In this document: positions 1 to 64,000 of the stretch, piece after piece
Position numbering within the stretch: position 1 is the first letter of the stretch
Layout of the letters: the number at the start of each line of letters is the position of its first letter
Source: Bacteroidota bacterium
GTDB lineage: Bacteria > Bacteroidota > Bacteroidia > 2-12-FULL-35-15
Assembly: GCA_029237775.1 (NCBI GenBank)
Contig: JAQZBR010000001.1
Coordinates: forward strand, 248,001-312,000
DNA: 64,000 nt
Reading direction: 5' to 3'
Position numbers and translations under genes: made by a program
Notes under the pieces: model-generated
What the model saw: only the letters and a program-made list of their open reading frames with translations
Told to the model about the DNA's origin: nothing
Database searches by the model: none

Positions 1-495
1 TGCTTTAATCTGATCGCGTGTACGGTTATTGAACAACATGGCCATCGCTTCAGCGGCAGCAGTTGCTTCATCAAGCAAAGAAGCGTTTGCGATCTCCATA
101 CCTGTAAGATCCATTACCATTGTTTGGTAGTTCAACAAAGCTTCAAGTCTACCCTGAGCAATTTCCGCCTGATACGGAGTGTAAGCTGTATACCAGCCCG
201 GATTCTCAAGAATGTTGCGTTGAATTACCGGTGGCACAATTGTACCGCTGTATCCAAGGCCAATATATGTTTTGAAGACTTTATTTTTTGCTGCAATTCC
301 GCGCAGATGCTTGTGATATTCGAATTCAGTCATCCCTTTCGCCAGATTCAAAGGCTTTTTCAGGCGAATAGCTGATGGGATTGTCTGGTCGATAAGCGCA
401 TCAACCGAGTCAGCATTTATTTTCGAAAGCATTGCTGTAACATCGTTGCTACGCGGACCATTATGGCGGTTCACAAATTTGTCAGTAGTGATCAT
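1..495 (-). CDS. gcvP: Glycine dehydrogenase (decarboxylating), P-protein, N-terminal part
   Basis: Reading from the ATG at 495 toward 1 gives 165 uninterrupted codons running off the left edge. The protein opens [14 protein letters not shown], followed by a [16 protein letters not shown] stretch and a [20 protein letters not shown] stretch. These are characteristic of the N-terminal half of the PLP-dependent P-protein of the glycine cleavage system, which decarboxylates glycine and passes the aminomethyl group to the lipoyl H-protein. The PLP lysine lies beyond the window. The start is fixed by the conserved RHxGP near residue 9 and by a -7 element just upstream. The gene is partial only because of the window edge. 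Confidence 0.93.
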
Positions 496-516
496 GATAG
501 TTTTTTTTAAGGAGTA

Positions 517-524
517 CAAATATA
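517..524 (-). promoter_or_regulatory. Bacteroidota -7 promoter element for gcvP
   Basis: On the minus strand the octamer reads TATATTTG, matching TAnnTTTG, about 20 bases before the gcvP ATG. A TTTG lies at 549-552, but its spacing (24) is longer than usual, so only the -7 element is claimed. Confidence 0.5.
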
Positions 525-598
525 ATCAGAAAAAAGCTTGGTTTTGCCCAAATTATCAACAAGCGCGGAAGAAAAATGTTCCGATAATTCAGAATGGT

Positions 599-606
599 TA
601 TCTTTG
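599..606 (+). promoter_or_regulatory. Bacteroidota -7 promoter element
   Basis: TATCTTTG matches TAnnTTTG. It lies inside the N-terminal extension that would result from the ATG at 594, so it supports the downstream ATG at 621 as the true start of the exported protein gene. Confidence 0.5.
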
Positions 607-620
607 AGAAAATTTACGTC

Positions 621-1256
621 ATGACAGGATTCCGCGCTTTTTTCATTGCTTCAATATTTTCACTATTTGCATTCAAATGCTTTTCACAGGAAGGCAAGGA
701 TACCGTATTGCTTTTAAATGGCGAAGTGATCATATGTTCTGTTATTGATACAACGAACGGGCTTACCAGCGTTAAAAACCCAAGGAACCCCAATAAGAAC
801 ATTGTGATTGAGAACGACCGCATTTTTGCTATCAGAAATGGAAGTGGCGAAAACGTGATGTATGTCTATGATACTGTCATAGGAAATGAATTCACAGTGG
901 ATGAAATGCGCTATTTCATCAAAGGTGAGCAGGATGCCGACAAAAGCTTTAAAGCAAACGGTTGCCTTGCGATCGGGGCTGCAGTTGGTGTATTATCCGG
1001 TTTAACAGGAAGCTTCCTTTGCCCCATTCCCCCTTTCGCGTTTACTGCATTATCAGGGCTTCCAAAGGTACGCATCAAACATGAAACGGTTTCTAATATG
1101 GATAATCTGAATCATCCTCCATACATCATGGGGTATGAACGTGTTGCACGTAAAAAAAGAAAGTTAAAATCTTTGATCGGAGGCGGCATAGGCCTTGTAG
1201 CGGGGTTGGGCACTTTTGCAATTCTGAAATCTACCGGGAACGAGATCATCAAATAG
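621..1256 (+). CDS. Exported hypothetical protein with C-terminal glycine-rich membrane segment
   Basis: The 211-residue product starts MTGFRAFF with a hydrophobic signal-like segment ending near FKCFSQ. A beta-rich stretch follows (DTVLLLNGEVIICSVIDT, IENDRIFAIRNGSGE), resembling small Bacteroidota envelope proteins that begin with a D-x-x-x-L-x-x-G-x motif. Residues around 115-140 and the C-terminus (LIGGGIGLVAGLGTFAIL) are hydrophobic and glycine-rich, suggesting membrane insertion. The ATG at 621 is preferred to 594 because a -7 promoter octamer overlaps the longer version and the signal peptide begins here. It is divergent from gcvP and convergent with the gene at 1387-4599. Function is not recognised. 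Confidence 0.7.
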   Translation: MTGFRAFFIASIFSLFAFKCFSQEGKDTVLLLNGEVIICSVIDTTNGLTSVKNPRNPNKNIVIENDRIFAIRNGSGENVMYVYDTVIGNEFTVDEMRYFIKGEQDADKSFKANGCLAIGAAVGVLSGLTGSFLCPIPPFAFTALSGLPKVRIKHETVSNMDNLNHPPYIMGYERVARKKRKLKSLIGGGIGLVAGLGTFAILKSTGNEIIK

Positions 1257-1386
1257 ACCTTTTCACCACTCAGGCACTAAGCGCACAAAGGTCAATACTG
1301 TTAATCACCATCAGACATTAATTTCAGTGATCATTGAGTTATGTGCGACTTTCTGAATTGATGCTCTCTTCAATCAATACCTATTA

Positions 1387-4300
1387 TCAGGAGATCCTAA
1401 CACCAACTACAAGGATATCATCGATCTGGTCGATGCCTTTTTTCCACTTTCTCATAGTTTTTGAAACCACATCCTTTTGTTCATTCATAGGTAAATGGGC
1501 GATTGAAAGTAAAAGCTCTTTCAGCTGTTTCAGCTTAAATTTCTTTCCGTCTGCTCCACCAAACTGATCCGCGTATCCGTCAGTGTATGTATACACAATA
1601 TCATTCTGCTGTAATTTAACTGAATGAAGATGAAAAGGCTCCTCTTCCCGATCATGTCTACCAACAGGATATTTATCAGGCTTGTATGTTATCAGATCTT
1701 TATTCCTGTAAATCAAAAGAGAATTGTTAGCAGCTGCAAACAATAGTTCCCTCGTATTGAAATTGTATGCACACAACACGCAATCCATTCCATCCTTTCC
1801 TCCTTCTTCACTTCCATCGGAACGCAGTGCCTCGATTATTCTGCTTCTTACCATTCCAAGTATCTCAGCAGGAGAAACGAATGACGTTTCATTAATAGCT
1901 TCATTCAAAAACGAGATATTCAGCAAACTCATAAAAGCTCCCGGAACGCCATGACCCGTGCAATCTGCCGTGATCATATAAAACCAGTCGCCCTTTGCAT
2001 GCGCCCAGTAAAAGTCACCGCTGACAATATCTTTGGGCTTGTAGTAAATAAAATAATCTTTCAGATTTTCTTCCAGCAACTTATCGCTTGCAAGCAGAGC
2101 ATTTTGGATCCTTCTTGCATATCGCATACTATCCTTGATCTCGATGTATGCTGTTTCAAGCATATGCTTTTGAGCAACAACCTCAGCTGTTCGTTCTTTT
2201 ACCATTCCCTCCAGCTTTTCTTTTTGGTTGCGTAAACGCACCGAACTTATTTTCACTGCCGCATAAATAATCACAAGAAACAGTAGCAGATACAAAACAT
2301 AAGCTAAGACAGACCTGTACCACGGAGGTGAGATGGTAAAAGCGAAGCTTGCTTCTTCACTGAATTTTCCATAAGGATTTCTGGCTTTAACTCTGAACAC
2401 ATAATTCCCTTCCGGTAAGTTCGTGTAGTCTTTCTGTGTTTCATAAGACAACTCAGACCATACTGTATCGTTATCATAACCATCAAGATGATAGGTGAAA
2501 AGAGCAGGGGCATCCGGATAGAAATAAGCAGATTGAAATCTGAAACGAATCCTGCTTTTGTCGTAGTTCACCGGAACTTCATATTTCACTGCGGCTTCAT
2601 CACCACCATAATAAATCACTGAATCATTATTGATAAGTACATTTTTGATCAGACACTGAAACTTATCCCCACCATTCACTTTATACTTACTATCATAAAT
2701 GATAATTTGCTCATCAACAACTATAAGAATTTTACCATCAGGAAGCACTTTCGCATACGAAAATGCACTACCGACAAACCGCTGCGTTAAAGGCATTTTT
2801 GCCGTTATAAGTGATCCTGCTTCAGACTCTCCATAACAAATGATAGAATCTTTTTTAAAGAGTATCAGGTGATGGTTAAAAGGTTTTAAGATTCCCCGCA
2901 GCTTCCCATCACACAGTTTCTTGAAAATATCCGGTGCATAACTAAAGCATTTAGAATCCGCTGCCTTATCCATTTTCGGATCATACCGCAAGCATGAATC
3001 CGTTTTACAAAGATATAAGCTGTCATCCGCCTCAAGCATGAACCAATCCGCCTGACCGATACCATTGTTCTTCGTATACCGTTTTATAGCGAGAGAGCTG
3101 TCTTTTATACTAAAGGTGATATGAAGTGCATCCCTGTAACGGGTGAAGGCCCAGGCCTCATAAACATCTGCTTTTATTCTTTTTATGCGTCCTAAACGAA
3201 GGACATCTTCCCCGCTAAGCTCGTAGGAGCGGATGATGTTGTTCACATCCTTAGTACCATCAACAATTGAAAAGCCATTCTTTTCCGCTATTACAAGAGT
3301 ATCCGAATTTCCGAATTTCTGAATGCTGTTCGTTATGTTGTCCGTCAGCTTTACCGATCCTGCATCGGAATATCGGTACAAGCCGTAACTTGTAGCAACA
3401 TAAACATAGTTGCCTGACTTTACCAGATCCCATACTTCCGTGTTAATAATTTCAGTCGGAATGAAACTAAGGAAGCCGGTATTTGGAACTGTTCCTTTTT
3501 TCGCTACAAACAGGCCATTCGTTGTAGCAACATACATTCGCCCTTTATTCATCATCACAGCTTCTGCGACACCTGAATAGCCTGACTTATCATCGTAGCT
3601 TAAAATTGGGCTGTTATATCCGAGACAGCTGATCCCATTTTGTGTCATCAGCCAAAGATTCTTTTCCCTGTCGATAAAAACCTCTGCTATAGTCTCTTCA
3701 TTCAACCCGGACGATTTGTTGATCAGCTCTTTTTGTTTTCCCTCTTTGGAATAGAATGCAATACCTGTTCTTGAGAATACCAGAAATGTAGTATCGTTGA
3801 CCCATTTAGCGCCAAGAACAGTTCCATTCAATAAGAAATCATCTTTAATAATTACGCCTTTCGAAAAGTGTGATCCACTTTTTAGATCAGGTTCTTTATC
3901 AAACTGATATATTCCTTCATCGCCTGTTACAATGATATTTCTTTTATCATCATACGGAAGCATGGAAAGCAGACGGGAGTCTTTAAAGATCTCTCCACCG
4001 GGCACTGGGTGAAGCTTATCGTTAATGATCTCCATCAACCCTACATTCCTTTGACGTACATAAAAACGGCCGTTACATACAAAAGAAAGAGCGAACGTTT
4101 GCCCTTCAGAAGACTCGATGACCTTTATTACTTTTTTGTCCTTTACCTTAAAGATCCTTTCAGAAGCCTGAAAATAAATACAATCATTAATGGCGTAAAC
4201 TTTCCAGATATCATTGAAGGCCCGTTGCGTTTCAGTGAGCTGAGAAACAAAGGAATTAAACTTTAATCTGTTTGAGGAATCCCGCTGCAGACAGCCGAAA

Positions 4301-4599
4301 TCACCTGCGGTCCCAACATAAATTGTTTTGTCAGATGCATTATAAAGCAATTGTCTGGTAGCAGCACCCGCTTTGATCTTAATAGTTTCCCAGAATTGGC
4401 CGGAGTAGCTGAACACATTGCTTGAGCTGGCAAAATACATAATACCGTTATGATCCTGAGTAGCTTGCCAAACCTGATTATAACCTTTGTATTCCTTTGG
4501 AGAATAATTACGGATATGGTATCCCGTTTTTTGCGCAAAAGAAAAGGATTGCAAAAAAATGAATACGAAAGACAAAAAATATAATAATGCTTTTTTCAT
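1387..4599 (-). CDS. Propeller/Y_Y_Y sensor with cytoplasmic SpoIIE-type phosphatase
   Basis: This 1070-residue protein has a signal peptide (to about FSFAQ, residue 22). About 650 residues of repeated beta-blades follow, including the propeller-type motif IFIDREKNLWLMTQNGIS, then a Y_Y_Y-like domain around 680-765 (YHLDGYDNDTVWSELSYETQ ... YTNLPEGNYVFRVKARN). Next come one membrane helix near 770-790 (YVLYLLLFLVIIYAAV), a short coiled coil and a C-terminal PP2C/SpoIIE domain (YKPKDIVSGDFYW, DCTGHGVPGAFMSLL, YTDGYADQFGG). The architecture mirrors hybrid two-component propeller sensors, with a serine phosphatase in place of the histidine kinase. It probably reads an extracytoplasmic ligand and dephosphorylates a cytoplasmic partner, perhaps an anti-sigma antagonist. 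No such partner is adjacent. Confidence 0.88.
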   Translation of the reverse strand: MKKALLYFLSFVFIFLQSFSFAQKTGYHIRNYSPKEYKGYNQVWQATQDHNGIMYFASSSNVFSYSGQFWETIKIKAGAATRQLLYNASDKTIYVGTAGDFGCLQRDSSNRLKFNSFVSQLTETQRAFNDIWKVYAINDCIYFQASERIFKVKDKKVIKVIESSEGQTFALSFVCNGRFYVRQRNVGLMEIINDKLHPVPGGEIFKDSRLLSMLPYDDKRNIIVTGDEGIYQFDKEPDLKSGSHFSKGVIIKDDFLLNGTVLGAKWVNDTTFLVFSRTGIAFYSKEGKQKELINKSSGLNEETIAEVFIDREKNLWLMTQNGISCLGYNSPILSYDDKSGYSGVAEAVMMNKGRMYVATTNGLFVAKKGTVPNTGFLSFIPTEIINTEVWDLVKSGNYVYVATSYGLYRYSDAGSVKLTDNITNSIQKFGNSDTLVIAEKNGFSIVDGTKDVNNIIRSYELSGEDVLRLGRIKRIKADVYEAWAFTRYRDALHITFSIKDSSLAIKRYTKNNGIGQADWFMLEADDSLYLCKTDSCLRYDPKMDKAADSKCFSYAPDIFKKLCDGKLRGILKPFNHHLILFKKDSIICYGESEAGSLITAKMPLTQRFVGSAFSYAKVLPDGKILIVVDEQIIIYDSKYKVNGGDKFQCLIKNVLINNDSVIYYGGDEAAVKYEVPVNYDKSRIRFRFQSAYFYPDAPALFTYHLDGYDNDTVWSELSYETQKDYTNLPEGNYVFRVKARNPYGKFSEEASFAFTISPPWYRSVLAYVLYLLLFLVIIYAAVKISSVRLRNQKEKLEGMVKERTAEVVAQKHMLETAYIEIKDSMRYARRIQNALLASDKLLEENLKDYFIYYKPKDIVSGDFYWAHAKGDWFYMITADCTGHGVPGAFMSLLNISFLNEAINETSFVSPAEILGMVRSRIIEALRSDGSEEGGKDGMDCVLCAYNFNTRELLFAAANNSLLIYRNKDLITYKPDKYPVGRHDREEEPFHLHSVKLQQNDIVYTYTDGYADQFGGADGKKFKLKQLKELLLSIAHLPMNEQKDVVSKTMRKWKKGIDQIDDILVVGVRIS

Positions 4600-4633
4600 T
4601 ATCAGTAATTAAAAACTTCATTGTGGACGAATA

Positions 4634-5926
4634 CTATTTCATCGCAATATGTAGAGCCTCGGAAAAAGCTTTCGCTGTTATTATCAGATCGTCTTTTGTA
4701 TGTGCTTCGCAAATAAATCCTACTTCATAACCGGATGGGCCGAGGTATACACCACGCTCCAATAATTCTTTATGAAGTACACGAAAGTACTTCATCGATT
4801 CAGCGTCAATTTCTTCTGCCGACCGGATCTCTTTTTTATCCGTGAATGCAATCCAGAAAATAGAACCAATGGAAAAGAATTTAAGATTTGAAATTTCAGA
4901 TTTCAGATTCGAATAAATCTGTTCAATTAAAAATTTAGTTTTTGATTCGAGATCCTCGTAAAAGCCTTTTTTCAGACACTCCGTTAATTGTGCTATCCCG
5001 GCAGACATTGCAACAGGATTACCACTCAGAGTCCCTGCCTGATATACATTTCCTTCAGGTGATATGGAAGACATAATCTTGGCACTAGAACCATACATTC
5101 CAACCGGCAATCCACCACCGATTATTTTTCCATACGTGATGATATCCGGTTGAATCCTGTAATATCCTGCTGCACCCTCAAACCCGATCCGGAAACCGCT
5201 GATCACTTCGTCAAAAATTAAAAGAGTTTTGTTTTCAGTGCAAATCTCACGAAGGAATTGAAGATATTCCTTTCGTTGTAAAAGCAATCCATTATTAGCC
5301 GGGATCGGCTCAATGATAACACATGCTATCTGATCTTTGAACTCTGCAAAAGCCTGTTTCACCGCTTCTTCATTATTGAGGGATACAACTATTGTTTCAT
5401 TCACAAAGCTTTCAGGAACACCGGCCGAAGAGGTATTACCAAACGTAACCAAGCCGGAACCTGCTTTCACAAGCAGAGAATCACTATGTCCGTGATAACA
5501 GCCTTCAAATTTCAGGATCTTATTTCTGCCTGTATAACCACGCGCAAGCCTGATAGCACTCATCACAGCCTCGGTGCCGGAGCTTACAAAACGGATCTTC
5601 TCAACGTATTTATTATTGCTGAGGATCAGTTCTGCAAGTTCATTTTCCAATTGAGTCGGTGCCCCGAAGGAACTTCCGTTCTCAACTGTTGTTTTAATCG
5701 CGTTTACCACATTTGCATTTGCATGACCTAAAATCAATGGCCCCCAGGAACCGCAGAAATCGATAAATTCATTTTCATCAGCATCCCAGATGTGCGCACC
5801 TTTTCCTTTTTTAATGAATAATGGAGTTCCGCCTACGGAGCGAAATGCACGCACCGGACTGTTCACTCCACCGGGAAAATATTTTTTAGCTTTCTCAAAT
5901 AAAAGCTCTGATTTTTCTCTCTTCAT
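4634..5926 (-). CDS. hemL: Glutamate-1-semialdehyde 2,1-aminomutase
   Basis: The 430-residue PLP enzyme converts glutamate-1-semialdehyde to 5-aminolevulinate, the C5-route entry to tetrapyrroles. Visible signatures are PGGVNSPVRAFRSVGGTP at the N-terminus, FVSSGTEAVMSAIRLARGYT, the cofactor-aspartate region LLIFDEVISGFRIG, and the PLP-lysine region ITYGKIIGGGLPVG. The ATG at 5926 is chosen because the family starts just before this SELLFEKAKKYFPGG segment and a -7 promoter element lies 20-27 bases upstream. Residues about 338-349 (SNLKSEISNLKF) are low-complexity and encoded by a periodic AT-rich tract, which may be a repeat insertion. Confidence 0.95.
   Translation of the reverse strand: MKREKSELLFEKAKKYFPGGVNSPVRAFRSVGGTPLFIKKGKGAHIWDADENEFIDFCGSWGPLILGHANANVVNAIKTTVENGSSFGAPTQLENELAELILSNNKYVEKIRFVSSGTEAVMSAIRLARGYTGRNKILKFEGCYHGHSDSLLVKAGSGLVTFGNTSSAGVPESFVNETIVVSLNNEEAVKQAFAEFKDQIACVIIEPIPANNGLLLQRKEYLQFLREICTENKTLLIFDEVISGFRIGFEGAAGYYRIQPDIITYGKIIGGGLPVGMYGSSAKIMSSISPEGNVYQAGTLSGNPVAMSAGIAQLTECLKKGFYEDLESKTKFLIEQIYSNLKSEISNLKFFSIGSIFWIAFTDKKEIRSAEEIDAESMKYFRVLHKELLERGVYLGPSGYEVGFICEAHTKDDLIITAKAFSEALHIAMK
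4881..4913. repeat. Periodic AT-rich tract inside hemL
   Basis: The tract alternates GATTT, GAAATTTC and CAGATT units and is partly palindromic. It encodes SNLKSEISNLKF at a place where other aminomutases show a variable surface segment before the conserved GSIFW. The composition differs from the surrounding gene, so it could be an in-frame repeat insertion or just local low complexity. Confidence 0.35.
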
Positions 5927-5945
5927 AATCGGATTAGTTAGGCTG

Positions 5946-5953
5946 CAAATATA
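5946..5953 (-). promoter_or_regulatory. Bacteroidota -7 promoter element for hemL
   Basis: On the minus strand the octamer is TATATTTG (TAnnTTTG), 20 bases before the hemL ATG at 5926. It lies immediately next to the left repeat of the GxxExxY element. Confidence 0.5.
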
Positions 5954-6004
5954 TATCTTTGAAACCAATATTGCTCGCTGATACACAGAGTACTTTGCTG
6001 AATA

Positions 6005-6033
6005 TTTCTCGCAGAGGCGCAGAGAACGCTGAG
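6005..6033. repeat. Left inverted repeat of GxxExxY unit
   Basis: GC-rich purine-biased arm inside AT-rich intergenic DNA. Its 19-base core at 6011-6029 is the exact reverse complement of 6446-6464. Confidence 0.85.
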
Positions 6034-6054
6034 GCAATTATTTAGAAATGCTTT

Positions 6055-6435
6055 ATGAAAGAAAATGACGTTACAGGAATTTTAATTGATATATTCATCA
6101 AAATGCACTCGCAACTTGGCCCAGGTCTCCTCGAGAGCGTTTATGAAGAAATTATTTGTCATGAACTCAGGAAAAGAGAGATTAATTATAGCAGACAACA
6201 CGGAATTGCTGTCGTTTATGACGACATTAAAATGGATCTAGGATTCAGGGCAGATATTTTGGTTGAAGATAAAGTCATTGTAGAAATAAAATCGGTTGAG
6301 CAGCTTGCACCGGTGCATCACAAACAACTACTTACCTATCTTAAATTAACAGATAAAAAAGTTGGACTATTAGTAAATTTCAATGTTAGTCGAGTTAAAG
6401 ATGGCATCGTAAGGATCGTAAATAATTTTAGCTAG
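6055..6435 (+). CDS. GxxExxY family protein (PD-(D/E)XK-like)
   Basis: The 126-residue protein has the family motif as GLLESVY near residues 24-30. It also has a nuclease-fold signature, RADILVEDKVIVEIKS, giving the D...ExK pattern of PDDEXK_3-type proteins. No signal or membrane segment is present, so it is probably cytoplasmic. The family is widespread in environmental bacteria but has no established function. It sits alone between inverted repeats, with no obvious partner gene. It ends just before the right repeat, so transcription may read into kynU. Confidence 0.92.
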   Translation: MKENDVTGILIDIFIKMHSQLGPGLLESVYEEIICHELRKREINYSRQHGIAVVYDDIKMDLGFRADILVEDKVIVEIKSVEQLAPVHHKQLLTYLKLTDKKVGLLVNFNVSRVKDGIVRIVNNFS

Positions 6436-6441
6436 TCACAA

Positions 6442-6472
6442 CTCCGCGTTCTCTGCGCCTCTGCGTGAGAAA
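6442..6472. repeat. Right inverted repeat of GxxExxY unit
   Basis: Its core at 6446-6464 is the reverse complement of 6011-6029. The repeat lies only 28 bases before the kynU ATG, so it forms part of the kynU leader. Confidence 0.85.
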
Positions 6473-6500
6473 AACTCGCGAGAAACAAAAACGAGAAACT

Positions 6501-7769
6501 ATGGATTACAAGAATACATTAGAATTTGCCAAAGAGCAAGATGCGAATGACCCTTTGAAAACATTTCGCAACATGTTTTACTTTCCGATGATGAATGGTC
6601 GTGAAACAGTTTATTTCACCGGAAATTCTCTGGGCCTACAACCAAAAACAACCCAGGACTATGTGCTGAACGAATTGGAAGACTGGGCTACATTCGGGGT
6701 TGAAGGTCATTTCCATGCGCGCAAACCATGGCTCTCTTACCACGAACAGTTTGCCGAACCTGTTTCAAAAATTGTCGGTGCGCTTCCTGAGGAAGTAGTT
6801 GTGATGAATCAGCTTACTGTCAATCTGCATCTATTGTTGGTGAGCTTCTATCGCCCAACCAAACAACGATACAAGATCCTTTGTGAAGCAAAAGCTTTCC
6901 CTTCTGATCAATATGCGCTGGAATCACAGGTAAAGCTGCATAACCTGGATCCAAACGATGCAATCATAGAAGTTGCACCAAGGAGTGGTGAACATTGTAT
7001 TCGACATGAAGATATTCTTGAGGCGATTGAAAAGAATAAAGATTCCCTTGCTGTGATCATGATTGGAGGAGTGAACTACTACAACGGCCAGGTCTTCGAT
7101 ATGAAAGGCATAACAGAGGCAGGACATAAAGCAGGAGCTATTGTTGGATTTGATCTTGCACACGCTGCGGGAAATCTTAAAATGGAATTGCATAGCTGGG
7201 ATGTCGACTTCGCCTGCTGGTGCAGCTACAAATATTTAAACTCCGGTCCTGGTGGCGTCTCAGGTGTTTTCATCAACAAACGACACCTGAACAAACCAGA
7301 TATTATACGCTTCGCAGGTTGGTGGGGACATGATAAGGAAACCAGATTTAAAATGGAGAAAGGTTTTATTCCAATGCCAACCGCTGAAGCATGGCAGATG
7401 AGTAACGCGCCTGTACTCTCAATGGCCGCACATAAAGCTGCGGTTGATATCTTCACACAAGCGGGCATGGATGCGCTCGCAACAAAGACAGAAAAACTAA
7501 CAGGCTACCTTGAATTCGTAATTGATGAGATCAACAAAGCGCTTGATCAGAAGCTGGAGATCATAACACCCCGTGATAAAAAACAAAGAGGATGTCAATT
7601 ATCAATTGTCGCACACGGTCGCGGAAAAGACCTTTTCAATAAACTCATGCAGGCTGGAGTTGTCAGCGACTGGCGTGAACCAAATGTGATCCGTTGTGCC
7701 CCTGTTCCTTTGTATAACTCTTTTGAAGATGTGTATAGGTTTGGTGAGATATTGAAGGCTGCTCTGTAA
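6501..7769 (+). CDS. kynU: Kynureninase
   Basis: The 422-residue PLP enzyme cleaves 3-hydroxykynurenine or kynurenine to (3-hydroxy)anthranilate and alanine. Recognisable segments are VYFTGNSLGLQPK at the N-terminus, FHARKPWLSYHEQF, the PLP-aspartate loop VGFDLAHAAGN, the PLP-lysine motif CSYKYLNSGPGGVSG and FAGWWGHDKETRF. The ATG at 6501 is used; the ATG at 6465 lies within the inverted repeat and adds a lysine/arginine-rich non-homologous tail. KMO at 11462 and TDO at 42152 supply upstream steps from other transcription units. Confidence 0.95.
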   Translation: MDYKNTLEFAKEQDANDPLKTFRNMFYFPMMNGRETVYFTGNSLGLQPKTTQDYVLNELEDWATFGVEGHFHARKPWLSYHEQFAEPVSKIVGALPEEVVVMNQLTVNLHLLLVSFYRPTKQRYKILCEAKAFPSDQYALESQVKLHNLDPNDAIIEVAPRSGEHCIRHEDILEAIEKNKDSLAVIMIGGVNYYNGQVFDMKGITEAGHKAGAIVGFDLAHAAGNLKMELHSWDVDFACWCSYKYLNSGPGGVSGVFINKRHLNKPDIIRFAGWWGHDKETRFKMEKGFIPMPTAEAWQMSNAPVLSMAAHKAAVDIFTQAGMDALATKTEKLTGYLEFVIDEINKALDQKLEIITPRDKKQRGCQLSIVAHGRGKDLFNKLMQAGVVSDWREPNVIRCAPVPLYNSFEDVYRFGEILKAAL

Positions 7770-7803
7770 AATTTAATAGAAATGTTATCTCTTTGCGAGA
7801 ATA

Positions 7804-8415
7804 ATGACAAAAAAGCCCAAACATAATCCTAACGCCACTCGGTTAATTACTGAAGGAATTGCAGAAGCAGAGCCCAAAGCCCGGGCGATTTGTAAAAAAC
7901 TACGTTCGATCATTCTCAACACTGATCCGGAAATTACTGAAGACTGGAAGTGGGGGCCGAATTATTATAAGGCCGGAATGGTCTGCGGCTTCTGGTATTT
8001 TAAAACCCATGTAACACTTACATTTTTTCAGGGCGCTTTATTGAAAGACAAAAAGAAGATCCTTAAAATGAATGAAGGGAATCTTCATAACAGGCATATC
8101 AAGTTTACGGATGTGAAGGAAATTGATGAGAAGGTAATTACTGAATACATTACGGAAGCCATCATCAATAACGAAAAAGGTTTAAAGATCACTGAAGCAA
8201 AAGATAAGACTGTTATGATCCCTTCAGACTTCAAAAAACTTCTTATCAAAAACAAGATCCTGAAAAACTTAGAAGAGATGAGTTATTCAAAACGCAAAGA
8301 CTATGTAGAATGGATAGAAGGAGCGAAACAGGAGGTAACACGAAATAAAAGAATAGACCATGCATTAATAAAAATAAATGAGAAAATAGGTTTAAACGAC
8401 CATTATAAGAAGTAA
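7804..8415 (+). CDS. DUF1801/YdeI-OmdA family protein
   Basis: The 203-residue cytoplasmic protein has an N-terminal DUF1801-like domain (LRSIILNTDPEITEDWKW, CGFWYFKTHVTLTFFQGALL). Its C-terminal helical segment, LEEMSYSKRKDYVEWIEGA followed by KQEVTRNKRIDHAL, is typical of YdeI/OmdA bacteriocin-protection-like proteins. The two modules commonly occur together in Bacteroidota. The biochemical role is not known. It stands 34 bases after kynU on the same strand and may be read from the same transcript. Confidence 0.82.
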   Translation: MTKKPKHNPNATRLITEGIAEAEPKARAICKKLRSIILNTDPEITEDWKWGPNYYKAGMVCGFWYFKTHVTLTFFQGALLKDKKKILKMNEGNLHNRHIKFTDVKEIDEKVITEYITEAIINNEKGLKITEAKDKTVMIPSDFKKLLIKNKILKNLEEMSYSKRKDYVEWIEGAKQEVTRNKRIDHALIKINEKIGLNDHYKK

Positions 8416-8470
8416 ATTCATGTATTATTAAACCGGGCTCTAGTTTTCGGGTCAGAAATAAAAACTAAAC

Positions 8471-9796
8471 ATGAAAAAGATTTTACTCCTCTCCTTTTTT
8501 CTGCCTTTAATCTGTCTCGGACAAACATCCCTTCTTCCGCACATCGGTTTAAGCGCTTTACCTTCAAATACTGATCCTATCTGTTCAATCCCGGTTTACA
8601 CCGGAGAGATGGACACTTCCGGATATTCTATCGGAAGCCCTGTAAATGATTTTACATTATATACAACAAGTGGAGACTCTATAAGGCTTAGGGACATTCT
8701 TGCAAGTGGCAAACCTGTTCTTCTTGTTGGCGGAAATTATACTTGTCCGATCTTCCGTCAGAAAATTGATGAACTGAATGATATTACAAATTATTATTCC
8801 GGTCAACTTCAGGTTTATCTTATTTATGGCGTGGAAGCTCATCCGATTGTTGATCCAAGTCCCTACAGCGGATTCGTTTGGACAACATCTCAAAACAATA
8901 ATGAAGGCGTACTTTATGAGCAGCCTGATACTTATGCTGAAAGGTTAGAGTTGATAGATTCATTGAGAGCTAACTACGCAATTGTTCCTGAAATACTTGT
9001 AGACGGCCCTTGTAATCAATGGTGGCAAAACTTCGGCCCAGCACCTAACAATGCATATCTGATTGACACAAATGGGATTGTACGTGCAAAGCAGGGATGG
9101 TTTCAGCGTCCACCGGAAAATATGTGGTGTGAGATAGATTCTCTTCTCGGAACTAATTCCGGAAATTGTACAACAGTAGGCAACAATGGCTTCTTTGATT
9201 TTTCGCTGACAGACGCTGACAGCACTGTTTATGGCTTCCCTACCGATGTGCTCGCTGTTCATGGAGTTCTGCATAATTTATCTTCTACAGATAATGTTGA
9301 AATAAACATTTCCAAACAATTTGTGAATATACCTGTAGATTGGTCTACCGCCTTATGTGGTGACATTTGCTATGCGCCTTCAGTGAACGCCACAACCGTA
9401 ACAATTGGCCCCTCGGACAGCTTGAACTTTACTTTTTATTTCTATACCGGAGCTAACGCAGATAGCGGATATGTGAAAGTTCGTTTTAAAAATGCGAATG
9501 CTACGGTGAATACAATAAACCAACGTTTCTTCGGCATTACAACAGAAGCTCTGGGAATTAACGAGCAGAATTTTTCTTCCATTAATATTTATCCGAATCC
9601 CGCGGTTGGAAGCACAACTATTTCCGCTGATAATCATTCAGGCAAAAACTACTTTCTTTATGATCACTCGGGAGGATTAGTTTCAAATGGAAAACTCGCA
9701 TACAAAACAGAACTGCAACTTAACCGACTCAGTAAAGGTTTTTATTACCTAAAGATAGAAGACGTTTCCAAAGCGTTTAAGATCATTAAGAATTAG
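8471..9796 (+). CDS. Secreted redoxin/deiodinase-like protein with T9SS type A sorting domain
   Basis: The 441-residue protein starts with a signal peptide (MKKILLLSFFLPLICLGQ). A thioredoxin-fold domain occupies about residues 55-230 (VNDFTLYTTSGDSIRLRDIL, LLVGGNYTCPIFRQKIDEL), where a single active-site-like cysteine in NYTCP resembles peroxiredoxins and iodothyronine deiodinases. A beta-sandwich linker follows. The C-terminal 75 residues (IYPNPAVGSTTIS ... LSKGFYYLKIED) form a type A T9SS sorting domain. The protein is therefore probably exported through T9SS and surface-attached or released. The substrate is unknown. Confidence 0.85.
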   Translation: MKKILLLSFFLPLICLGQTSLLPHIGLSALPSNTDPICSIPVYTGEMDTSGYSIGSPVNDFTLYTTSGDSIRLRDILASGKPVLLVGGNYTCPIFRQKIDELNDITNYYSGQLQVYLIYGVEAHPIVDPSPYSGFVWTTSQNNNEGVLYEQPDTYAERLELIDSLRANYAIVPEILVDGPCNQWWQNFGPAPNNAYLIDTNGIVRAKQGWFQRPPENMWCEIDSLLGTNSGNCTTVGNNGFFDFSLTDADSTVYGFPTDVLAVHGVLHNLSSTDNVEINISKQFVNIPVDWSTALCGDICYAPSVNATTVTIGPSDSLNFTFYFYTGANADSGYVKVRFKNANATVNTINQRFFGITTEALGINEQNFSSINIYPNPAVGSTTISADNHSGKNYFLYDHSGGLVSNGKLAYKTELQLNRLSKGFYYLKIEDVSKAFKIIKN

Positions 9797-9847
9797 TTTG
9801 GGCTGTAAAGAGTAAATCAAGTATAAAAAGTTTGATATATTTATAAC

Positions 9848-10333
9848 ATGAAAAGCAGAATTACTCTTCTCATTATTTTACTGAATGTATTTATATCAAG
9901 AGCTCAATCTGTGATGCCGGATGTTGTAGCCAGCTCAGGAGATTTCTATTCTAACTCAAACGGGCAGATCCAGTGGACTTTAGGAGAGGTTATGGTTGAA
10001 ACATATCAGACGTCAGGGTATAAATTAACTCAGGGCTTTCATCAGAATTTCGCTTTAAGCACCGGGATTAATACTTCCAATTTATCCGGTATTATGGTTT
10101 ATCCGAACCCTGCAAATGAATTTGTTTCGATTACACTTGCAGACATCAGCAGATCATACATCATAACATTAATAGACATTACCGGTAAAGTCCTTCACAC
10201 CGAAAGTGCAGGAAATAGCGAAGCGACCATTCGTTTAAATCTTAACGATGTTTCAAGTGGCATTTATCTATTAAAAGTGACGGCCTCAAATTCAAACCAT
10301 CATCAAACTTTCAGGATCATAAAAACCAATTAA
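9848..10333 (+). CDS. Small T9SS type A secreted protein
   Basis: The 161-residue product has a signal peptide (to about ISRAQ). A short module follows ([19 protein letters not shown] ... [12 protein letters not shown]), of a kind frequently found in front of sorting domains in Bacteroidota. The rest is a type A T9SS domain ([15 protein letters not shown] ... [13 protein letters not shown]). Nothing indicates catalysis. The stop abuts the next gene by a single base, so the two are cotranscribed. Confidence 0.85.
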
Positions 10334-10334
10334 T

Positions 10335-11357
<1,023 letters not shown>

Positions 11358-11377
11358 CATCCGACTCATTAAGGAAC

Positions 11378-11409
11378 AGGATCTCACCAGATGTGGGATC
11401 CTTTTTTTT
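11378..11409 (+). terminator. Rho-independent terminator after collagen-like gene
   Basis: A 10-bp stem (AGGATCTCAC with GTGGGATCCT, one G-U pair) with a 5-base loop is followed by a run of eight T. It closes the 8471-11357 transcription unit. Confidence 0.9.
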
Positions 11410-11433
11410 ATATCTGTTTACAGGCTTTAATTT

Positions 11434-11441
11434 TATCTTTG
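11434..11441 (+). promoter_or_regulatory. Bacteroidota -7 promoter element for kmo
   Basis: TATCTTTG (TAnnTTTG) lies 20 bases before the kmo ATG and just after the preceding terminator. No TTG at the expected -33 position is seen. Confidence 0.5.
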
Positions 11442-11461
11442 AATAGAAATTCAGTTTAAGT

Positions 11462-12808
11462 ATGGACAATAAGAATACGACAATAATCGGAGCCGGTCTG
11501 GTAGGCTCGCTTCTCTCTATTTATCTTGCAAAACGAGGTTATAAAATTGATCTTTTTGAACGCAGGCCGGATATGCGGACAGCGAACGTTTCAGCCGGAA
11601 AATCCATTAACCTCGCGCTAAGTGACCGCGGATGGAAGGGCTTGGAAGGAGTTGGTATAGCGGATGAAATAAAAAAGATCGCGATACCAATGTATGGCAG
11701 ATCGATCCATTTCAAAGATGGCACAACAGCTTTTCAGCCTTACGGAAAAGACAATCAGGCCATCTATTCTGTTTCACGTGCAGAAATAAATATGAAATTA
11801 ATGGATCTGGCAGAGGAGCAGGAGAATGTTAAAATTCATTTTAATGAACGTTGCACTTCGGTCGACAGAAGTAAGATGGAAGCTCATTTCGAAAACACTG
11901 AAACGCATTCACATACCAAGGTTAAAAGTGATCTGCTTTTTGGGGCAGACGGTGCTTTTGCCGCATCGAGATTAAATATGCAGCTCAGCTCCGACCGTTT
12001 TGAATATAATCAACATTATATTTCTGCAGGTTACAAAGAGCTGATCATTCCTCCGGGTCCAAACGGAGAGTTCATGATTGAAAAAAATGCGCTTCATATC
12101 TGGCCTCGCGGAAGCTTTATGATGATCGCATTACCAAACATGGATGGGAATTTCACATGCACATTATTCTTTCCGTTCGAAGGTGAGAAATCATTTGCAT
12201 CAATAACCACACGTGAACAGGTTAAAAAATTCTTTGAAGAAGAATTCCCGGATGCAGTCCCTTTGATGCCTACCCTAGTGGATGATTATATGAATAATCC
12301 CACTTCGTCATTGGTGACAGTTAAGTGTTTCCCATGGACGTTTGATGATAAAATTGCATTGATAGGTGATGCCGCTCATGCTATAGTTCCATTTTACGGA
12401 CAGGGGATGAATTGCGGTTTTGAAGATTGTGTGGTTTTAAATAACTTAATTGACAAGCATAAAGAGGACTGGCCTCAGATCCTTACCGAATATCAAAATC
12501 TGCGCAAACCGGATGCTGATGCAATTGCAGATCTTGCGGTAATGAATTTCGTTGAGATGCGCGACAAAACAGCTGATCCGAAATTCCTTCTTCAGAAAAA
12601 AATAGAGGCAAAATTCAGCAGCGCTCATCCCGACAAATGGATTCCGCTTTATTCGATGGTGACTTATAGTCCGCATATCCGCTACTCTACTGCCTTAAAA
12701 GAAGGGCAAAAACAAGAGGCTATCATGCAAAAAATAATGGCTATGCCTGATATTGATAAAAACTGGGATAGCAAGGAAGTGGAACAGGCTATGCTGAGCC
12801 TTCTGTAA
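11462..12808 (+). CDS. kmo: Kynurenine 3-monooxygenase
   Basis: The 448-residue FAD- and NADPH-dependent hydroxylase converts kynurenine to 3-hydroxykynurenine. The N-terminal Rossmann motif TIIGAGLVGSLLSIYLAKRG, the kmo-typical SAGKSINLALSDRGWKGL and the second FAD motif IALIGDAAHAIVPFYGQGMN are all present, together with FEDCVVLNNLI. The C-terminal region is the soluble bacterial type without a membrane anchor. It leads a run of same-strand genes to 17.6 kb, but the following genes look unrelated to tryptophan catabolism. Confidence 0.95.
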   Translation: MDNKNTTIIGAGLVGSLLSIYLAKRGYKIDLFERRPDMRTANVSAGKSINLALSDRGWKGLEGVGIADEIKKIAIPMYGRSIHFKDGTTAFQPYGKDNQAIYSVSRAEINMKLMDLAEEQENVKIHFNERCTSVDRSKMEAHFENTETHSHTKVKSDLLFGADGAFAASRLNMQLSSDRFEYNQHYISAGYKELIIPPGPNGEFMIEKNALHIWPRGSFMMIALPNMDGNFTCTLFFPFEGEKSFASITTREQVKKFFEEEFPDAVPLMPTLVDDYMNNPTSSLVTVKCFPWTFDDKIALIGDAAHAIVPFYGQGMNCGFEDCVVLNNLIDKHKEDWPQILTEYQNLRKPDADAIADLAVMNFVEMRDKTADPKFLLQKKIEAKFSSAHPDKWIPLYSMVTYSPHIRYSTALKEGQKQEAIMQKIMAMPDIDKNWDSKEVEQAMLSLL

Positions 12809-12837
12809 TTTGAAATTTCCATAGTTGGAATTCGGAG

Positions 12838-13140
12838 ATGGTCTATTCAAAGAAATACCTTATTGTAAAATTACTGATTGAAAATATCAGCAAATATGAG
12901 CTGATGGGGATTTATCGTCCGCAGGCATATTGCAAAGGGGCAAAAGGCTATAGCAGTGAATGTCAGATCGAATTATTCAAAAAACCACTCGAACCGGGAA
13001 AATCCGAAGTCTTAAAAGCAGTTTTGGTCAATCCTTTAGGCTTTGGAGAGCATTTAAAACAAGGAAGTTTGCTAACTTTACGTAACGGGTTAGATGTGGA
13101 AGCGAAGGCAGTAGTATTGGAGATTATCGGTTATAAATGA
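12838..13140 (+). CDS. Small protein, possibly EF-Tu barrel-like
   Basis: The 100-residue protein has no signal peptide. The C-terminal half (LGFGEHLKQGSLLTLRNG ... EAKAVVLEI) has the alternating pattern of the EF-Tu C-terminal beta-barrel (x-x-F-x-L-R-x-G ... G-x-V-x-x-I). This is a weak resemblance only. The stop overlaps the next gene's ATG by four bases, so translation is probably coupled to the downstream exported protein. Function is not recognised. Confidence 0.6.
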   Translation: MVYSKKYLIVKLLIENISKYELMGIYRPQAYCKGAKGYSSECQIELFKKPLEPGKSEVLKAVLVNPLGFGEHLKQGSLLTLRNGLDVEAKAVVLEIIGYK

Positions 13141-13874
13141 ACACGCTTAAAAGAATTATAGTTCTCTTCTCTTTATCAGTTCACATTTCTTTGTTTGCGC
13201 AAATTGGTGTCAACGAACTGTTGAACCAATCTTCATCATGGGAGAAGGGTTACATTTTCTTAAAAGGACGAAAAGATACTCTGACTGGGTTCGTAAGTAT
13301 TCAAACTACTAAATGCGGTTACCTGGATAAAATAAGGTTTTGTACAGACACAATGAACAACAGTGGCGGGTTTATGACTACCTGCGATAAACCAGATATG
13401 GACACACTTCGCTTTTTTGGTTTTGGAGAACGGAAATTCAAATACTTTAATTTTACTGACAAGACTGTTCCAAAAACAATTAAAGGAAAAGTTTTCCTGG
13501 TGGGCTGGGTGGAAATATTAGAAACTGCAGCCGTAAATATTTCAGTGGGATTCTCCGTAAGACAATTTCTGAGCCCACTCCTCAATATCAGTCATGCATC
13601 TAATTCTATGGTCAAAACCTTTACTCCAATGTATTGTTTGAAAAAAGGAGCTTTACCAACGATTCTTATTTCCTCCCCTCCAATATCTGACTTTAATAAC
13701 AATTATCCTGAATATAAGGTACATGAAGATTATAAACAGCATTTAATTTCTTATCTTTCAGATAGACCCGCAATCGCTGAAAAGATAAAAGCGAAGGAGC
13801 CACTACTTTTTAAAGATGTTGAAATGTTCGTTCATGAATATAATGAGATGGCAAAACTGAAAAAAGGAGAGTAA
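13137..13874 (+). CDS. Exported protein, tandem paralog A
   Basis: The 245-residue product has a signal peptide (MNTLKRIIVLFSLSVHISLFAQ). It shares with the next gene the order WEKGYIFLKGRKDTLTGFV, then DTLRFFGFGERKFKYFNF, then GWVEILETAAVNISVGF, and a similar C-terminal block (ISYLSDRPAIAEKIK ... LLFKDVEMFVHEYNEM). This shows an ancient tandem duplication. It is likely periplasmic or outer-membrane-associated. No catalytic motif is visible and the role is unknown. Confidence 0.75.
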   Translation: MNTLKRIIVLFSLSVHISLFAQIGVNELLNQSSSWEKGYIFLKGRKDTLTGFVSIQTTKCGYLDKIRFCTDTMNNSGGFMTTCDKPDMDTLRFFGFGERKFKYFNFTDKTVPKTIKGKVFLVGWVEILETAAVNISVGFSVRQFLSPLLNISHASNSMVKTFTPMYCLKKGALPTILISSPPISDFNNNYPEYKVHEDYKQHLISYLSDRPAIAEKIKAKEPLLFKDVEMFVHEYNEMAKLKKGE

Positions 13875-13917
13875 AATTTAATCAAATTGGTTTGAAATAT
13901 CGTTTTTAAAAGTCAGC

Positions 13918-14610
13918 ATGAAATTTCTTTTATACTTATTTATATTTTTTAACGCGTTAAGCAAAGCTTTTAGTCAAACTGTTCCAGACAGCACGGAAAG
14001 TAAATGGCAAAAAGGTTATATTGTTTTAAAGACCTCACCCGATACTATAAAGGGTTACCTGCAAATTAAACTTTCTCGTTTTGATCAGGTGACCAAAGTG
14101 AAATTCAGACCGGATCCTGAGAAAAGAAAAGGAACCTTGTTTGTGACGGTAAATAATATAAATAACATCAGCGCTGATACTATTAAATATTTTGGTGTCC
14201 AGTCGAAACATTATAAGTTCCTGAATTATGGCGACTTTATTATTCAAAGAAAAAACAACAGCATTCAAAGTTGGGTTGAAATACTTGAAACAGGCCCTAT
14301 GGAAATCTCAAGGGGATTTCATATTGGAATGAGAGGGAACGGTTCAAATGCGCAGGACACATATACTCCGGCATATTACCTTCATAAAAAAAATTCTTCT
14401 CCTGTTATCATTGCTGCCCCCACAATAGAGTTGATACGCGGCCACGATTATCTGTCTTATGAAATAGATGAAGTTAATAAAGCTCATTTCACATCTTACA
14501 TTTCCGAAAATGAAGAGCTTGCAGAAAGCATCCGAAATAAAAAATTACTGTTTCGTGATATCGAAGAATATGCAAAGACATATAATACCTGGAAAAGATC
14601 TAAAAATTAA
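13918..14610 (+). CDS. Exported protein, tandem paralog B
   Basis: The 230-residue protein has a signal peptide (to about KAFSQ). It is the second member of the tandem pair, with WQKGYIVLKTSPDTIKGYL, DTIKYFGVQSKHYKFLNY and SWVEILETGPMEISRGF aligning to paralog A. The C-terminal helical block LAESIRNKKLLFRDIEEYAK is conserved too. The stop overlaps the ATG of the TPR gene, indicating translational coupling. No function is assigned. Confidence 0.75.
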   Translation: MKFLLYLFIFFNALSKAFSQTVPDSTESKWQKGYIVLKTSPDTIKGYLQIKLSRFDQVTKVKFRPDPEKRKGTLFVTVNNINNISADTIKYFGVQSKHYKFLNYGDFIIQRKNNSIQSWVEILETGPMEISRGFHIGMRGNGSNAQDTYTPAYYLHKKNSSPVIIAAPTIELIRGHDYLSYEIDEVNKAHFTSYISENEELAESIRNKKLLFRDIEEYAKTYNTWKRSKN

Positions 14611-16442
14611 TGACTGATAAAATGAGATATATAAAAAGCTTTTTTCTTCTTGTTTTCATAGTCATGAATTTGCACGTCATAGCTCAGCCCAACACGGATG
14701 AACAGCTTGCACAACAATTCTATCAAAACAAGGAGTTTGATAAAGCCCTGGAGTACTACGATAAACTTTATAACAAAAGGTCGCCCGATCAATATTACCA
14801 TCCGTACTTAAACTGCCTTATCGAAACAAAGGATTTCAAAAAGGCTGAAAAGGTCGTGCGCAAGCAGATGAAGAATCACCCTGAAAATCTTTCTTTTAAT
14901 GTTGACCTGGGAACTGTGTTCATTCGTGCTGAAGATCCTGAGAAAGCCAAGGCGGAATGGGAGAAAGCAATTAAATCAATTAAGGCGGATGATCAGGTGT
15001 TTCAGCTTGCGAATGCGTTTCTGGCAATCAGGGAACACAATTATGCAATTGAAACTTATCTGAAAGGAAGAAAGATCTCTCAAACAAATTATCCGTACAG
15101 CTTTGAGCTTGCAGATGTTTACCGCGTGCAGGGAAACAAACCCGCGATGATCAATGAATACCTGGATGTTCTTGAAAGCAGCGATTCATACATCCAGAGT
15201 GTTCAGAATGCTTTGCAGACAAGTTTCGGTAATGAAGCTGACAGCAAGCAGAACGAGATCCTCAAAACTGAGCTTTTAAAAAGGATCGCCAGAAATCCGG
15301 ACAAAACAATTCTTTCGGAATTTCTCATCTGGATGCAGATCCAACTTAAAGATTTTGAAGGAGCATTCGTGCAGGCGAAAGCGCTGGATAAACGTAAAAA
15401 GGAAGAAGGCACAAGAGTGATGGGGCTTGCCCAGCTCTTCGCACAAAATGAAAATTATGATCTCGCAACAAGGGCCTATCAATATGTGATCGCTAAGGGA
15501 AAAGATACTTATTATTATCAGAGCGCAAGGATCGAGCTTCTAAATGTGTCTTACCTTAAAGTGGTCACTAAAGGAAATTACACTCCCACTGATCTTACTG
15601 AACTTGAAAAGAACTTTAACATTACGATCACCGAACTCGGAAAATCAGCGACAACTGCTTCTTTATTAAAAAACTTTGCACACCTGCAGGCATTTTATCT
15701 TAACAAGCCGTCTGAGGCGATCGCCTTACTTGAAGAAACAATCTCTCTTCCGCAGTTGCCCGCAATTACTCAGGCAGAGTGTAAACTGGAACAGGCTGAT
15801 ATTTTACTGATGACGGGTGATATATGGGAAGCATCCTTACGCTATTCCCAAGTAGAAAAATCATTTAAATATGATGCGATCGGACAGGAAGCTAAATTTC
15901 GCGTGGCAAGAATTTCCTATTATACCGGTGATTTCAAATGGGCTCAGGCACAATTGGATGTTTTGAAAGGCGCGACTTCAAAACTAATCGCGAATGATGC
16001 TCTTCAGCTATCACTAACCATCAGTGATGCATTGGCAATCGACACCAACGAAGCACCCCTCCTGATCTTTGCCAGGGCCGACCTTCTTGCCTTTCAGAAT
16101 AAAGATGAGCTCGCTGAAAAAACACTTGATTCAATCAATAAATTATTTCCTAATCATGCCCTTGCCGATGATATCCTTTATAAAAAAGCGCAACTGGAAT
16201 TGAAGCATGGAAAATATTCTGAAGCTGCTGCTTATTATGATACAATCATAAATAATTTCAGTGAAGATATTCTTGCGGATGATGCTCTTTTTAAGCTGGC
16301 CGACCTGAATGAAAATCAATTTAAAAACACCGATAAAGCCAAAGAGCTTTACCAGAAATTACTTGAAAATTATCCGGGAAGCCTTTACGTGGTGGAAACA
16401 AGAAAACGCTTCAGGAGATTACGTGGAGACCTTATAAATTAA
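14610..16442 (+). CDS. Large exported TPR protein
   Basis: The 610-residue product begins with a signal peptide (MRYIKSFFLLVFIVMNLHVIAQ from the second ATG at 14622; the ATG at 14610 overlaps the upstream stop). Almost all of the rest is tetratricopeptide-like helical hairpins, for example YQNKEFDKALEYYDKLY, HGKYSEAAAYYDTIINNF and KNTDKAKELYQKLLENYPGS. Near the C-terminus, YxxxLxxYPxSxY motifs resemble BamD/YbgF-type TPRs. It is probably a periplasmic scaffold. There are no enzymatic residues. Confidence 0.85.
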   Translation: MTDKMRYIKSFFLLVFIVMNLHVIAQPNTDEQLAQQFYQNKEFDKALEYYDKLYNKRSPDQYYHPYLNCLIETKDFKKAEKVVRKQMKNHPENLSFNVDLGTVFIRAEDPEKAKAEWEKAIKSIKADDQVFQLANAFLAIREHNYAIETYLKGRKISQTNYPYSFELADVYRVQGNKPAMINEYLDVLESSDSYIQSVQNALQTSFGNEADSKQNEILKTELLKRIARNPDKTILSEFLIWMQIQLKDFEGAFVQAKALDKRKKEEGTRVMGLAQLFAQNENYDLATRAYQYVIAKGKDTYYYQSARIELLNVSYLKVVTKGNYTPTDLTELEKNFNITITELGKSATTASLLKNFAHLQAFYLNKPSEAIALLEETISLPQLPAITQAECKLEQADILLMTGDIWEASLRYSQVEKSFKYDAIGQEAKFRVARISYYTGDFKWAQAQLDVLKGATSKLIANDALQLSLTISDALAIDTNEAPLLIFARADLLAFQNKDELAEKTLDSINKLFPNHALADDILYKKAQLELKHGKYSEAAAYYDTIINNFSEDILADDALFKLADLNENQFKNTDKAKELYQKLLENYPGSLYVVETRKRFRRLRGDLIN

Positions 16443-16484
16443 AACAAACCGGGAATCCCCCCCCTTAACAAACTATTTCAGGAA

Positions 16485-16784
16485 ATGATTATTTACAATG
16501 TAACGGTTAACATAGAGAATGATGTTAAAGATGAATGGCTTAACTGGATGAAAACTGTTCATATCCCTGATGTAATGGCGACAGGTTTTTTTCTGGAAAA
16601 CAAGATCTGCAAAGTGCTTGTTGATGAGGAACAGGGTACAACATTTTCAATTCAGTATACTGCAGCAAATATGGAAGACCTGAAAGAATATCAGCGCACA
16701 CATGCACCACGACTGCAAAAAGAGCATAACGACAAATATGCAAGCAAAACTGTTGCTTTCAGAACACTTCTGGAAGTTTTATAA
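16485..16784 (+). CDS. DUF4286 family protein
   Basis: The 99-residue protein begins MIIYNVTVNIENDVKDEWL and has the WMKTVHIPDVMATGFF segment and the C-terminal YQRTHAPRLQKEHNDKY that mark the DUF4286 family, a ferredoxin-like alpha/beta fold common in Bacteroidota next to rsmA. It ends 15 bases before rsmA on the same strand. The role is unknown. Confidence 0.9.
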   Translation: MIIYNVTVNIENDVKDEWLNWMKTVHIPDVMATGFFLENKICKVLVDEEQGTTFSIQYTAANMEDLKEYQRTHAPRLQKEHNDKYASKTVAFRTLLEVL

Positions 16785-16799
16785 ATTAAAAGAAAGCCA

Positions 16800-17579
16800 A
16801 TGACAGATTTTGTAAGAGCAAAGAAAAAGTTAGGACAGCATTTTTTAAAGAATGAAGACATCGCCAAAAAAATTGTAGATAGTCTGGCGCGTACAGCCGA
16901 ATACAAGAATGTGCTTGAAGTCGGCCCCGGAATGGGGGTTCTGACAAAATACCTTATCGAAAACAAGAACTATGAAACGCATGTAATAGATATTGATAAA
17001 GAATCTATCGCTTACCTGAAAGTAAATTTTCCTTCGCTTGAGAAAAATATAATTGATGGAGATTTTTTAAAACTTGATTTTGATCAGCTATTTGATGGTC
17101 CTTTCGCAGTGATCGGTAATTTCCCTTACAACATTTCCACAGAGATCTTATTTAAAGTGCTCGACCACAAAAATCAGGTACCCGAAGTTGTTGGAATGTT
17201 TCAGAAAGAAGTCGCTGAACGCATCGCGGCTAAGCCGAGAAACAAAACATATGGAATTACAAGCGTGCTTCTGCAGGCATTCTATGATATTGACTATTTG
17301 TTCACTGTAGGCGAAAATGAATTTATTCCTCCGCCAAGAGTGAAGTCGGCAGTGATTCGTTTGCGGAGAAACAGTGTAGCTCAACTCGACTGCGATGAAA
17401 AACTTTTTAAGCAAGTTGTGAAAGCAGGTTTTAACCAACGGAGAAAAACCTTGCGAAACTCAGTCAGGGCATTTAAGCTCAAACCTGAATTCCTTGATCA
17501 TAAATACCTGACACAACGTGCCGAGGAATTGTCGGTCGCGGACTTTGTGGCATTAACCAATATGATCGAAAAATTATAA
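16800..17579 (+). CDS. rsmA: 16S rRNA dimethyladenosine transferase
   Basis: The 259-residue SAM-dependent enzyme dimethylates the two adjacent adenines in the 3' hairpin of 16S rRNA (A1518/A1519 in E. coli). KKKLGQHFLKNEDIAKKIV opens the protein, EVGPGMGVLTKYLIE is the SAM-binding motif I, and GNFPYNISTEILFKVL carries the catalytic N-x-P-Y motif. The C-terminal helical domain (FKQVVKAGFNQRRKTLRNSV) is intact. Length is normal for the family. Confidence 0.97.
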   Translation: MTDFVRAKKKLGQHFLKNEDIAKKIVDSLARTAEYKNVLEVGPGMGVLTKYLIENKNYETHVIDIDKESIAYLKVNFPSLEKNIIDGDFLKLDFDQLFDGPFAVIGNFPYNISTEILFKVLDHKNQVPEVVGMFQKEVAERIAAKPRNKTYGITSVLLQAFYDIDYLFTVGENEFIPPPRVKSAVIRLRRNSVAQLDCDEKLFKQVVKAGFNQRRKTLRNSVRAFKLKPEFLDHKYLTQRAEELSVADFVALTNMIEKL

Positions 17580-17654
17580 GAATACAAAGAACCATTGAAT
17601 TTTTAAGCAATTATTTATTTCTTTTAAGACAGAAGTAATGTATTTGTTAATTGC

Positions 17655-18008
17655 ATGAAAAAAATAATCAAATACCATTTTCTGAATTATATTGTTTATT
17701 CTTTAATACTAGTCCTCTATTATTGTTATGTTAAGGGCTGGGATTATGTACTAGAGATTTTAATTTTTTCATCGCTAACTTTAATTACTAGCATTTTAAT
17801 CAACTATTTAAGTTTGAAAATATTTAGACGCCATTATATAGTCCCATTCTTCATCCCTCAATTGATTGGATTAGCTTTTCTAAGCCTAATTGCTATAAGT
17901 AATGGAAAATTCGATAATAATTTCGGGTATGGTATAGATGAAATGCTTTGGACATTTTTGATTGCCACTACGCTATTAAATTTTAGATTCGTTTTCCAGA
18001 AAATCTAA
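17655..18008 (+). CDS. Small integral membrane protein
   Basis: The 117-residue product is very hydrophobic, with about four predicted membrane helices (YIVYSLILVLYYCYV, LEILIFSSLTLITSILINYL, IVPFFIPQLIGLAFLSLIA, WTFLIATTLLNFRFVF). The coding sequence is distinctly AT-rich compared with rsmA and mgtE on either side, which suggests a later arrival. No family is recognised. Confidence 0.65.
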   Translation: MKKIIKYHFLNYIVYSLILVLYYCYVKGWDYVLEILIFSSLTLITSILINYLSLKIFRRHYIVPFFIPQLIGLAFLSLIAISNGKFDNNFGYGIDEMLWTFLIATTLLNFRFVFQKI

Positions 18009-18065
18009 ATTCGGTTCACTCCTTCTATAATTGACAAAAAAAATAAGCTCAATCAGGATAAACCT

Positions 18066-18073
18066 TACCTTTG
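18066..18073 (+). promoter_or_regulatory. Bacteroidota -7 promoter element for mgtE
   Basis: TACCTTTG fits TAnnTTTG and lies 28 bases before the GTG start of mgtE. No well-spaced -33 TTG is seen. Confidence 0.5.
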
Positions 18074-18101
18074 CCCCGGAAAATATTAAACAATTCAAGA
18101 G

Positions 18102-19499
18102 GTGCAATTCGAATTAACAGACGATTTTTTACTTAAGCTTCAGGCTGCCATCGACAGCAATGATACCGCTTATGTTGAATCGCAGCTGAAAGAGCTGTAC
18201 CCTCCTGATATTGCCGAAATTTTCAATAAGCTGGAACTCGACCAGGTTAAATTCCTCTACAAATACCTTGATGAGCAGATCGCAGCCGATGTATTGGTGG
18301 AGCTGGAAGAAGACGTGAGAGAAGATATTCTTGGATCCCTGACTTCAAAGGAGATCGCGGAACAGCTGATCGACAATATGGATTCCGATGATGCTGCCGA
18401 TGTGATCGCGGAATTACCGGACAATGTACAGGATGAGGTTTTATCTCACATGGAGGACAGTGAGCAGGCGAGTGATATTGTCGAGCTTCTGAACTATGAT
18501 GAGAATACAGCGGGAGGTTTAATGGCCACCGAGCTTGTCCGTGTTCATGTAAACAGCAACGCAATTGAGTGTGTGCGGGAGATCCGCGAGCAGGCTGATT
18601 ATGTTGAAAATATTTATGCTATCTACGTTGTTGATGATAATGAAAAGCTTGTGGGTTTACTCCACTTAAAAAAGCTGATCGTTTCCTCTACCCGCTCTAA
18701 AGTTTCTGACATCTACGATGCCAAAGTTATTTCCGTAAAGACAAACACGGATGCAGAAGAAGTGGCCAACATTATGGACAAATACAACCTGGTTGTATTG
18801 CCTGTTGTTGATGCTTTAGGCCGATTAGTTGGAAGGATCACAGTGGATGATGTGCTTGATGTAAGGAGAGAGGAAGAAACGGAAGACCTTCAGAAGATGG
18901 GCGGTATGGAAGCACTGGATGAACCATACATGAACATGTCGATTTGGGGAATCCTTCGTAAACGTGCCGGCTGGCTCGTTATACTCTTTTTGGGAGAAAC
19001 ACTTACAGCAAGCGCTATGAGCTTTTTCGAGAATGAAATCGCGAAAGCGGTTATACTGGCAATGTTCATCCCGCTTATTATTTCCAGCGGTGGAAACACC
19101 GGCTCGCAGGCCTCAACGCTTGTAATACGTGCGCTTGCCCTGGGTGAAATCACCGTGCGCGACTGGTGGACCATCATAAGAAAAGAGATCAGAGTTGGAT
19201 TGCTGCTTGGATTATTGTTAGGTGTGATCGGATTTGCAAGAGTTGCATTATGGGCTCAGTTCTCCCCTAGCTTCTATGGTCCACACTGGATGCAGATCGC
19301 TATGACTGTCGGTATTTCACTAGTTGGAGTTGTTTTATGGGGTAATACAGTAGGTTCTTTATTCCCGCTTATCCTCAAGCGTGTTGGCCTTGATCCTGCA
19401 GTTTCTTCAGCTCCTTTCGTAGCTACACTTGTCGATATCACCGGATTGGTGATCTACTTTACTGTTGCTTCTCTGTTATTAGGCAGCATTCTTCTTTAG
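18102..19499 (+). CDS. mgtE: Magnesium transporter MgtE
   Basis: The 465-residue channel-type Mg2+ transporter begins at a GTG, since no ATG is available before the conserved N domain. The order is MgtE N domain (LKELYPPDIAEIFNKL, DDAADVIAELPDNVQDEVL), two CBS domains (ENIYAIYVVDDNEKLVGLLH; NLVVLPVVDALGRLVGRITVDD), the connecting helix, and five membrane helices. The last part includes the ISSGGNTGSQASTLVIRALALGE signature and a terminal LVDITGLVIYF helix. Acidic residues in the N and CBS domains are consistent with Mg2+ gating. It appears monocistronic. Confidence 0.97.
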   Translation: MQFELTDDFLLKLQAAIDSNDTAYVESQLKELYPPDIAEIFNKLELDQVKFLYKYLDEQIAADVLVELEEDVREDILGSLTSKEIAEQLIDNMDSDDAADVIAELPDNVQDEVLSHMEDSEQASDIVELLNYDENTAGGLMATELVRVHVNSNAIECVREIREQADYVENIYAIYVVDDNEKLVGLLHLKKLIVSSTRSKVSDIYDAKVISVKTNTDAEEVANIMDKYNLVVLPVVDALGRLVGRITVDDVLDVRREEETEDLQKMGGMEALDEPYMNMSIWGILRKRAGWLVILFLGETLTASAMSFFENEIAKAVILAMFIPLIISSGGNTGSQASTLVIRALALGEITVRDWWTIIRKEIRVGLLLGLLLGVIGFARVALWAQFSPSFYGPHWMQIAMTVGISLVGVVLWGNTVGSLFPLILKRVGLDPAVSSAPFVATLVDITGLVIYFTVASLLLGSILL

Positions 19500-19518
19500 A
19501 ACAACAGCTATCTCCTGT

Positions 19519-19550
19519 TTGCATCTTTTCCCTCAGAATCGTTATATTTA
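19519..19550 (+). promoter_or_regulatory. Bacteroidota promoter for the 1259-residue surface protein
   Basis: TTG at 19519-19521 and TATATTTA at 19543-19550 are separated by 21 bases, as expected for -33 and -7 elements. The -7 has one mismatch to TAnnTTTG. The ATG follows 15 bases later. Confidence 0.5.
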
Positions 19551-19565
19551 CTTAAACTCTGCAAA

Positions 19566-22500
19566 ATGAAAAAGGTAACCGCATGGCTCATTGTTTGCTT
19601 TTGTATCATCAATGTTTCCGCCAGATCACAGGAATGGAAATGGTTCACCACGGAAACCGATCCGGGAGCAACAACTAACATACCCGGACAAATCACTTCT
19701 GATGATGCAGGAAACAATTTTTCTATAGGTTATTTCTTCGGGACGCTAACCGTTAGTCCGACAATCTCAATCACAAGTGCAGGTGCAGCAGACATCTATA
19801 TCATCAAACGCGATACTGACGGAAATCCACTTTGGGCAAAAAGATTTGGCGGCACCGGTGACGATCACGGGCACAGCATCACGCTGGATCATTCAGGAAA
19901 TATTATTATTTGCGGGAAATTCAATCAGTCCATAACACTTGGCGCTACTACTTTAAGCTCATTTGGCGGATTCGATGTATTAGTCGCGAAGCTGGATCCA
20001 ACGGGAATACCTATCTGGGCGAAGTCGTTCGGAGGATCGGATCCATCAGTATATGAGAGCGGACAGGATGTTGCAACTGATACACTGAACAATATTTACA
20101 TGACGGGATATTTTTATTCCCTGCAGAATTTCGGCCCCGGAATGACGATAAGCCCTTCAGGGTATCACGCGGATATGTTCGTATTGAAAATGAATTCAGC
20201 AGGAGCTTACCAATGGGCAAAAAAAGGGGGAAGCTTTACGGGAGGAAACGACTATGATATGGGAGTAACGATCAAGGTTGCGCCTGATCAGAACAGCGTT
20301 GTAATGGGCGGTACATTTCAAGGCAACTTCTTTATTTATGGCACCGACACCGTTTTTAACGAGTGGGGTGCAGCAAGAGATTCATATATAATTTCATTAT
20401 CAACGGTAAGTGGGGCAAAGAATTTTGTTTTACCAATTACAGGTGCAGGGTATACAGAAATAGAAGAACTTGCAATCGACCTTTCCGGAAATATTTATGC
20501 TACAGGATATTGTGAGAGCAACATATTTTATGAACCGAATACAACCACGGTAAACACCGGTCGCTACGACATTTTTGTTTTTAAATACAATTCAAATGGA
20601 GCCTTTGCCTGGTCGACAGGAATTGGTAACAGCAGCTGGGGGCATTATGCAACCGGAATCGAAGTAAGTCATCAGAATAAACTTTTTCTTTCAGGCTATT
20701 ATAAAAACTATGCACAAAGCGGAACATTCTCAGTGAATGGTTTAGGCATATATCTGGCTGTTCTGGACACGAATAAAACAACACTCAGCATGGCTAAGGC
20801 GACCACCAATCTTGGAACCTTTCTCAGCTGCAGCTCCATGGCTATTGATGCGGCTGACAATGTATATTTTCAAGGCATTGCACCGGCTGGGGTTTCGACT
20901 TTCGGAGCAACAGATTATCCGGTAAGCACCGATGATCTTTATACCGCAAAATATTCATTTACTCCCTGCACCAGCGCACCGGCCCAGCCGGGGCCAATTT
21001 CGGGACCCGCCACATTATGCAGCGGTGCATTCGGTCAGGTGTATAGCATTAGTCCGGTACCCGGAACAACGAGCTTCACATGGACATTCCCTGCCGGATT
21101 TTCAGGAACGAGCACCACCAATAATATTACTGTGTCTTCCGGAACTAATAGTGGAACCATCACAGTAAAAGCCAATAATGCATGCGGAAGCAGTGCAGTA
21201 CAAACATATTCGGTAACGGTGAACACCCCACCACCTGCGCCAACATCAATTACAGGTCCGTCAACAGTTTGCAGCGGATCCTCCAATACATATACCGCTA
21301 ATACCGTAAGCGGAGCCACAGGATACAGCTGGAACTTTCCTAGTGGATGGATAGGAAGCATAACTTCAAACCCTGTTACGCAAACTGCGGGAATAAGCGG
21401 AACTATATATGTGCGGGCTACCAATTCCTGCGGCAACAGTCCATCTTTCAGTAAACCTGTAACAGTTACAAACGTTCCAGGGCAGCCTGCTGCTATTTCA
21501 GGAAATATTAATATTTGCCAGGGCTCCACCAATACTTATTCAGTAGCTGCTGTCAGTGGTGCAACATCATATTCATGGACCTTACCTTCAGGATTTACCG
21601 GAACATCTTCAACCAGTTCGATTTCTACTGTTGCTGGTGCTAACAGTGGAATCATTTCTGTCACTGCGAACAATGGATGTGGTGCAGGAACGGCACGAAC
21701 CTTTACAGTGAATGTTACTGCCTTGCCCTCGCTTCCACTTCCCATTTCAGGTAATAACGCGATCTGTGAAAATGCGACAAATACATTTTCAATACCGGGA
21801 GCAACCGGAGCCAGCTCTTATACATGGACACTACCTTCAGGATGGGCAGGATCTTCAACAACTAACAGCATTGTTGCAACTGCTAACGCAACCGGAGGAA
21901 CAATATCTGTAAAGGGAAATAATTCCTGCGGATCATCAGCTTTACAAACATTGCCTGTATTTATTAATAATGTTGTCGCTACCATTTCGACAAGCCCTTC
22001 GTGCTACTCTTATTGCAGTGGGACCGCGACAGCAAGCACCAGCGGATCAGGGCCTTTCACTTATACCTGGTCAAACAGCGCTCAGACAAGTCAGACAGCA
22101 GACAGCTTATGCTCCGGAACTTTTACTTTAATTGTAACAGGGGCAGGTGGGTGCAGTGATACAACCGGCTCTTCAATCACATCTTTATCACCTTTTAATC
22201 TGTCAGCAACACATACAAATGCAAGCTGTCATGGAATTTGTGATGGCACAATTTCAACCACTCCTGTTGGCGGAACACCTCCCTACTCTTTTACAGGTAC
22301 AGCTACGGGAATTTGTGCAGGAACTTATACTATGAATGTTACAGACTCGACAGGTTGCGTGGCATCATCAAGTGTTACGGTCACTGAACCCTTACAAATT
22401 ATTACAACAACCAACAGCATCGGCATTAGCTGTAACGGAATGTGTGACGGAGTAGCGACAGTTAACCCTTCCGGAGGTACAGCTCCATATTACTATCAGT

Positions 22501-23345
22501 GGTGCAATGGGTCTTCCGCGCCTGCAGTAACAGGTATGTGTGCGGGAAACTGTGTTGTGACCATCTTTGACTATACAGGGTGTCAAGTAATTGATACCAT
22601 CATTTTCACTGAACCTGCCATTTTAAATGCGAATGTAACTGCTCCCAATACTTTATGTGAAGGAAGCTGCGCCACTCTCAACAGTGTCGTTTCCGGTGGT
22701 ACAAATACATACTCTTACGCATGGTCACCGGCCTCAGAACTTAATAATTCAACTGTCGCAAATCCGGCTGCCTGTCCTGATTCTACAATTCTGTTTACAC
22801 TTACTGTAACGGATGCGAATAATTGTACAGATACAGATACGCTGACAATAATTGTCAATGATTCTCCAAACACATCATATGTTCAGAACCCGAACTTAGT
22901 ATGCTCAACTGTTCCCTCCATCATACTCAGCCCGGGAGCACCTTCAGGAGGCTATTACAGCGGGACTGCGGTAAGCGGAAATACTTTCCAGCCTGCAAAT
23001 GCGGGTGTTGGAATACATACCATTAATTACATCTTTACAAATACATCCGGATGCAGCGATACTGCGTCATCCAACATTACAGTAAGCACCTGCACCGGTA
23101 TTGAAGAAACAGCAATTGAACGTGTCTTGTTCTATCCAAATCCTGCGCATGAATTCATATTCGTACAAAGCACCAGGGATATAAAAGAATTGAGTGTTTA
23201 CAATTCAATCGGTGAATTGATACTGTTCGGAAAGCCGAATACGAACAGCGAAAAAATTTCGTTAGAAAATTTATCAGAAGGCTTTTATCTTATCCAGGTC
23301 TTGACAGATTCAGGCTCTTACACAAAAAAAATTACTAAAGAATAA
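19566..23345 (+). CDS. Giant T9SS surface protein: SBBP-like, Ig/PKD-like and SprB-like repeats
   Basis: The 1259-residue protein has a signal peptide. About 440 residues of beta-propeller-type SBBP-like repeats follow (WAKRFGGTGDDHGHSITLDH, WAKSFGGSDPSVYESGQDV). Next are four PKD/Ig-like repeats of about 80 residues, each opening like ISGPATLCSG or ISGNNAICEN and containing a YSWTLPSGFTG-type strand. Three SprB-like repeats (CHGICDGTISTTPVGGTPPY; CNGMCDGVATVNPSGGTAPY) come next, and a type A sorting domain (LFYPNPAHEFIFVQS ... LSEGFYLIQVL) ends the protein. SprB repeats are known from the gliding adhesin of Flavobacterium. The likely role is a cell-surface adhesin. The gene is intact and carries its own promoter. 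Confidence 0.88.
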   Translation: MKKVTAWLIVCFCIINVSARSQEWKWFTTETDPGATTNIPGQITSDDAGNNFSIGYFFGTLTVSPTISITSAGAADIYIIKRDTDGNPLWAKRFGGTGDDHGHSITLDHSGNIIICGKFNQSITLGATTLSSFGGFDVLVAKLDPTGIPIWAKSFGGSDPSVYESGQDVATDTLNNIYMTGYFYSLQNFGPGMTISPSGYHADMFVLKMNSAGAYQWAKKGGSFTGGNDYDMGVTIKVAPDQNSVVMGGTFQGNFFIYGTDTVFNEWGAARDSYIISLSTVSGAKNFVLPITGAGYTEIEELAIDLSGNIYATGYCESNIFYEPNTTTVNTGRYDIFVFKYNSNGAFAWSTGIGNSSWGHYATGIEVSHQNKLFLSGYYKNYAQSGTFSVNGLGIYLAVLDTNKTTLSMAKATTNLGTFLSCSSMAIDAADNVYFQGIAPAGVSTFGATDYPVSTDDLYTAKYSFTPCTSAPAQPGPISGPATLCSGAFGQVYSISPVPGTTSFTWTFPAGFSGTSTTNNITVSSGTNSGTITVKANNACGSSAVQTYSVTVNTPPPAPTSITGPSTVCSGSSNTYTANTVSGATGYSWNFPSGWIGSITSNPVTQTAGISGTIYVRATNSCGNSPSFSKPVTVTNVPGQPAAISGNINICQGSTNTYSVAAVSGATSYSWTLPSGFTGTSSTSSISTVAGANSGIISVTANNGCGAGTARTFTVNVTALPSLPLPISGNNAICENATNTFSIPGATGASSYTWTLPSGWAGSSTTNSIVATANATGGTISVKGNNSCGSSALQTLPVFINNVVATISTSPSCYSYCSGTATASTSGSGPFTYTWSNSAQTSQTADSLCSGTFTLIVTGAGGCSDTTGSSITSLSPFNLSATHTNASCHGICDGTISTTPVGGTPPYSFTGTATGICAGTYTMNVTDSTGCVASSSVTVTEPLQIITTTNSIGISCNGMCDGVATVNPSGGTAPYYYQWCNGSSAPAVTGMCAGNCVVTIFDYTGCQVIDTIIFTEPAILNANVTAPNTLCEGSCATLNSVVSGGTNTYSYAWSPASELNNSTVANPAACPDSTILFTLTVTDANNCTDTDTLTIIVNDSPNTSYVQNPNLVCSTVPSIILSPGAPSGGYYSGTAVSGNTFQPANAGVGIHTINYIFTNTSGCSDTASSNITVSTCTGIEETAIERVLFYPNPAHEFIFVQSTRDIKELSVYNSIGELILFGKPNTNSEKISLENLSEGFYLIQVLTDSGSYTKKITKE

Positions 23346-23361
23346 ATTGTCATTATTATTT

Positions 23362-24300
23362 ATGAAGGTTTTATTTATAGATTCCAATCATTCCCTTTTA
23401 CACGAAACCCTTGAAAAAGCAGGCGTCACCTGCGACCTTAACTATCATTGGAATAAAGAAGAAATAATTGGTAACATCCATCTCTATGATGGTGTGGTTA
23501 TAAGAAGTAAAATAAAAATAAACAAAGAGATCATTGATAAAGCTATAAAGCTAAAGTTCATAGCACGTGCGGGTGCAGGTATGGAAAACATTGATGTTGC
23601 ATATGCAGAAAGCAAGGGAATTAAATGTCTTCATGCACCCGAAGGAAACAAAGATGCGGTTGCTGAACATGCAATCGGAATGCTGCTGAATTTATTCAAC
23701 AACATCAGCCGTGCTGATAAAGAAGTCCGCGAAGGCAAGTGGATCCGTGAAGGAAACAGGGGTGTTGAGTTGATGGGAAAGACTGTCGGAATTATCGGCT
23801 ATGGAAACATGGGAAGCGCTTTTGCACAAAGGCTTCGTGGCTTTGGTGTTAAAGTTTTAGCGTTTGACAAATACAAAAAGAATTTCGGAACGGAGTTCAT
23901 TAAGGAAACGTCATTGGAAAACATTTTCGATGAAGCGGATGTGTTATCATTACATACTCCATTAACATCTGAAACGGAATATCTGATCAATGATGAGTTC
24001 ATCAATAAGTTCAGAAAAAGCATTTACATTATTAATACAGCAAGAGGAAAATGTTTGAATACCGGGGATCTTATTAAAAATCTGAATTCCGGAAAAGTTT
24101 CAGGAGCCTGTCTGGACGTGCTCGAATACGAAATGGTTTCTTTTGAAAACCTAGATTCTTCTCATCTTCCACAGGCCTTTCAGGATCTGATAAAAAGCGA
24201 CAAAGTAGTTTTATCTTCACACATCGCAGGCTGGACACATGAAAGTAATGAGAAGATCGCGAAAGTACTTGCTGAGAAAATACTAAAAATTCTTAGATAG
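23362..24300 (+). CDS. D-isomer-specific 2-hydroxyacid dehydrogenase
   Basis: The 312-residue NAD-dependent enzyme has an N-terminal substrate domain (VVIRSKIKINKEIIDKAIKL, FIARAGAGMENID) and the Rossmann motif VGIIGYGNMGSAFAQRL. The catalytic set is present: Arg in NTARGKC, Glu in LDVLEYE and His in LSSHIAGWTHES. It most resembles phosphoglycerate dehydrogenase (SerA) without an ACT domain, but glyoxylate/hydroxypyruvate specificity cannot be excluded. The ATG at 23362 is used; the upstream TTG only adds five residues. Its 3' end overlaps the convergent phosphatase gene by 18 bases. Confidence 0.88.
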   Translation: MKVLFIDSNHSLLHETLEKAGVTCDLNYHWNKEEIIGNIHLYDGVVIRSKIKINKEIIDKAIKLKFIARAGAGMENIDVAYAESKGIKCLHAPEGNKDAVAEHAIGMLLNLFNNISRADKEVREGKWIREGNRGVELMGKTVGIIGYGNMGSAFAQRLRGFGVKVLAFDKYKKNFGTEFIKETSLENIFDEADVLSLHTPLTSETEYLINDEFINKFRKSIYIINTARGKCLNTGDLIKNLNSGKVSGACLDVLEYEMVSFENLDSSHLPQAFQDLIKSDKVVLSSHIAGWTHESNEKIAKVLAEKILKILR

Positions 24301-26370
24301 TTTTATCCCCAGTATACAAACATCATCAACCTGTTCCAGCTTGCCTTTCCATTTATCAAATGCTTCTTCCAGAATTTGATCCTGAGTGTGCATTGGCTGT
24401 GAGGCATTATTAAAGAGTATTTCCTTCAAAGGCTTGTATTTGAATTTCTTTCCTTTTGCACCGCCAAACTGATCGGCATATCCATCTGTAAACAGGTAAA
24501 CAGCATCAATTTCATTTAATACAAATGTATGTGTTGTAAATGGTTTTGGATTGTCAGTCATACCAATAGGCTGTTTGTTCGCGGTGACTTCGCAAAATTG
24601 ATCATTGGTAATATACCACAGCGGATTGTTTGCTCCCGCCCATTTCACCTGATTCATTTTTCTGTCAATCATCAGCAGTGAAATATCCATTCCGTCTTTT
24701 ACATCCTTATCGCTTTTAGAGAATGTTGCAAGAACAAGCTCGCGTGTCTTATCAAGGATCATCCCCGGATCCGTATATCCGAATTCAAGCACTACCCTGT
24801 TCAATGCATTGCTGCATACAACACTTACCATCGCACCGGGAACACCATGGCCTGTACAATCTGCTGCTGCCAGAAGAATAATCCCATCCTTCAACACTTC
24901 CATCCAGTAAAAATCTCCCGCTACGATATCTTTAGGTTTATAGAGGATAAAACTTTCAGGCAAATGTGTTTTAAGAAAATGTTCAGGGGGGAGAATTGCC
25001 TCTTGGAGGCGTTTTGCATAACTGATCGAATCAATGATCTCCTTTTGCTTTTCCTCTACAATTAATTTCTGATGAGCGATGATATCTTTTTGTTTTCGCG
25101 TTAAGCGAAGCCTGCTTACGATGTATACAGAAAACACTACTAATAACAGAAGCCCAAAGCCAATAGCATAGGAAACGATCTGTTGACGAGTTGCCTGTTC
25201 CTGGGCGACAAGTATTTCCTTTTCATGTTCTTTTTCAGCGACCGCTTTTTCTTTCTCGAAATTATATTCCATCTCCTGCTTCAGGACTTCCTTTTGATTT
25301 TCTTCGCTAAGAATAGTATCGCGTGCATTAATAAAAAGCCGATGCATCTCAAGGGCACTTTTAAAATCACCGGTTTTCTTATAACATTCATAAAGCAGCT
25401 CGGCAACCTCTCTGGTCCTGATCAGCACTCCCGTTTCTTCATTTAATTTCAGCGCTCTTTTTGAATATTCAATAGCCTTTTTATAGTCACCCATTTCTTT
25501 GTAGGCGCTTCCCATGTCGCCAAGTGAGTTGGCAATTCCTTTATTATCATTAATACTCTCCTGTAATTTAAGCGCTGCCTCATAATAGGTGATCGCGCTT
25601 TGCGGCTGCCCCTGAGCTTTATGGACTGTTCCTACGGCCAATAATGAAAGTGCGATATCACTGGCGTTACCAAGCTCCTCACGGATCTTAAGACTGCGAA
25701 GCTGATATTCCATCGCCTTAACATTATCCTTTTCTTTCAGATAAATATTTCCAATGTTATTAAGCGTATAAGCCATTCCTCGCTTATCACCTATCTCCTC
25801 TTTTATCTTGAGACTTCTTGAATAATAATCGATTGCCTTTTTATTGTCGCCTTGTTCCTGACAAATGGTACCGATATTATTCAAGGAGCTTGCTATTCCT
25901 TTTTTATTACCAACCTCTTCTTCTATCCGCAGGCTTTTTGTATAAAAGTCCATCGCACGTGCATAATCCGACTGATCAGAATAAATGTTACCTATATTAT
26001 TGAGTGGTCCGGCCATACCTTTCCTGTCCCCAAGCTCCTCCCTGATCTTCAGGCTGGCCATGTATAAATTGATTGCTTCCTTATACACTCCTGTTACATA
26101 TCGAGCAGAACCCTGAGTGTTTAAAGCCATGGCTTCATACTTACGCTGATTTGCTTTTCTAGCAAATTCCAGAGCTTCTCCGGCCATCAAATAGGCGCTG
26201 TCGGGTTTCGGAAAAAGATAGGAAGCGCCAATGAGCTGAATGTAGGCCTTAAGCCGTGTAGTATCGGACAATGAAGAATTTTGCCATACCTGTTTTAAGC
26301 TGTCGTTGTTCTGAGCGCTCAAACCGAGAGATAGCAGAAAAAAATAAATTATAAAAGCAAGATGCCTCAT
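24283..26370 (-). CDS. TPR-SpoIIE phosphatase, paralog 1
   Basis: The 695-residue protein has a signal peptide (to about GLSAQ) and six or more TPR hairpins between about 50 and 330 (repeated LNNIGNIYSDQSDYARAMDFY and IKEEIGDKRGMAYTLNNIGN units). A charged coiled coil and one membrane helix (VSYAIGFGLLLLVVFSVYIV, about 400-420) follow. The C-terminal PP2C/SpoIIE domain has YKPKDIVAGDFYWMEV, DCTGHGVPGAMVSVV and FTDGYADQFGG. The TPR part is therefore periplasmic and the phosphatase cytoplasmic. It is 14 bases from its paralog on the same strand, downstream of it. Confidence 0.9.
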   Translation of the reverse strand: MRHLAFIIYFFLLSLGLSAQNNDSLKQVWQNSSLSDTTRLKAYIQLIGASYLFPKPDSAYLMAGEALEFARKANQRKYEAMALNTQGSARYVTGVYKEAINLYMASLKIREELGDRKGMAGPLNNIGNIYSDQSDYARAMDFYTKSLRIEEEVGNKKGIASSLNNIGTICQEQGDNKKAIDYYSRSLKIKEEIGDKRGMAYTLNNIGNIYLKEKDNVKAMEYQLRSLKIREELGNASDIALSLLAVGTVHKAQGQPQSAITYYEAALKLQESINDNKGIANSLGDMGSAYKEMGDYKKAIEYSKRALKLNEETGVLIRTREVAELLYECYKKTGDFKSALEMHRLFINARDTILSEENQKEVLKQEMEYNFEKEKAVAEKEHEKEILVAQEQATRQQIVSYAIGFGLLLLVVFSVYIVSRLRLTRKQKDIIAHQKLIVEEKQKEIIDSISYAKRLQEAILPPEHFLKTHLPESFILYKPKDIVAGDFYWMEVLKDGIILLAAADCTGHGVPGAMVSVVCSNALNRVVLEFGYTDPGMILDKTRELVLATFSKSDKDVKDGMDISLLMIDRKMNQVKWAGANNPLWYITNDQFCEVTANKQPIGMTDNPKPFTTHTFVLNEIDAVYLFTDGYADQFGGAKGKKFKYKPLKEILFNNASQPMHTQDQILEEAFDKWKGKLEQVDDVCILGIKLSKNF

Positions 26371-26384
26371 TTAATTTTTGTGAT

Positions 26385-28340
26385 CTAAATTCGTATTCCT
26401 ATCATACACACATCGTCCACCTGCTCGAGTCCCTCTTTCCAGGATATAAAAGCATCATCCAGAATTTTCTTTTGTTCCTCACACGAAAGCTTATGATTTT
26501 CAGAAAGCAAATCCTTCAAGGGTTTGTATTTGAACTTTTTCCCCTTCGGTCCACCAAACTGGTCAGCATATCCATCCGTAAAAAGATAAATAAGATCACC
26601 TTTTTGCAGTAAGAGCCTATGTGTAGTAAAAGGCTTTGCGTTAAAAGAGCTTCCAATCGGTTGTTTATCGGCCGAGATCTCGTTAAATTTTCCACCGGAA
26701 ATATACCAGAGCGGGTTGTTAGCGCCTGCCCATTTGACTTCAGCGTTATTTAAATTCAAAGAGATGAGCGATATATCCATTCCATCTTTCACATCTTTGT
26801 CGCTCCTTGAAAATGTTTCGAGCACAAGCTCACGTGTTTTATCGAGGATCAATCCCGGTTCAGTGATCCCAAACTCAAGCACGGCACGGTTCAAGGCATT
26901 GCTGCAAACAACACTCACCATTGCACCCGGGACACCATGGCCTGTGCAATCAGCAGCGGCCATCAGGATCGTATCGTTATTGATCACCTCCATCCAGTAA
27001 AAATCTCCGGCAACAATATCTTTTGGCTTGTAGAGAACGAAACTCTCTTTTAAAACCTTAGCGATATAAGATTCTGTGGGTAGAATAGCTTCCTGCAGGC
27101 GTTTCGCATACGTGATGGAGTCGAGGATCTCCTTTTGCTTTTCTTCCACTACATCCTTCTGATGCTCGATGATCATCTTTTGTTTTCTGGTCAGGCGTAA
27201 ACGCTGCACAACAAAAAAAGCGAAGAGCAAGACAATCAGCATGCCCACGGCAATAGCATAGCTGATCACCTTCTGCTTTTGTTTTTGCTCGGCAGCAATT
27301 GCTAATTGCTTTTCGTGTTCTTTTGCTTCAAGCGCCTTTTGTTTCTCATAATTATAGGTAAGCTCCTGTTTCAATAATTCCTTCTGACTGTCTGCACTCG
27401 TTACACTGTCCTTCATGGCAATGAACAGCTCATGCATCGCCAACGCTTCCCTGTAATTACCTTTCAGTTTATACAGGTCGAACAGAGCCTGGCTTGCTTC
27501 CCTTATGTTGGCGGTAAGCAGGGCAGATTGCGCAATTTCAAGCGACTGCTTGTTAAATGAGATGGCCTGATCAATATTCCCTTTTACTTTATAAGTGTTA
27601 CCGATAATATTCAATGCTTCGGCAAGTCCCTGCATATCACCAACAGCTTTAAAATACGGAATGCTTCGGATGTTGTAATCAAGCGCCTTATCGTAGTTCT
27701 GTGCGTCAAAATAAGTGACACCCGCAGAATGTAACGCGATTCCGATACTCATGCTATCAAGGCTTTCTTCACTCATCTTCAAAGCCAGATCAAGATATTC
27801 TATGGAGAGCGGATAATTGCCAAGGTTCCGGTAAGTGTTGCCAAGGTTGCAGTAGGATAAAATAAGCAGGTGTGAACTTTTTTGAGATTCGGCAACCTTC
27901 ATTGCTCTCAGGTAATACGACAATGCCTTTTTATAATCACCCTGTCCGTCATAGATCACTCCGATATTATTCAAAGCATTCGAGATCCCGCGCGCGTCAT
28001 TTGTGTTTTCGATCAGCTTCAGGCTTTTGGTAAAGTATTCGATAGCGTGTGTATTATCACCTTGGATAGAAGAAGCAGCGCCTAGAAGGTTCAACGCGGC
28101 AGACTGAAACTTTTCCGATCTGGCTTCAACAGCCTTAGCATATAATTGCTGAGCATAAAAGAATGCGCTGTCGGGACGCGAGTACAAATACCCCTGCAGG
28201 CAGAGCCGCTGCATGGCATACATGCGAATGGTATCCGGCCTGGCAGGATCAGCCCAGACTTTCCGCAGGCTATCAAGCTTACCTTGTGAAAAGCAGGTAA
28301 GGCTCAAAAGAAAAAACAAGGTAAAGGATAAGCGCTTCAT
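26385..28340 (-). CDS. TPR-SpoIIE phosphatase, paralog 2
   Basis: The 651-residue protein is organised like its downstream neighbour: signal peptide (to about TCFSQ), TPR hairpins (LNNIGVIYDGQGDYKKALSYY, LNIIGNTYKVKGNIDQAISF), coiled coil, single membrane helix (VISYAIAVGMLIVLLFAFFV) and C-terminal SpoIIE phosphatase (YKPKDIVAGDFYWMEV, DCTGHGVPGAMVSVV). The phosphatase halves are nearly identical in motif order, while the TPR halves diverge, so the two copies probably read different signals. It is likely the first gene of a two-gene transcript. The cognate phosphoprotein is not nearby. Confidence 0.9.
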   Translation of the reverse strand: MKRLSFTLFFLLSLTCFSQGKLDSLRKVWADPARPDTIRMYAMQRLCLQGYLYSRPDSAFFYAQQLYAKAVEARSEKFQSAALNLLGAASSIQGDNTHAIEYFTKSLKLIENTNDARGISNALNNIGVIYDGQGDYKKALSYYLRAMKVAESQKSSHLLILSYCNLGNTYRNLGNYPLSIEYLDLALKMSEESLDSMSIGIALHSAGVTYFDAQNYDKALDYNIRSIPYFKAVGDMQGLAEALNIIGNTYKVKGNIDQAISFNKQSLEIAQSALLTANIREASQALFDLYKLKGNYREALAMHELFIAMKDSVTSADSQKELLKQELTYNYEKQKALEAKEHEKQLAIAAEQKQKQKVISYAIAVGMLIVLLFAFFVVQRLRLTRKQKMIIEHQKDVVEEKQKEILDSITYAKRLQEAILPTESYIAKVLKESFVLYKPKDIVAGDFYWMEVINNDTILMAAADCTGHGVPGAMVSVVCSNALNRAVLEFGITEPGLILDKTRELVLETFSRSDKDVKDGMDISLISLNLNNAEVKWAGANNPLWYISGGKFNEISADKQPIGSSFNAKPFTTHRLLLQKGDLIYLFTDGYADQFGGPKGKKFKYKPLKDLLSENHKLSCEEQKKILDDAFISWKEGLEQVDDVCMIGIRI

Positions 28341-28383
28341 GATCTATTGATCAAATATAATTATTTTAAGGGGAGAGGAAGGG

Positions 28384-29095
28384 ATTTATAAATCCTATAG
28401 AACTATCCAAAAAGGTATTTGGCTCAATCAGTTGCCAGACATGAAAGCACAGCATAAAGCAGGCCTGGATTTCGCCAGTTCATCTGCGATTATCCATTCC
28501 GGTTTCATTGCTCAAGAAGTAGAATTAGCCGCCCAGGAAACGGGGTTCGTGTCATCAATTGTTCACCATCCTGCAAATGAAAATGACGCTTATGCTGTGG
28601 CATATGGAGAAATTGTTGTGCCTTTGGTAAAAGCCGTACAAGAATTGAGTCGCAACAATGATAGCCTAAAATCAAAAATAGCAAATAATGACTCGATAAA
28701 TGACTTTCTAAAAGACGAAATCAATGATTTAAAAGATCTCATAAATGGTTGTTGCGCTTCGAATAAACAAACGTAAAATATTGGTTCAGAGAACATTTCT
28801 AACCAGGCAACCGTTGTTCTAAATAGCAATCAGACTATCCTGTTAGATCAAAATTCGCCAAACCCATTTGCAGAACAAACTACAATTGCATACATGTTAC
28901 CTGAAGAAACAAAACAAGCTGAAATGTGTTTTTACAATGGGAACGGTACGCTAATTAAAAGAGTTGAATTGACCCAGAAAGGTACTGGTCAACTTAATAT
29001 TTTTCGCGAGTGATTTAACAAATGGAATTTACTCTTATTCACTTATAGTTGATGGTAAAATTATATCTACGAAAAAGATGATTAAGCCACAATAG
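28384..29095 (+). pseudogene. Decayed S74 (endosialidase chaperone) protein with T9SS domain
   Basis: An open frame containing the S74 signature (SSSAIIHSGFIAQEVELAAQ, YAVAYGEIVVPLVKAVQEL) is followed by a coiled-coil tail and then an in-frame TAA at 28774-28776. Reading continues in the same frame into a sorting domain (LLDQNSPNPFAEQTTIAYML) up to a TGA near 29012. A shift of frame there restores the end of that domain (SDLTNGIYSYSLIVDGKII). The expected large N-terminal part is absent. The TAA could arise from CAA by one change. This is a 5'-truncated, nonsense- and frameshift-broken gene. Confidence 0.85.
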
Positions 29096-29109
29096 TTTAT
29101 GTTCTCAAA

Positions 29110-29147
29110 CAAGCACCTCTTAATTGTCGATAGGTGCTTGTTTTTTA
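29110..29147 (+). terminator. Rho-independent terminator after the S74 pseudogene
   Basis: A perfect 9-bp stem (CAAGCACCT and AGGTGCTTG) with a 13-base loop is followed by six T. It survives although the gene it served is broken. Confidence 0.88.
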
Positions 29148-29213
29148 TTAACTTACATTAAATTTATAATTTACTCCCAAGGCGCGATCGCAGTCATTAA
29201 ACTTAGCATTAAC

Positions 29214-30038
29214 ATGAAAAAAATCACAACAATTCTATTATTATTTGTCCAAATTTCATGCTTCTCACAGTTCACCTTAGAACATGTCTATGACAGCGCT
29301 TCTACGTGGAATACGTGTGCTGGACAAATGGAACAATTACTAATTATTAATTTTGAGTCATCTGGACCACATTATGTTAAAGTAAATAGATGTGGTGCGG
29401 TTATAAACGTTTTCGATTTAAATCATAATCTCACAAAAAACATCTCATTAGCTAATTTGCCATTAGACAACTCCGGGCAATTTGGAGACATTTTATATTT
29501 ATCGGAAAATCTATTCAATGTGGATAATAAGATAGAATTCATGTACTGCATAAACAATAATTTAACGCAAGTGTACAATGAAGATGGTACTTTATTGTTT
29601 AATGACAACTCGGCACCGTTAATTCGAATCAATATACCGACTCAACAACTCCCTATATACAATACTCCCAATGGAACTAAAATGATTTTAAGTTGTACAA
29701 ATGGACAAGCAAAGGTATTTGGTTTGGGTGGAGCACTTTCAACCGCTATACATAACGCAACTGAAAATGTATTAAATGGGAAATCATACAATTCAATTCC
29801 CTTTCCAAACCCGGCAAACCAAGCAGTAACAATAAAATTCAAGTTGCCGAATCACGTGGAACAAGCTGAATTAATAATTCATTCAATGACGGGCGTTGAA
29901 ATTAAAAGATTTACTGTTTATAGGAACGAAAATGAAAAACAAATTTCCACTGAGGAATTAACACCGGGTATTTATTATTATGGTTTTGAAGTTGAGAATG
30001 TAATAACACAGGGAAATAAGATTGTTATTATTAGGTAA
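29214..30038 (+). CDS. T9SS type A secreted protein of unknown function
   Basis: The 274-residue product begins at the ATG at 29214 with a signal peptide (MKKITTILLLFVQISCFSQ). An upstream TTG would start within the preceding terminator. The central 170 residues are beta-rich (VKVNRCGAVINVFDLN, LYLSENLFNVDNKIEFMY) with no recognised enzyme motif. The C-terminal 75 residues (PFPNPANQAVTIKFKLP ... LTPGIYYYGFEVENV) are a type A T9SS domain. The gene is AT-rich, like the accessory stretch around it. Confidence 0.8.
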   Translation: MKKITTILLLFVQISCFSQFTLEHVYDSASTWNTCAGQMEQLLIINFESSGPHYVKVNRCGAVINVFDLNHNLTKNISLANLPLDNSGQFGDILYLSENLFNVDNKIEFMYCINNNLTQVYNEDGTLLFNDNSAPLIRINIPTQQLPIYNTPNGTKMILSCTNGQAKVFGLGGALSTAIHNATENVLNGKSYNSIPFPNPANQAVTIKFKLPNHVEQAELIIHSMTGVEIKRFTVYRNENEKQISTEELTPGIYYYGFEVENVITQGNKIVIIR

Positions 30039-30062
30039 CAATCTTTTTACAAAATAGTTGTT

Positions 30063-30368
30063 TTACATTTCAACAGTCAACTTTAAATGTCCACCAAGGC
30101 CTTCACTAATAATTCTCATAAGCGTTGAAAGTCTGATATCACTAGCATTATTCTCAATTCTTGATATATAAGTCTTGGTAGTTCCGCACTTCTGAGCAAG
30201 CTCCTCTTGTGTCATACCTTGCCCCTTACGAAGTTCCTGCAACATCACTCCGAGCTTAAAAGCTTCATACCCTTCCTCGTATTGTTCCCGCTTCTTTGTG
30301 CCACGCCTTCCATATTGCTTTTCAATATACTCATCAAACGTAGTGAGATTTTTATTTGTCTTTTTCAT
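30063..30368 (-). CDS. XRE-family HTH regulator, HigA-like, without adjacent toxin
   Basis: The 101-residue protein has an N-terminal basic arm and a helix-turn-helix (LRKGQGMTQEELAQKCGTTK, TYISRIENNASDIRLSTLM). The preceding EEGYEAFKLGVMLQELR helix and overall length fit antitoxins of HigBA-type modules. In those modules a RelE-fold toxin normally sits directly upstream, but the 116 bases upstream here hold no credible toxin frame. It may be an orphan antitoxin or a free regulator. Confidence 0.85.
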   Translation of the reverse strand: MKKTNKNLTTFDEYIEKQYGRRGTKKREQYEEGYEAFKLGVMLQELRKGQGMTQEELAQKCGTTKTYISRIENNASDIRLSTLMRIISEGLGGHLKLTVEM

Positions 30369-30484
30369 CGAAGTATGTCACTGTAATCTTTCAGCCAAGT
30401 TATCCAATTAGGTAACAAAATCAAATCTTTGAAAAAAATGTTTTTTGACGCTTATAATGACCCTCACAAACATCAACACAAATT

Positions 30485-30940
30485 CTAGCCCTCAAACAAA
30501 TAAGCTGTATCATACTCCAATTCCGACTTATCAAGGATCCGGACATATTCTTCTTTGAATGATTTAATGTTATGATGCTCCTTTTGATTTACAACATAAT
30601 CGTGGACTTCATTAATTTTTGTCGGACAATAGGAAAAAGCTCCAAAACCATCCTGCCATGAAAACTTTCCTTTGATCCACTTCTTCTCATTTATGAATTT
30701 AGAAGATGTTGACTTCACCTCTTTCACTAAATCAGAAATACTTCGCACGGGCTTGAGCCCTATAAAAATGTGACAATGATCAGGCATGCAGTATATCGCT
30801 ATCAGCTTGGCATTCCTTTCTTCAATCACTTTGGAAATAAATCTTTGCAGTTCTTCCCTGTTTCCTTCGGGGATTAAACTCTGGCGGCATTTAACCGCAA
30901 ATACCACTTGAATATATATCAATGAATATGTGTCTTGCAT
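30485..30940 (-). CDS. tnpA: IS200/IS605-family Y1 transposase
   Basis: The 151-residue single-domain HUH transposase has the metal-binding HUH motif as DHCHIFIGLKP and, downstream, DYVVNQKEHHNIKSFKEEY containing the catalytic tyrosine. KFSWQDGFGAFSY is typical of the Bacteroidota IS200-like group. It is full length for the family and could be active. No TnpB/IscB partner and no clear subterminal hairpins were identified within about 100 bases either side, so element boundaries are not assigned. Confidence 0.93.
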   Translation of the reverse strand: MQDTYSLIYIQVVFAVKCRQSLIPEGNREELQRFISKVIEERNAKLIAIYCMPDHCHIFIGLKPVRSISDLVKEVKSTSSKFINEKKWIKGKFSWQDGFGAFSYCPTKINEVHDYVVNQKEHHNIKSFKEEYVRILDKSELEYDTAYLFEG

Positions 30941-31000
30941 TTTGCAATTTTTATGTTTCTGAATTAAACTCCGGAATTGAGAGCTTCTAACTGATTCTAA

Positions 31001-31909
31001 CTAAATTTTTTCAAACGTGAACGACAACATCAATTCATTTCTGAATTGAAATTTATACGGAGGTTGGGGAGAGTACCTCATTCGACTATCGACAATAAAA
31101 TCCAGGTATTTAAATATTTTCACTATAACTCTGTTCCGAAAATCTATATTAAACTTTTCGCGGTTAACCGCATTCGCAAACGCCCTTGAATAGTTTTCCC
31201 ACCTAACTCTGCTTCCTATATTCTTTCTTATAAATGTCTGAATGCCCAATCCGTATTCAGAAGTTATGAGAGCTTTTTTATAGATCATATCATTCCCACT
31301 CAGTTGTTGTTCGGGATCTAAAACGGGACATGTTGTAGTCTTCAATGTTACAAAAGTCAGGTTAACCCTGCAGGTCTTCCAGAAATGAATTGTTGTCCCG
31401 TATCCGAGATCAATATTCATTGGATTTCCAAAACCGGAGACCCAGCGTTTAGAGTAAGATCCGCTATCGTTATAATAAAGCTCATAGTTAGAAAGGAATT
31501 GAGAACTGAAATAAAAAGAAAACACATTCTCAAATCGCTTATTACTGTTTTTTACCACATCAACACCGAGATCAACAAAGTCAGTATTCTTAAACCATAT
31601 ACTATCAACGAACTTTAAATAACCCAGCTCCCCATTAAAACGAACATGGGCATCCCAATCTTTTCCCAGAGTGTCGTAATTAATATTCGACCTTAAAAGA
31701 AAAGAATAATTATTAACCGTGTTGTATTTCCAGTTTTTATAATGGATGTAGGAAGCGGAAAAGTTGTTGGAGAAGGTGACACACGGTAAATGGATTTTTT
31801 TAATCTTAATAACATGATTGCTATCCTGAGCCTGCGTGAAACTTGAAATGAATATAAAAAAAAGAACGATTTGAAATCGATAGATATGTAGATAACTCTT
31901 TGACGCCAA
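31001..31909 (-). CDS. Outer-membrane beta-barrel protein, DUF3078-like
   Basis: The 302-residue product starts at a TTG (no ATG is available) with a signal peptide ending near FTQAQ. Alternating strands rich in aromatic residues fill the rest (FNGELGYLKFVDSIWFKNTD, FSFYFSSQFLSNYELYYND, GYGTTIHFWKTCRVNLTFV), and the protein ends in a strand with C-terminal LSFTFEKI. The pattern resembles DUF3078 outer-membrane barrels of Bacteroidota. It follows a lipoprotein gene by nine bases, suggesting cotranscription. Confidence 0.65.
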   Translation of the reverse strand: MASKSYLHIYRFQIVLFFIFISSFTQAQDSNHVIKIKKIHLPCVTFSNNFSASYIHYKNWKYNTVNNYSFLLRSNINYDTLGKDWDAHVRFNGELGYLKFVDSIWFKNTDFVDLGVDVVKNSNKRFENVFSFYFSSQFLSNYELYYNDSGSYSKRWVSGFGNPMNIDLGYGTTIHFWKTCRVNLTFVTLKTTTCPVLDPEQQLSGNDMIYKKALITSEYGLGIQTFIRKNIGSRVRWENYSRAFANAVNREKFNIDFRNRVIVKIFKYLDFIVDSRMRYSPQPPYKFQFRNELMLSFTFEKI

Positions 31910-31917
31910 CTTATATA

Positions 31918-32544
31918 CTATTTTTTGTTAGCTGATAGTCTAAAACTTGGTAAAGATTTCTCTGAGATTTGCCAACTTTCTAAATAATCTAGGTTGACAA
32001 AAATCATTCTTGTTTTACAAGGTCCATTATGACTTTCTAATGCCGATTTCCACCCAGGAATGTGATTCTTATTCACTTTATGAAAGTATTTTGCGTAATC
32101 CACAAAAATGATATAATCATATTGGGATTTATTTATATTTTCAAGCACTCCATTGTGGTCATCCAGCAAAGAGGTAAAATAGGTATAGTCTAAAGACTTA
32201 TGAGCTGCAGAGATTTGTTCAATTGAACAAATTCTTTTTAATACTGTATCGACCGAAGCATTACAAGCCACTGAATCACTTTTATACGGGTGAAATTTTT
32301 TCTCCGAATTAAAAACTACTATTTCAGGCGAACCCATAAACGCTTTACTTAATTGATAGTAACTTGTAGAGTCTTTTGTAAAAATAATATCTGCAGAGTC
32401 GATGCCTAAAGTCTTCGAATACGCATTGACTGAAGAGTATGTTTCTATTTTAGGGTCTTTTATTCCAAAAACAGTTTTAAAAAAAAGATTGCAGGAGGAC
32501 AACAATATCGATCCCAAAATAAAAATACTAGTGGCCTTTTTCAT
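31918..32544 (-). CDS. Lipoprotein of unknown function
   Basis: The 208-residue product starts MKKATSIFILGSILLSSC with a clear lipobox cysteine near residue 18. The ATG at 32553 would add three residues. The mature part has an alpha/beta character (YIIFVDYAKYFHKVNKNH, TRMIFVNLDYLESW), suggestive of a globular thioredoxin- or nucleotide-like fold, but no family is recognised. A strong hairpin lies 14 bases upstream of the start, which could attenuate reading from the gene at 32593-33003. Confidence 0.65.
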   Translation of the reverse strand: MKKATSIFILGSILLSSCNLFFKTVFGIKDPKIETYSSVNAYSKTLGIDSADIIFTKDSTSYYQLSKAFMGSPEIVVFNSEKKFHPYKSDSVACNASVDTVLKRICSIEQISAAHKSLDYTYFTSLLDDHNGVLENINKSQYDYIIFVDYAKYFHKVNKNHIPGWKSALESHNGPCKTRMIFVNLDYLESWQISEKSLPSFRLSANKK

Positions 32545-32558
32545 TATTTTCATTATAA

Positions 32559-32585
32559 AGCCCTGTTGTGTTAAACAACAGGGCT
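32559..32585 (-). terminator. Intergenic hairpin between exported protein and lipoprotein genes
   Basis: A perfect 11-bp stem (AGCCCTGTTGT with ACAACAGGGCT) with a 5-base loop lies 8 bases after the stop of the 32593 gene. The minus-strand 3' side has only a short T-rich tail, so it is either a weak terminator or an attenuator/RNA stabiliser for the operon. Confidence 0.7.
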
Positions 32586-32592
32586 GATTAAT

Positions 32593-33003
32593 TTATTTAG
32601 CAAGCATAGAACCTTGTGGTATAGTTATTTGGTACCCGCTTCTTGTTTTAACTAATTTGTAAGTGCCAATTCCGATTGTTACAGCAGAACGTGAGCCCAA
32701 TGCTTTTTGTACTTCTGGCGACATTGTAAAGGCTTCTTCGAAGGTAACGGTTGTGCCAGTAAAAAAATCTTCTTTACCAACAATTGCCTCTTTTGTAAAA
32801 GCCAATTCTAAGTCACCGGTTTGATCATTAATTTGGACAGTGCTAATTTTGTAATTAACATCGAGACCTATATTGCAAATTCCGAACTTTGTACAACCTA
32901 AGCTTTTTCTACCAACCTCAAACTTAATTGTTACTATCGGACCTGCTACTGCTTGAAAACTCATTGCTACTAATACTATCGCTGCTACTAAAAATTTTTT
33001 CAT
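32593..33003 (-). CDS. Small exported protein
   Basis: The 136-residue product has a signal peptide (MKKFLVAAIVLVAMSFQAVAG). The mature part carries a two-cysteine motif (RKSLGCTKFGICNIGL), probably a disulfide, and a beta-rich remainder (VTIGIGTYKLVKTRSGYQITI). It looks like a periplasmic or secreted protein of about 115 residues. No function is recognised. A long leader region with inverted repeats lies upstream. Confidence 0.7.
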   Translation of the reverse strand: MKKFLVAAIVLVAMSFQAVAGPIVTIKFEVGRKSLGCTKFGICNIGLDVNYKISTVQINDQTGDLELAFTKEAIVGKEDFFTGTTVTFEEAFTMSPEVQKALGSRSAVTIGIGTYKLVKTRSGYQITIPQGSMLAK

Positions 33004-33577
33004 AATTTATTATAAGGGTTAAATTGTTTTTTAAATGTTTTATTGATAATTTCACCCTTGAAACTAAAGCCTCAAGGTTTTGTTTTCAACGGCTCTTCTG
33101 AAGAGTGTTGATGATATCCGGTTTAATTACTGCTTATTATTTACCTCCTTCCTTTTTTAGTAAGTTTCCTAGGCCTACTCTAAATCGACTTGAAGAGCCG
33201 TTTTTTATTTTTCGATTGTTTAATTAATCTTTCAGTTCTTTCGATTAATCGGCAACAAATATAGATTCATATATTTTTTAAATCCAAATGATGCTTTTGT
33301 AAAAATTGACTTAAACTAAGGTTTCGGGCGATTGTGATTTTTATAACTTCTTGAAAATAAAGAAGTCGCGCCACTCATAAATCGAAACAGTACTTTGATA
33401 ACTATAATTTTAAACAGGATATTAACATTTCACGAAGTGAAAAAAACACATCAACCTCTATAACACTTATAAATAAAGGGATCTAGCTGTTAAAACAATT
33501 TCATCCGAATACGTTATGTATTAAAAATTTATACAAACAGAAAAATCTACTCTATAATTTTGAATATTCTTTCAATT
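33004..33577. other. Long AT-rich intergenic region
   Basis: This 574-base stretch holds no credible gene. It contains a possible structured RNA (33088-33210), a 6-bp stem CCTTGA/TCAAGG at about 33053-33074 followed by a T-rich run, a small hairpin at about 33426-33440 (TTTCAC/GTGAAA), and TAATTTTG at 33555-33562, a -7 match for the VF530 gene. The rest shows nothing recognisable. Confidence 0.6.
33088..33210 (+). ncRNA. Candidate structured RNA ending in a terminator
   Basis: An 11-bp perfect closing stem (AACGGCTCTTC at 33088-33098 with GAAGAGCCGTT at 33192-33202) encloses about 93 bases, and six T follow the 3' strand. Inside, GTTGAT and ATCGAC can pair to extend the stem, and TTACT/AGTAA can pair at the tip around a pyrimidine-rich loop. 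A long interrupted hairpin with an intrinsic tail suggests a small RNA, possibly 6S-like, but no family is recognised from sequence. It could instead be a long-range stem without function. Confidence 0.4.
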
Positions 33578-33796
33578 ATGTCACAACCTAACAACCCACT
33601 CCACGGTAAAACCCTTCAAAACATTCTTGAAGAATTACACGCACATTATAGGTGGGAAGGCCTTGCTTATCACATCCCAATAAATTGTTTTATGAAAGAC
33701 CCAAGCATTAAATCAAGCCTTGTGTTTTTAAGGAAAACTCCCTGGGCAAGAGCAAAAGTGGAAGAGCTGTATATAAAGCTTATTGAAAACAATTGA
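33578..33796 (+). CDS. VF530 (DUF2132) family DNA-binding-like protein
   Basis: The 72-residue protein starts at the ATG at 33578. It shows the conserved family core [20 protein letters not shown], then [20 protein letters not shown] and [16 protein letters not shown]. Structures of VF530-family members suggest a DNA-binding role, but function is not established. A -7 octamer (TAATTTTG) at 33555-33562 lies just upstream. Confidence 0.93.
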
Positions 33797-33846
33797 TCTA
33801 ATACTAAAATACCCTTCAAAGCGTTTCACATAAAACCTTGTCGCCA

Positions 33847-34338
33847 ATGAAAGCCCTCTTCCTCGCAATGATCTTCCCTGTTATGTGCTTTGCACAAACA
33901 ACAAAAACACCTACGCCAAAGCCTTCCACCACAGATTGCCCAACCTGGAACAACAAGCAGCAGGTAAATAAAACTGATTATTACCAGTCTTTAAGACATC
34001 CAAAATCTGCGAAAGCACAAGCTGTGGTCGCGCCCGGGCTTGTGACCGAAAAGAAGCCCGTGGTTAAACCAAAAGCTGAAGCAAAGAAATCGACCGTGCC
34101 TTCTTTCAGCTCAGGTTCAGATCCTCTGCTGGAAAAGAAAAAGCCGGTGGAGGCAAAAACTACAGGTAAAGAAGAAACACCTGAGGAAACGAAACCGATA
34201 CCGAGGGAAGAAAAAAAACCGGCTGCTGTAACAAAAGAAAAAACTGAAAAGAAACCTTCGAAGAAAAAAGAATCTGCCTATAACGCAGGTAAGGTGCGCA
34301 ATGCAAAAAAGAGCGCAGAAAAATGTCCTGCCTTTTAA
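33847..34338 (+). CDS. Exported Lys/Pro/Glu-rich protein
   Basis: The 163-residue product starts at the ATG at 33847 with a signal peptide (MKALFLAMIFPVMCFAQ). The mature part is intrinsically disordered and highly charged (EKKPSKKKESAYNAGKVR, KKPVEAKTTGKEETPEETKP). There is a short N-terminal ordered motif (CPTWNNKQQVNKTDYYQSLR) and a terminal CPAF. It is likely a periplasmic linker-like protein of unknown role. Its stop overlaps the convergent truA stop by four bases. Confidence 0.7.
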   Translation: MKALFLAMIFPVMCFAQTTKTPTPKPSTTDCPTWNNKQQVNKTDYYQSLRHPKSAKAQAVVAPGLVTEKKPVVKPKAEAKKSTVPSFSSGSDPLLEKKKPVEAKTTGKEETPEETKPIPREEKKPAAVTKEKTEKKPSKKKESAYNAGKVRNAKKSAEKCPAF

Positions 34339-35141
34339 AAGGCCTTCCACTCCACCTGCCAGTTAGCAATAGCAAGTGAAAACTCCGTTCTTGGCTCAAG
34401 ATCCAGAAAAGGATATGTTACTTTTGAAAGATACAACCCCTGCGGATGAGCCGGTAATAAAAGCTTCGGAGCTTCCTGCGTGATTAAACAATGTTCGAAT
34501 TCATCAACGCTGCTTTCACCTTTCCCGATCTCAAGTATTTTTCCCATCAGCATTCTGATCATGCATTTCAAGAACCGGTTTGCTGTTATGCTGAACCTTA
34601 GCCTGTCTCCTTTGCCATCATGAAAAAGCTGTGCATCGGTCACAGTGCAAAGTGTATGGTTGTGCTTGTCGGGCGATTTACAGAAAGCATAGTAATTCTC
34701 ATACTTTGTTAACAGCGCAACTGCTGAATTCATTTTTGAAAAATCAAGCTCTTTAAGAAGATACATAGAGCTGACCTGGCTCAGGAAAGGATCTTTATAG
34801 GTGTGGATGAAATAATCGTATGTACGTGAACTTGCATTAAATCGGGCATGCTGACCATCTTGCATTCGCAGAATTTCAAATACTGCAATGTCATCCGGCA
34901 GCACTTTATTAAGTCGGAAAACAATATCATAATCCCAGGCTTTGTTTGTCTCGATGTGAAAAAAATACTGACTGGCACTCACTTTTGCATCCGTTCTGCC
35001 ACAACCGTAAACAGTTGTCTTTTCTTTCAGGATCTTTTCAAAAGCATCTTCAATGACTTCCTGCACGCTTGGTATGTCGGGCTGACGTTGCCATCCGCGG
35101 TAGCGAAAACCATGATATGCTATGTGAAAAAAGTATCTCAA
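34335..35141 (-). CDS. truA: tRNA pseudouridine synthase A
   Basis: The 268-residue enzyme isomerises U38-U40 in the tRNA anticodon arm. The start is a TTG at 35141 that aligns with the family's RYFxxIAYxG opening. YGCGRTDAKVSASQYFFH contains the catalytic aspartate, and RFSITANRFLKCMIRMLMGK is the characteristic C-terminal motif. Length is normal. It is divergent from the met operon and its SAM riboswitch. Confidence 0.96.
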   Translation of the reverse strand: MRYFFHIAYHGFRYRGWQRQPDIPSVQEVIEDAFEKILKEKTTVYGCGRTDAKVSASQYFFHIETNKAWDYDIVFRLNKVLPDDIAVFEILRMQDGQHARFNASSRTYDYFIHTYKDPFLSQVSSMYLLKELDFSKMNSAVALLTKYENYYAFCKSPDKHNHTLCTVTDAQLFHDGKGDRLRFSITANRFLKCMIRMLMGKILEIGKGESSVDEFEHCLITQEAPKLLLPAHPQGLYLSKVTYPFLDLEPRTEFSLAIANWQVEWKAF

Positions 35142-35190
35142 TTGGACAGGTGCTATAGTTCCGTAAAAGTAGGATTAATCCATTAAATAC

Positions 35191-35221
35191 TTGGCAAGAA
35201 CTGAATAGTTAAGTATCTTTG
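35191..35221 (+). promoter_or_regulatory. Promoter of the SAM-riboswitch met operon
   Basis: TTG at 35191-35193 and TATCTTTG at 35214-35221 are spaced by 20 bases, a good match to the Bacteroidota primary sigma consensus. The expected transcription start is near 35228. The leader then holds a small CCCC/GGGG hairpin (35238-35250) and the SAM-I aptamer. Confidence 0.75.
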
Positions 35222-35257
35222 CCGAAGTTCTTTTTTACCCCGAAATGGGGAAATGAT

Positions 35258-35429
35258 TTTATCAAGAAAGGTGGAGGGACTTGCCCTGTGAAGCCTTAGC
35301 AACCCTGTCTTGGTGATTAGGAAAAAGTTAATAGTTTATTTAGGCCGTGCCCAAATAACTAATAACTAATAACTGATAACCAAAATCAAGAAGGTGCTAA
35401 TTCATCTCCGTTTATCGGAAGAAGATAAG
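35258..35429 (+). promoter_or_regulatory. SAM-I (S-box) riboswitch
   Basis: The conserved S-box core is readable in order: P1 5' strand TTTATC with AAGAAAGGTGGAGGGAC, then GAAGCCTTAGCAACC, then AGGTGCTAATTC, then P4 and the P1 3' strand GATAAG (35424-35429). P3 is unusually long: TCTTG/CAAGA at the base, capped by a stem of about 14 bp from an AT-rich repeat (35326-35341 with 35353-35367). The GTCAG immediately after P1 can pair with the CTGAC of the downstream terminator. This gives the usual switch in which SAM binding frees the terminator. Confidence 0.93.
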
Positions 35430-35472
35430 TCAGAATATAATTTTTTGAAGCTATAACACTCAAAATATATAT

Positions 35473-35508
35473 CTCCTCTGACTATAAATGTCAGGGGAGT
35501 TTTTTTTT
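35473..35508 (+). terminator. SAM-responsive intrinsic terminator
   Basis: A 10-bp stem (CTCCTCTGAC with GTCAGGGGAG, one U-G pair), 7-base loop and nine T end 11 bases before the methyltransferase ATG. It is the expression platform of the SAM-I switch. Confidence 0.9.
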
Positions 35509-35518
35509 ACAAGTACTC

Positions 35519-36277
35519 ATGAATTCATTAAACAGGTTCAGCAACAGAGTTGAGAATTACATAAAGTATCGTCCGGATTACCCGGCTGAGCTTATTGGAT
35601 TTCTGAAAGCGGAAGATCTTTTAACTAAAGAATCGGTGATCGCTGACATTGGATCGGGCACCGGGATCTCCGCATCATTATTCCTGGAAGAAGGAAATAC
35701 CGTTCATGGTGTTGAGCCTAATAAGGAAATGCGTGAAGCAGCTGAGCGCCTGCTGCTGGGTTATCGGAATTTTAAAAGTGTTGATGGTACGGCTGAGGCC
35801 AGCACATTAAAAGATAAAAGCATTGATCTTATCATTGCAGGGCAAGCATTTCACTGGTTCGATAAAACAAAAGCCCGGGAAGAATTTAAAAGGATCCAGA
35901 AACCGGGAGGAAATGTTGTTCTGATGTGGAATGACCGGAGAACTGATAGCACACAATTTCTTCAGAATTACGAAGACTTCATTAAAATGTTTGCAACGGA
36001 TTATCTTGAAGTCAACCACAAAAATATTGATGAGGAGACCTTTGATGATTTCTTTGGAAAAGCAAATTATGAGATGCAGTCTCTCGACAATTACCAATAT
36101 TTTGATCTTGAGGGGTTGAAAGGCCGGATCCTGTCATCATCTTACATGCCTTCAGAAGATCACAAAGACTTCGCATTCATGATGTCGGTGCTGAAGAAGA
36201 TCTTTAACCGCTTTCAAGAGAATGGTAAAGTGACAATAGAATACGACACAAAAATTTATTACGGGAAGATCAAATGA
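35519..36277 (+). CDS. SAM-dependent methyltransferase under SAM riboswitch control
   Basis: The 252-residue class I methyltransferase has the SAM-binding motif IADIGSGTGISASLFLEEGN, the acidic loop VEPNKEMREAAERLL, and DLIIAGQAFHWFDKTKA, which resembles YafE/UbiE-type enzymes. It is the first gene after the SAM-I terminator and precedes metH by 48 bases on the same strand, so it is probably coregulated with methionine synthesis. The substrate cannot be read from sequence. A thiol or homocysteine-related acceptor is possible but unproven. Confidence 0.88.
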   Translation: MNSLNRFSNRVENYIKYRPDYPAELIGFLKAEDLLTKESVIADIGSGTGISASLFLEEGNTVHGVEPNKEMREAAERLLLGYRNFKSVDGTAEASTLKDKSIDLIIAGQAFHWFDKTKAREEFKRIQKPGGNVVLMWNDRRTDSTQFLQNYEDFIKMFATDYLEVNHKNIDEETFDDFFGKANYEMQSLDNYQYFDLEGLKGRILSSSYMPSEDHKDFAFMMSVLKKIFNRFQENGKVTIEYDTKIYYGKIK

Positions 36278-36325
36278 TCTCAGCCCTGCCGCCTTTCCCA
36301 GGAAGAGGAAATAAAAAATAACATT

Positions 36326-39300
36326 ATGAGTGAAATTAGAAAAGAATTAGAGAAACGCATTTTGGTGATCGATGGTGCAATGGGTACCATGATCCAGCAA
36401 TACAAGCTGGAAGAAAAAGATTATCGCGGCAAACGCTTCTCCGACTGGCACAAAGACCTCAAAGGAAACAACGATCTTTTATCGATCACACAACCACAGA
36501 TCATAAAATCGATCCATAAAGAATATCTTAAAGCCGGTGCTGATATTATCGAGACGAATACCTTCAGCGCGACAACGGTTGCAATGGCTGATTACGACAT
36601 GCAGGAGCTTGCGTATGAATTGAATTTTGAATCCGCTAAGGTTGCGAAAGAAGCGATAACTGAATTTCAAAAAGAAAGTGGCGACTCAACTCCCCGTTAC
36701 GTAGCCGGTGCATTCGGCCCAACCAACCGCACCTTATCTCTTTCTCCTGACGTGAATGATCCCGGTTTTCGCGCGATCACATTCGATGAGCTTGTGGAAG
36801 CATACTCCGAACAGTGCAGAGGATTAATGGATGGCGGATCGGATCTCCTCCTCGTTGAAACAATTTTCGACACGCTGAATGCGAAGGCTGCATTGTTCGC
36901 AATTCAGAATGTATGTAAAGAAAGAAATATTAAAATGCCGGTAATGGTTTCAGGAACCATAACAGATGCAAGCGGAAGAACACTCTCGGGACAGACGACC
37001 GAAGCATTTCTAAACTCTGTATCACATATTGATCTATTGAGCGTAGGGCTAAATTGCGCATTGGGAGCGAAAGACATGCGTCCTTATTTGGAAGAGCTTT
37101 CCGGTAAAGCACCTTTTTATGTGAGTGCCTATCCGAATGCCGGACTGCCGAATCAGTTTGGTGAATACGACCAGGATGCTCACGAAATGGGACATCAGAT
37201 CGAAGAATTTTTAAAGGCGGGATTTTTAAATATCGTAGGAGGATGCTGCGGAACAACACCAGCACATATTAAACGGATCGCTGAAATAGCGAAAAATTCC
37301 CGACCAAGAAAAAAGCCTGTCGCTGATCATTTAATGCATTTAAGCGGATTGGAACCGGTCACTCTTCGTCCGGAAAGTAATTTCATGAATGTTGGCGAAC
37401 GTACCAATGTAACAGGCTCAAAGAAATTCCTCCGTCTGATTAAGGAAGGAAATTACGAAGAAGCACTCTCGATCGCCCGTGAGCAAGTGGAAGGCGGAGC
37501 ACAGGTGATCGATGTGAATATGGATGAAGGGATGCTTGACTCGGAAGCGGCAATGACAAAGTTTCTGAATCTGATCGCATCGGAACCGGATATTTCAAGG
37601 GTTCCAATAATGATTGACTCTTCAAAATGGTCGGTGATAGAAGCAGGATTGAAATGTGTTCAGGGGAAGGCGATCGTGAATTCTATTTCGATGAAGGAAG
37701 GCGAAGAAAAATTCATTGAGCAGGCAAATAAAATAAAACAATACGGAGCAGCAGTCATTGTAATGGCTTTTGATGAAGTGGGACAGGCAGACACATTGCA
37801 ACGCAGAATAGATATATGTAAACGTGCATATGACATTCTTGTCGATAAAGTAAATTTCCCTCCTCAGGATATTATTTTCGATCCAAACATTTTTCCGGTA
37901 GCAACGGGAATGGAAGAGCATCGCTTGAACGCATTGGATTTTTTTAATGCCACAAAATGGATCAAGGAAAACCTTCCTTATGCAAAAGTAAGTGGTGGAG
38001 TAAGCAATGTGTCATTTTCATTCCGTGGAAATGATGTTGTGCGTGAAGCTATACATGGAGCTTTTCTTTATCATGCAGTTAAGAATGGAATGGATATGGG
38101 AATTGTGAATCCATCGCAATTGCAGGTATATGATGACATTCCGAAAGATCTTCTGGAGCTTGTCGAAGATGTTTTATTGAACAGAAGGGATGATGCGACA
38201 GAACGATTAGTGAATCATGCAGAAACATTAAAAGGAACATCGAATGAAAAAGCGGAAAAGGATGAAGCATGGAGAAAAGGAACTGTTGAAGAAAGGCTAA
38301 GTCACGCTCTTGTAAAAGGCATTGTTGAATATATTGATATTGATACCGAAGAAGCAAGAATAAAACTAGGCCGGCCTTTACATGTGATAGAAGGCCCTCT
38401 CATGGATGGGATGAATGTGGTTGGTGATCTTTTTGGAAGCGGAAAAATGTTTTTACCGCAAGTAGTAAAGAGTGCGAGGGTAATGAAGAAAGCTGTTGCC
38501 TATCTCGAACCATATTTACAACAAGAGAAAGAAACAAACCGTCTTGCTGGTATCGTTGGCAACGGCAGAACGAATGCAGGAAAGATCCTGTTGGCTACAG
38601 TCAAAGGAGATGTTCATGATATTGGTAAAAATATTGTGGGAGTTGTACTGGCTTGCAACAACTACGAGATCATAGATCTTGGCGTTATGGTTTCCTGTGA
38701 TAAGATCCTGGCCGAAGCAAAAAAAAATAATGTGGATGTTATCGGTTTAAGCGGACTGATCACTCCTTCTCTTGACGAAATGGTGCATGTTGCAAAAGAG
38801 ATGGAGCGTTTGCAATTCAAAACACCGTTACTGATTGGTGGCGCAACAACATCAAAAGTTCATACCGCTGTGAAGATTGCTCAGAATTATTCGGGGCCGG
38901 TGGTTCATGTGAATGATGCGAGCAAATCGGTTCCTGTTGCGAGCAGTCTGATCTCCGATATACTAAGATCTGATTTTATGCTAGAGGTTCAAAAGGATTA
39001 TGAGCGAGTTCGTGAACAAAATAAAAATGCGCAATCGCAAAATAAATTCATTTCTATTGAAGAGGCCCGAAAAAATAAATATCCGATTGACTGGAACAAA
39101 ACTGAAATCCATGAGCCGGCATTTACCGGCAATAAGGTTTTTAACGATTATTCCCTGGCGGAGATCGCTGAATACATCGACTGGACGCCATTTTTTATCA
39201 GCTGGGAAATGAAAGGGTCTTACCCGAAGATCCTGGAAGATAAGGAACGAGGTACGGAAGCGAAAAAACTATTTGCTGATGCACAAAAGATGCTTAAGCA

Positions 39301-40171
39301 AATCATTGATGAAAAGTGGTTGAAAGCGAATGCTGTGATTGGGATCTACCCGGCCGGTGCAGTTGAAGATGATATTGAAGTTTATGAGGACAAAGGAAGA
39401 TCGAAATTAAAAACAGTGTTCCATACTTTAAGACAGCAAACAAAAAAACCTGCAGGGCAATACAATGTTGCCTTGAGTGACTTTGTGAAACCCCTCTCTA
39501 ACTCTCCCCACAGGGGAGAGGACTTTAATAGCTCCGAATTAAATGCTACTAATAAAATTGATTGGCATCTGAATATTGATAACGCAAAAGAGCATCGCTC
39601 AAATCAAACTGAAGCTGAACAATTAGCCCTCTCCCCTGTGGGGAGAGTTGGAGAGGGGTGTGACTACCTCGGAGCATTCGCTGTAACAACCGGAATCGGA
39701 ATTGAGGAACATGTTGAACGGTTCGAAAAAGATCATGATGATTATTCTGCAATTATGCTTAAAGCTTTGGCAGACCGACTTGCAGAAGCCTTCGCGGAAC
39801 TGATGCACAAAAAGGTGAGAAAGGAATTATGGGGATATGCCAAAGAGGAGAATTTAAAAAATGAAGATCTTATAAAAGAAGAATATGCAGGAATCCGGCC
39901 GGCTCCGGGTTATCCCGCACAACCGGATCACACTGAAAAGCCTGCCTTATTCAAGTTGCTTGATGTAGAAAAGAATACAGGGATCATTTTAACAGAAAGC
40001 ATGGCCATGTTCCCAACGGCCGCAGTAAGTGGCTTGTATTTTGCTCATCCTGAATCTCATTATTTCGGAATTGGAAAAATCTCCAAAGACCAGGTTGAAG
40101 ATTATGCAAAAAGAAAAGGTTTAACAATGGAGGAAACAGAACGCTGGCTGGGACCAAATTTAGCTTACTAA
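36326..40171 (+). CDS. metH: Cobalamin-dependent methionine synthase with in-frame repeat insertion
   Basis: The 1281-residue enzyme transfers the methyl group of 5-methyltetrahydrofolate to homocysteine via cobalamin. The homocysteine domain has zinc ligands in GLNCALG (about residue 245) and GGCCGTT (about 307-308). The pterin domain begins [16 protein letters not shown] (about 352), followed by the cap domain and the B12 domain with ligand histidine in DVHDIGKN (about 764). A C-terminal reactivation domain contains [18 protein letters not shown]. Residues 1056-1111, inside the reactivation domain, are encoded by an inverted-repeat element and have no counterpart in the family. The frame is open throughout. 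Confidence 0.97.
39491..39658. repeat. In-frame inverted-repeat element inside metH
   Basis: 31-bp arms at 39491-39521 and 39628-39658 match as inverted repeats at 30 of 31 positions. Each arm itself contains a hairpin (CTCTCCCC and GGGGAGAG around ACA). The unit is 168 bp, exactly 56 codons, and is free of stops in the metH frame. It encodes [10 protein letters not shown] near one end and [10 protein letters not shown] near the other, between VALSDFV and [11 protein letters not shown], which normally lie close together. Confidence 0.88.
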
Positions 40172-40183
40172 AAAAAATTGACC

Positions 40184-40591
40184 ATGAAACATTTAAAAAC
40201 ACTTTTATTGATTTGCGTTTTAGGTTTTGGCGCAAACGCCTTCGCACAAAAAGCGAAAGAAAAAGCCGAAAAGAATAATGGGGGTTATGAATTTAAAGGA
40301 CCGTACTATGAAGGTTTGGCGAGGGTTAAAACTTCAGAGAAAAAATGGGGCTTTGTGGATACAACCGGCAATGTTGTGGTTAAACCAAAATACAATGCTG
40401 TTGAGAATTTCTCTGATGGCCTGGCGAGAGTGCGCACTGGAACTAAATGGGGCCTCGTGGATAAAAGCGGGAATGAAGTGATCAAACCAACTTTTGATGC
40501 CATCTACGAATTTGTAAATGGGAAAGCTCAAGTGCTTTTAAACGGGGAAAAGTATTATATGAATAAGCAAGGGCAAAGGGTGGATAAGTAA
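40184..40591 (+). CDS. Exported WG-repeat protein
   Basis: The 135-residue product starts at the ATG at 40184 with a signal peptide ending near ANAFAQ. Three WG-type repeats follow (KWGFVDTTGNVVVKPKYNAV, KWGLVDKSGNEVIKPTFDAI and a partial one), forming a beta-rich module also found in KWG proteins. It follows metH by 12 bases and could be cotranscribed, though no functional link is evident. Confidence 0.85.
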   Translation: MKHLKTLLLICVLGFGANAFAQKAKEKAEKNNGGYEFKGPYYEGLARVKTSEKKWGFVDTTGNVVVKPKYNAVENFSDGLARVRTGTKWGLVDKSGNEVIKPTFDAIYEFVNGKAQVLLNGEKYYMNKQGQRVDK

Positions 40592-40593
40592 AT

Positions 40594-42141
40594 CTAAAAT
40601 TTTATCGACTTCAGTTCGAAATTATCCTTGTTGATTTTATGATAAATAATAATAGTATGATCGTCCATGAGGTACTGAAAATTATCAAAGTCCGCATCGC
40701 TGGAACTATCGTATACATATAAATCTTCTTCATAAGGTTTATTTACTGACAAATCGACTAACTTAACAATATGCTTTCCTTTATATAATAAGCTCATCAG
40801 TATTTTTTTCCCATCTGAAGTTTGATCATAATATTTATAATACTCCTGATCTTTATCTATTGGATTAATTAAATCTTTATCAAACAAGAAGATTGAATTA
40901 GAAGTTAAATTTAGAAGGCTGTCTAATTTCAGCCTACAAACCCCGACAGGAACCCAGCGCGTATATTCACCATTGGTTAAAAATAATCTTCTTGGAGAAA
41001 AATCTTCAAAAATTAAAGTATATTCTCCACGCAAACTCTTCTTAATAAATTTAACTAAAGGAAATTGGTAATCTACCTTAAAGTTTTTGAATCCTGCAGC
41101 AGATAAATCAGGGAGGCTTAATTTTTGAAGATCTAGCTGTTTGCCAGTTAAATCAAATTTTATAATAATCAATTTAGAAACCCGCATTTGATCCCGGGAT
41201 TTATACTTTGGGTCAATTGAGTTGCCAGCTATAAATATTTCTTTAAGTTCTGGATCGTAGATTCCTTTTGTAAAGTAAAATTCCTCATTTCCACTCTCTG
41301 GATTAATTTCCACTTTTTGGACTCTATTCCCAGTTTTCGAATCCAAAATATATAAAAAAGATTTACCTAACCTTTTACCTTCTCCTTTAGAGGCGATGAA
41401 GGCAATCGTTACTTTTTCATCTAGATGAATAAAATCCGCCATAAAGATTTCCTTTTCATCCAGAGGTGCTTCCCATTTTTGTTTATAGGTATTGGCATAT
41501 TTTGTTTCATTCCGGCTATAACGCCTAACGGCCTGCTTAGGATCACTTTGGGAAAAAGGATAAGCGAAAGCCGGCTCTACCATGATGGGTGAATTTAAAG
41601 GGTAGTCCTGCGGAGCAATCATTTTTATCCCTCCATTAGCGGCATAATTTATCTGAAACCAATCATTATCTAAATAATTTGTATCAATATTAAATCTAGA
41701 AAAGAAGTAGGGAACTGGTTGCATATAATTATTCAACCCGCCAGCTTTAACTTCATCAATAAACTTTTGTTTGTCTGAGTCTGAATACTCGAACCAACCT
41801 TTTTCATTTAAATCTTTATCTAAAACCAAATAATAATCAGGGCATTTCCCTTTACAAGCAGCTGCAACCTTTATTTCATCCAGAGTTGTTTCAAAATACG
41901 CCAAACCATTAAAATTATCCCCCGGAGGCAACACTTTGGAAAACTCTTTATAAATGACTAAATTTTTATCATATAATGTAATATTAAGACTATATGTTTT
42001 ATCAGATATTTTAATCCCACCAACGAGAATATAATCCCCAAACCTCTTTGACTGAGTGCCACGGAGTTGAATATTCATTTCCTGAGAAAATGAAACACTA
42101 AATACTAATAATAAGAGTGCAGTGACTAAAATTTTATTCAT
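40594..42141 (-). CDS. Exported hypothetical protein, about 515 residues
   Basis: The start is taken at 42141 (MNKILVTALLLLVFSVSFSQ, a signal peptide); the longer frame would begin inside the tryptophan dioxygenase gene. The mature part is rich in beta-strands with repeated blade-like units (DFIHLDEKVTIAFIASKGEG, FLYILDSKTGNRVQKVEI, KEIFIAGNSIDPKYKSRD), suggesting a propeller-like fold. No T9SS domain is present. Function is not recognised. It lies 10 bases after the dioxygenase on the same strand. Confidence 0.7.
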   Translation of the reverse strand: MNKILVTALLLLVFSVSFSQEMNIQLRGTQSKRFGDYILVGGIKISDKTYSLNITLYDKNLVIYKEFSKVLPPGDNFNGLAYFETTLDEIKVAAACKGKCPDYYLVLDKDLNEKGWFEYSDSDKQKFIDEVKAGGLNNYMQPVPYFFSRFNIDTNYLDNDWFQINYAANGGIKMIAPQDYPLNSPIMVEPAFAYPFSQSDPKQAVRRYSRNETKYANTYKQKWEAPLDEKEIFMADFIHLDEKVTIAFIASKGEGKRLGKSFLYILDSKTGNRVQKVEINPESGNEEFYFTKGIYDPELKEIFIAGNSIDPKYKSRDQMRVSKLIIIKFDLTGKQLDLQKLSLPDLSAAGFKNFKVDYQFPLVKFIKKSLRGEYTLIFEDFSPRRLFLTNGEYTRWVPVGVCRLKLDSLLNLTSNSIFLFDKDLINPIDKDQEYYKYYDQTSDGKKILMSLLYKGKHIVKLVDLSVNKPYEEDLYVYDSSSDADFDNFQYLMDDHTIIIYHKINKDNFELKSIKF

Positions 42142-42151
42142 CTTGATTTTT

Positions 42152-43060
42152 TTACTTCCCCCAATTCTCAATTTCCTCAGCAGTCCACAATTGCGGAAAA
42201 AAGATTCTCCGCTGATAAGATGGGTGAAGATATTTCTGCCATTCGCTGCCACCTGTCGCGGCTTTATTTTCACCTTTTGAATTCAAATAATATGCTGCTG
42301 TTTTAATATGCGCCATTGGCCAGATCACATTGTAGGTGTGATCAAACTCACGCATTGCATATTTCAGCTCCTTAACATCCTCATCGTTTTGATCAAGTGA
42401 TAAAAAGCGGTGATACACGTTTTTCCCTTTATATTTATTGGCTGCGAGCTTTAGTGAGTCTAAATATTTATCTTCAAAATGCTGTAAGGTCAATGTCTTT
42501 TTTCCTGTCTTATGATCAAGCCCGCCATCTTTCCAGTAAAGGTTCTCAAATAAAAATTCCATATCAGTAGAATCATTCACCTGGCTCTTTGTACGTGCAT
42601 TCACGAGCAGATGTGCATCGGTGCAGAACAATTCGATGAACCTGAATTGTGCCGACTGGAAGCCACTTGCCGGAGCCAGTGTTAAACGAAACTGGTTATA
42701 CTGATCATAATCCATTCCTTCACGCATAACGCTAAAGGAGGCAGTAAGAACTCCAGCATAACGGTTGATACGTTCGATCTTTTCCCTGAACAGTTTTGTA
42801 TCTATCAGTTCATTGTCTACGATCTGTTTTATTTCATGTGTGATAAGCTTAAGCAATAACTCAGTAACCTGATGATACATTATAAAAATAGGCTCATCCG
42901 GAAAATCAGTGCGTGGCTTTTGAAGTGTAAGTAAAGTATCCAGCTCAATATAATCCCAATAATTAATTGGCTTGCTATGATAAAGTCCTTTCAGGTAGGT
43001 TTCAGGATTTTGTCCCAGGTTGCGGTATTTCTCCTCTATATCTTTAATAATATCGTCCAT
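42152..43060 (-). CDS. kynA: Tryptophan 2,3-dioxygenase
   Basis: The 302-residue heme enzyme opens tryptophan to N-formylkynurenine, the first kynurenine step. Signatures include INYWDYIELDTLLTLQ, FIMYHQVTELLLKLITHEI, ASGFQSAQFRFIE, a heme-histidine region at MAHIKTAAYYLNSKG and AATGGSEWQKYLHPSYQRR, followed by PQLWTAEEI. The ATG at 43060 is used rather than a TTG two codons upstream. KMO and kynureninase lie 30-35 kb away in this window. No kynurenine formamidase or 3-hydroxyanthranilate dioxygenase is visible here. Confidence 0.95.
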   Translation of the reverse strand: MDDIIKDIEEKYRNLGQNPETYLKGLYHSKPINYWDYIELDTLLTLQKPRTDFPDEPIFIMYHQVTELLLKLITHEIKQIVDNELIDTKLFREKIERINRYAGVLTASFSVMREGMDYDQYNQFRLTLAPASGFQSAQFRFIELFCTDAHLLVNARTKSQVNDSTDMEFLFENLYWKDGGLDHKTGKKTLTLQHFEDKYLDSLKLAANKYKGKNVYHRFLSLDQNDEDVKELKYAMREFDHTYNVIWPMAHIKTAAYYLNSKGENKAATGGSEWQKYLHPSYQRRIFFPQLWTAEEIENWGK

Positions 43061-43208
43061 TTGCAATCAAAATTTTACCGAAGATACTATCTTATTAATA
43101 AAAAATGATATGACTTTTATCAATTTGTTCGTCTGATATCCGGCTATTTTCCAAACTTGCTTATTCCCTTTCTTTTTAGTAAAATTGTAGAACTACTCAA
43201 ATTCCCCA

Positions 43209-44792
43209 ATGTTTAAAAGAAGCTGGAAATTATTTTCCAAAATAGGTTTGCAAAACGATACGGGAACTTCTGTTGCCAAGCGAATCAAACTTACCAACCA
43301 GCTTGCTCTTATCTCCACTCTGTTGACCCTGTTTTACATTCCCATATTCATTTACTGGGGCTTTTCGAATGTGGTTGTTTTTCAGCTGATCGCATTGTGT
43401 GTTTACCCTGCATCGATCCTTCTCTCGGTGGTTTCATATAATCTTCTTTCCCGTTATATTTACATTATTGGCCTGTTTCTTCATATGTTCGTGTTATGCC
43501 TCTTTTTCGGAGAAGCCTCGCAAATGCATCTTTTATTCATTCCGGTTACCGCCACACCTCTGATTCTTTTCGATCTAAAGCAATTAAAAATAATTATCAG
43601 CTTGGTTGTCATAGCAATCCTTCTTTATTCCTCACTTTACTTCCTGCATTTCACCTCACCAATGATTGAGATTCCGGATTCGCTTATCACTACGATGCGG
43701 TTATGGTTTAACGTGACTGCAATACTGGGTGAAGTTGCAGTGATAGGATCTTTTGTTTATAATTTTGAGCATTCTGCCAAGATCCTTAATCACAACAACC
43801 TGCTTTTACAGGAACAATTGCAGGCTATTTTCGAAAATTCCTATGATGCTCTGTTTCTTGTCGACTGGAAAAAAAGGAAGATCATTAAGGTAAACCAACG
43901 TGCTGTTGAAATGTTTGGAATGCAGGGTGAGCGTGAATTTTACGACAGCTATGGAATAGATCTTCACAAAACATTGCCGACAGAGGCAGAAATGTTACAC
44001 ATGCGCAAAACCCTTGCGGAGAAAGGAATGTATGAGGCTGAAGTTTTATACAAAACAAAACAGAATACAGAATTCTGGGGTGCGCTCGCAATCAAGCTTG
44101 TTTCTATAGGATCACAACAATACCAATCCGTGCGCGTTACAGATATCACTGTTGAGAAAAAAGCCAAGGAACATATTGAAGCTTCATTGCTTGAAAAAGA
44201 GATCCTTCTTTCAGAGATCCATCATAGAGTTAAAAATAACATGGCCGTAATAAGCGGTTTGTTAGGCCTTCAATCGGGTTATGTGGAAGATGAGAAATCT
44301 AAGCTCGTGTTTGAAGAAAGTCGTAACCGGATTCATTCAATGGCATTGATACACGATAAGCTTTATCAGCACGAAACATTTGCAAGAATTGATTTTAACT
44401 CCTATTGCAGCGATCTTATTAATTATATAAGATCATCCTATAATTCCTCACACGCAAAGGTCAACTTTACTCTGAATTGTCACGATGTTTACATTGATAT
44501 CAAGAATGCGGTTCCCTGCGGGCTCATTTTAAATGAACTGGTATCAAACGCTTATAAACATGCTTTTAAAGGAAGGGACGAAGGAGAGATCAGGATCACA
44601 TGTACCAAAATGGGTGAAAAAGTAACAATGATGGTAAGTGATAACGGGATTGGCTTTGACGCGGAAAATACTCTGAGAGAGCCTGTGTCGCTTGGGCTTA
44701 CCCTCATCTCCGCGTTGATTAACCAAATCAATGGATCAGTGAAAACAGTGAACAAAAACGGAATGTCTTATTATATCTCTTTTGAAGAATAA
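43209..44792 (+). CDS. Membrane-bound PAS histidine kinase (HisKA_2 type)
   Basis: The 527-residue kinase has six membrane helices in about the first 190 residues (LALISTLLTLFYIPIFIYW to VTAILGEVAVIGSFVYNF), then a PAS domain (AIFENSYDALFLVDWKKRKI). A HisKA_2 phosphoacceptor follows (ILLSEIHHRVKNNMAVISGL), with an HATPase domain (LILNELVSNAYKHAF, DNGIGFDAENTL, GLTLISALINQINGS). The HHRVKNN motif is typical of HWE/HisKA_2 kinases often paired with stand-alone receivers. The cognate receiver gene follows by four bases. Confidence 0.92.
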   Translation: MFKRSWKLFSKIGLQNDTGTSVAKRIKLTNQLALISTLLTLFYIPIFIYWGFSNVVVFQLIALCVYPASILLSVVSYNLLSRYIYIIGLFLHMFVLCLFFGEASQMHLLFIPVTATPLILFDLKQLKIIISLVVIAILLYSSLYFLHFTSPMIEIPDSLITTMRLWFNVTAILGEVAVIGSFVYNFEHSAKILNHNNLLLQEQLQAIFENSYDALFLVDWKKRKIIKVNQRAVEMFGMQGEREFYDSYGIDLHKTLPTEAEMLHMRKTLAEKGMYEAEVLYKTKQNTEFWGALAIKLVSIGSQQYQSVRVTDITVEKKAKEHIEASLLEKEILLSEIHHRVKNNMAVISGLLGLQSGYVEDEKSKLVFEESRNRIHSMALIHDKLYQHETFARIDFNSYCSDLINYIRSSYNSSHAKVNFTLNCHDVYIDIKNAVPCGLILNELVSNAYKHAFKGRDEGEIRITCTKMGEKVTMMVSDNGIGFDAENTLREPVSLGLTLISALINQINGSVKTVNKNGMSYYISFEE

Positions 44793-44796
44793 AACC

Positions 44797-45156
44797 ATGG
44801 CAAAAATAATTGTAGTTGAAGACGAAGCAATAGTGGCAATGGCAACCAAAATGATGCTTGCAACACTTTCTCATGAGATAATTTCCGTTGTTTCCATGGC
44901 AGAACAAGCGCTGGACGCTGTAAATAATGGTGAAGCTGATCTCATCCTAATGGACATAAAACTAAAAGGTGAAATGGATGGGATCCATGCAGCGGAAGAG
45001 ATCCGTAAATCAAAAAACACACCGATACTTTTTGTGACAGGCAACTCCGATGCAAAAACCAAATTGCGGATCGATAAGATCAGCAATTCCTCTATTCTGC
45101 AAAAACCTGTAATGGTTGAAGATCTTAGTCACTCTTTAAAACTTCTGTTGAATTAA
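44797..45156 (+). CDS. Single-domain response regulator receiver
   Basis: The 119-residue CheY-like receiver starts at the ATG at 44797 (MAKIIVVEDEAIVAMA). The acidic pair (VVEDE), the phospho-Asp in ADLILMDIKLKGEMDG, the threonine in ILFVTGNSD and the lysine in SILQKPV are all present. There is no output domain, so it probably acts by protein contact or as a phosphorelay partner for the kinase upstream. Its stop overlaps the helicase ATG by one base. Confidence 0.93.
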   Translation: MAKIIVVEDEAIVAMATKMMLATLSHEIISVVSMAEQALDAVNNGEADLILMDIKLKGEMDGIHAAEEIRKSKNTPILFVTGNSDAKTKLRIDKISNSSILQKPVMVEDLSHSLKLLLN

Positions 45157-47087
45157 TGCGTGAAGAAGGATTGGAGCGTTTTAAAAAACTTCAGGAACTT
45201 TTAAAAATCGAACGAGATGAGGACCTTGCTCAATACCGTTCGTTCTTTTTAAAGAATAACATCAATTACAGAAAAGAGAATGGGGTTACCTGGTATCCGA
45301 TCATTATCAGCAATGTGGAGATCGGCTTAGGTGAATATCTTCTTATAGATGTTGAACGCACCACCAATCATAATGAACCGCATCGTTTCTCAGGCGGCAA
45401 AATCGCTTCCCTTTTCTCGAACAATCATCAGGATGCGAAGCCCATCAACGGCACGATAAAAGTATTAAATGCTAACAAGCTCCGCCTCTCATTAACCCTT
45501 GATGAATTACCTGACTGGACCGATGATGGCAAACTGGGAATCAATTTGCTATTTGACGAAACCAGCTATAAAGAAATGGACATCGCCCTTGAAAAGGTGA
45601 TGAGCGCTTCAAACAACCGATTATCTCAGTTGCGCGATATTGTTACAGGAAAAAAGAAAGCTGAATTCGGCAAGACCGATGACTCGCTTCACATCACGGG
45701 CCTGAACCAATCACAAAATGCAGCAGTACAAAAGATCCTGTCTGCCAAAGACATTGCGATCATTCACGGCCCGCCAGGGACAGGAAAAACAACAACTCTT
45801 GTTCAGGCGATCAGACAAACATTAAAAACAGAAAAGCGCGTGCTTGTCTGCAGCTCCAGCAACACTGCCGTTGACCTGTTGACAGAGAAGCTTCATCGCG
45901 AAGGCATCAACGTGCTTCGCCTGGGGAACCCAGCAAGGATCTCTGAAGACGTGATCAATAATACACTTGATGCAAAGATAACAGCACACGAATCGTATAA
46001 GGATCTCAAATCTTACCGAAAAACTGCCGAAGAATATTTCCGGATGGCAGGTAAATATAAACGAACGTTCGGCCGGGAAGACAGGGAACAGCGACAACTC
46101 TTTTATCAGGAAGCACGAAAGATCCTTCAGGAAGCAAAGGTTCTGGAAGACTTCATCCTCTCCGAACAATTTGACAAAGCACAGGTTATTGCGTGCACTC
46201 CCGTAGTTTCTTCCGGAAGGATGATGCGCGATAAACATTTCTCCACAGTATTCATTGATGAGGCCGCACAGGCATTGGAACCGATGTGCTGGATTCCCAT
46301 CACCAGAAGCGACAGGGTGATTTTTGCAGGTGACCACTTTCAATTACCTCCGACAGTCAAATCGAAGAAAGCAGAAGACCAGGGTTTAAAACAGACTTTG
46401 TTTGAACATTGCATGCAAATGGAAAATGTTTCCGTTATGCTTAATACGCAATACCGCATGAATGAAAAGATCATGAACTTTTCAAATACAGAATTTTATG
46501 ATGGAGAGCTTAAAGCCGATGCATCAGTGAAAGATACATTGCTTAGCTTTGATGAAAATGAACATTTAATTCATTCACCCTTCGACTTTATAGACACAGC
46601 AGGTTGCGGTTATACAGAGATCATCAACCCCGAAAGTTTAAGCATTGCGAATCCGGAAGAAGCTACTCTTCTTGTTGATCATCTTAAATTACTGCTACAA
46701 CAATTCGAACAAAGCAATAAAAGCGGAAAGAAAATAAGCATCGGAATTATCTCACCTTATAAAGAACAGGTTCAGCATTTAACTCTGAAAATAAATGAAG
46801 ATGACCTCCTGAAAAATTATTTATCACAGATCGCGGTGAAAACGGTTGACGGATTTCAGGGACAGGAACGGGATGTCATATACATAAGCATGGTTCGCTC
46901 CAATGATAGTATGGAAATAGGATTCCTGAGTGATACGAGAAGGATGAATGTAGCCCTCACAAGAGCTAAGAAAAAGCTTGTTGTGATCGGTGACAGCGCA
47001 ACTTTCGGAAGCCATCCTTTTTATAAAGATTTCCTTGACTATGTCGATTCGATAAACGCCCATAAAAGCGCCTGGGAATTCATTTAA
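45156..47087 (+). CDS. SF1 helicase of the UPF1/IGHMBP2-like group
   Basis: The 643-residue ATPase has Walker A (IHGPPGTGKTTTLVQAI), motif Ia (VCSSSNTAVDLLTEKL), Walker B (VFIDEAAQALEP), motif III (FAGDHFQLPPTVK), motif IV-type YRMNEKIMNF, and motifs V/VI (VKTVDGFQGQERDVIYISMV, FLSDTRRMNVALTRAKKKL). An N-terminal barrel-like region precedes the helicase core. Such proteins unwind RNA or DNA 5' to 3'. It is translationally coupled to the receiver gene, although a functional link with signalling is not obvious. Confidence 0.93.
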   Translation: MREEGLERFKKLQELLKIERDEDLAQYRSFFLKNNINYRKENGVTWYPIIISNVEIGLGEYLLIDVERTTNHNEPHRFSGGKIASLFSNNHQDAKPINGTIKVLNANKLRLSLTLDELPDWTDDGKLGINLLFDETSYKEMDIALEKVMSASNNRLSQLRDIVTGKKKAEFGKTDDSLHITGLNQSQNAAVQKILSAKDIAIIHGPPGTGKTTTLVQAIRQTLKTEKRVLVCSSSNTAVDLLTEKLHREGINVLRLGNPARISEDVINNTLDAKITAHESYKDLKSYRKTAEEYFRMAGKYKRTFGREDREQRQLFYQEARKILQEAKVLEDFILSEQFDKAQVIACTPVVSSGRMMRDKHFSTVFIDEAAQALEPMCWIPITRSDRVIFAGDHFQLPPTVKSKKAEDQGLKQTLFEHCMQMENVSVMLNTQYRMNEKIMNFSNTEFYDGELKADASVKDTLLSFDENEHLIHSPFDFIDTAGCGYTEIINPESLSIANPEEATLLVDHLKLLLQQFEQSNKSGKKISIGIISPYKEQVQHLTLKINEDDLLKNYLSQIAVKTVDGFQGQERDVIYISMVRSNDSMEIGFLSDTRRMNVALTRAKKKLVVIGDSATFGSHPFYKDFLDYVDSINAHKSAWEFI

Positions 47088-47149
47088 AAGCGTCAGAATC
47101 AGACTGTCTCCAGCCTAAACAAATTTTACCGGAATTGGGTATATTGTTT

Positions 47150-47157
47150 TAAATTTG
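47150..47157 (+). promoter_or_regulatory. Bacteroidota -7 promoter element for tolC/adaptor operon
   Basis: TAAATTTG fits TAnnTTTG. The ATG of the tolC-like gene at 47163 is only five bases beyond it, so the transcript would be nearly leaderless or the second ATG at 47169 would be used. No correctly spaced TTG is seen (the nearest is 12 bases upstream). Confidence 0.4.
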
Positions 47158-47162
47158 CAGCC

Positions 47163-48608
47163 ATGCAGATGAAAATCAACATTTTCCTTTCTTTTCTGAT
47201 TCTTATTCTTTCAACCGGACTACAAGCGCAACAAGCTGCAGCGCCTAAAACATGGTCGCTGGAAGAGTGTATCGATCACGCCTTAAAAAATAATATTCAG
47301 GTGAGACAGGCTGAGCTGAACACCCAGCTGTCTCACGTTGATCTGATACAAAGCGAAGGCAACCTTTTACCTTCAATTAACGCAGGAGCTTCCCATTCGT
47401 ACAACATCGGGCGAAGGATCGATCCGTTCACAAACCAGTTTGCCAATTCACAGGTATTATCACAAAATTTATATCTAAGCGCAGAGATCACTCTTTTCAG
47501 TGGTTTCCAGAATATCAACTCAATTCGTCAGAACCGCTATCAGTATCTCGCCAGCAAATATGACATCGATAAAATGAAGAATGATGTTTCATTGAACATC
47601 GCCACTGCATACCTTCAGGCTTTATATACACTTGATGCCGTTGAAAATGCACGCAACCAAATGGCAATAACGGATGCTCAGGTTAAACGCACACAGATAT
47701 TAGTTGAAGCGGGCTCTTCCGCAAAGGGCACGCTACTTGACATTCAGGCTCAGCTGGCATCGGAAGAATTAGCGTTAACCGAAGCACAGAATCAGCTCGA
47801 CATAGCAATGCTATCTTTGGCTCAGATCTTAAATCTCCCTTCGACTGAAGGCTTCAGTATTGTAAAACCTGATCTTACGGCAATCAGTGAGTCACTTTTG
47901 AGCGGAGGTCCTGCTCAGATCTATAATACTGCGATAAGCAATTTACCGGAAGTGAAAAGCGCGGAATATAAATTAAAAGGTGCTGATAAGGCTGTTGATG
48001 TGGCTTGGGGAGGCCTGAGCCCACGATTGAGCTTCAGTGCATCCTACGGAACAGGTTATTCAGGTGCAAGCAAGAGGATCAAAACGCTTCCAAGCTTGTC
48101 GGGATTTTCTCCCAACGGGGATTTCACTTCCGCTGGCGACACTGTTTACAGCCCTTCATTCACAGATCCTACCTATGAAAACATTCCATATTTAGATCAG
48201 TATAATGACAATGTGAATAAAGCATTCGGCTTTAATCTTACCATTCCGATCTTCAACAAATTTCAGGTAAAAAGCAGCATTGACCGCGCAAAGATTCAAC
48301 GCCTCAGTGCCGAGCTTACTATTGAATCAACCAAGCTTCAGATCCAGAAAAATGTACAGCAGGCTTACGCTGATGCAAATGCAGGCTTGAAAAAATATGC
48401 TTCGAGCGTGAAAGCTTTAGAAGCCATGCAGGAATCATTTAAATATACGGAGCAGAAATTCAATGTGGGATTGGTAAACACTACTGATTACAATGCAGCA
48501 AAGAACAAGCTTGCGAAAACTCAGAGTGATATGCTGCAAGCAAAATACGAATACGTTTTTAAATCGAAAGTGATTGATTTCTATCAGGGAAAGCCGCTTA
48601 AGTTTTAA
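47163..48608 (+). CDS. TolC-family outer-membrane efflux protein
   Basis: The 481-residue protein has a signal peptide (to about GLQAQ). A typical tandem OEP architecture follows: WSLEECIDHALKNNIQVRQAELN, LLPSINAGASHSYNIGR, FNLTIPIFNKFQVKSSIDRA and NVGLVNTTDYNAAKNKLAKTQ. Long periplasmic coiled coils form the channel tunnel. It is followed 37 bases later by the adaptor gene. The inner-membrane pump of the complex is not encoded in this window. Confidence 0.93.
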   Translation: MQMKINIFLSFLILILSTGLQAQQAAAPKTWSLEECIDHALKNNIQVRQAELNTQLSHVDLIQSEGNLLPSINAGASHSYNIGRRIDPFTNQFANSQVLSQNLYLSAEITLFSGFQNINSIRQNRYQYLASKYDIDKMKNDVSLNIATAYLQALYTLDAVENARNQMAITDAQVKRTQILVEAGSSAKGTLLDIQAQLASEELALTEAQNQLDIAMLSLAQILNLPSTEGFSIVKPDLTAISESLLSGGPAQIYNTAISNLPEVKSAEYKLKGADKAVDVAWGGLSPRLSFSASYGTGYSGASKRIKTLPSLSGFSPNGDFTSAGDTVYSPSFTDPTYENIPYLDQYNDNVNKAFGFNLTIPIFNKFQVKSSIDRAKIQRLSAELTIESTKLQIQKNVQQAYADANAGLKKYASSVKALEAMQESFKYTEQKFNVGLVNTTDYNAAKNKLAKTQSDMLQAKYEYVFKSKVIDFYQGKPLKF

Positions 48609-48645
48609 ATCACCTGAACAGAAACAATAAACAAAATTAATTAAT

Positions 48646-50022
48646 ATGAAAAAAATTATCTGGATCATCGTTGCAGGCGTTGCCATATTACTTTCTGTGA
48701 TACTTTTAAAAAACTGTTCCGGAGACGAATCTATACCTGTAACAGTTGAAAGCGCCAGTACCCGCAGTATCATTGAAACGGTTTCGGCAAACGGAAAGAT
48801 CCAGCCGGAAGTTGAAGTTAAGATCAGCTCTGATGTTTCAGGTGAGATAGTTGAGCTTTTCGTTAAGGAAGGCGACCAGGTAAAAAAGGGTGACCTTCTC
48901 TGCAAGATCAATCCATTGATCTATGAATCAAACTCAAGCAGGATGGTTGCAACACTTAATGGAGCAAAAGCAAATCTTTCAAATGCGAGGGCAAGACTTG
49001 AGCAAATAAAAGCAGCATTCGTAAATGCAGAAGCAAGCTATCAGCGTAACAAAAAATTATTTGATCAGGGTGCTATCTCCCAATCTGATTTTGATATTGC
49101 AAAGGCAACCTACGAAGGGGCGAAAGCAGATGTTAAAGGAGCTGAAGACAATGTAGATGCTTCTGACTATAATGTGAAGAGCACTGAAGCTTCGCTTAAA
49201 GAAGCGAATGATAATCTTGCGAAAACGAATATCTATTCACCTGTGAACGGAACAGTTTCGAAGCTTAACAAAGAAAAAGGAGAGCGCGTTGTAGGAACAG
49301 CTCAAATGGAAGGAACCGAGATCATGCGTCTTGCGAACCTCAATGAAATGGAAGTGAGTGTGGATGTAAATGAGAATGATATTGTGCGGGTTCACAATGG
49401 CGATACATCGTTGATCGAGGTAGATGCCTACATGGATCGCAAGTTCAAAGGCATAGTTACAGAGATCGCCAATTCAGCTAATACTATTGGTGTTACAGCT
49501 GAACAGGTGACCAACTTCACTGTGAAGATCCGGATTCTTCAGGAGTCGTACGCGGATCTGATGAATGATAAAAATGTTTCTCCATTCCGTCCGGGGATGA
49601 GTGCAACAGTGGATGTACAAACCAAAAAAGTAAACAATGCGCTTAGCGTTCCGATCCAATCGGTGACAACGCGTGCAGACAGCAGCGAGTACGAAAAGAA
49701 AGGTAAAAAAGAAAAGAAAGAAGAAGATGGTGAAGAGGAAGGACCGGACGGAATTGTGATCACTGATGAAAAAGCAAAAGGCACGGAAAACAAAAATGCA
49801 ATTAAGATCGAAGAGTGTGTTTTTGTAATGAACGAGGGTAAAGCGAAGCTGGTAAAAGTAAAAACCGGGATTCAGGACAACAACTATATCGAGATCATTC
49901 AGGGGTTAAAACCGGGAGATCAGGTAGTTTCAGGGCCATACAGCGCGATTGCAAAACAATTGAAAGAAGGTACTGAAATTAAAAAAGTGGAGAAGGACGA
50001 ATTATTCAGCGGTAAGAAGTAG
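48646..50022 (+). CDS. Periplasmic adaptor subunit (HlyD/MacA type)
   Basis: The 458-residue protein has an N-terminal membrane anchor (IWIIVAGVAILLSVILL). A biotinyl-lipoyl half (VEVKISSDVSGEIVELFVKE) comes before a coiled-coil hairpin (about 95-195), and the second lipoyl half is NIYSPVNGTVSKLNKEKGER. A beta-barrel and membrane-proximal domain close the protein. A charged insertion at about 345-390 (KKGKKEKKEEDGEEEGPDG) lies in the C-terminal region, an unusual low-complexity loop. It bridges a TolC channel to an inner-membrane ABC (MacB-like) or RND pump. Confidence 0.92.
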   Translation: MKKIIWIIVAGVAILLSVILLKNCSGDESIPVTVESASTRSIIETVSANGKIQPEVEVKISSDVSGEIVELFVKEGDQVKKGDLLCKINPLIYESNSSRMVATLNGAKANLSNARARLEQIKAAFVNAEASYQRNKKLFDQGAISQSDFDIAKATYEGAKADVKGAEDNVDASDYNVKSTEASLKEANDNLAKTNIYSPVNGTVSKLNKEKGERVVGTAQMEGTEIMRLANLNEMEVSVDVNENDIVRVHNGDTSLIEVDAYMDRKFKGIVTEIANSANTIGVTAEQVTNFTVKIRILQESYADLMNDKNVSPFRPGMSATVDVQTKKVNNALSVPIQSVTTRADSSEYEKKGKKEKKEEDGEEEGPDGIVITDEKAKGTENKNAIKIEECVFVMNEGKAKLVKVKTGIQDNNYIEIIQGLKPGDQVVSGPYSAIAKQLKEGTEIKKVEKDELFSGKK

Positions 50023-50046
50023 ACCTAACTTTTTCTCTTTTCGAAA

Positions 50047-50139
50047 TCATTGCGAAAGAGATGACGACCGAAGCAACATCGTTTAGACTCAGTATATCTT
50101 GAGATTGCTTCAGTCGCGAACAGCTCCTTCGCAATGACG
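50047..50139. repeat. Imperfect inverted-repeat hairpin element upstream of tsaB
   Basis: The left arm (50047-50080, opening TCATTGCGAAAGAGATGACG) and right arm (50101-50139, ending TCCTTCGCAATGACG) match as inverted repeats over about 30 bases with mismatches and small gaps. Between them lies about 20 bases. This layout (TCATTGCGA ... GATTGCTTC ... TCGCAATGAC) looks like a MITE- or REP-like dispersed element. It ends 30 bases before the tsaB start. Confidence 0.7.
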
Positions 50140-50169
50140 CTTCGTAATAAACACTTCAATAAAAACACC

Positions 50170-50862
50170 ATGGCTCTTATACTAAATGTGGAAACAGCAA
50201 CTACCTCCTGCAGTGTTTCACTGGCTGCAGACGGAAAGATTGTTTCCCTGAAAGAGCTGGACGCTGATTATACGCACGCTGAGAATCTCACTATATTTAT
50301 TGAGCATGTTTTAAACGAAGCAGGAGTTAAGCTTTCCGCCCTTGATGCAGTCGCGGTAAGCAAAGGGCCAGGTTCCTACACAGGATTGAGGATTGGTGTA
50401 AGCACGGCCAAAGGATTATGTTATTCGATGAACAAACCACTTATTGCAATAAATACTCTTCATTCGATGGCTTCCGGGATTATTGAACAAACCGGGGTCA
50501 CCGATCAGAATATTTTATTTTGTCCGATGATAGATGCCCGGAGAATGGAAGTTTTCTGCGCTGTTTACGATATTCATAAAAATGAGATCAGGCCAACTGC
50601 AGCCGAGATAATTGAACCGAATTCATTTGAAGAACTATTAACATCTCATCCAATTTATTTTTTCGGAGATGGTTCCGCAAAGTGCAAGGAAGTGTTTGCA
50701 ATGAATCCTAACGCGCGCTTCATTGAGAAAATAAGTTGTTCTGCAAAATATATGGTGCCACTATCAGAAGCTGCCTTCAACAAAAAACAGTTTGAGGATG
50801 TAGCCTATTTCGAGCCTTTCTATCTGAAAGATTTTGTGGCGGGAAAGAAAAAAGGCGAATAA
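50170..50862 (+). CDS. tsaB: tRNA t6A biosynthesis protein TsaB
   Basis: The 230-residue ASKHA-fold protein supports TsaD in forming N6-threonylcarbamoyladenosine at tRNA position 37. It opens LILNVETATTSCSVSLAADG and carries VSKGPGSYTGLRIGVSTAKG and PLIAINTLHSMASG. The ATG at 50170 is chosen because the longer frame begins inside the hairpin repeat. It is followed 18 bases later by the cyclophilin gene. Confidence 0.95.
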   Translation: MALILNVETATTSCSVSLAADGKIVSLKELDADYTHAENLTIFIEHVLNEAGVKLSALDAVAVSKGPGSYTGLRIGVSTAKGLCYSMNKPLIAINTLHSMASGIIEQTGVTDQNILFCPMIDARRMEVFCAVYDIHKNEIRPTAAEIIEPNSFEELLTSHPIYFFGDGSAKCKEVFAMNPNARFIEKISCSAKYMVPLSEAAFNKKQFEDVAYFEPFYLKDFVAGKKKGE

Positions 50863-50880
50863 AAATCATTAACTTTAAGA

Positions 50881-52020
50881 ATGATAAAAAATATTTACAC
50901 CTCCGCAATCGTAGTTTGTTTGTTGATGTTTGCAAACCCTTCTTATTCGCAATTCACCGGTATTTACACCGGGAAGCCAACTTACGAGATCCAGGTTAAA
51001 AGAAGCGGCAACAACCTTGGGACTATAAACATTGAATTGTTTCCAAACATTGCTCCGAATCATACAAGGAATTTTGACAGTTTAGTGAGTGAACAATTCT
51101 ATGACAGCACAGCTTTTCACAGAGTGATCCCCGGATTCATGATCCAGGGTGGCGATCCCAACTCACGATCAGGACCGGTTTCAACGTGGGGTTACGGTGA
51201 TCCGAACCAGCCAACAGTAAATGCAGAATTCAGTGTTGCGAAACATGTAAGAGGAATTCTTTCGGCCGCGAGGGATGCTGATCCAAACAGCGCAAACTCT
51301 CAGTTTTTTATCTGTGTCGCTACTGCTTCATGGCTGAACAATCAATACTCTGTTTACGGACAGGTAAGATCCGGAATGAATATAGTTGACTCAATTGTAA
51401 ATTCACCAAGAGACGCTAATGATAATCCACTGCAGAAAATTGAGATGTTTATCACACGCAGCGGCTCAAATGATACTGTTCCTAATGCACCTTTGCTCAA
51501 TACTCCTGTCAGCGGCAGCATTGTAACAGGGACAAGCAAGCTTTTAAAATGGTTTGCAGTGAGCGATGCGATCTACTATCACCTCGATGTCTCAACCGAT
51601 TCCAACTTCACAACTTTATTTAAATCGGTTGATATAGCTGCAATTGCAAACAGTGTTACCGGGCTTAATCCGATGACAAGATATTACTGGCGGGTAAGGT
51701 CAAACAACGGAGGTCACTGGAGTTCCAATTCACCAACATGGTACTTTAATACGAGCAGCGGGGTTGGAATTGAGCCGTATTCAGAACCGGAGAAGATCTC
51801 GGTTTATCCAAACCCTTCCGAAGGCAAATTTACCTTTGCCGGACTCGAAGCAAAAAGTACCCTATTGATCTTTGACCTTTCCGGAAAATGTATTTTCAAT
51901 GAGGTTGTTGGAAGTAATACTCAAACCATTGATCTTTCAGCATTGGATAAAGGGTTTTATTTCTATAAGATCATCAACAAAGATAACGTGTCTCATCATG
52001 GGAAGCTCATCTTACAATGA
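50881..52020 (+). CDS. Secreted cyclophilin-type prolyl isomerase with T9SS type A domain
   Basis: The 379-residue protein has a signal peptide (to about PSYSQ) and a full cyclophilin domain at about 32-195 (FYDSTAFHRVIPGFMIQGGD, GILSAARDADPNSANSQFFI, LNNQYSVYGQVRSG), including the catalytic FHR arginine and the QFF motif. A FN3/Ig-like domain (ARYYWRVRS-type strand) occupies about 200-295. A type A sorting domain is at the C-terminus (SVYPNPSEGKFTFAG ... LDKGFYFYKII). Prolyl isomerases are usually periplasmic or cytoplasmic, so this one is destined for the cell surface or medium. Confidence 0.93.
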   Translation: MIKNIYTSAIVVCLLMFANPSYSQFTGIYTGKPTYEIQVKRSGNNLGTINIELFPNIAPNHTRNFDSLVSEQFYDSTAFHRVIPGFMIQGGDPNSRSGPVSTWGYGDPNQPTVNAEFSVAKHVRGILSAARDADPNSANSQFFICVATASWLNNQYSVYGQVRSGMNIVDSIVNSPRDANDNPLQKIEMFITRSGSNDTVPNAPLLNTPVSGSIVTGTSKLLKWFAVSDAIYYHLDVSTDSNFTTLFKSVDIAAIANSVTGLNPMTRYYWRVRSNNGGHWSSNSPTWYFNTSSGVGIEPYSEPEKISVYPNPSEGKFTFAGLEAKSTLLIFDLSGKCIFNEVVGSNTQTIDLSALDKGFYFYKIINKDNVSHHGKLILQ

Positions 52021-52110
52021 TAACTGTTTTTAACTTCTAAGGAAAAGGCAGGGGTACAGAGGCGACCAAAGTTTGGAATTTACTCTCTATTGTCTTAAAG
52101 GAACAGACAC

Positions 52111-53094
52111 TCAATAAAAAGTATAAGCATACTTCACAATACCTATCGAAGCATTTTTATAATCGCGGTCAACGTGGGACTTAACCAGCTTTGTGAATTC
52201 ATCGAACAGATATCCTAATTCATTGATGACGTTTGTTCCTTCAAAACGTTTGACAGTAACGAGATGTCCACCAAGATCATAATCATAGGTGCTTTCTTCT
52301 TTTTGTTCCCCATTGGTATTCCCTCTTAACACTTTCCTGGTGAGCATGTCATTGAGGTTGTACTCATATTGATTTTCCTGGTGCATCCAGCTCACAATAA
52401 AATCAAAGCTCTCGGAAAGCTTGTTTCCTTTTCCATCATAATTGATGATCACTTTTTTATATTCACGGCCTTCATCATTAAAACATTTTTTTCTAACCTG
52501 TGTAGGAGTGAGATTTTCATATTCAAATGTTTCTGAAGAAAGGACCTTCTGAACTCCCATTTTAAACACATTTTTATTCTCAGAAATATTTGTTTCCTTG
52601 CAATGCATCTCCTTCTTAATTCGTCCCTTCTCGTTGTACTCATAATAATACGCATCATAATAATCACCGGAACGAGACCTTTTTAAAATGATGCGATCGA
52701 GCTCATCGTAAAATATGTTCGTAAAGATGGTATCGTTAATAAATTTCATGATTGTACGCGTGGTGGCAGGACGGACAATCCTTCCTTTTCTTTTTAGTGC
52801 AGGAACATCCACAACCGTAGCCTCGGAGCGGTTAAGAATAGTGTAATAATAACGTGAGACCCTTCCCTTCTGATCAAATTCGTAGCCTTGTGTTGCGTCT
52901 TTATCCACGATTATTTTTCCATCTGGCTTGTCAACAATATCAAGTACAACGCTTTTTACTTTGTTCTTCTTAACAACATCTGAATTAAAGCTGATCGGGC
53001 CAGCGCTTATTTCAAGGGGCTCTGTGCTGATCAGCTGAGCATTTGAACATAATGCAGTAAGAATGAAAATGTATATTAAAAAGTAGTTTTTCAA
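52111..53094 (-). CDS. Exported YD-repeat-like protein
   Basis: The 327-residue product starts at a TTG (KNYFLIYIFILTALCSNAQ signal peptide). It contains several short repeats of the kind seen in RHS/YD proteins: FDQKGRVSRYYYTIL, YDELDRIILKRSRSGDYYDA, YNEKGRIKKEMHC, YDGKGNKLSESFD and YNLNDMLTRKVLRG. It lacks the RHS core and toxin. It lies 16 bases after the thioredoxin-domain gene and may be cotranscribed. The role is unknown. Confidence 0.65.
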   Translation of the reverse strand: MKNYFLIYIFILTALCSNAQLISTEPLEISAGPISFNSDVVKKNKVKSVVLDIVDKPDGKIIVDKDATQGYEFDQKGRVSRYYYTILNRSEATVVDVPALKRKGRIVRPATTRTIMKFINDTIFTNIFYDELDRIILKRSRSGDYYDAYYYEYNEKGRIKKEMHCKETNISENKNVFKMGVQKVLSSETFEYENLTPTQVRKKCFNDEGREYKKVIINYDGKGNKLSESFDFIVSWMHQENQYEYNLNDMLTRKVLRGNTNGEQKEESTYDYDLGGHLVTVKRFEGTNVINELGYLFDEFTKLVKSHVDRDYKNASIGIVKYAYTFY

Positions 53095-53110
53095 AAAATC
53101 CTGTATAAGA

Positions 53111-55147
53111 TTACAAAGCCATTTGCTTCAGTGCCTCTCCCGGATCTTCAACCGGCTGTTTACACGTTTTACCGGAGCAAACGTAGATCATTGTTTTTCC
53201 TTCTGAATATCTTTCGCGGAGCAGGGGCAATTTGCTGTCAGATATGCTTCCTGCAAAGATCACATTTGGAAGATACTGTTTGCGCAGGGCCCCGTATTTT
53301 TCATCAACAGATTTACCAACAATTGCAAGCTCATAAAAAGGAAATGTGAAATTCATGAGCAGCATTGCCCAGTTGCTGTAACCTGATCCATAATTCTCCA
53401 GTTCCTCCAGCACATTGTTCAGCATCCTCCGCGACATTTCTATAAATTCTTCTTTTTCAAAATAATGACCTAGTGTGAACAGTGATTTAGCAATGCTGGA
53501 ATTGGAAGATGGTATCACATTATCGGAAATCTCCATCTTACGGGTTATAAGGGCTTTGTCAGAATCAGAGGTGAAATAGAACATTCCACTCTCCTTATCC
53601 TGAAAATGTTCAATACAATACAACATAAGCTTATGTGCTGTTTCCAGATATTTTTCTTCTCTTGTCGAATGATAAAGCGCTATTAAAGCTTCAATCGTAA
53701 ACGAATAATCTTCAAGAAATCCTAATTGCTGATTCAACTTTTGCCCGGGTGATGATGAAGCCAGATGGCCGACCTTATCATCTCTGATTCCAAATTTCAA
53801 AAGGTACTCTGCATTTCGGATTGCCGCATCCAGAAAGCGTTTTTCAGAAAATGTATCGGATGCATCCACATACGCTTTTAACATCAAGGCGTTCCATGAA
53901 GTAAGCACCTTGTTGTCCAGTCCGGGCTTTACCCGCGTTTCCCGGATCGTTAACAATGAATTCTTCGCTTTGGAAATAATCGTCTTTAGCTGATCCAGAC
54001 TTAGTGAATGCTTTTCCGCGATCACCTCATCATCCAGATCCCTTAGCAAAATATAGTTGTCATGCTCCCAAAAACCTTTATCGTTCACGTTAAAATAATC
54101 TGCAAAAACAGCATAATCAGTTTTAAGAATTTCCTGAAGCTCTTCCTTCGTCCATACATAATACTTCCCCTCCACGCCTTCTGAGTCGGCATCCAATGCG
54201 GAATAAAAACCTCCATCAGGTGACATGAGCTCGCGCTCTACAAATTGCAGTGTATCATAAACAATTTCTTTATACAATTCAGTTCCCGTTGCTTTATAAG
54301 CCTCGCAATAAAGCGTTACGAGCTGAGCATTGTCATAAAGCATCTTTTCAAAGTGCGGCACTTTCCATAGATTATCAACAGAATATCTTGCGAAGCCACC
54401 TCCGATCTGATCATAAATACCACCATAAGCCATCTTCGTTAATGTCAGATTAACGTGTTTCTGAAGATCCTTATCCTTTGTGTGCATGGCATAACGCAGC
54501 AAAAATTCATAATTATTCGGAAGAGGAAACTTAGGTGCCTTATCCGGTCCCCCCTCAATATTATCAAATCTTAGTTTCCATTCTTCATAAGATCTTTTAA
54601 GGATATCCGGAGAAAACTCAACCTTATCCTTAACCTTGATCAATTCTGCCAGCCTCACCCCTTCCGTCAGTCTTTCCGCATATTCGAGCGCCTTCTTTTT
54701 TTCATGCTGATACAGATCCGTAAGATTCAGTAATACATTTATCCATTGTTGCTTTGGAAAATATGTTCCTCCGTAAATTGGCCTACCATCAGGCAGAGCA
54801 AAACAGTTCAACGGCCAGCCGCCATGGCCTGTCATAAGCTGAACCGCCAGCATGTACACCTGGTCGATATCAGGCCGCTCCTCGCGATCTACTTTGATGC
54901 AAATAAAATGATCGTTCATGATCGCTGCGACTGTTTCATCCTCAAAACTTTCATGTTCCATCACGTGACACCAGTGACAAGCCGAATAACCTACACTTAC
55001 AAGAATGAGCTTATCTTCACGCTTCGCTTTTTCCAGCGATTCATCATTCCATGCGTACCAGTTCACGGGATTGTGTGCATGCTGAAGTAAATACGGACTG
55101 GTCTCCCTGATCAGGGAATTAGTGTGTTTGTGAGCAGTGTTTTGCAT
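53111..55147 (-). CDS. Thioredoxin-domain YyaL/SSP411-like protein
   Basis: The 678-residue protein opens with the DUF255 thioredoxin domain ([37 protein letters not shown]) containing the CHWC motif. It then has [19 protein letters not shown] and an alpha/alpha-toroid-like glycosidase fold ([39 protein letters not shown]). Homologs range from bacteria to human SPATA20. Enzymatic activity has not been settled, though a nucleoside- or sugar-directed epimerase/hydrolase has been suggested. Length is normal for the family. Confidence 0.93.
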
Positions 55148-55281
55148 GGGCTAAAGGTAATTGATTGTGTTATTTTATATATGAATTTCTTTACTTGTCG
55201 CTCCGCTGGCGGATGCAAATACTTTCCCTTAATTTTTTATTGATAATTTCCATTTTCAATTATTAATTTTTACCTTCATTC

Positions 55282-56568
55282 GTGCCATATTCATTGCTAA
55301 AGAAGAAGAATCCCTATTTCAGAAATCTTTCCCTTACTGCGCAGGAAAGATTTGTTGAGCGTATGTATGTCTTCATGGGCGACAAATATTTCATAGGCCG
55401 TGAAGGGCTTGTGATCACTGATGAAATAAGAGTTCTAATATCGGCTTCCGCCATCCAGCTTACATTCGGGCTAAAAGAATATACCATTCCGCATTTACAC
55501 ACTATAAATGTTTTCCCAAGAGTATTTTATTCCAAAATGTTTGAAACGTCCTTTAAAGGATTAACAACACGTACAGGTGTCCTTTCTATTTCATGGGATG
55601 ATTTTCAAGAGGGTTATGCCACAGATAATGACAAGGTTAATCTTGGTTTGCACGAGCTTGCACATGCCCTGAACATTGACCTGATCGAAGGCAGCTATGA
55701 CGAACATTTCACACTCTATTTTGAAAAATGGAAGCTTGTAGCTAAGAGTGAATTCCTGAAATTAAAAGAGGGAAGCTTGCATTTTCTGAGGAAATACGGA
55801 AGCAGAAACTTTCATGAGTTCTTTGCAGTTTGCATAGAACATTTCTTCGAAGCTCCGGATGACTTCAAACTTACGCTGCCTCATCTCTACGGACATACAG
55901 CACTGATGCTCAATCAGGATCCCGGGAATATTGACAATGACTATCAGATAAAATCAATTACTGAATATTTTTATCAGGATACTGTCATGCAGGAAACTGA
56001 CGGTGTTGCTCTAATCAGTGAATTCTCCAGCGAACAATACCGTGATCTTACTTTGAAACAAAAGCTCCGGAATTATATCAGTAAGAATGGTCTTTCGGTG
56101 GCCATGTCCACTACATTCGTTGGCCTTTTCCTTGGAATCCCTTTACTAATATGGTTTTCGTCAGTAACGATCATTGATATCGGAACCCTTTTATTGATGA
56201 TCTTCGCGTGTGGAACTGCCGGACTAATGCAATGGCGTTTTGTAAGAAATCTTGTTGACATGGAGTATCACCACTTCGCTATGTATTCTTTTTCAGGGTT
56301 TGCGATGTGCCTTCTCAACTTTCTTTTATTTCTTAACCTGAGCTTCCCTGTTTCCGCAAGAACAGAAACTTACGATCTTGATTCGTTCCGACATACGATT
56401 TCCAAAGGAAGCATTGAAGTTGAGATGGATGATCCTGCGTTGACAAGAAACCTTAATACTTTTCTGACTGAGAATTTTATTGAAGTGGAGGATGCAAGGC
56501 AAATGACTGTTAAATACAATACCGGCTTACTAGGCTTCGATTCGATCAAAGAATGCACCTTTCATTAA
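55282..56568 (+). CDS. MtfA-like zinc metallopeptidase with membrane segments
   Basis: The 428-residue protein starts at a GTG. Its N-terminal domain (about 1-230) has HELAHALNIDLIEGSYDEHF with the HExxH zinc motif and a downstream FHEFFAVCIEHFFEAPDDFK glutamate region, fitting the MtfA/M90 family. Unusually, three membrane helices follow (MSTTFVGLFLGIPLLIWF, IGTLLLMIFACGTAGLMQWRF, FSGFAMCLLNFLLFLNLSF), then a C-terminal soluble domain of about 75 residues. MtfA is normally a soluble cytosolic protease, so this is a membrane-linked variant. Confidence 0.82.
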   Translation: MPYSLLKKKNPYFRNLSLTAQERFVERMYVFMGDKYFIGREGLVITDEIRVLISASAIQLTFGLKEYTIPHLHTINVFPRVFYSKMFETSFKGLTTRTGVLSISWDDFQEGYATDNDKVNLGLHELAHALNIDLIEGSYDEHFTLYFEKWKLVAKSEFLKLKEGSLHFLRKYGSRNFHEFFAVCIEHFFEAPDDFKLTLPHLYGHTALMLNQDPGNIDNDYQIKSITEYFYQDTVMQETDGVALISEFSSEQYRDLTLKQKLRNYISKNGLSVAMSTTFVGLFLGIPLLIWFSSVTIIDIGTLLLMIFACGTAGLMQWRFVRNLVDMEYHHFAMYSFSGFAMCLLNFLLFLNLSFPVSARTETYDLDSFRHTISKGSIEVEMDDPALTRNLNTFLTENFIEVEDARQMTVKYNTGLLGFDSIKECTFH

Positions 56569-57039
56569 CTAAAAACCCGATCCGCTTAAAGGAACGCTTT
56601 TCACCATATCAACAGGATATTTTCTTTTCACCAGTAATTTCCCCACTTTAAGATCACCCTTCAATCCCACTTTTACATTACGGCTGGTTGCAAGCGACAT
56701 TAATCGCGGAAGATCCGCCATGCTTAAAGAAGAAAAATCAGATTTTATTTTAAACGTATACGACTCTTCAGAGTGCGGCTTGATCCTGATGTTGTTTGTC
56801 AGCTTCGCTTTCCCGGCATTCATCCCGTTGAGTGTAGCATCAAGATCCGAAGGATAAATATGAAAGGCCATTTTATTCGGATTGTCGATCCTCGCAGTGA
56901 TCTCCGCTTCTATTCCCTGCTGTGACATCTTAATGATCTTAACACCTTCCACCCCTTTAAAGCTGATATCCTGAAAATCACCACAGCTTGTAAAAAGTAT
57001 AAAGAAGAAGAAAATGGAGATGAGAATAACTTTTTTCAT
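56569..57039 (-). CDS. LEA type 2 (WHy-like) lipoprotein
   Basis: The 156-residue lipoprotein has a lipobox (FFFILFTSCGDFQ). A LEA2/WHy-type beta-sandwich follows (GIEAEITARIDNPNKMAFHI, LDATLNGMNAGKAKL, SEESYTFKIKSDFSSLS). LEA2 domains are known from desiccation-linked proteins of plants and from bacterial envelope lipoproteins. The stop codon abuts the stop of the convergent metallopeptidase gene. Confidence 0.83.
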   Translation of the reverse strand: MKKVILISIFFFFILFTSCGDFQDISFKGVEGVKIIKMSQQGIEAEITARIDNPNKMAFHIYPSDLDATLNGMNAGKAKLTNNIRIKPHSEESYTFKIKSDFSSLSMADLPRLMSLATSRNVKVGLKGDLKVGKLLVKRKYPVDMVKSVPLSGSGF

Positions 57040-57298
57040 ATGCGACTGATTGATACAAGAGCTGTGTTAAAATTTTGTTCCAGAATGAGATTTCCAGGCA
57101 GTCAATTTTGGCCAATTATAAATTAACTCACCGTAAATAACTAGAGAGATCCCGTGTTCCCGAATCTCGTCCGGGGCAGGCGTGGCACGCGATGACCGAG
57201 CATTTTTTTAAAACGGCCATATCAGTCGCCATCCACATTGCGATCAAGCTTTTTTCCAACACAGATTTGTAAATTCGTAAAGATTAGTTATCTGTAAT
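57040..57298. other. Intergenic region with a degenerate GC-rich repeat
   Basis: Around 57148-57205 the DNA turns GC-rich (GAGATCCCG ... GAATCTCGTCC ... GCGATGACC), unlike its flanks, and recalls the ends of a decayed hairpin-type dispersed element. No gene is seen. The rest is AT-rich. Confidence 0.35.
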
Positions 57299-58672
<1,374 letters not shown>

Positions 58673-59034
58673 GGATTTTGTTTTTAAAATTTACCGCACA
58701 AAGGTGCAATTTATATTGGAAAAATGAATTTTTAGCCGCGTTAAAAAAATGAACAAATCACTGGAATTTTCAGGACTTGAAATCATTCAGAAACACTCAA
58801 AAAATAATATTTATGAGCTCACACACCACCACGCAACACATTGATCCTCAGTATTTTATAATGAATATAGATTCTAATTTGGCCCGAAACCTTAAAATGG
58901 TGCAAACTTCGGTTTCATGTCTTCGCAAACAGGTATAAATTAGCTTCTTTAAATTTATTATATTTACTTGTTAATACCGGTAATTCTGTGGTAAGTAAGA
59001 AAAGAAAAGCATCCCCCAATCTGAATGCATTAAA
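58673..59034. other. Divergent intergenic region between dipeptidase and PKD surface genes
   Basis: The 362 bases hold no credible gene. CACCTTTG on the minus strand (58699-58706) is a one-mismatch -7 element for the dipeptidase. TATATTTA at 58959-58966 is a one-mismatch -7 element for the PKD surface gene, leaving a leader of about 65 bases. Nothing else is recognisable. Confidence 0.55.
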
Positions 59035-61959
59035 ATGAACAAGAAGATCATTTTATTTTTTTTCTTTTTAAGTCTCCTGAGTTTTAAGAATAGTTTCGCA
59101 ACGCACATTGTAGGCGGGGAAATCTATTACGATGATCTTGGCGGAGGTAATTATCATGTTACACTTAAGATCTACCGGGATTGTTCCTCACCAACAAATG
59201 CTGATTTTGACTTTCCTGCTTTTATCTTTGTTTTCGATGCAGCGGGTAATATTGTTGACAGCCTGCCAATTTTAAATGCAGTAATAACAACTCTTCCACC
59301 CGCAATTAATAATCCCTGCTTCACGCCTCCTACCGATGTATGTGTTGAAGAAGCCATTTATGATACCATCGTCAATCTGCCACCGATTATCGGAGGTTAT
59401 AATCTAAGCTACCAGCGTTGTTGCAGGAACGGAACAATTTTAAATCTTATAGATCCCGGTGATGTCGGAGCTGTATATATGGCCCATATACCGGAACCAT
59501 CGCAGGTTGCTGTTAATAGCAGTCCGCGTTTCAACAATTTCCCTCCGATCTTTATCTGTTCGGGCGTTCCCGTTCATTTCGATCATTCTGCAGCTGATCC
59601 GGATGGTGACTCGCTTTACTATGAATTTTGTGATCCTTACGATGGAAACTGGACTCCCGGTTGTGTAGTCTATGGAAGTAACCCCTCCTGCCCTCCGCCT
59701 CCTCCGCCATATAATTTTGTTCCTTTTTCCGGTGGATATAGCGGCTCCTACCCGATGTCATCTTTTCCTGCAATGAATATAAATCCTGTAACGGGTATGT
59801 TGACCGGAACACCAAATTCAATCGGACAATGGGTGGTAGGTGTATGTGTAAGCGAATTCAGAAATGGAGTTCTTATCGATATTAATAAACGTGATTTTCA
59901 ATTCAACGTAGTTAATTGTCCGGGAATACCTGTCGCCTCTATACCTGAGCAGTCTTCTTTTTGTCAGGGAATGACAGTAAATTTTTCACAGAACAGCGTA
60001 GGTGCATCATCGTACCTTTGGGATTTCGGTGATCCTGCAATAACCACTGACGTCTCCAACGCTTTTGCTCCGTCATGGACTTACCCGGCTCCGGGCGTAT
60101 ATATCATCACTCTTATAATCAACCCCGGCACGTTATGCGCAGATACCAATACCGTAAGCTATTCGGTAAGCCCTTTTATGAACGCAACATTCGCAACACC
60201 TCCCGGTGAATGTATTGAATCCAACAGCTTTAATTTTACAGCCGGTGGTAACTTCGTTGGAAATGGAACCTTTGCATGGAACTTTGGAGCAAATGCTAAT
60301 CCACCAATATCCAACCAGCAAAATCCAACCAACATTGTGTTCAATGCACCCGGTACATATCCTGTAACTTTTACTATCACGGAGAACGGATGTTCCGATT
60401 CTCATACAGCATCTGTTCAGGTGTATCCAAAACCGATTGCAGATTTTGGCTTGTCATCCGCCATTTCCTGTGTGCTTAATCCTGTTCAATTCAACGACAG
60501 CTCAATTTCAACAACACCTCTCAGCTATCAATGGGATTTCGATAATGGAAACACATCCACTGCACAAAATCCTGTCACCACTTATTCAGCAGTAGGTGTT
60601 TACGATGTGCAACTGATCGTCACCAATCAACCGGGATGTAAGGATACCATGGAGCTACCCGCACCGCTGAATGTATTGCCACCACCATCTGCTTCTTTCA
60701 GCTACAACACAAATTGTTTTAACAACCTGATCAACTTCACGCAAACAAGCACAGGAGGCTCTGCATATTCCTGGGATTTCGGAGACACCACTTCCACCCA
60801 GGATTCATCTACACTTGCTTCACCATCGTATACTTATCCCGGTGGCGGCAGTTATACAGTTACAATGACTGTCAATCCCGGAACATCTTGCAGCGGAACG
60901 CAGACCACAGTCTTGAACCTTAACACACCATTAATTCCAGATTTCAGCGCACCTCCGGGAGAATGCATTTACAATAACAACTTTAATTTTACACCCGGTG
61001 GGACATACATGGGAAATGGAACTTTCTCATGGAGCTTTGGAAGCCATGCTAATCCTTCCGCATCATCCCTTGAAAATCCGGTTAACATTGTTTTTGATAC
61101 AATAGGTTCATTCCCGGTAAGTATTACAATAACAGAAAATGGATGCACTGCAACCGAGAACGGAAGTGTGACAGTATATCCAAAACCGGATGCTTTTTTT
61201 GAAGTCACCACTCCCACGGGTTGCGCATTAACACCCGTCCATTTTATCGAAAGCTCAGAGACCGATACTCCGCTTACTTATCAGTGGGACTTCGGTGATG
61301 GAAGCGGATCAACTGTTCAAAATCCGTACGTTACCTATGCAGACTCCGGTAGTTATATTGTAAGCCTTGAAATCACAACACAACATGGCTGCATGGATAC
61401 GTTTGATTATCCCGCCCCGTTGATAGTTCACCCCTCCCCGGTTTCTTCCTTCACTATAAATCCTGACTACACGTCCATCTTTGCGCCTGATGTTACAATG
61501 ACGGACCTGAGCTCAGGAGCAACAATCTGCAGTGCTGACTGGGGTGATGGCTTTATCACAAATATTTGCAGCGGTGTTCATCCATACACTGAAGCGGGAA
61601 CATATATTCTTTCACAGATAGTTGTGAATAATTACGGTTGCGCTGACACAAGCTATTCACAAGTGATCATTGATGATAATTATTTGTTCTGGCTTCCGAA
61701 TGCATTTACTCCCGGTAACATTGATGGAATGAACGACACTTTCAAACCAAAAGCTATCGGGATCAATAATTATACATTCATGATCTTTGACCGCTGGGGA
61801 GAAAAGATCTTTGAAACGCAGGATCCGGAGGAAGGCTGGAATGGCTGGTATAAAGGCCATTTATGCAGCAATGATGTTTACGTTTACAGAATAATTTTCA
61901 GGGATAATAAAATGAATAACCCTCACGAATATATCGGAAGCGTTACGCTGGTGAGGTAA
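59035..61959 (+). CDS. PKD-repeat surface protein with T9SS type B (gliding-associated) C-terminus
   Basis: The 974-residue protein has a signal peptide ending near NSFA. A conserved N-terminal domain (THIVGGEIYYDDLGGGNYHV ... SYQRCCRNGTILNL ... FICSGVPVHFDHSAADPDGD) is common to giant Bacteroidota surface proteins. At least five PKD-type domains follow (YLWDFGDPAITTDVS, YQWDFDNGNTSTAQNP, YSWDFGDTTSTQDSS, YQWDFGDGSGSTVQNP). The terminal domain WLPNAFTPGNIDGMNDTFKP ... IFDRWGEKIFET is the type B T9SS signal. It is likely a surface adhesin. A paralog follows by 16 bases. Confidence 0.9.
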   Translation: MNKKIILFFFFLSLLSFKNSFATHIVGGEIYYDDLGGGNYHVTLKIYRDCSSPTNADFDFPAFIFVFDAAGNIVDSLPILNAVITTLPPAINNPCFTPPTDVCVEEAIYDTIVNLPPIIGGYNLSYQRCCRNGTILNLIDPGDVGAVYMAHIPEPSQVAVNSSPRFNNFPPIFICSGVPVHFDHSAADPDGDSLYYEFCDPYDGNWTPGCVVYGSNPSCPPPPPPYNFVPFSGGYSGSYPMSSFPAMNINPVTGMLTGTPNSIGQWVVGVCVSEFRNGVLIDINKRDFQFNVVNCPGIPVASIPEQSSFCQGMTVNFSQNSVGASSYLWDFGDPAITTDVSNAFAPSWTYPAPGVYIITLIINPGTLCADTNTVSYSVSPFMNATFATPPGECIESNSFNFTAGGNFVGNGTFAWNFGANANPPISNQQNPTNIVFNAPGTYPVTFTITENGCSDSHTASVQVYPKPIADFGLSSAISCVLNPVQFNDSSISTTPLSYQWDFDNGNTSTAQNPVTTYSAVGVYDVQLIVTNQPGCKDTMELPAPLNVLPPPSASFSYNTNCFNNLINFTQTSTGGSAYSWDFGDTTSTQDSSTLASPSYTYPGGGSYTVTMTVNPGTSCSGTQTTVLNLNTPLIPDFSAPPGECIYNNNFNFTPGGTYMGNGTFSWSFGSHANPSASSLENPVNIVFDTIGSFPVSITITENGCTATENGSVTVYPKPDAFFEVTTPTGCALTPVHFIESSETDTPLTYQWDFGDGSGSTVQNPYVTYADSGSYIVSLEITTQHGCMDTFDYPAPLIVHPSPVSSFTINPDYTSIFAPDVTMTDLSSGATICSADWGDGFITNICSGVHPYTEAGTYILSQIVVNNYGCADTSYSQVIIDDNYLFWLPNAFTPGNIDGMNDTFKPKAIGINNYTFMIFDRWGEKIFETQDPEEGWNGWYKGHLCSNDVYVYRIIFRDNKMNNPHEYIGSVTLVR

Positions 61960-61975
61960 TTTTTTAAATCAGTCA

Positions 61976-64000
61976 ATGTTAAAAAGGCTTGTTATACTTT
62001 TAATTCTTTTGATTTGCGCTGAACGTCAGGCCCAGGCCTCACACATTATTGGCGGTGAGATCTATTATGATTGCATTGGTGGAAATTTCTACAAGATCAC
62101 ATTGAAAGTTTACCGGAATTGTTTCGATAGTGATTCAGAAATGGATGACCCTGCGTACATTTTTATTTTTAACTCTTCAGGAAACTTCATTGACAGTCTG
62201 GCAATGCCGCTACCGGGAACAACAATCCTTCCTTCACTTATTAATAATCCATGCTTTACTCCTCCAAACAATGTTTGTGTGGAGCAGGCGATTTACCAGC
62301 GGATCATTTTTCTCCCGCCTATTCCCGGAGGTTATGATATCAGCTATCAGCGTTGCTGCCGCGATAATTCCCTTGTAAATCTTGATAATCCCGGGCTTAC
62401 AGGCTCAGCTTATGTCACGCATATTCCGGATCCTTCTATTGGAATTTGCAATAGCAGTCCGCGATTCAACAGTCACCCGCCAATATTTATCTGTAACACA
62501 CTACCGCTTAACTATGATCATTCAGCAACTGATCCCGATAATGATTCTCTGTACTACGAATTCTGTTCACCACTGAATGGCGCAGAACCACTTTGTCCTT
62601 TCTACGGCCCACAAGGATCTTTCTCACCCTGCTCTGAGATCGGACCGCCACCTCCATATTCACCGGTTACATGGGCAGCGGGATACAGTGCCACCTATCC
62701 GATAAGCTCTTCTCCTGCATTAACGATCAATCACCAGACCGGACAAATTACGGGGACACCAATTTCAATCGGACAGTTTGTTGCCACGATCTGCGTAAGC
62801 GAATACAGAAACGGAATATTGATCGGAACAAGCAGACGCGATTTTTTATTAAATGTGATCCCCTGTCAGGGCTTACCGCTTGCTTCAATTCCACAACAAA
62901 CAACTTATTGTTTCGGTTACCAGGCGCACTTCACTCAAACGAGCTATTACGCCTCCACCCTTTATTGGGATTTTGGTGATCCATCAACTACTTCTGATTA
63001 TTCATACGCTTCATCACCGGGTTACACCTATCCGGGACCGGGAACATACACCGTTACACTGATCATCAACAAAGGAACTCCCTGCGCGGATACCGCAACT
63101 ACAACAGTTGATATCCGACACAACCTTGCTCCGGATTTTACAGATCCCGCAGGAAAATGTTTCTTTAACAACAGCTTCAATTTTTCTGCCGGTGGGGACT
63201 TTCAGGGTAACGGCACTTTTACATGGAACTTCGGAGCACATGCATCACCGTCATCTTCAAACACACAAAATGTAAATGGAGTTGTGTTCGACACTACCGG
63301 AAACTTTCCCGTTACACTTACAATTGCGGAGAACGGATGCACTGAAGATCATACAGGCACTGTTCATGTTTACGAAAAGCCTGTTGCCAATTACGGCATC
63401 ATTTCACCATTTGCATGTATCTCCCAACCGCTTCATTTTATTGACAGCTCGCAGGCTGATGCTCCTTTAAATTATCAGTGGAGCTTTGGTGACGGGCATA
63501 CATCAACAGATGCAAATCCGTATCATCCATATAATTCACTTGGTTCTTATTTAACAGGATTGATCATTCAAACATCTCACGGATGTGCGGATACATTTGA
63601 GCTTCCCGCAGCAATCAATGTTTATCCTGTGCCCACAGCAGGCTTTGATGTAACACCCAAAGACACATCCATATTTTATCCGGAGATCAGTTTTACTGAC
63701 CATAGTGTTGGAGCTGAGCAATGCTTTGTTTACTGGGGTGATGAAGTCGTGTATAATCATTGTGATTCGCTTCACAGCTACAGAAAGCCGGGCACTTACC
63801 GGATCATGCAGGTGGTGATAAACACGTCAGGCTGCAGAGATACCGCTTACGCAGATGTTATTATCCGTCCCGAATTCATGTTCTGGATCCCGAATGCATT
63901 CACTCCCGGAGATGAGAATGGGATGAATGATGTGTTTCAACCGAAGATCATTGGAGTACATGAATATAATTTTATGATCTTCAACCGCTGGGGAGAAAAG
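61976..64000 (+). CDS. Second PKD surface protein, T9SS type B, 3' end outside window
   Basis: From the ATG at 61976 there are 675 stop-free codons to the window edge. The product has a signal peptide (MLKRLVILLILLICAERQAQ), the same N-terminal domain as its neighbour (SHIIGGEIYYDCIGGNFYKI ... YDISYQRCCRDNS), and PKD modules (LYWDFGDPSTTSDYS, FTWNFGAHASPSSS, YQWSFGDGHTSTDANP). It has entered the type B sorting domain (FWIPNAFTPGDENGMNDVFQ ... FNRWGEK), so only about 45 residues are missing. It is shorter than its paralog by roughly two to three PKD units. Confidence 0.9.
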   Translation, partial: MLKRLVILLILLICAERQAQASHIIGGEIYYDCIGGNFYKITLKVYRNCFDSDSEMDDPAYIFIFNSSGNFIDSLAMPLPGTTILPSLINNPCFTPPNNVCVEQAIYQRIIFLPPIPGGYDISYQRCCRDNSLVNLDNPGLTGSAYVTHIPDPSIGICNSSPRFNSHPPIFICNTLPLNYDHSATDPDNDSLYYEFCSPLNGAEPLCPFYGPQGSFSPCSEIGPPPPYSPVTWAAGYSATYPISSSPALTINHQTGQITGTPISIGQFVATICVSEYRNGILIGTSRRDFLLNVIPCQGLPLASIPQQTTYCFGYQAHFTQTSYYASTLYWDFGDPSTTSDYSYASSPGYTYPGPGTYTVTLIINKGTPCADTATTTVDIRHNLAPDFTDPAGKCFFNNSFNFSAGGDFQGNGTFTWNFGAHASPSSSNTQNVNGVVFDTTGNFPVTLTIAENGCTEDHTGTVHVYEKPVANYGIISPFACISQPLHFIDSSQADAPLNYQWSFGDGHTSTDANPYHPYNSLGSYLTGLIIQTSHGCADTFELPAAINVYPVPTAGFDVTPKDTSIFYPEISFTDHSVGAEQCFVYWGDEVVYNHCDSLHSYRKPGTYRIMQVVINTSGCRDTAYADVIIRPEFMFWIPNAFTPGDENGMNDVFQPKIIGVHEYNFMIFNRWGEK

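Follow-up and report, generated by a model that had tools for sequence, protein, structure and literature searches.

The window, by which we mean the whole 64-kb stretch of DNA that was analysed, carries between hemL and kynU a compact unit made up of one GxxExxY gene and two inverted arms (Table 1). As the original prediction had it, the gene stands alone between its repeats and separates the two neighbouring genes. The arms are 27 nt each, inverted and 93% complementary, and follow the pattern CGCAGAG-n-CGCAGAG-nn-CGCNGAG, that is, one 7-bp word written three times. They had been described as 19-bp perfect inverted repeats; the inversion stands, while the perfect core measures 20 bp and the single repeat resolves into iterated words at fixed spacing. 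With 67–71% GC, compared with 34% for the interior of the unit and 40% for the whole window, the arms are indeed GC-rich sequences in an AT-rich setting. Apart from its two arm sites the core is absent from the 64-kb window at up to three mismatches (0.14 expected), and the window has no inward word triples other than these two arms. The unit begins shortly downstream of TATCTTTG, a match to TAnnTTTG, which we take to be the Bacteroidota promoter box. Since this box lies just ahead of it, the unit is probably located in the 5' leader of kynU; the promoter role of TATCTTTG is presumed from general knowledge.

Table 1. Features of the GxxExxY unit and its surroundings (positions in the window).
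Feature	Position	Strand	Remarks
hemL, left neighbour	4634..5926	-	start at about 5926; syntenic across the genus
TATCTTTG	5954..5961	+	conserved genus-wide at the empty site (comparison of hemL-kynU intergenic regions)
Whole unit	about 6005-6470		one gene and two inverted arms
Left arm	6007..6033	+	CGCAGAG-G-CGCAGAG-AA-CGCTGAG, with TCT prefix
Word copies of the left arm	6010-6016, 6018-6024, 6027-6033	+	7-bp words; start spacings 8 and 9
Perfect arm core, CGCAGAGGCGCAGAGAACGC	6010-6029 / 6446-6465	both arms	20 bp
GxxExxY gene	6055..6435	+	126-aa ORF; PD-(D/E)XK nuclease fold (profile matches, predicted structure)
Right arm	6442..6468	-	CGCAGAG-G-CGCAGAG-AA-CGCGGAG; left arm inverted
kynU, right neighbour	6501..7769	+	ATG at 6501; syntenic across the genus

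The product of the gene matches TIGR04256 (GxxExxY; E 2e-41, 140.9 bits, cut-off 35) and PF13366 (PDDEXK_3; E 6e-40, 136.8 bits, cut-off 22). Its G24-L-L-E27-S-V-Y30 motif does not vary in the family alignment (A3), and E27, Y30, D67, E77, K79, Q91 and Y95, all present in the window protein, are invariant or nearly so across the family. The catalytic D67 and E77/K79 (ExK) are intact, and Q91 and Y95 make up a QxxxY motif. An AlphaFold model was obtained with a pLDDT of 95; its top Foldseek matches in the PDB were Cas4 SSO0001, LHK-Exo and lambda exonuclease, at modest E-values of 1.6e-3 to 7e-3, and structure comparison of the model (VIA) gave a Z of 9.0 to 4ic1 over 104 residues. None of the solved structures searched had a sequence relationship to the window protein. 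The PD-(D/E)XK pattern noticed at the outset is thus borne out by the PF13366 match, by D67, E77 and K79 and by the predicted fold. By its confidently predicted fold the window protein is a nuclease of the RecB/Cas4/lambda-exonuclease type with intact catalytic residues; cleavage of DNA by it is an inference. It shares with Cas4, RecB and lambda exonuclease the fold and the motif order E...D...ExK...QxxxY, but is only 126 aa long, has repeat arms of its own and has no CRISPR or recombination partner genes alongside. It contains a single cysteine and so lacks the iron-sulfur cluster set of Cas4.

Genes of the family were found in 38 of the 41 genomes searched, with up to 20 matches in one genome. 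The genome of the window holds seven, with several different arm sequences among them, and inverted repeats lie directly outside the ORF in most of them. In phage records the window protein has no relative at E<=1e-5; plasmid relatives are few, each with less than 60% identity.

Flanking arms are a general property of GxxExxY genes. For 92 loci that could be used, taken from 41 related genomes, the left flank was aligned with the reverse-complemented right flank, and a score of at least 22 was required. Inverted repeats were present at 76 of these loci, and in only 1 of 178 controls in which the same cut was moved by 750 bp (p=8e-37); about 17% of the loci have no clear arm pair. Of 400 sliding positions across the window one reached the threshold, and a control ORF (56571-57039) scored 23, yet it lacks the word arrays. 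Among 77 further loci, drawn separately from many phyla, 53 were flanked on either side by inward word arrays, compared with 0 of 147 shifted controls; outward-oriented arrays were seen at 17 of the 77. The prediction would have fallen had GxxExxY genes generally lacked inverted repeats, and both sets speak otherwise. Chance as the origin of the repeats is rejected, the shifted, sliding-position and other-ORF controls rendering it highly improbable.

The words are of the C-R-C-N-R-A-K type (CGCAGAG, CGCAAAG, CACAGAG, CACTAAG, CACAGAT, CGCTGAT and others) and are set in discrete spacing formats, e.g. 8-9-10, 9-10, 8-8, 9-12-10 and 10-11-10. Both arms of a locus have the same spacing in 90 of 106 cases (shuffled mean 35), and the outer word is identical between the two arms at 44 of 63 loci (17 on shuffling). 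One universal core around every GxxExxY gene is ruled out, word and spacing differing by protein subfamily; of the expectation that the same inverted core would flank many such loci, the general presence of arms survives and the sameness of the core does not.

The word follows the protein and not the host. Taking a full match at the three variable word positions as agreement, in 81% of cases a locus agreed with the one whose protein, taken from a different genome, was nearest to its own; agreement was 15% between loci of one genome and 19% with random loci. When the words are placed on the protein tree, their final letter (position 7) changes 5 times, as against 26.7 when shuffled, and position 5 changes 13 times as against 46. 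Among pairs of proteins that are 60-70% identical, identity amounts to 73% at the variable word positions, 33% at fourfold sites and 29-30% in the flanks; at 70-90% protein identity the word positions reach 85%, compared with 56% for random pairs. Over the full 60-90% range fourfold sites (33-38%) and flanks (29-36%) remain near random. As judged from these alignments, the match between word and protein is more than simple co-inheritance of flanking DNA, since fourfold sites and flanks have diverged while the word positions have stayed alike. Close relatives of the window protein, in whose arms CGCARAG-type words are commonest, occur in Bacteroidota, Cyanobacteriota, Planctomycetota, Acidobacteriota, Verrucomicrobiota and other phyla, which are interleaved in the tree; some host labels (e.g. 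Bifidobacterium breve, Akkermansia) belong to metagenome bins and may be wrong. A search by mutual information for the residues that specify the word pointed to 7-12, 87-94 and 113-117, though phylogenetically independent pairs were too few for a decision.

Arms also occur without a gene. Their counts beyond the loci rest on exact pattern searches in 36 congeners, in which reversed patterns, used as control, gave zero matches. Of the 36 congeners, 7 have CGCAGAG arrays, with at most 18 copies, and 19 have CACTAAG arrays, with at most 26. Many of the CACTAAG copies are gene-less inverted pairs of 70-140 bp with the form TTTACCACTAAG...CTTAGTGGTAAA; relatives also contain dispersed solo arms. 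These solo and gene-less paired arms are MITE-like relatives of the units. Arms outside the loci are more numerous in genomes that hold a CACTAAG unit than in those without one (p=0.002); in some genomes (G189, G009) a word is represented by many arms although its cognate gene was not detected. The original prediction would also have been refuted by repeats occurring genome-wide with no preference for GxxExxY genes. This is not what was seen, as the arms track the GxxExxY protein; the prediction is thus supported on both conditions, with the amendment that solo and gene-less paired arms lie elsewhere in genomes as well.

It might be supposed that the arms belong to a different, unlinked transposase for which GxxExxY is mere cargo, a reading encouraged by the MITE-like look of the gene-less pairs and by those genomes in which arms lack a cognate gene. 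It is highly improbable in our judgement: GxxExxY is the sole gene between the arms, and across phyla it is this protein that the word tracks.

Several individual loci illustrate the variety of these forms. In the genome of the window there are solo window-type arms (G000:C5:559318-559356 and C5:81454; L010, L011) with no adjacent GxxExxY gene, and one of its GxxExxY genes (L006, G000:C3:468683-469018) is a decayed copy broken by a TGA stop. Of the 77 multi-phylum genes, 8 (about 10%) contain a stop. In congener G189, which lacks a close relative of the window protein (53% identity at best), arms of both kinds are more numerous than anywhere else in the genus; one of its intergenic regions holds alternating tandem CACTAAG and CGCAGAG arms (L362, G189:C16:67500-68000), and at another site a CACAGAT inverted pair is nested within a CACTAAG paired-arm element (L361, G189:C47:6200-6700), as if one word family had inserted in another. 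In three further genomes the left arm and the 5' end of the gene are present in tandem copies (L363 in G195, L364 in G007, L228 in G018), as if arms were hot spots of local re-copying or break repair.

Throughout the genus hemL and kynU lie side by side in divergent orientation, which allowed the insertion site to be compared. It had been proposed to look for empty sites here in close relatives, and two have one: the intergenic distance is 58 bp in congener G010 and 62 bp in G016, compared with 573 bp in the window, 582 bp in G003 and 663 bp in G018, each of the latter with a full unit. Presence and absence at an orthologous site, a general criterion for mobile elements, is met in this way. 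Congener G195 also has a full unit, both arms of which are in tandem copies, those of the right arm taking in the 5' end and start of kynU (L363, G195:C6:47800-51700), and in G023 an internal deletion has spared just the two arms and the gene's end. The unit shared by G003, G018 and G195 has the look of vertical inheritance, which implies that movement there is infrequent. No target-site duplication could be read either at hemL-kynU or at a gene-less element in G002, the intergenic DNA being too diverged.

Other relatives have short arrays of different words at this site. According to species these are CACGGAG, CACTAAG or CGCGAAG arrays or hairpins (L229, L231-L233, L239, L245, L246, L252), and because different species hold different ones the hemL-kynU intergenic region is a hot spot. 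An unrelated ORF was found between hemL and kynU at L250/L251. On the opposite side of kynU, G005 has a GxxExxY unit (L365, G005:C362:34400-36700) that is 69% identical and whose words are CGCAAAG, possibly an independent insertion next to that gene. The varied arrays in this region, the small nuclease gene and its patchy spread could also be reconciled with a defence or addiction gene, a nuclease islet that came by happenstance to lie at repeat-rich intergenic sites; we give this proposal very little weight, for it leaves the match of word and spacing to protein subfamily unexplained.

A more serious alternative is that the protein recognises its arms without moving them. The arms would then be operators, or sites at which the nuclease stops or loads as RecBCD does at Chi, serving self-regulation or DNA processing; selection for binding would keep them in place, and they would have spread just by ordinary recombination and horizontal transfer. 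Binding alone suffices for the word-protein match and for conservation of the arms, and the RecB-like fold and the co-orientation of units with their neighbours sit well with it. A selfish element better accommodates the gene-less pairs and solo arms far from any GxxExxY gene, presence and absence at one site, the several units with different words in a genome, and the broken genes of the multi-phylum set. On balance we consider recognition without mobility unlikely, though it cannot be set aside.

The orientation of the units is strongly biased, 108 being in the same direction as the neighbouring genes and 9 opposite. The likeliest reason is that the units depend on read-through expression; such a bias is not something demanded of a freely moving DNA element, and it counts against one. 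It is also the main point in favour of an element acting at the level of RNA, akin to the intervening sequences (IVS) of 23S rRNA, in which the arms would base-pair within the transcript, the ORF would be freed or silenced by a stem of the RNase III type, and the word pattern would simply mirror RNA pairing. The agreement of unit orientation with both neighbours and the location of the window unit in a probable kynU leader suit this proposal, and IVS elements also have a small ORF inside a terminal stem (PMC4990558). Pairing in RNA should leave its mark on substitutions between the arms; the transitions comprise 48 of the wobble type and 74 of the non-wobble type, so that retention of G-U is not favoured and the direction is the wrong one. 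This disfavours an RNA hairpin as the main constraint on the arms. Single solo arms and the matching of the word to a protein with a DNA-nuclease fold are likewise at odds with it, and we regard an RNA-level element as improbable.

In layout the 23S rRNA IVS is nonetheless the nearest known system, with a small ORF (S23, PF05635), a length of about 430 nt and terminal inverted repeats; that of Coxiella has tandem heptamers (GACAGAT) beside the S23 ORF (PMC4990558). The IVS is defined by its location in rRNA and its S23 protein. The window unit, intergenic between hemL and kynU and coding for a PDDEXK_3 protein, fits neither; GxxExxY units are intergenic, belong to another family, use another alphabet of words and bear no sign of selection for RNA pairing. 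Genes for PF05635 four-helix-bundle proteins of the S23/IVS type are also found outside rRNA (G000 L020-L025; L116-L145), where short words of the GGCTACT, AAGTATC, TTAGCTA and CAGGTT types often form inverted arrays on their two sides. They occur in 116 of 148 genomes of the phylum, and 16 of 36 such loci scored above the 95% null for flanking inverted repeats. As these genes, too, lie between iterated-word inverted repeats, the architecture may represent a wider class.

Among DNA elements the closest parallel is REP/REPIN-RAYT, likewise composed of one small gene with short flanking inverted repeats, accompanied by many gene-less intergenic repeats, single or in inverted pairs, with subfamily-specific sequence. 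RAYT (TnpA_REP) is an HUH Y1 transposase acting with REP hairpins, whereas the GxxExxY unit has a PD-(D/E)XK nuclease and arrays of 7-bp words that are not foldback palindromes; of the defining features, gene-less single and paired repeats are present and an HUH Y1 transposase is not, the sole gene being PDDEXK_3. With IS elements and MITEs the units have in common terminal inverted repeats, autonomous and gene-less forms and empty sites, but there is no DDE, HUH, serine or tyrosine recombinase, the arms are iterated and target duplication is unreadable. The window unit accordingly does not qualify as a classical IS, which requires a DDE, HUH, serine or tyrosine transposase between terminal inverted repeats. 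By this comparison the GxxExxY unit would work like a REP-RAYT or IS-MITE pair and fit neither definition, because its only protein is a PD-(D/E)XK nuclease. Free-standing homing endonucleases are also small intergenic nuclease genes of patchy distribution; in the GxxExxY unit, unlike these, the recognition words lie on both flanks, travel with the gene and are not interrupted by it.

The reading that we favour, and hold to be reasonably probable, treats the window unit as a selfish DNA element pared down to the minimum. Its nuclease would recognise its own arms and probably nick or cut them, cleavage as well as transposition being inferred. A RecB/Cas4-type nuclease would read its own 7-bp word, each subfamily having its own word and spacing, and would probably nick or cut at the arms. 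Repair or copying after the cut may then spread the unit, gene-less pairs and tandem arms into intergenic DNA, and the gene would probably be expressed from the promoter of a neighbour, in the window that of kynU. The analysis establishes the match of word to protein, the symmetry of the arms, presence and absence at an orthologous site, gene-less and solo arms, tandem arm copies and broken genes, the intact catalytic residues and the predicted fold; DNA binding, cleavage, mobilisation in cis or in trans and the protection or spread of the repeats by the protein are all inferences. Against the favoured reading stand the unreadable target duplication, the seemingly vertical descent of the unit in G003, G018 and G195, the arms without a detected cognate gene, the co-orientation with neighbours and the loci that have no clear arm pair.

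That the word changes with the enzyme and not with the host, across phyla, suggests that the unit belongs to a very small type of selfish DNA not described so far. In the open-access papers that were found the GxxExxY name occurs without a function and without repeats, and neither such units nor the word sequences were found described in the open literature, subscription papers and preprints lying outside the search. More tentatively, with the evidence falling somewhat short of a preference, GxxExxY units could constitute a new class of mobile DNA in which a solitary RecB/Cas4-type nuclease of about 126 aa reads the 7-bp word of its subfamily, at fixed spacing, in its own arms and mobilises itself and gene-less pairs, the S23 four-helix-bundle genes forming a parallel class with a different word alphabet.

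The matched word arms make the orphan GxxExxY family a testable system, and with several natural protein-word pairs per genome its recognition code is readable. If the nuclease alone mobilises the unit, this would be a new mobilisation chemistry contained within about 450-600 bp; if true, it would also account for the scattered repeats of the CGCAGAG, CACTAAG and CACAGAT types in these genomes.
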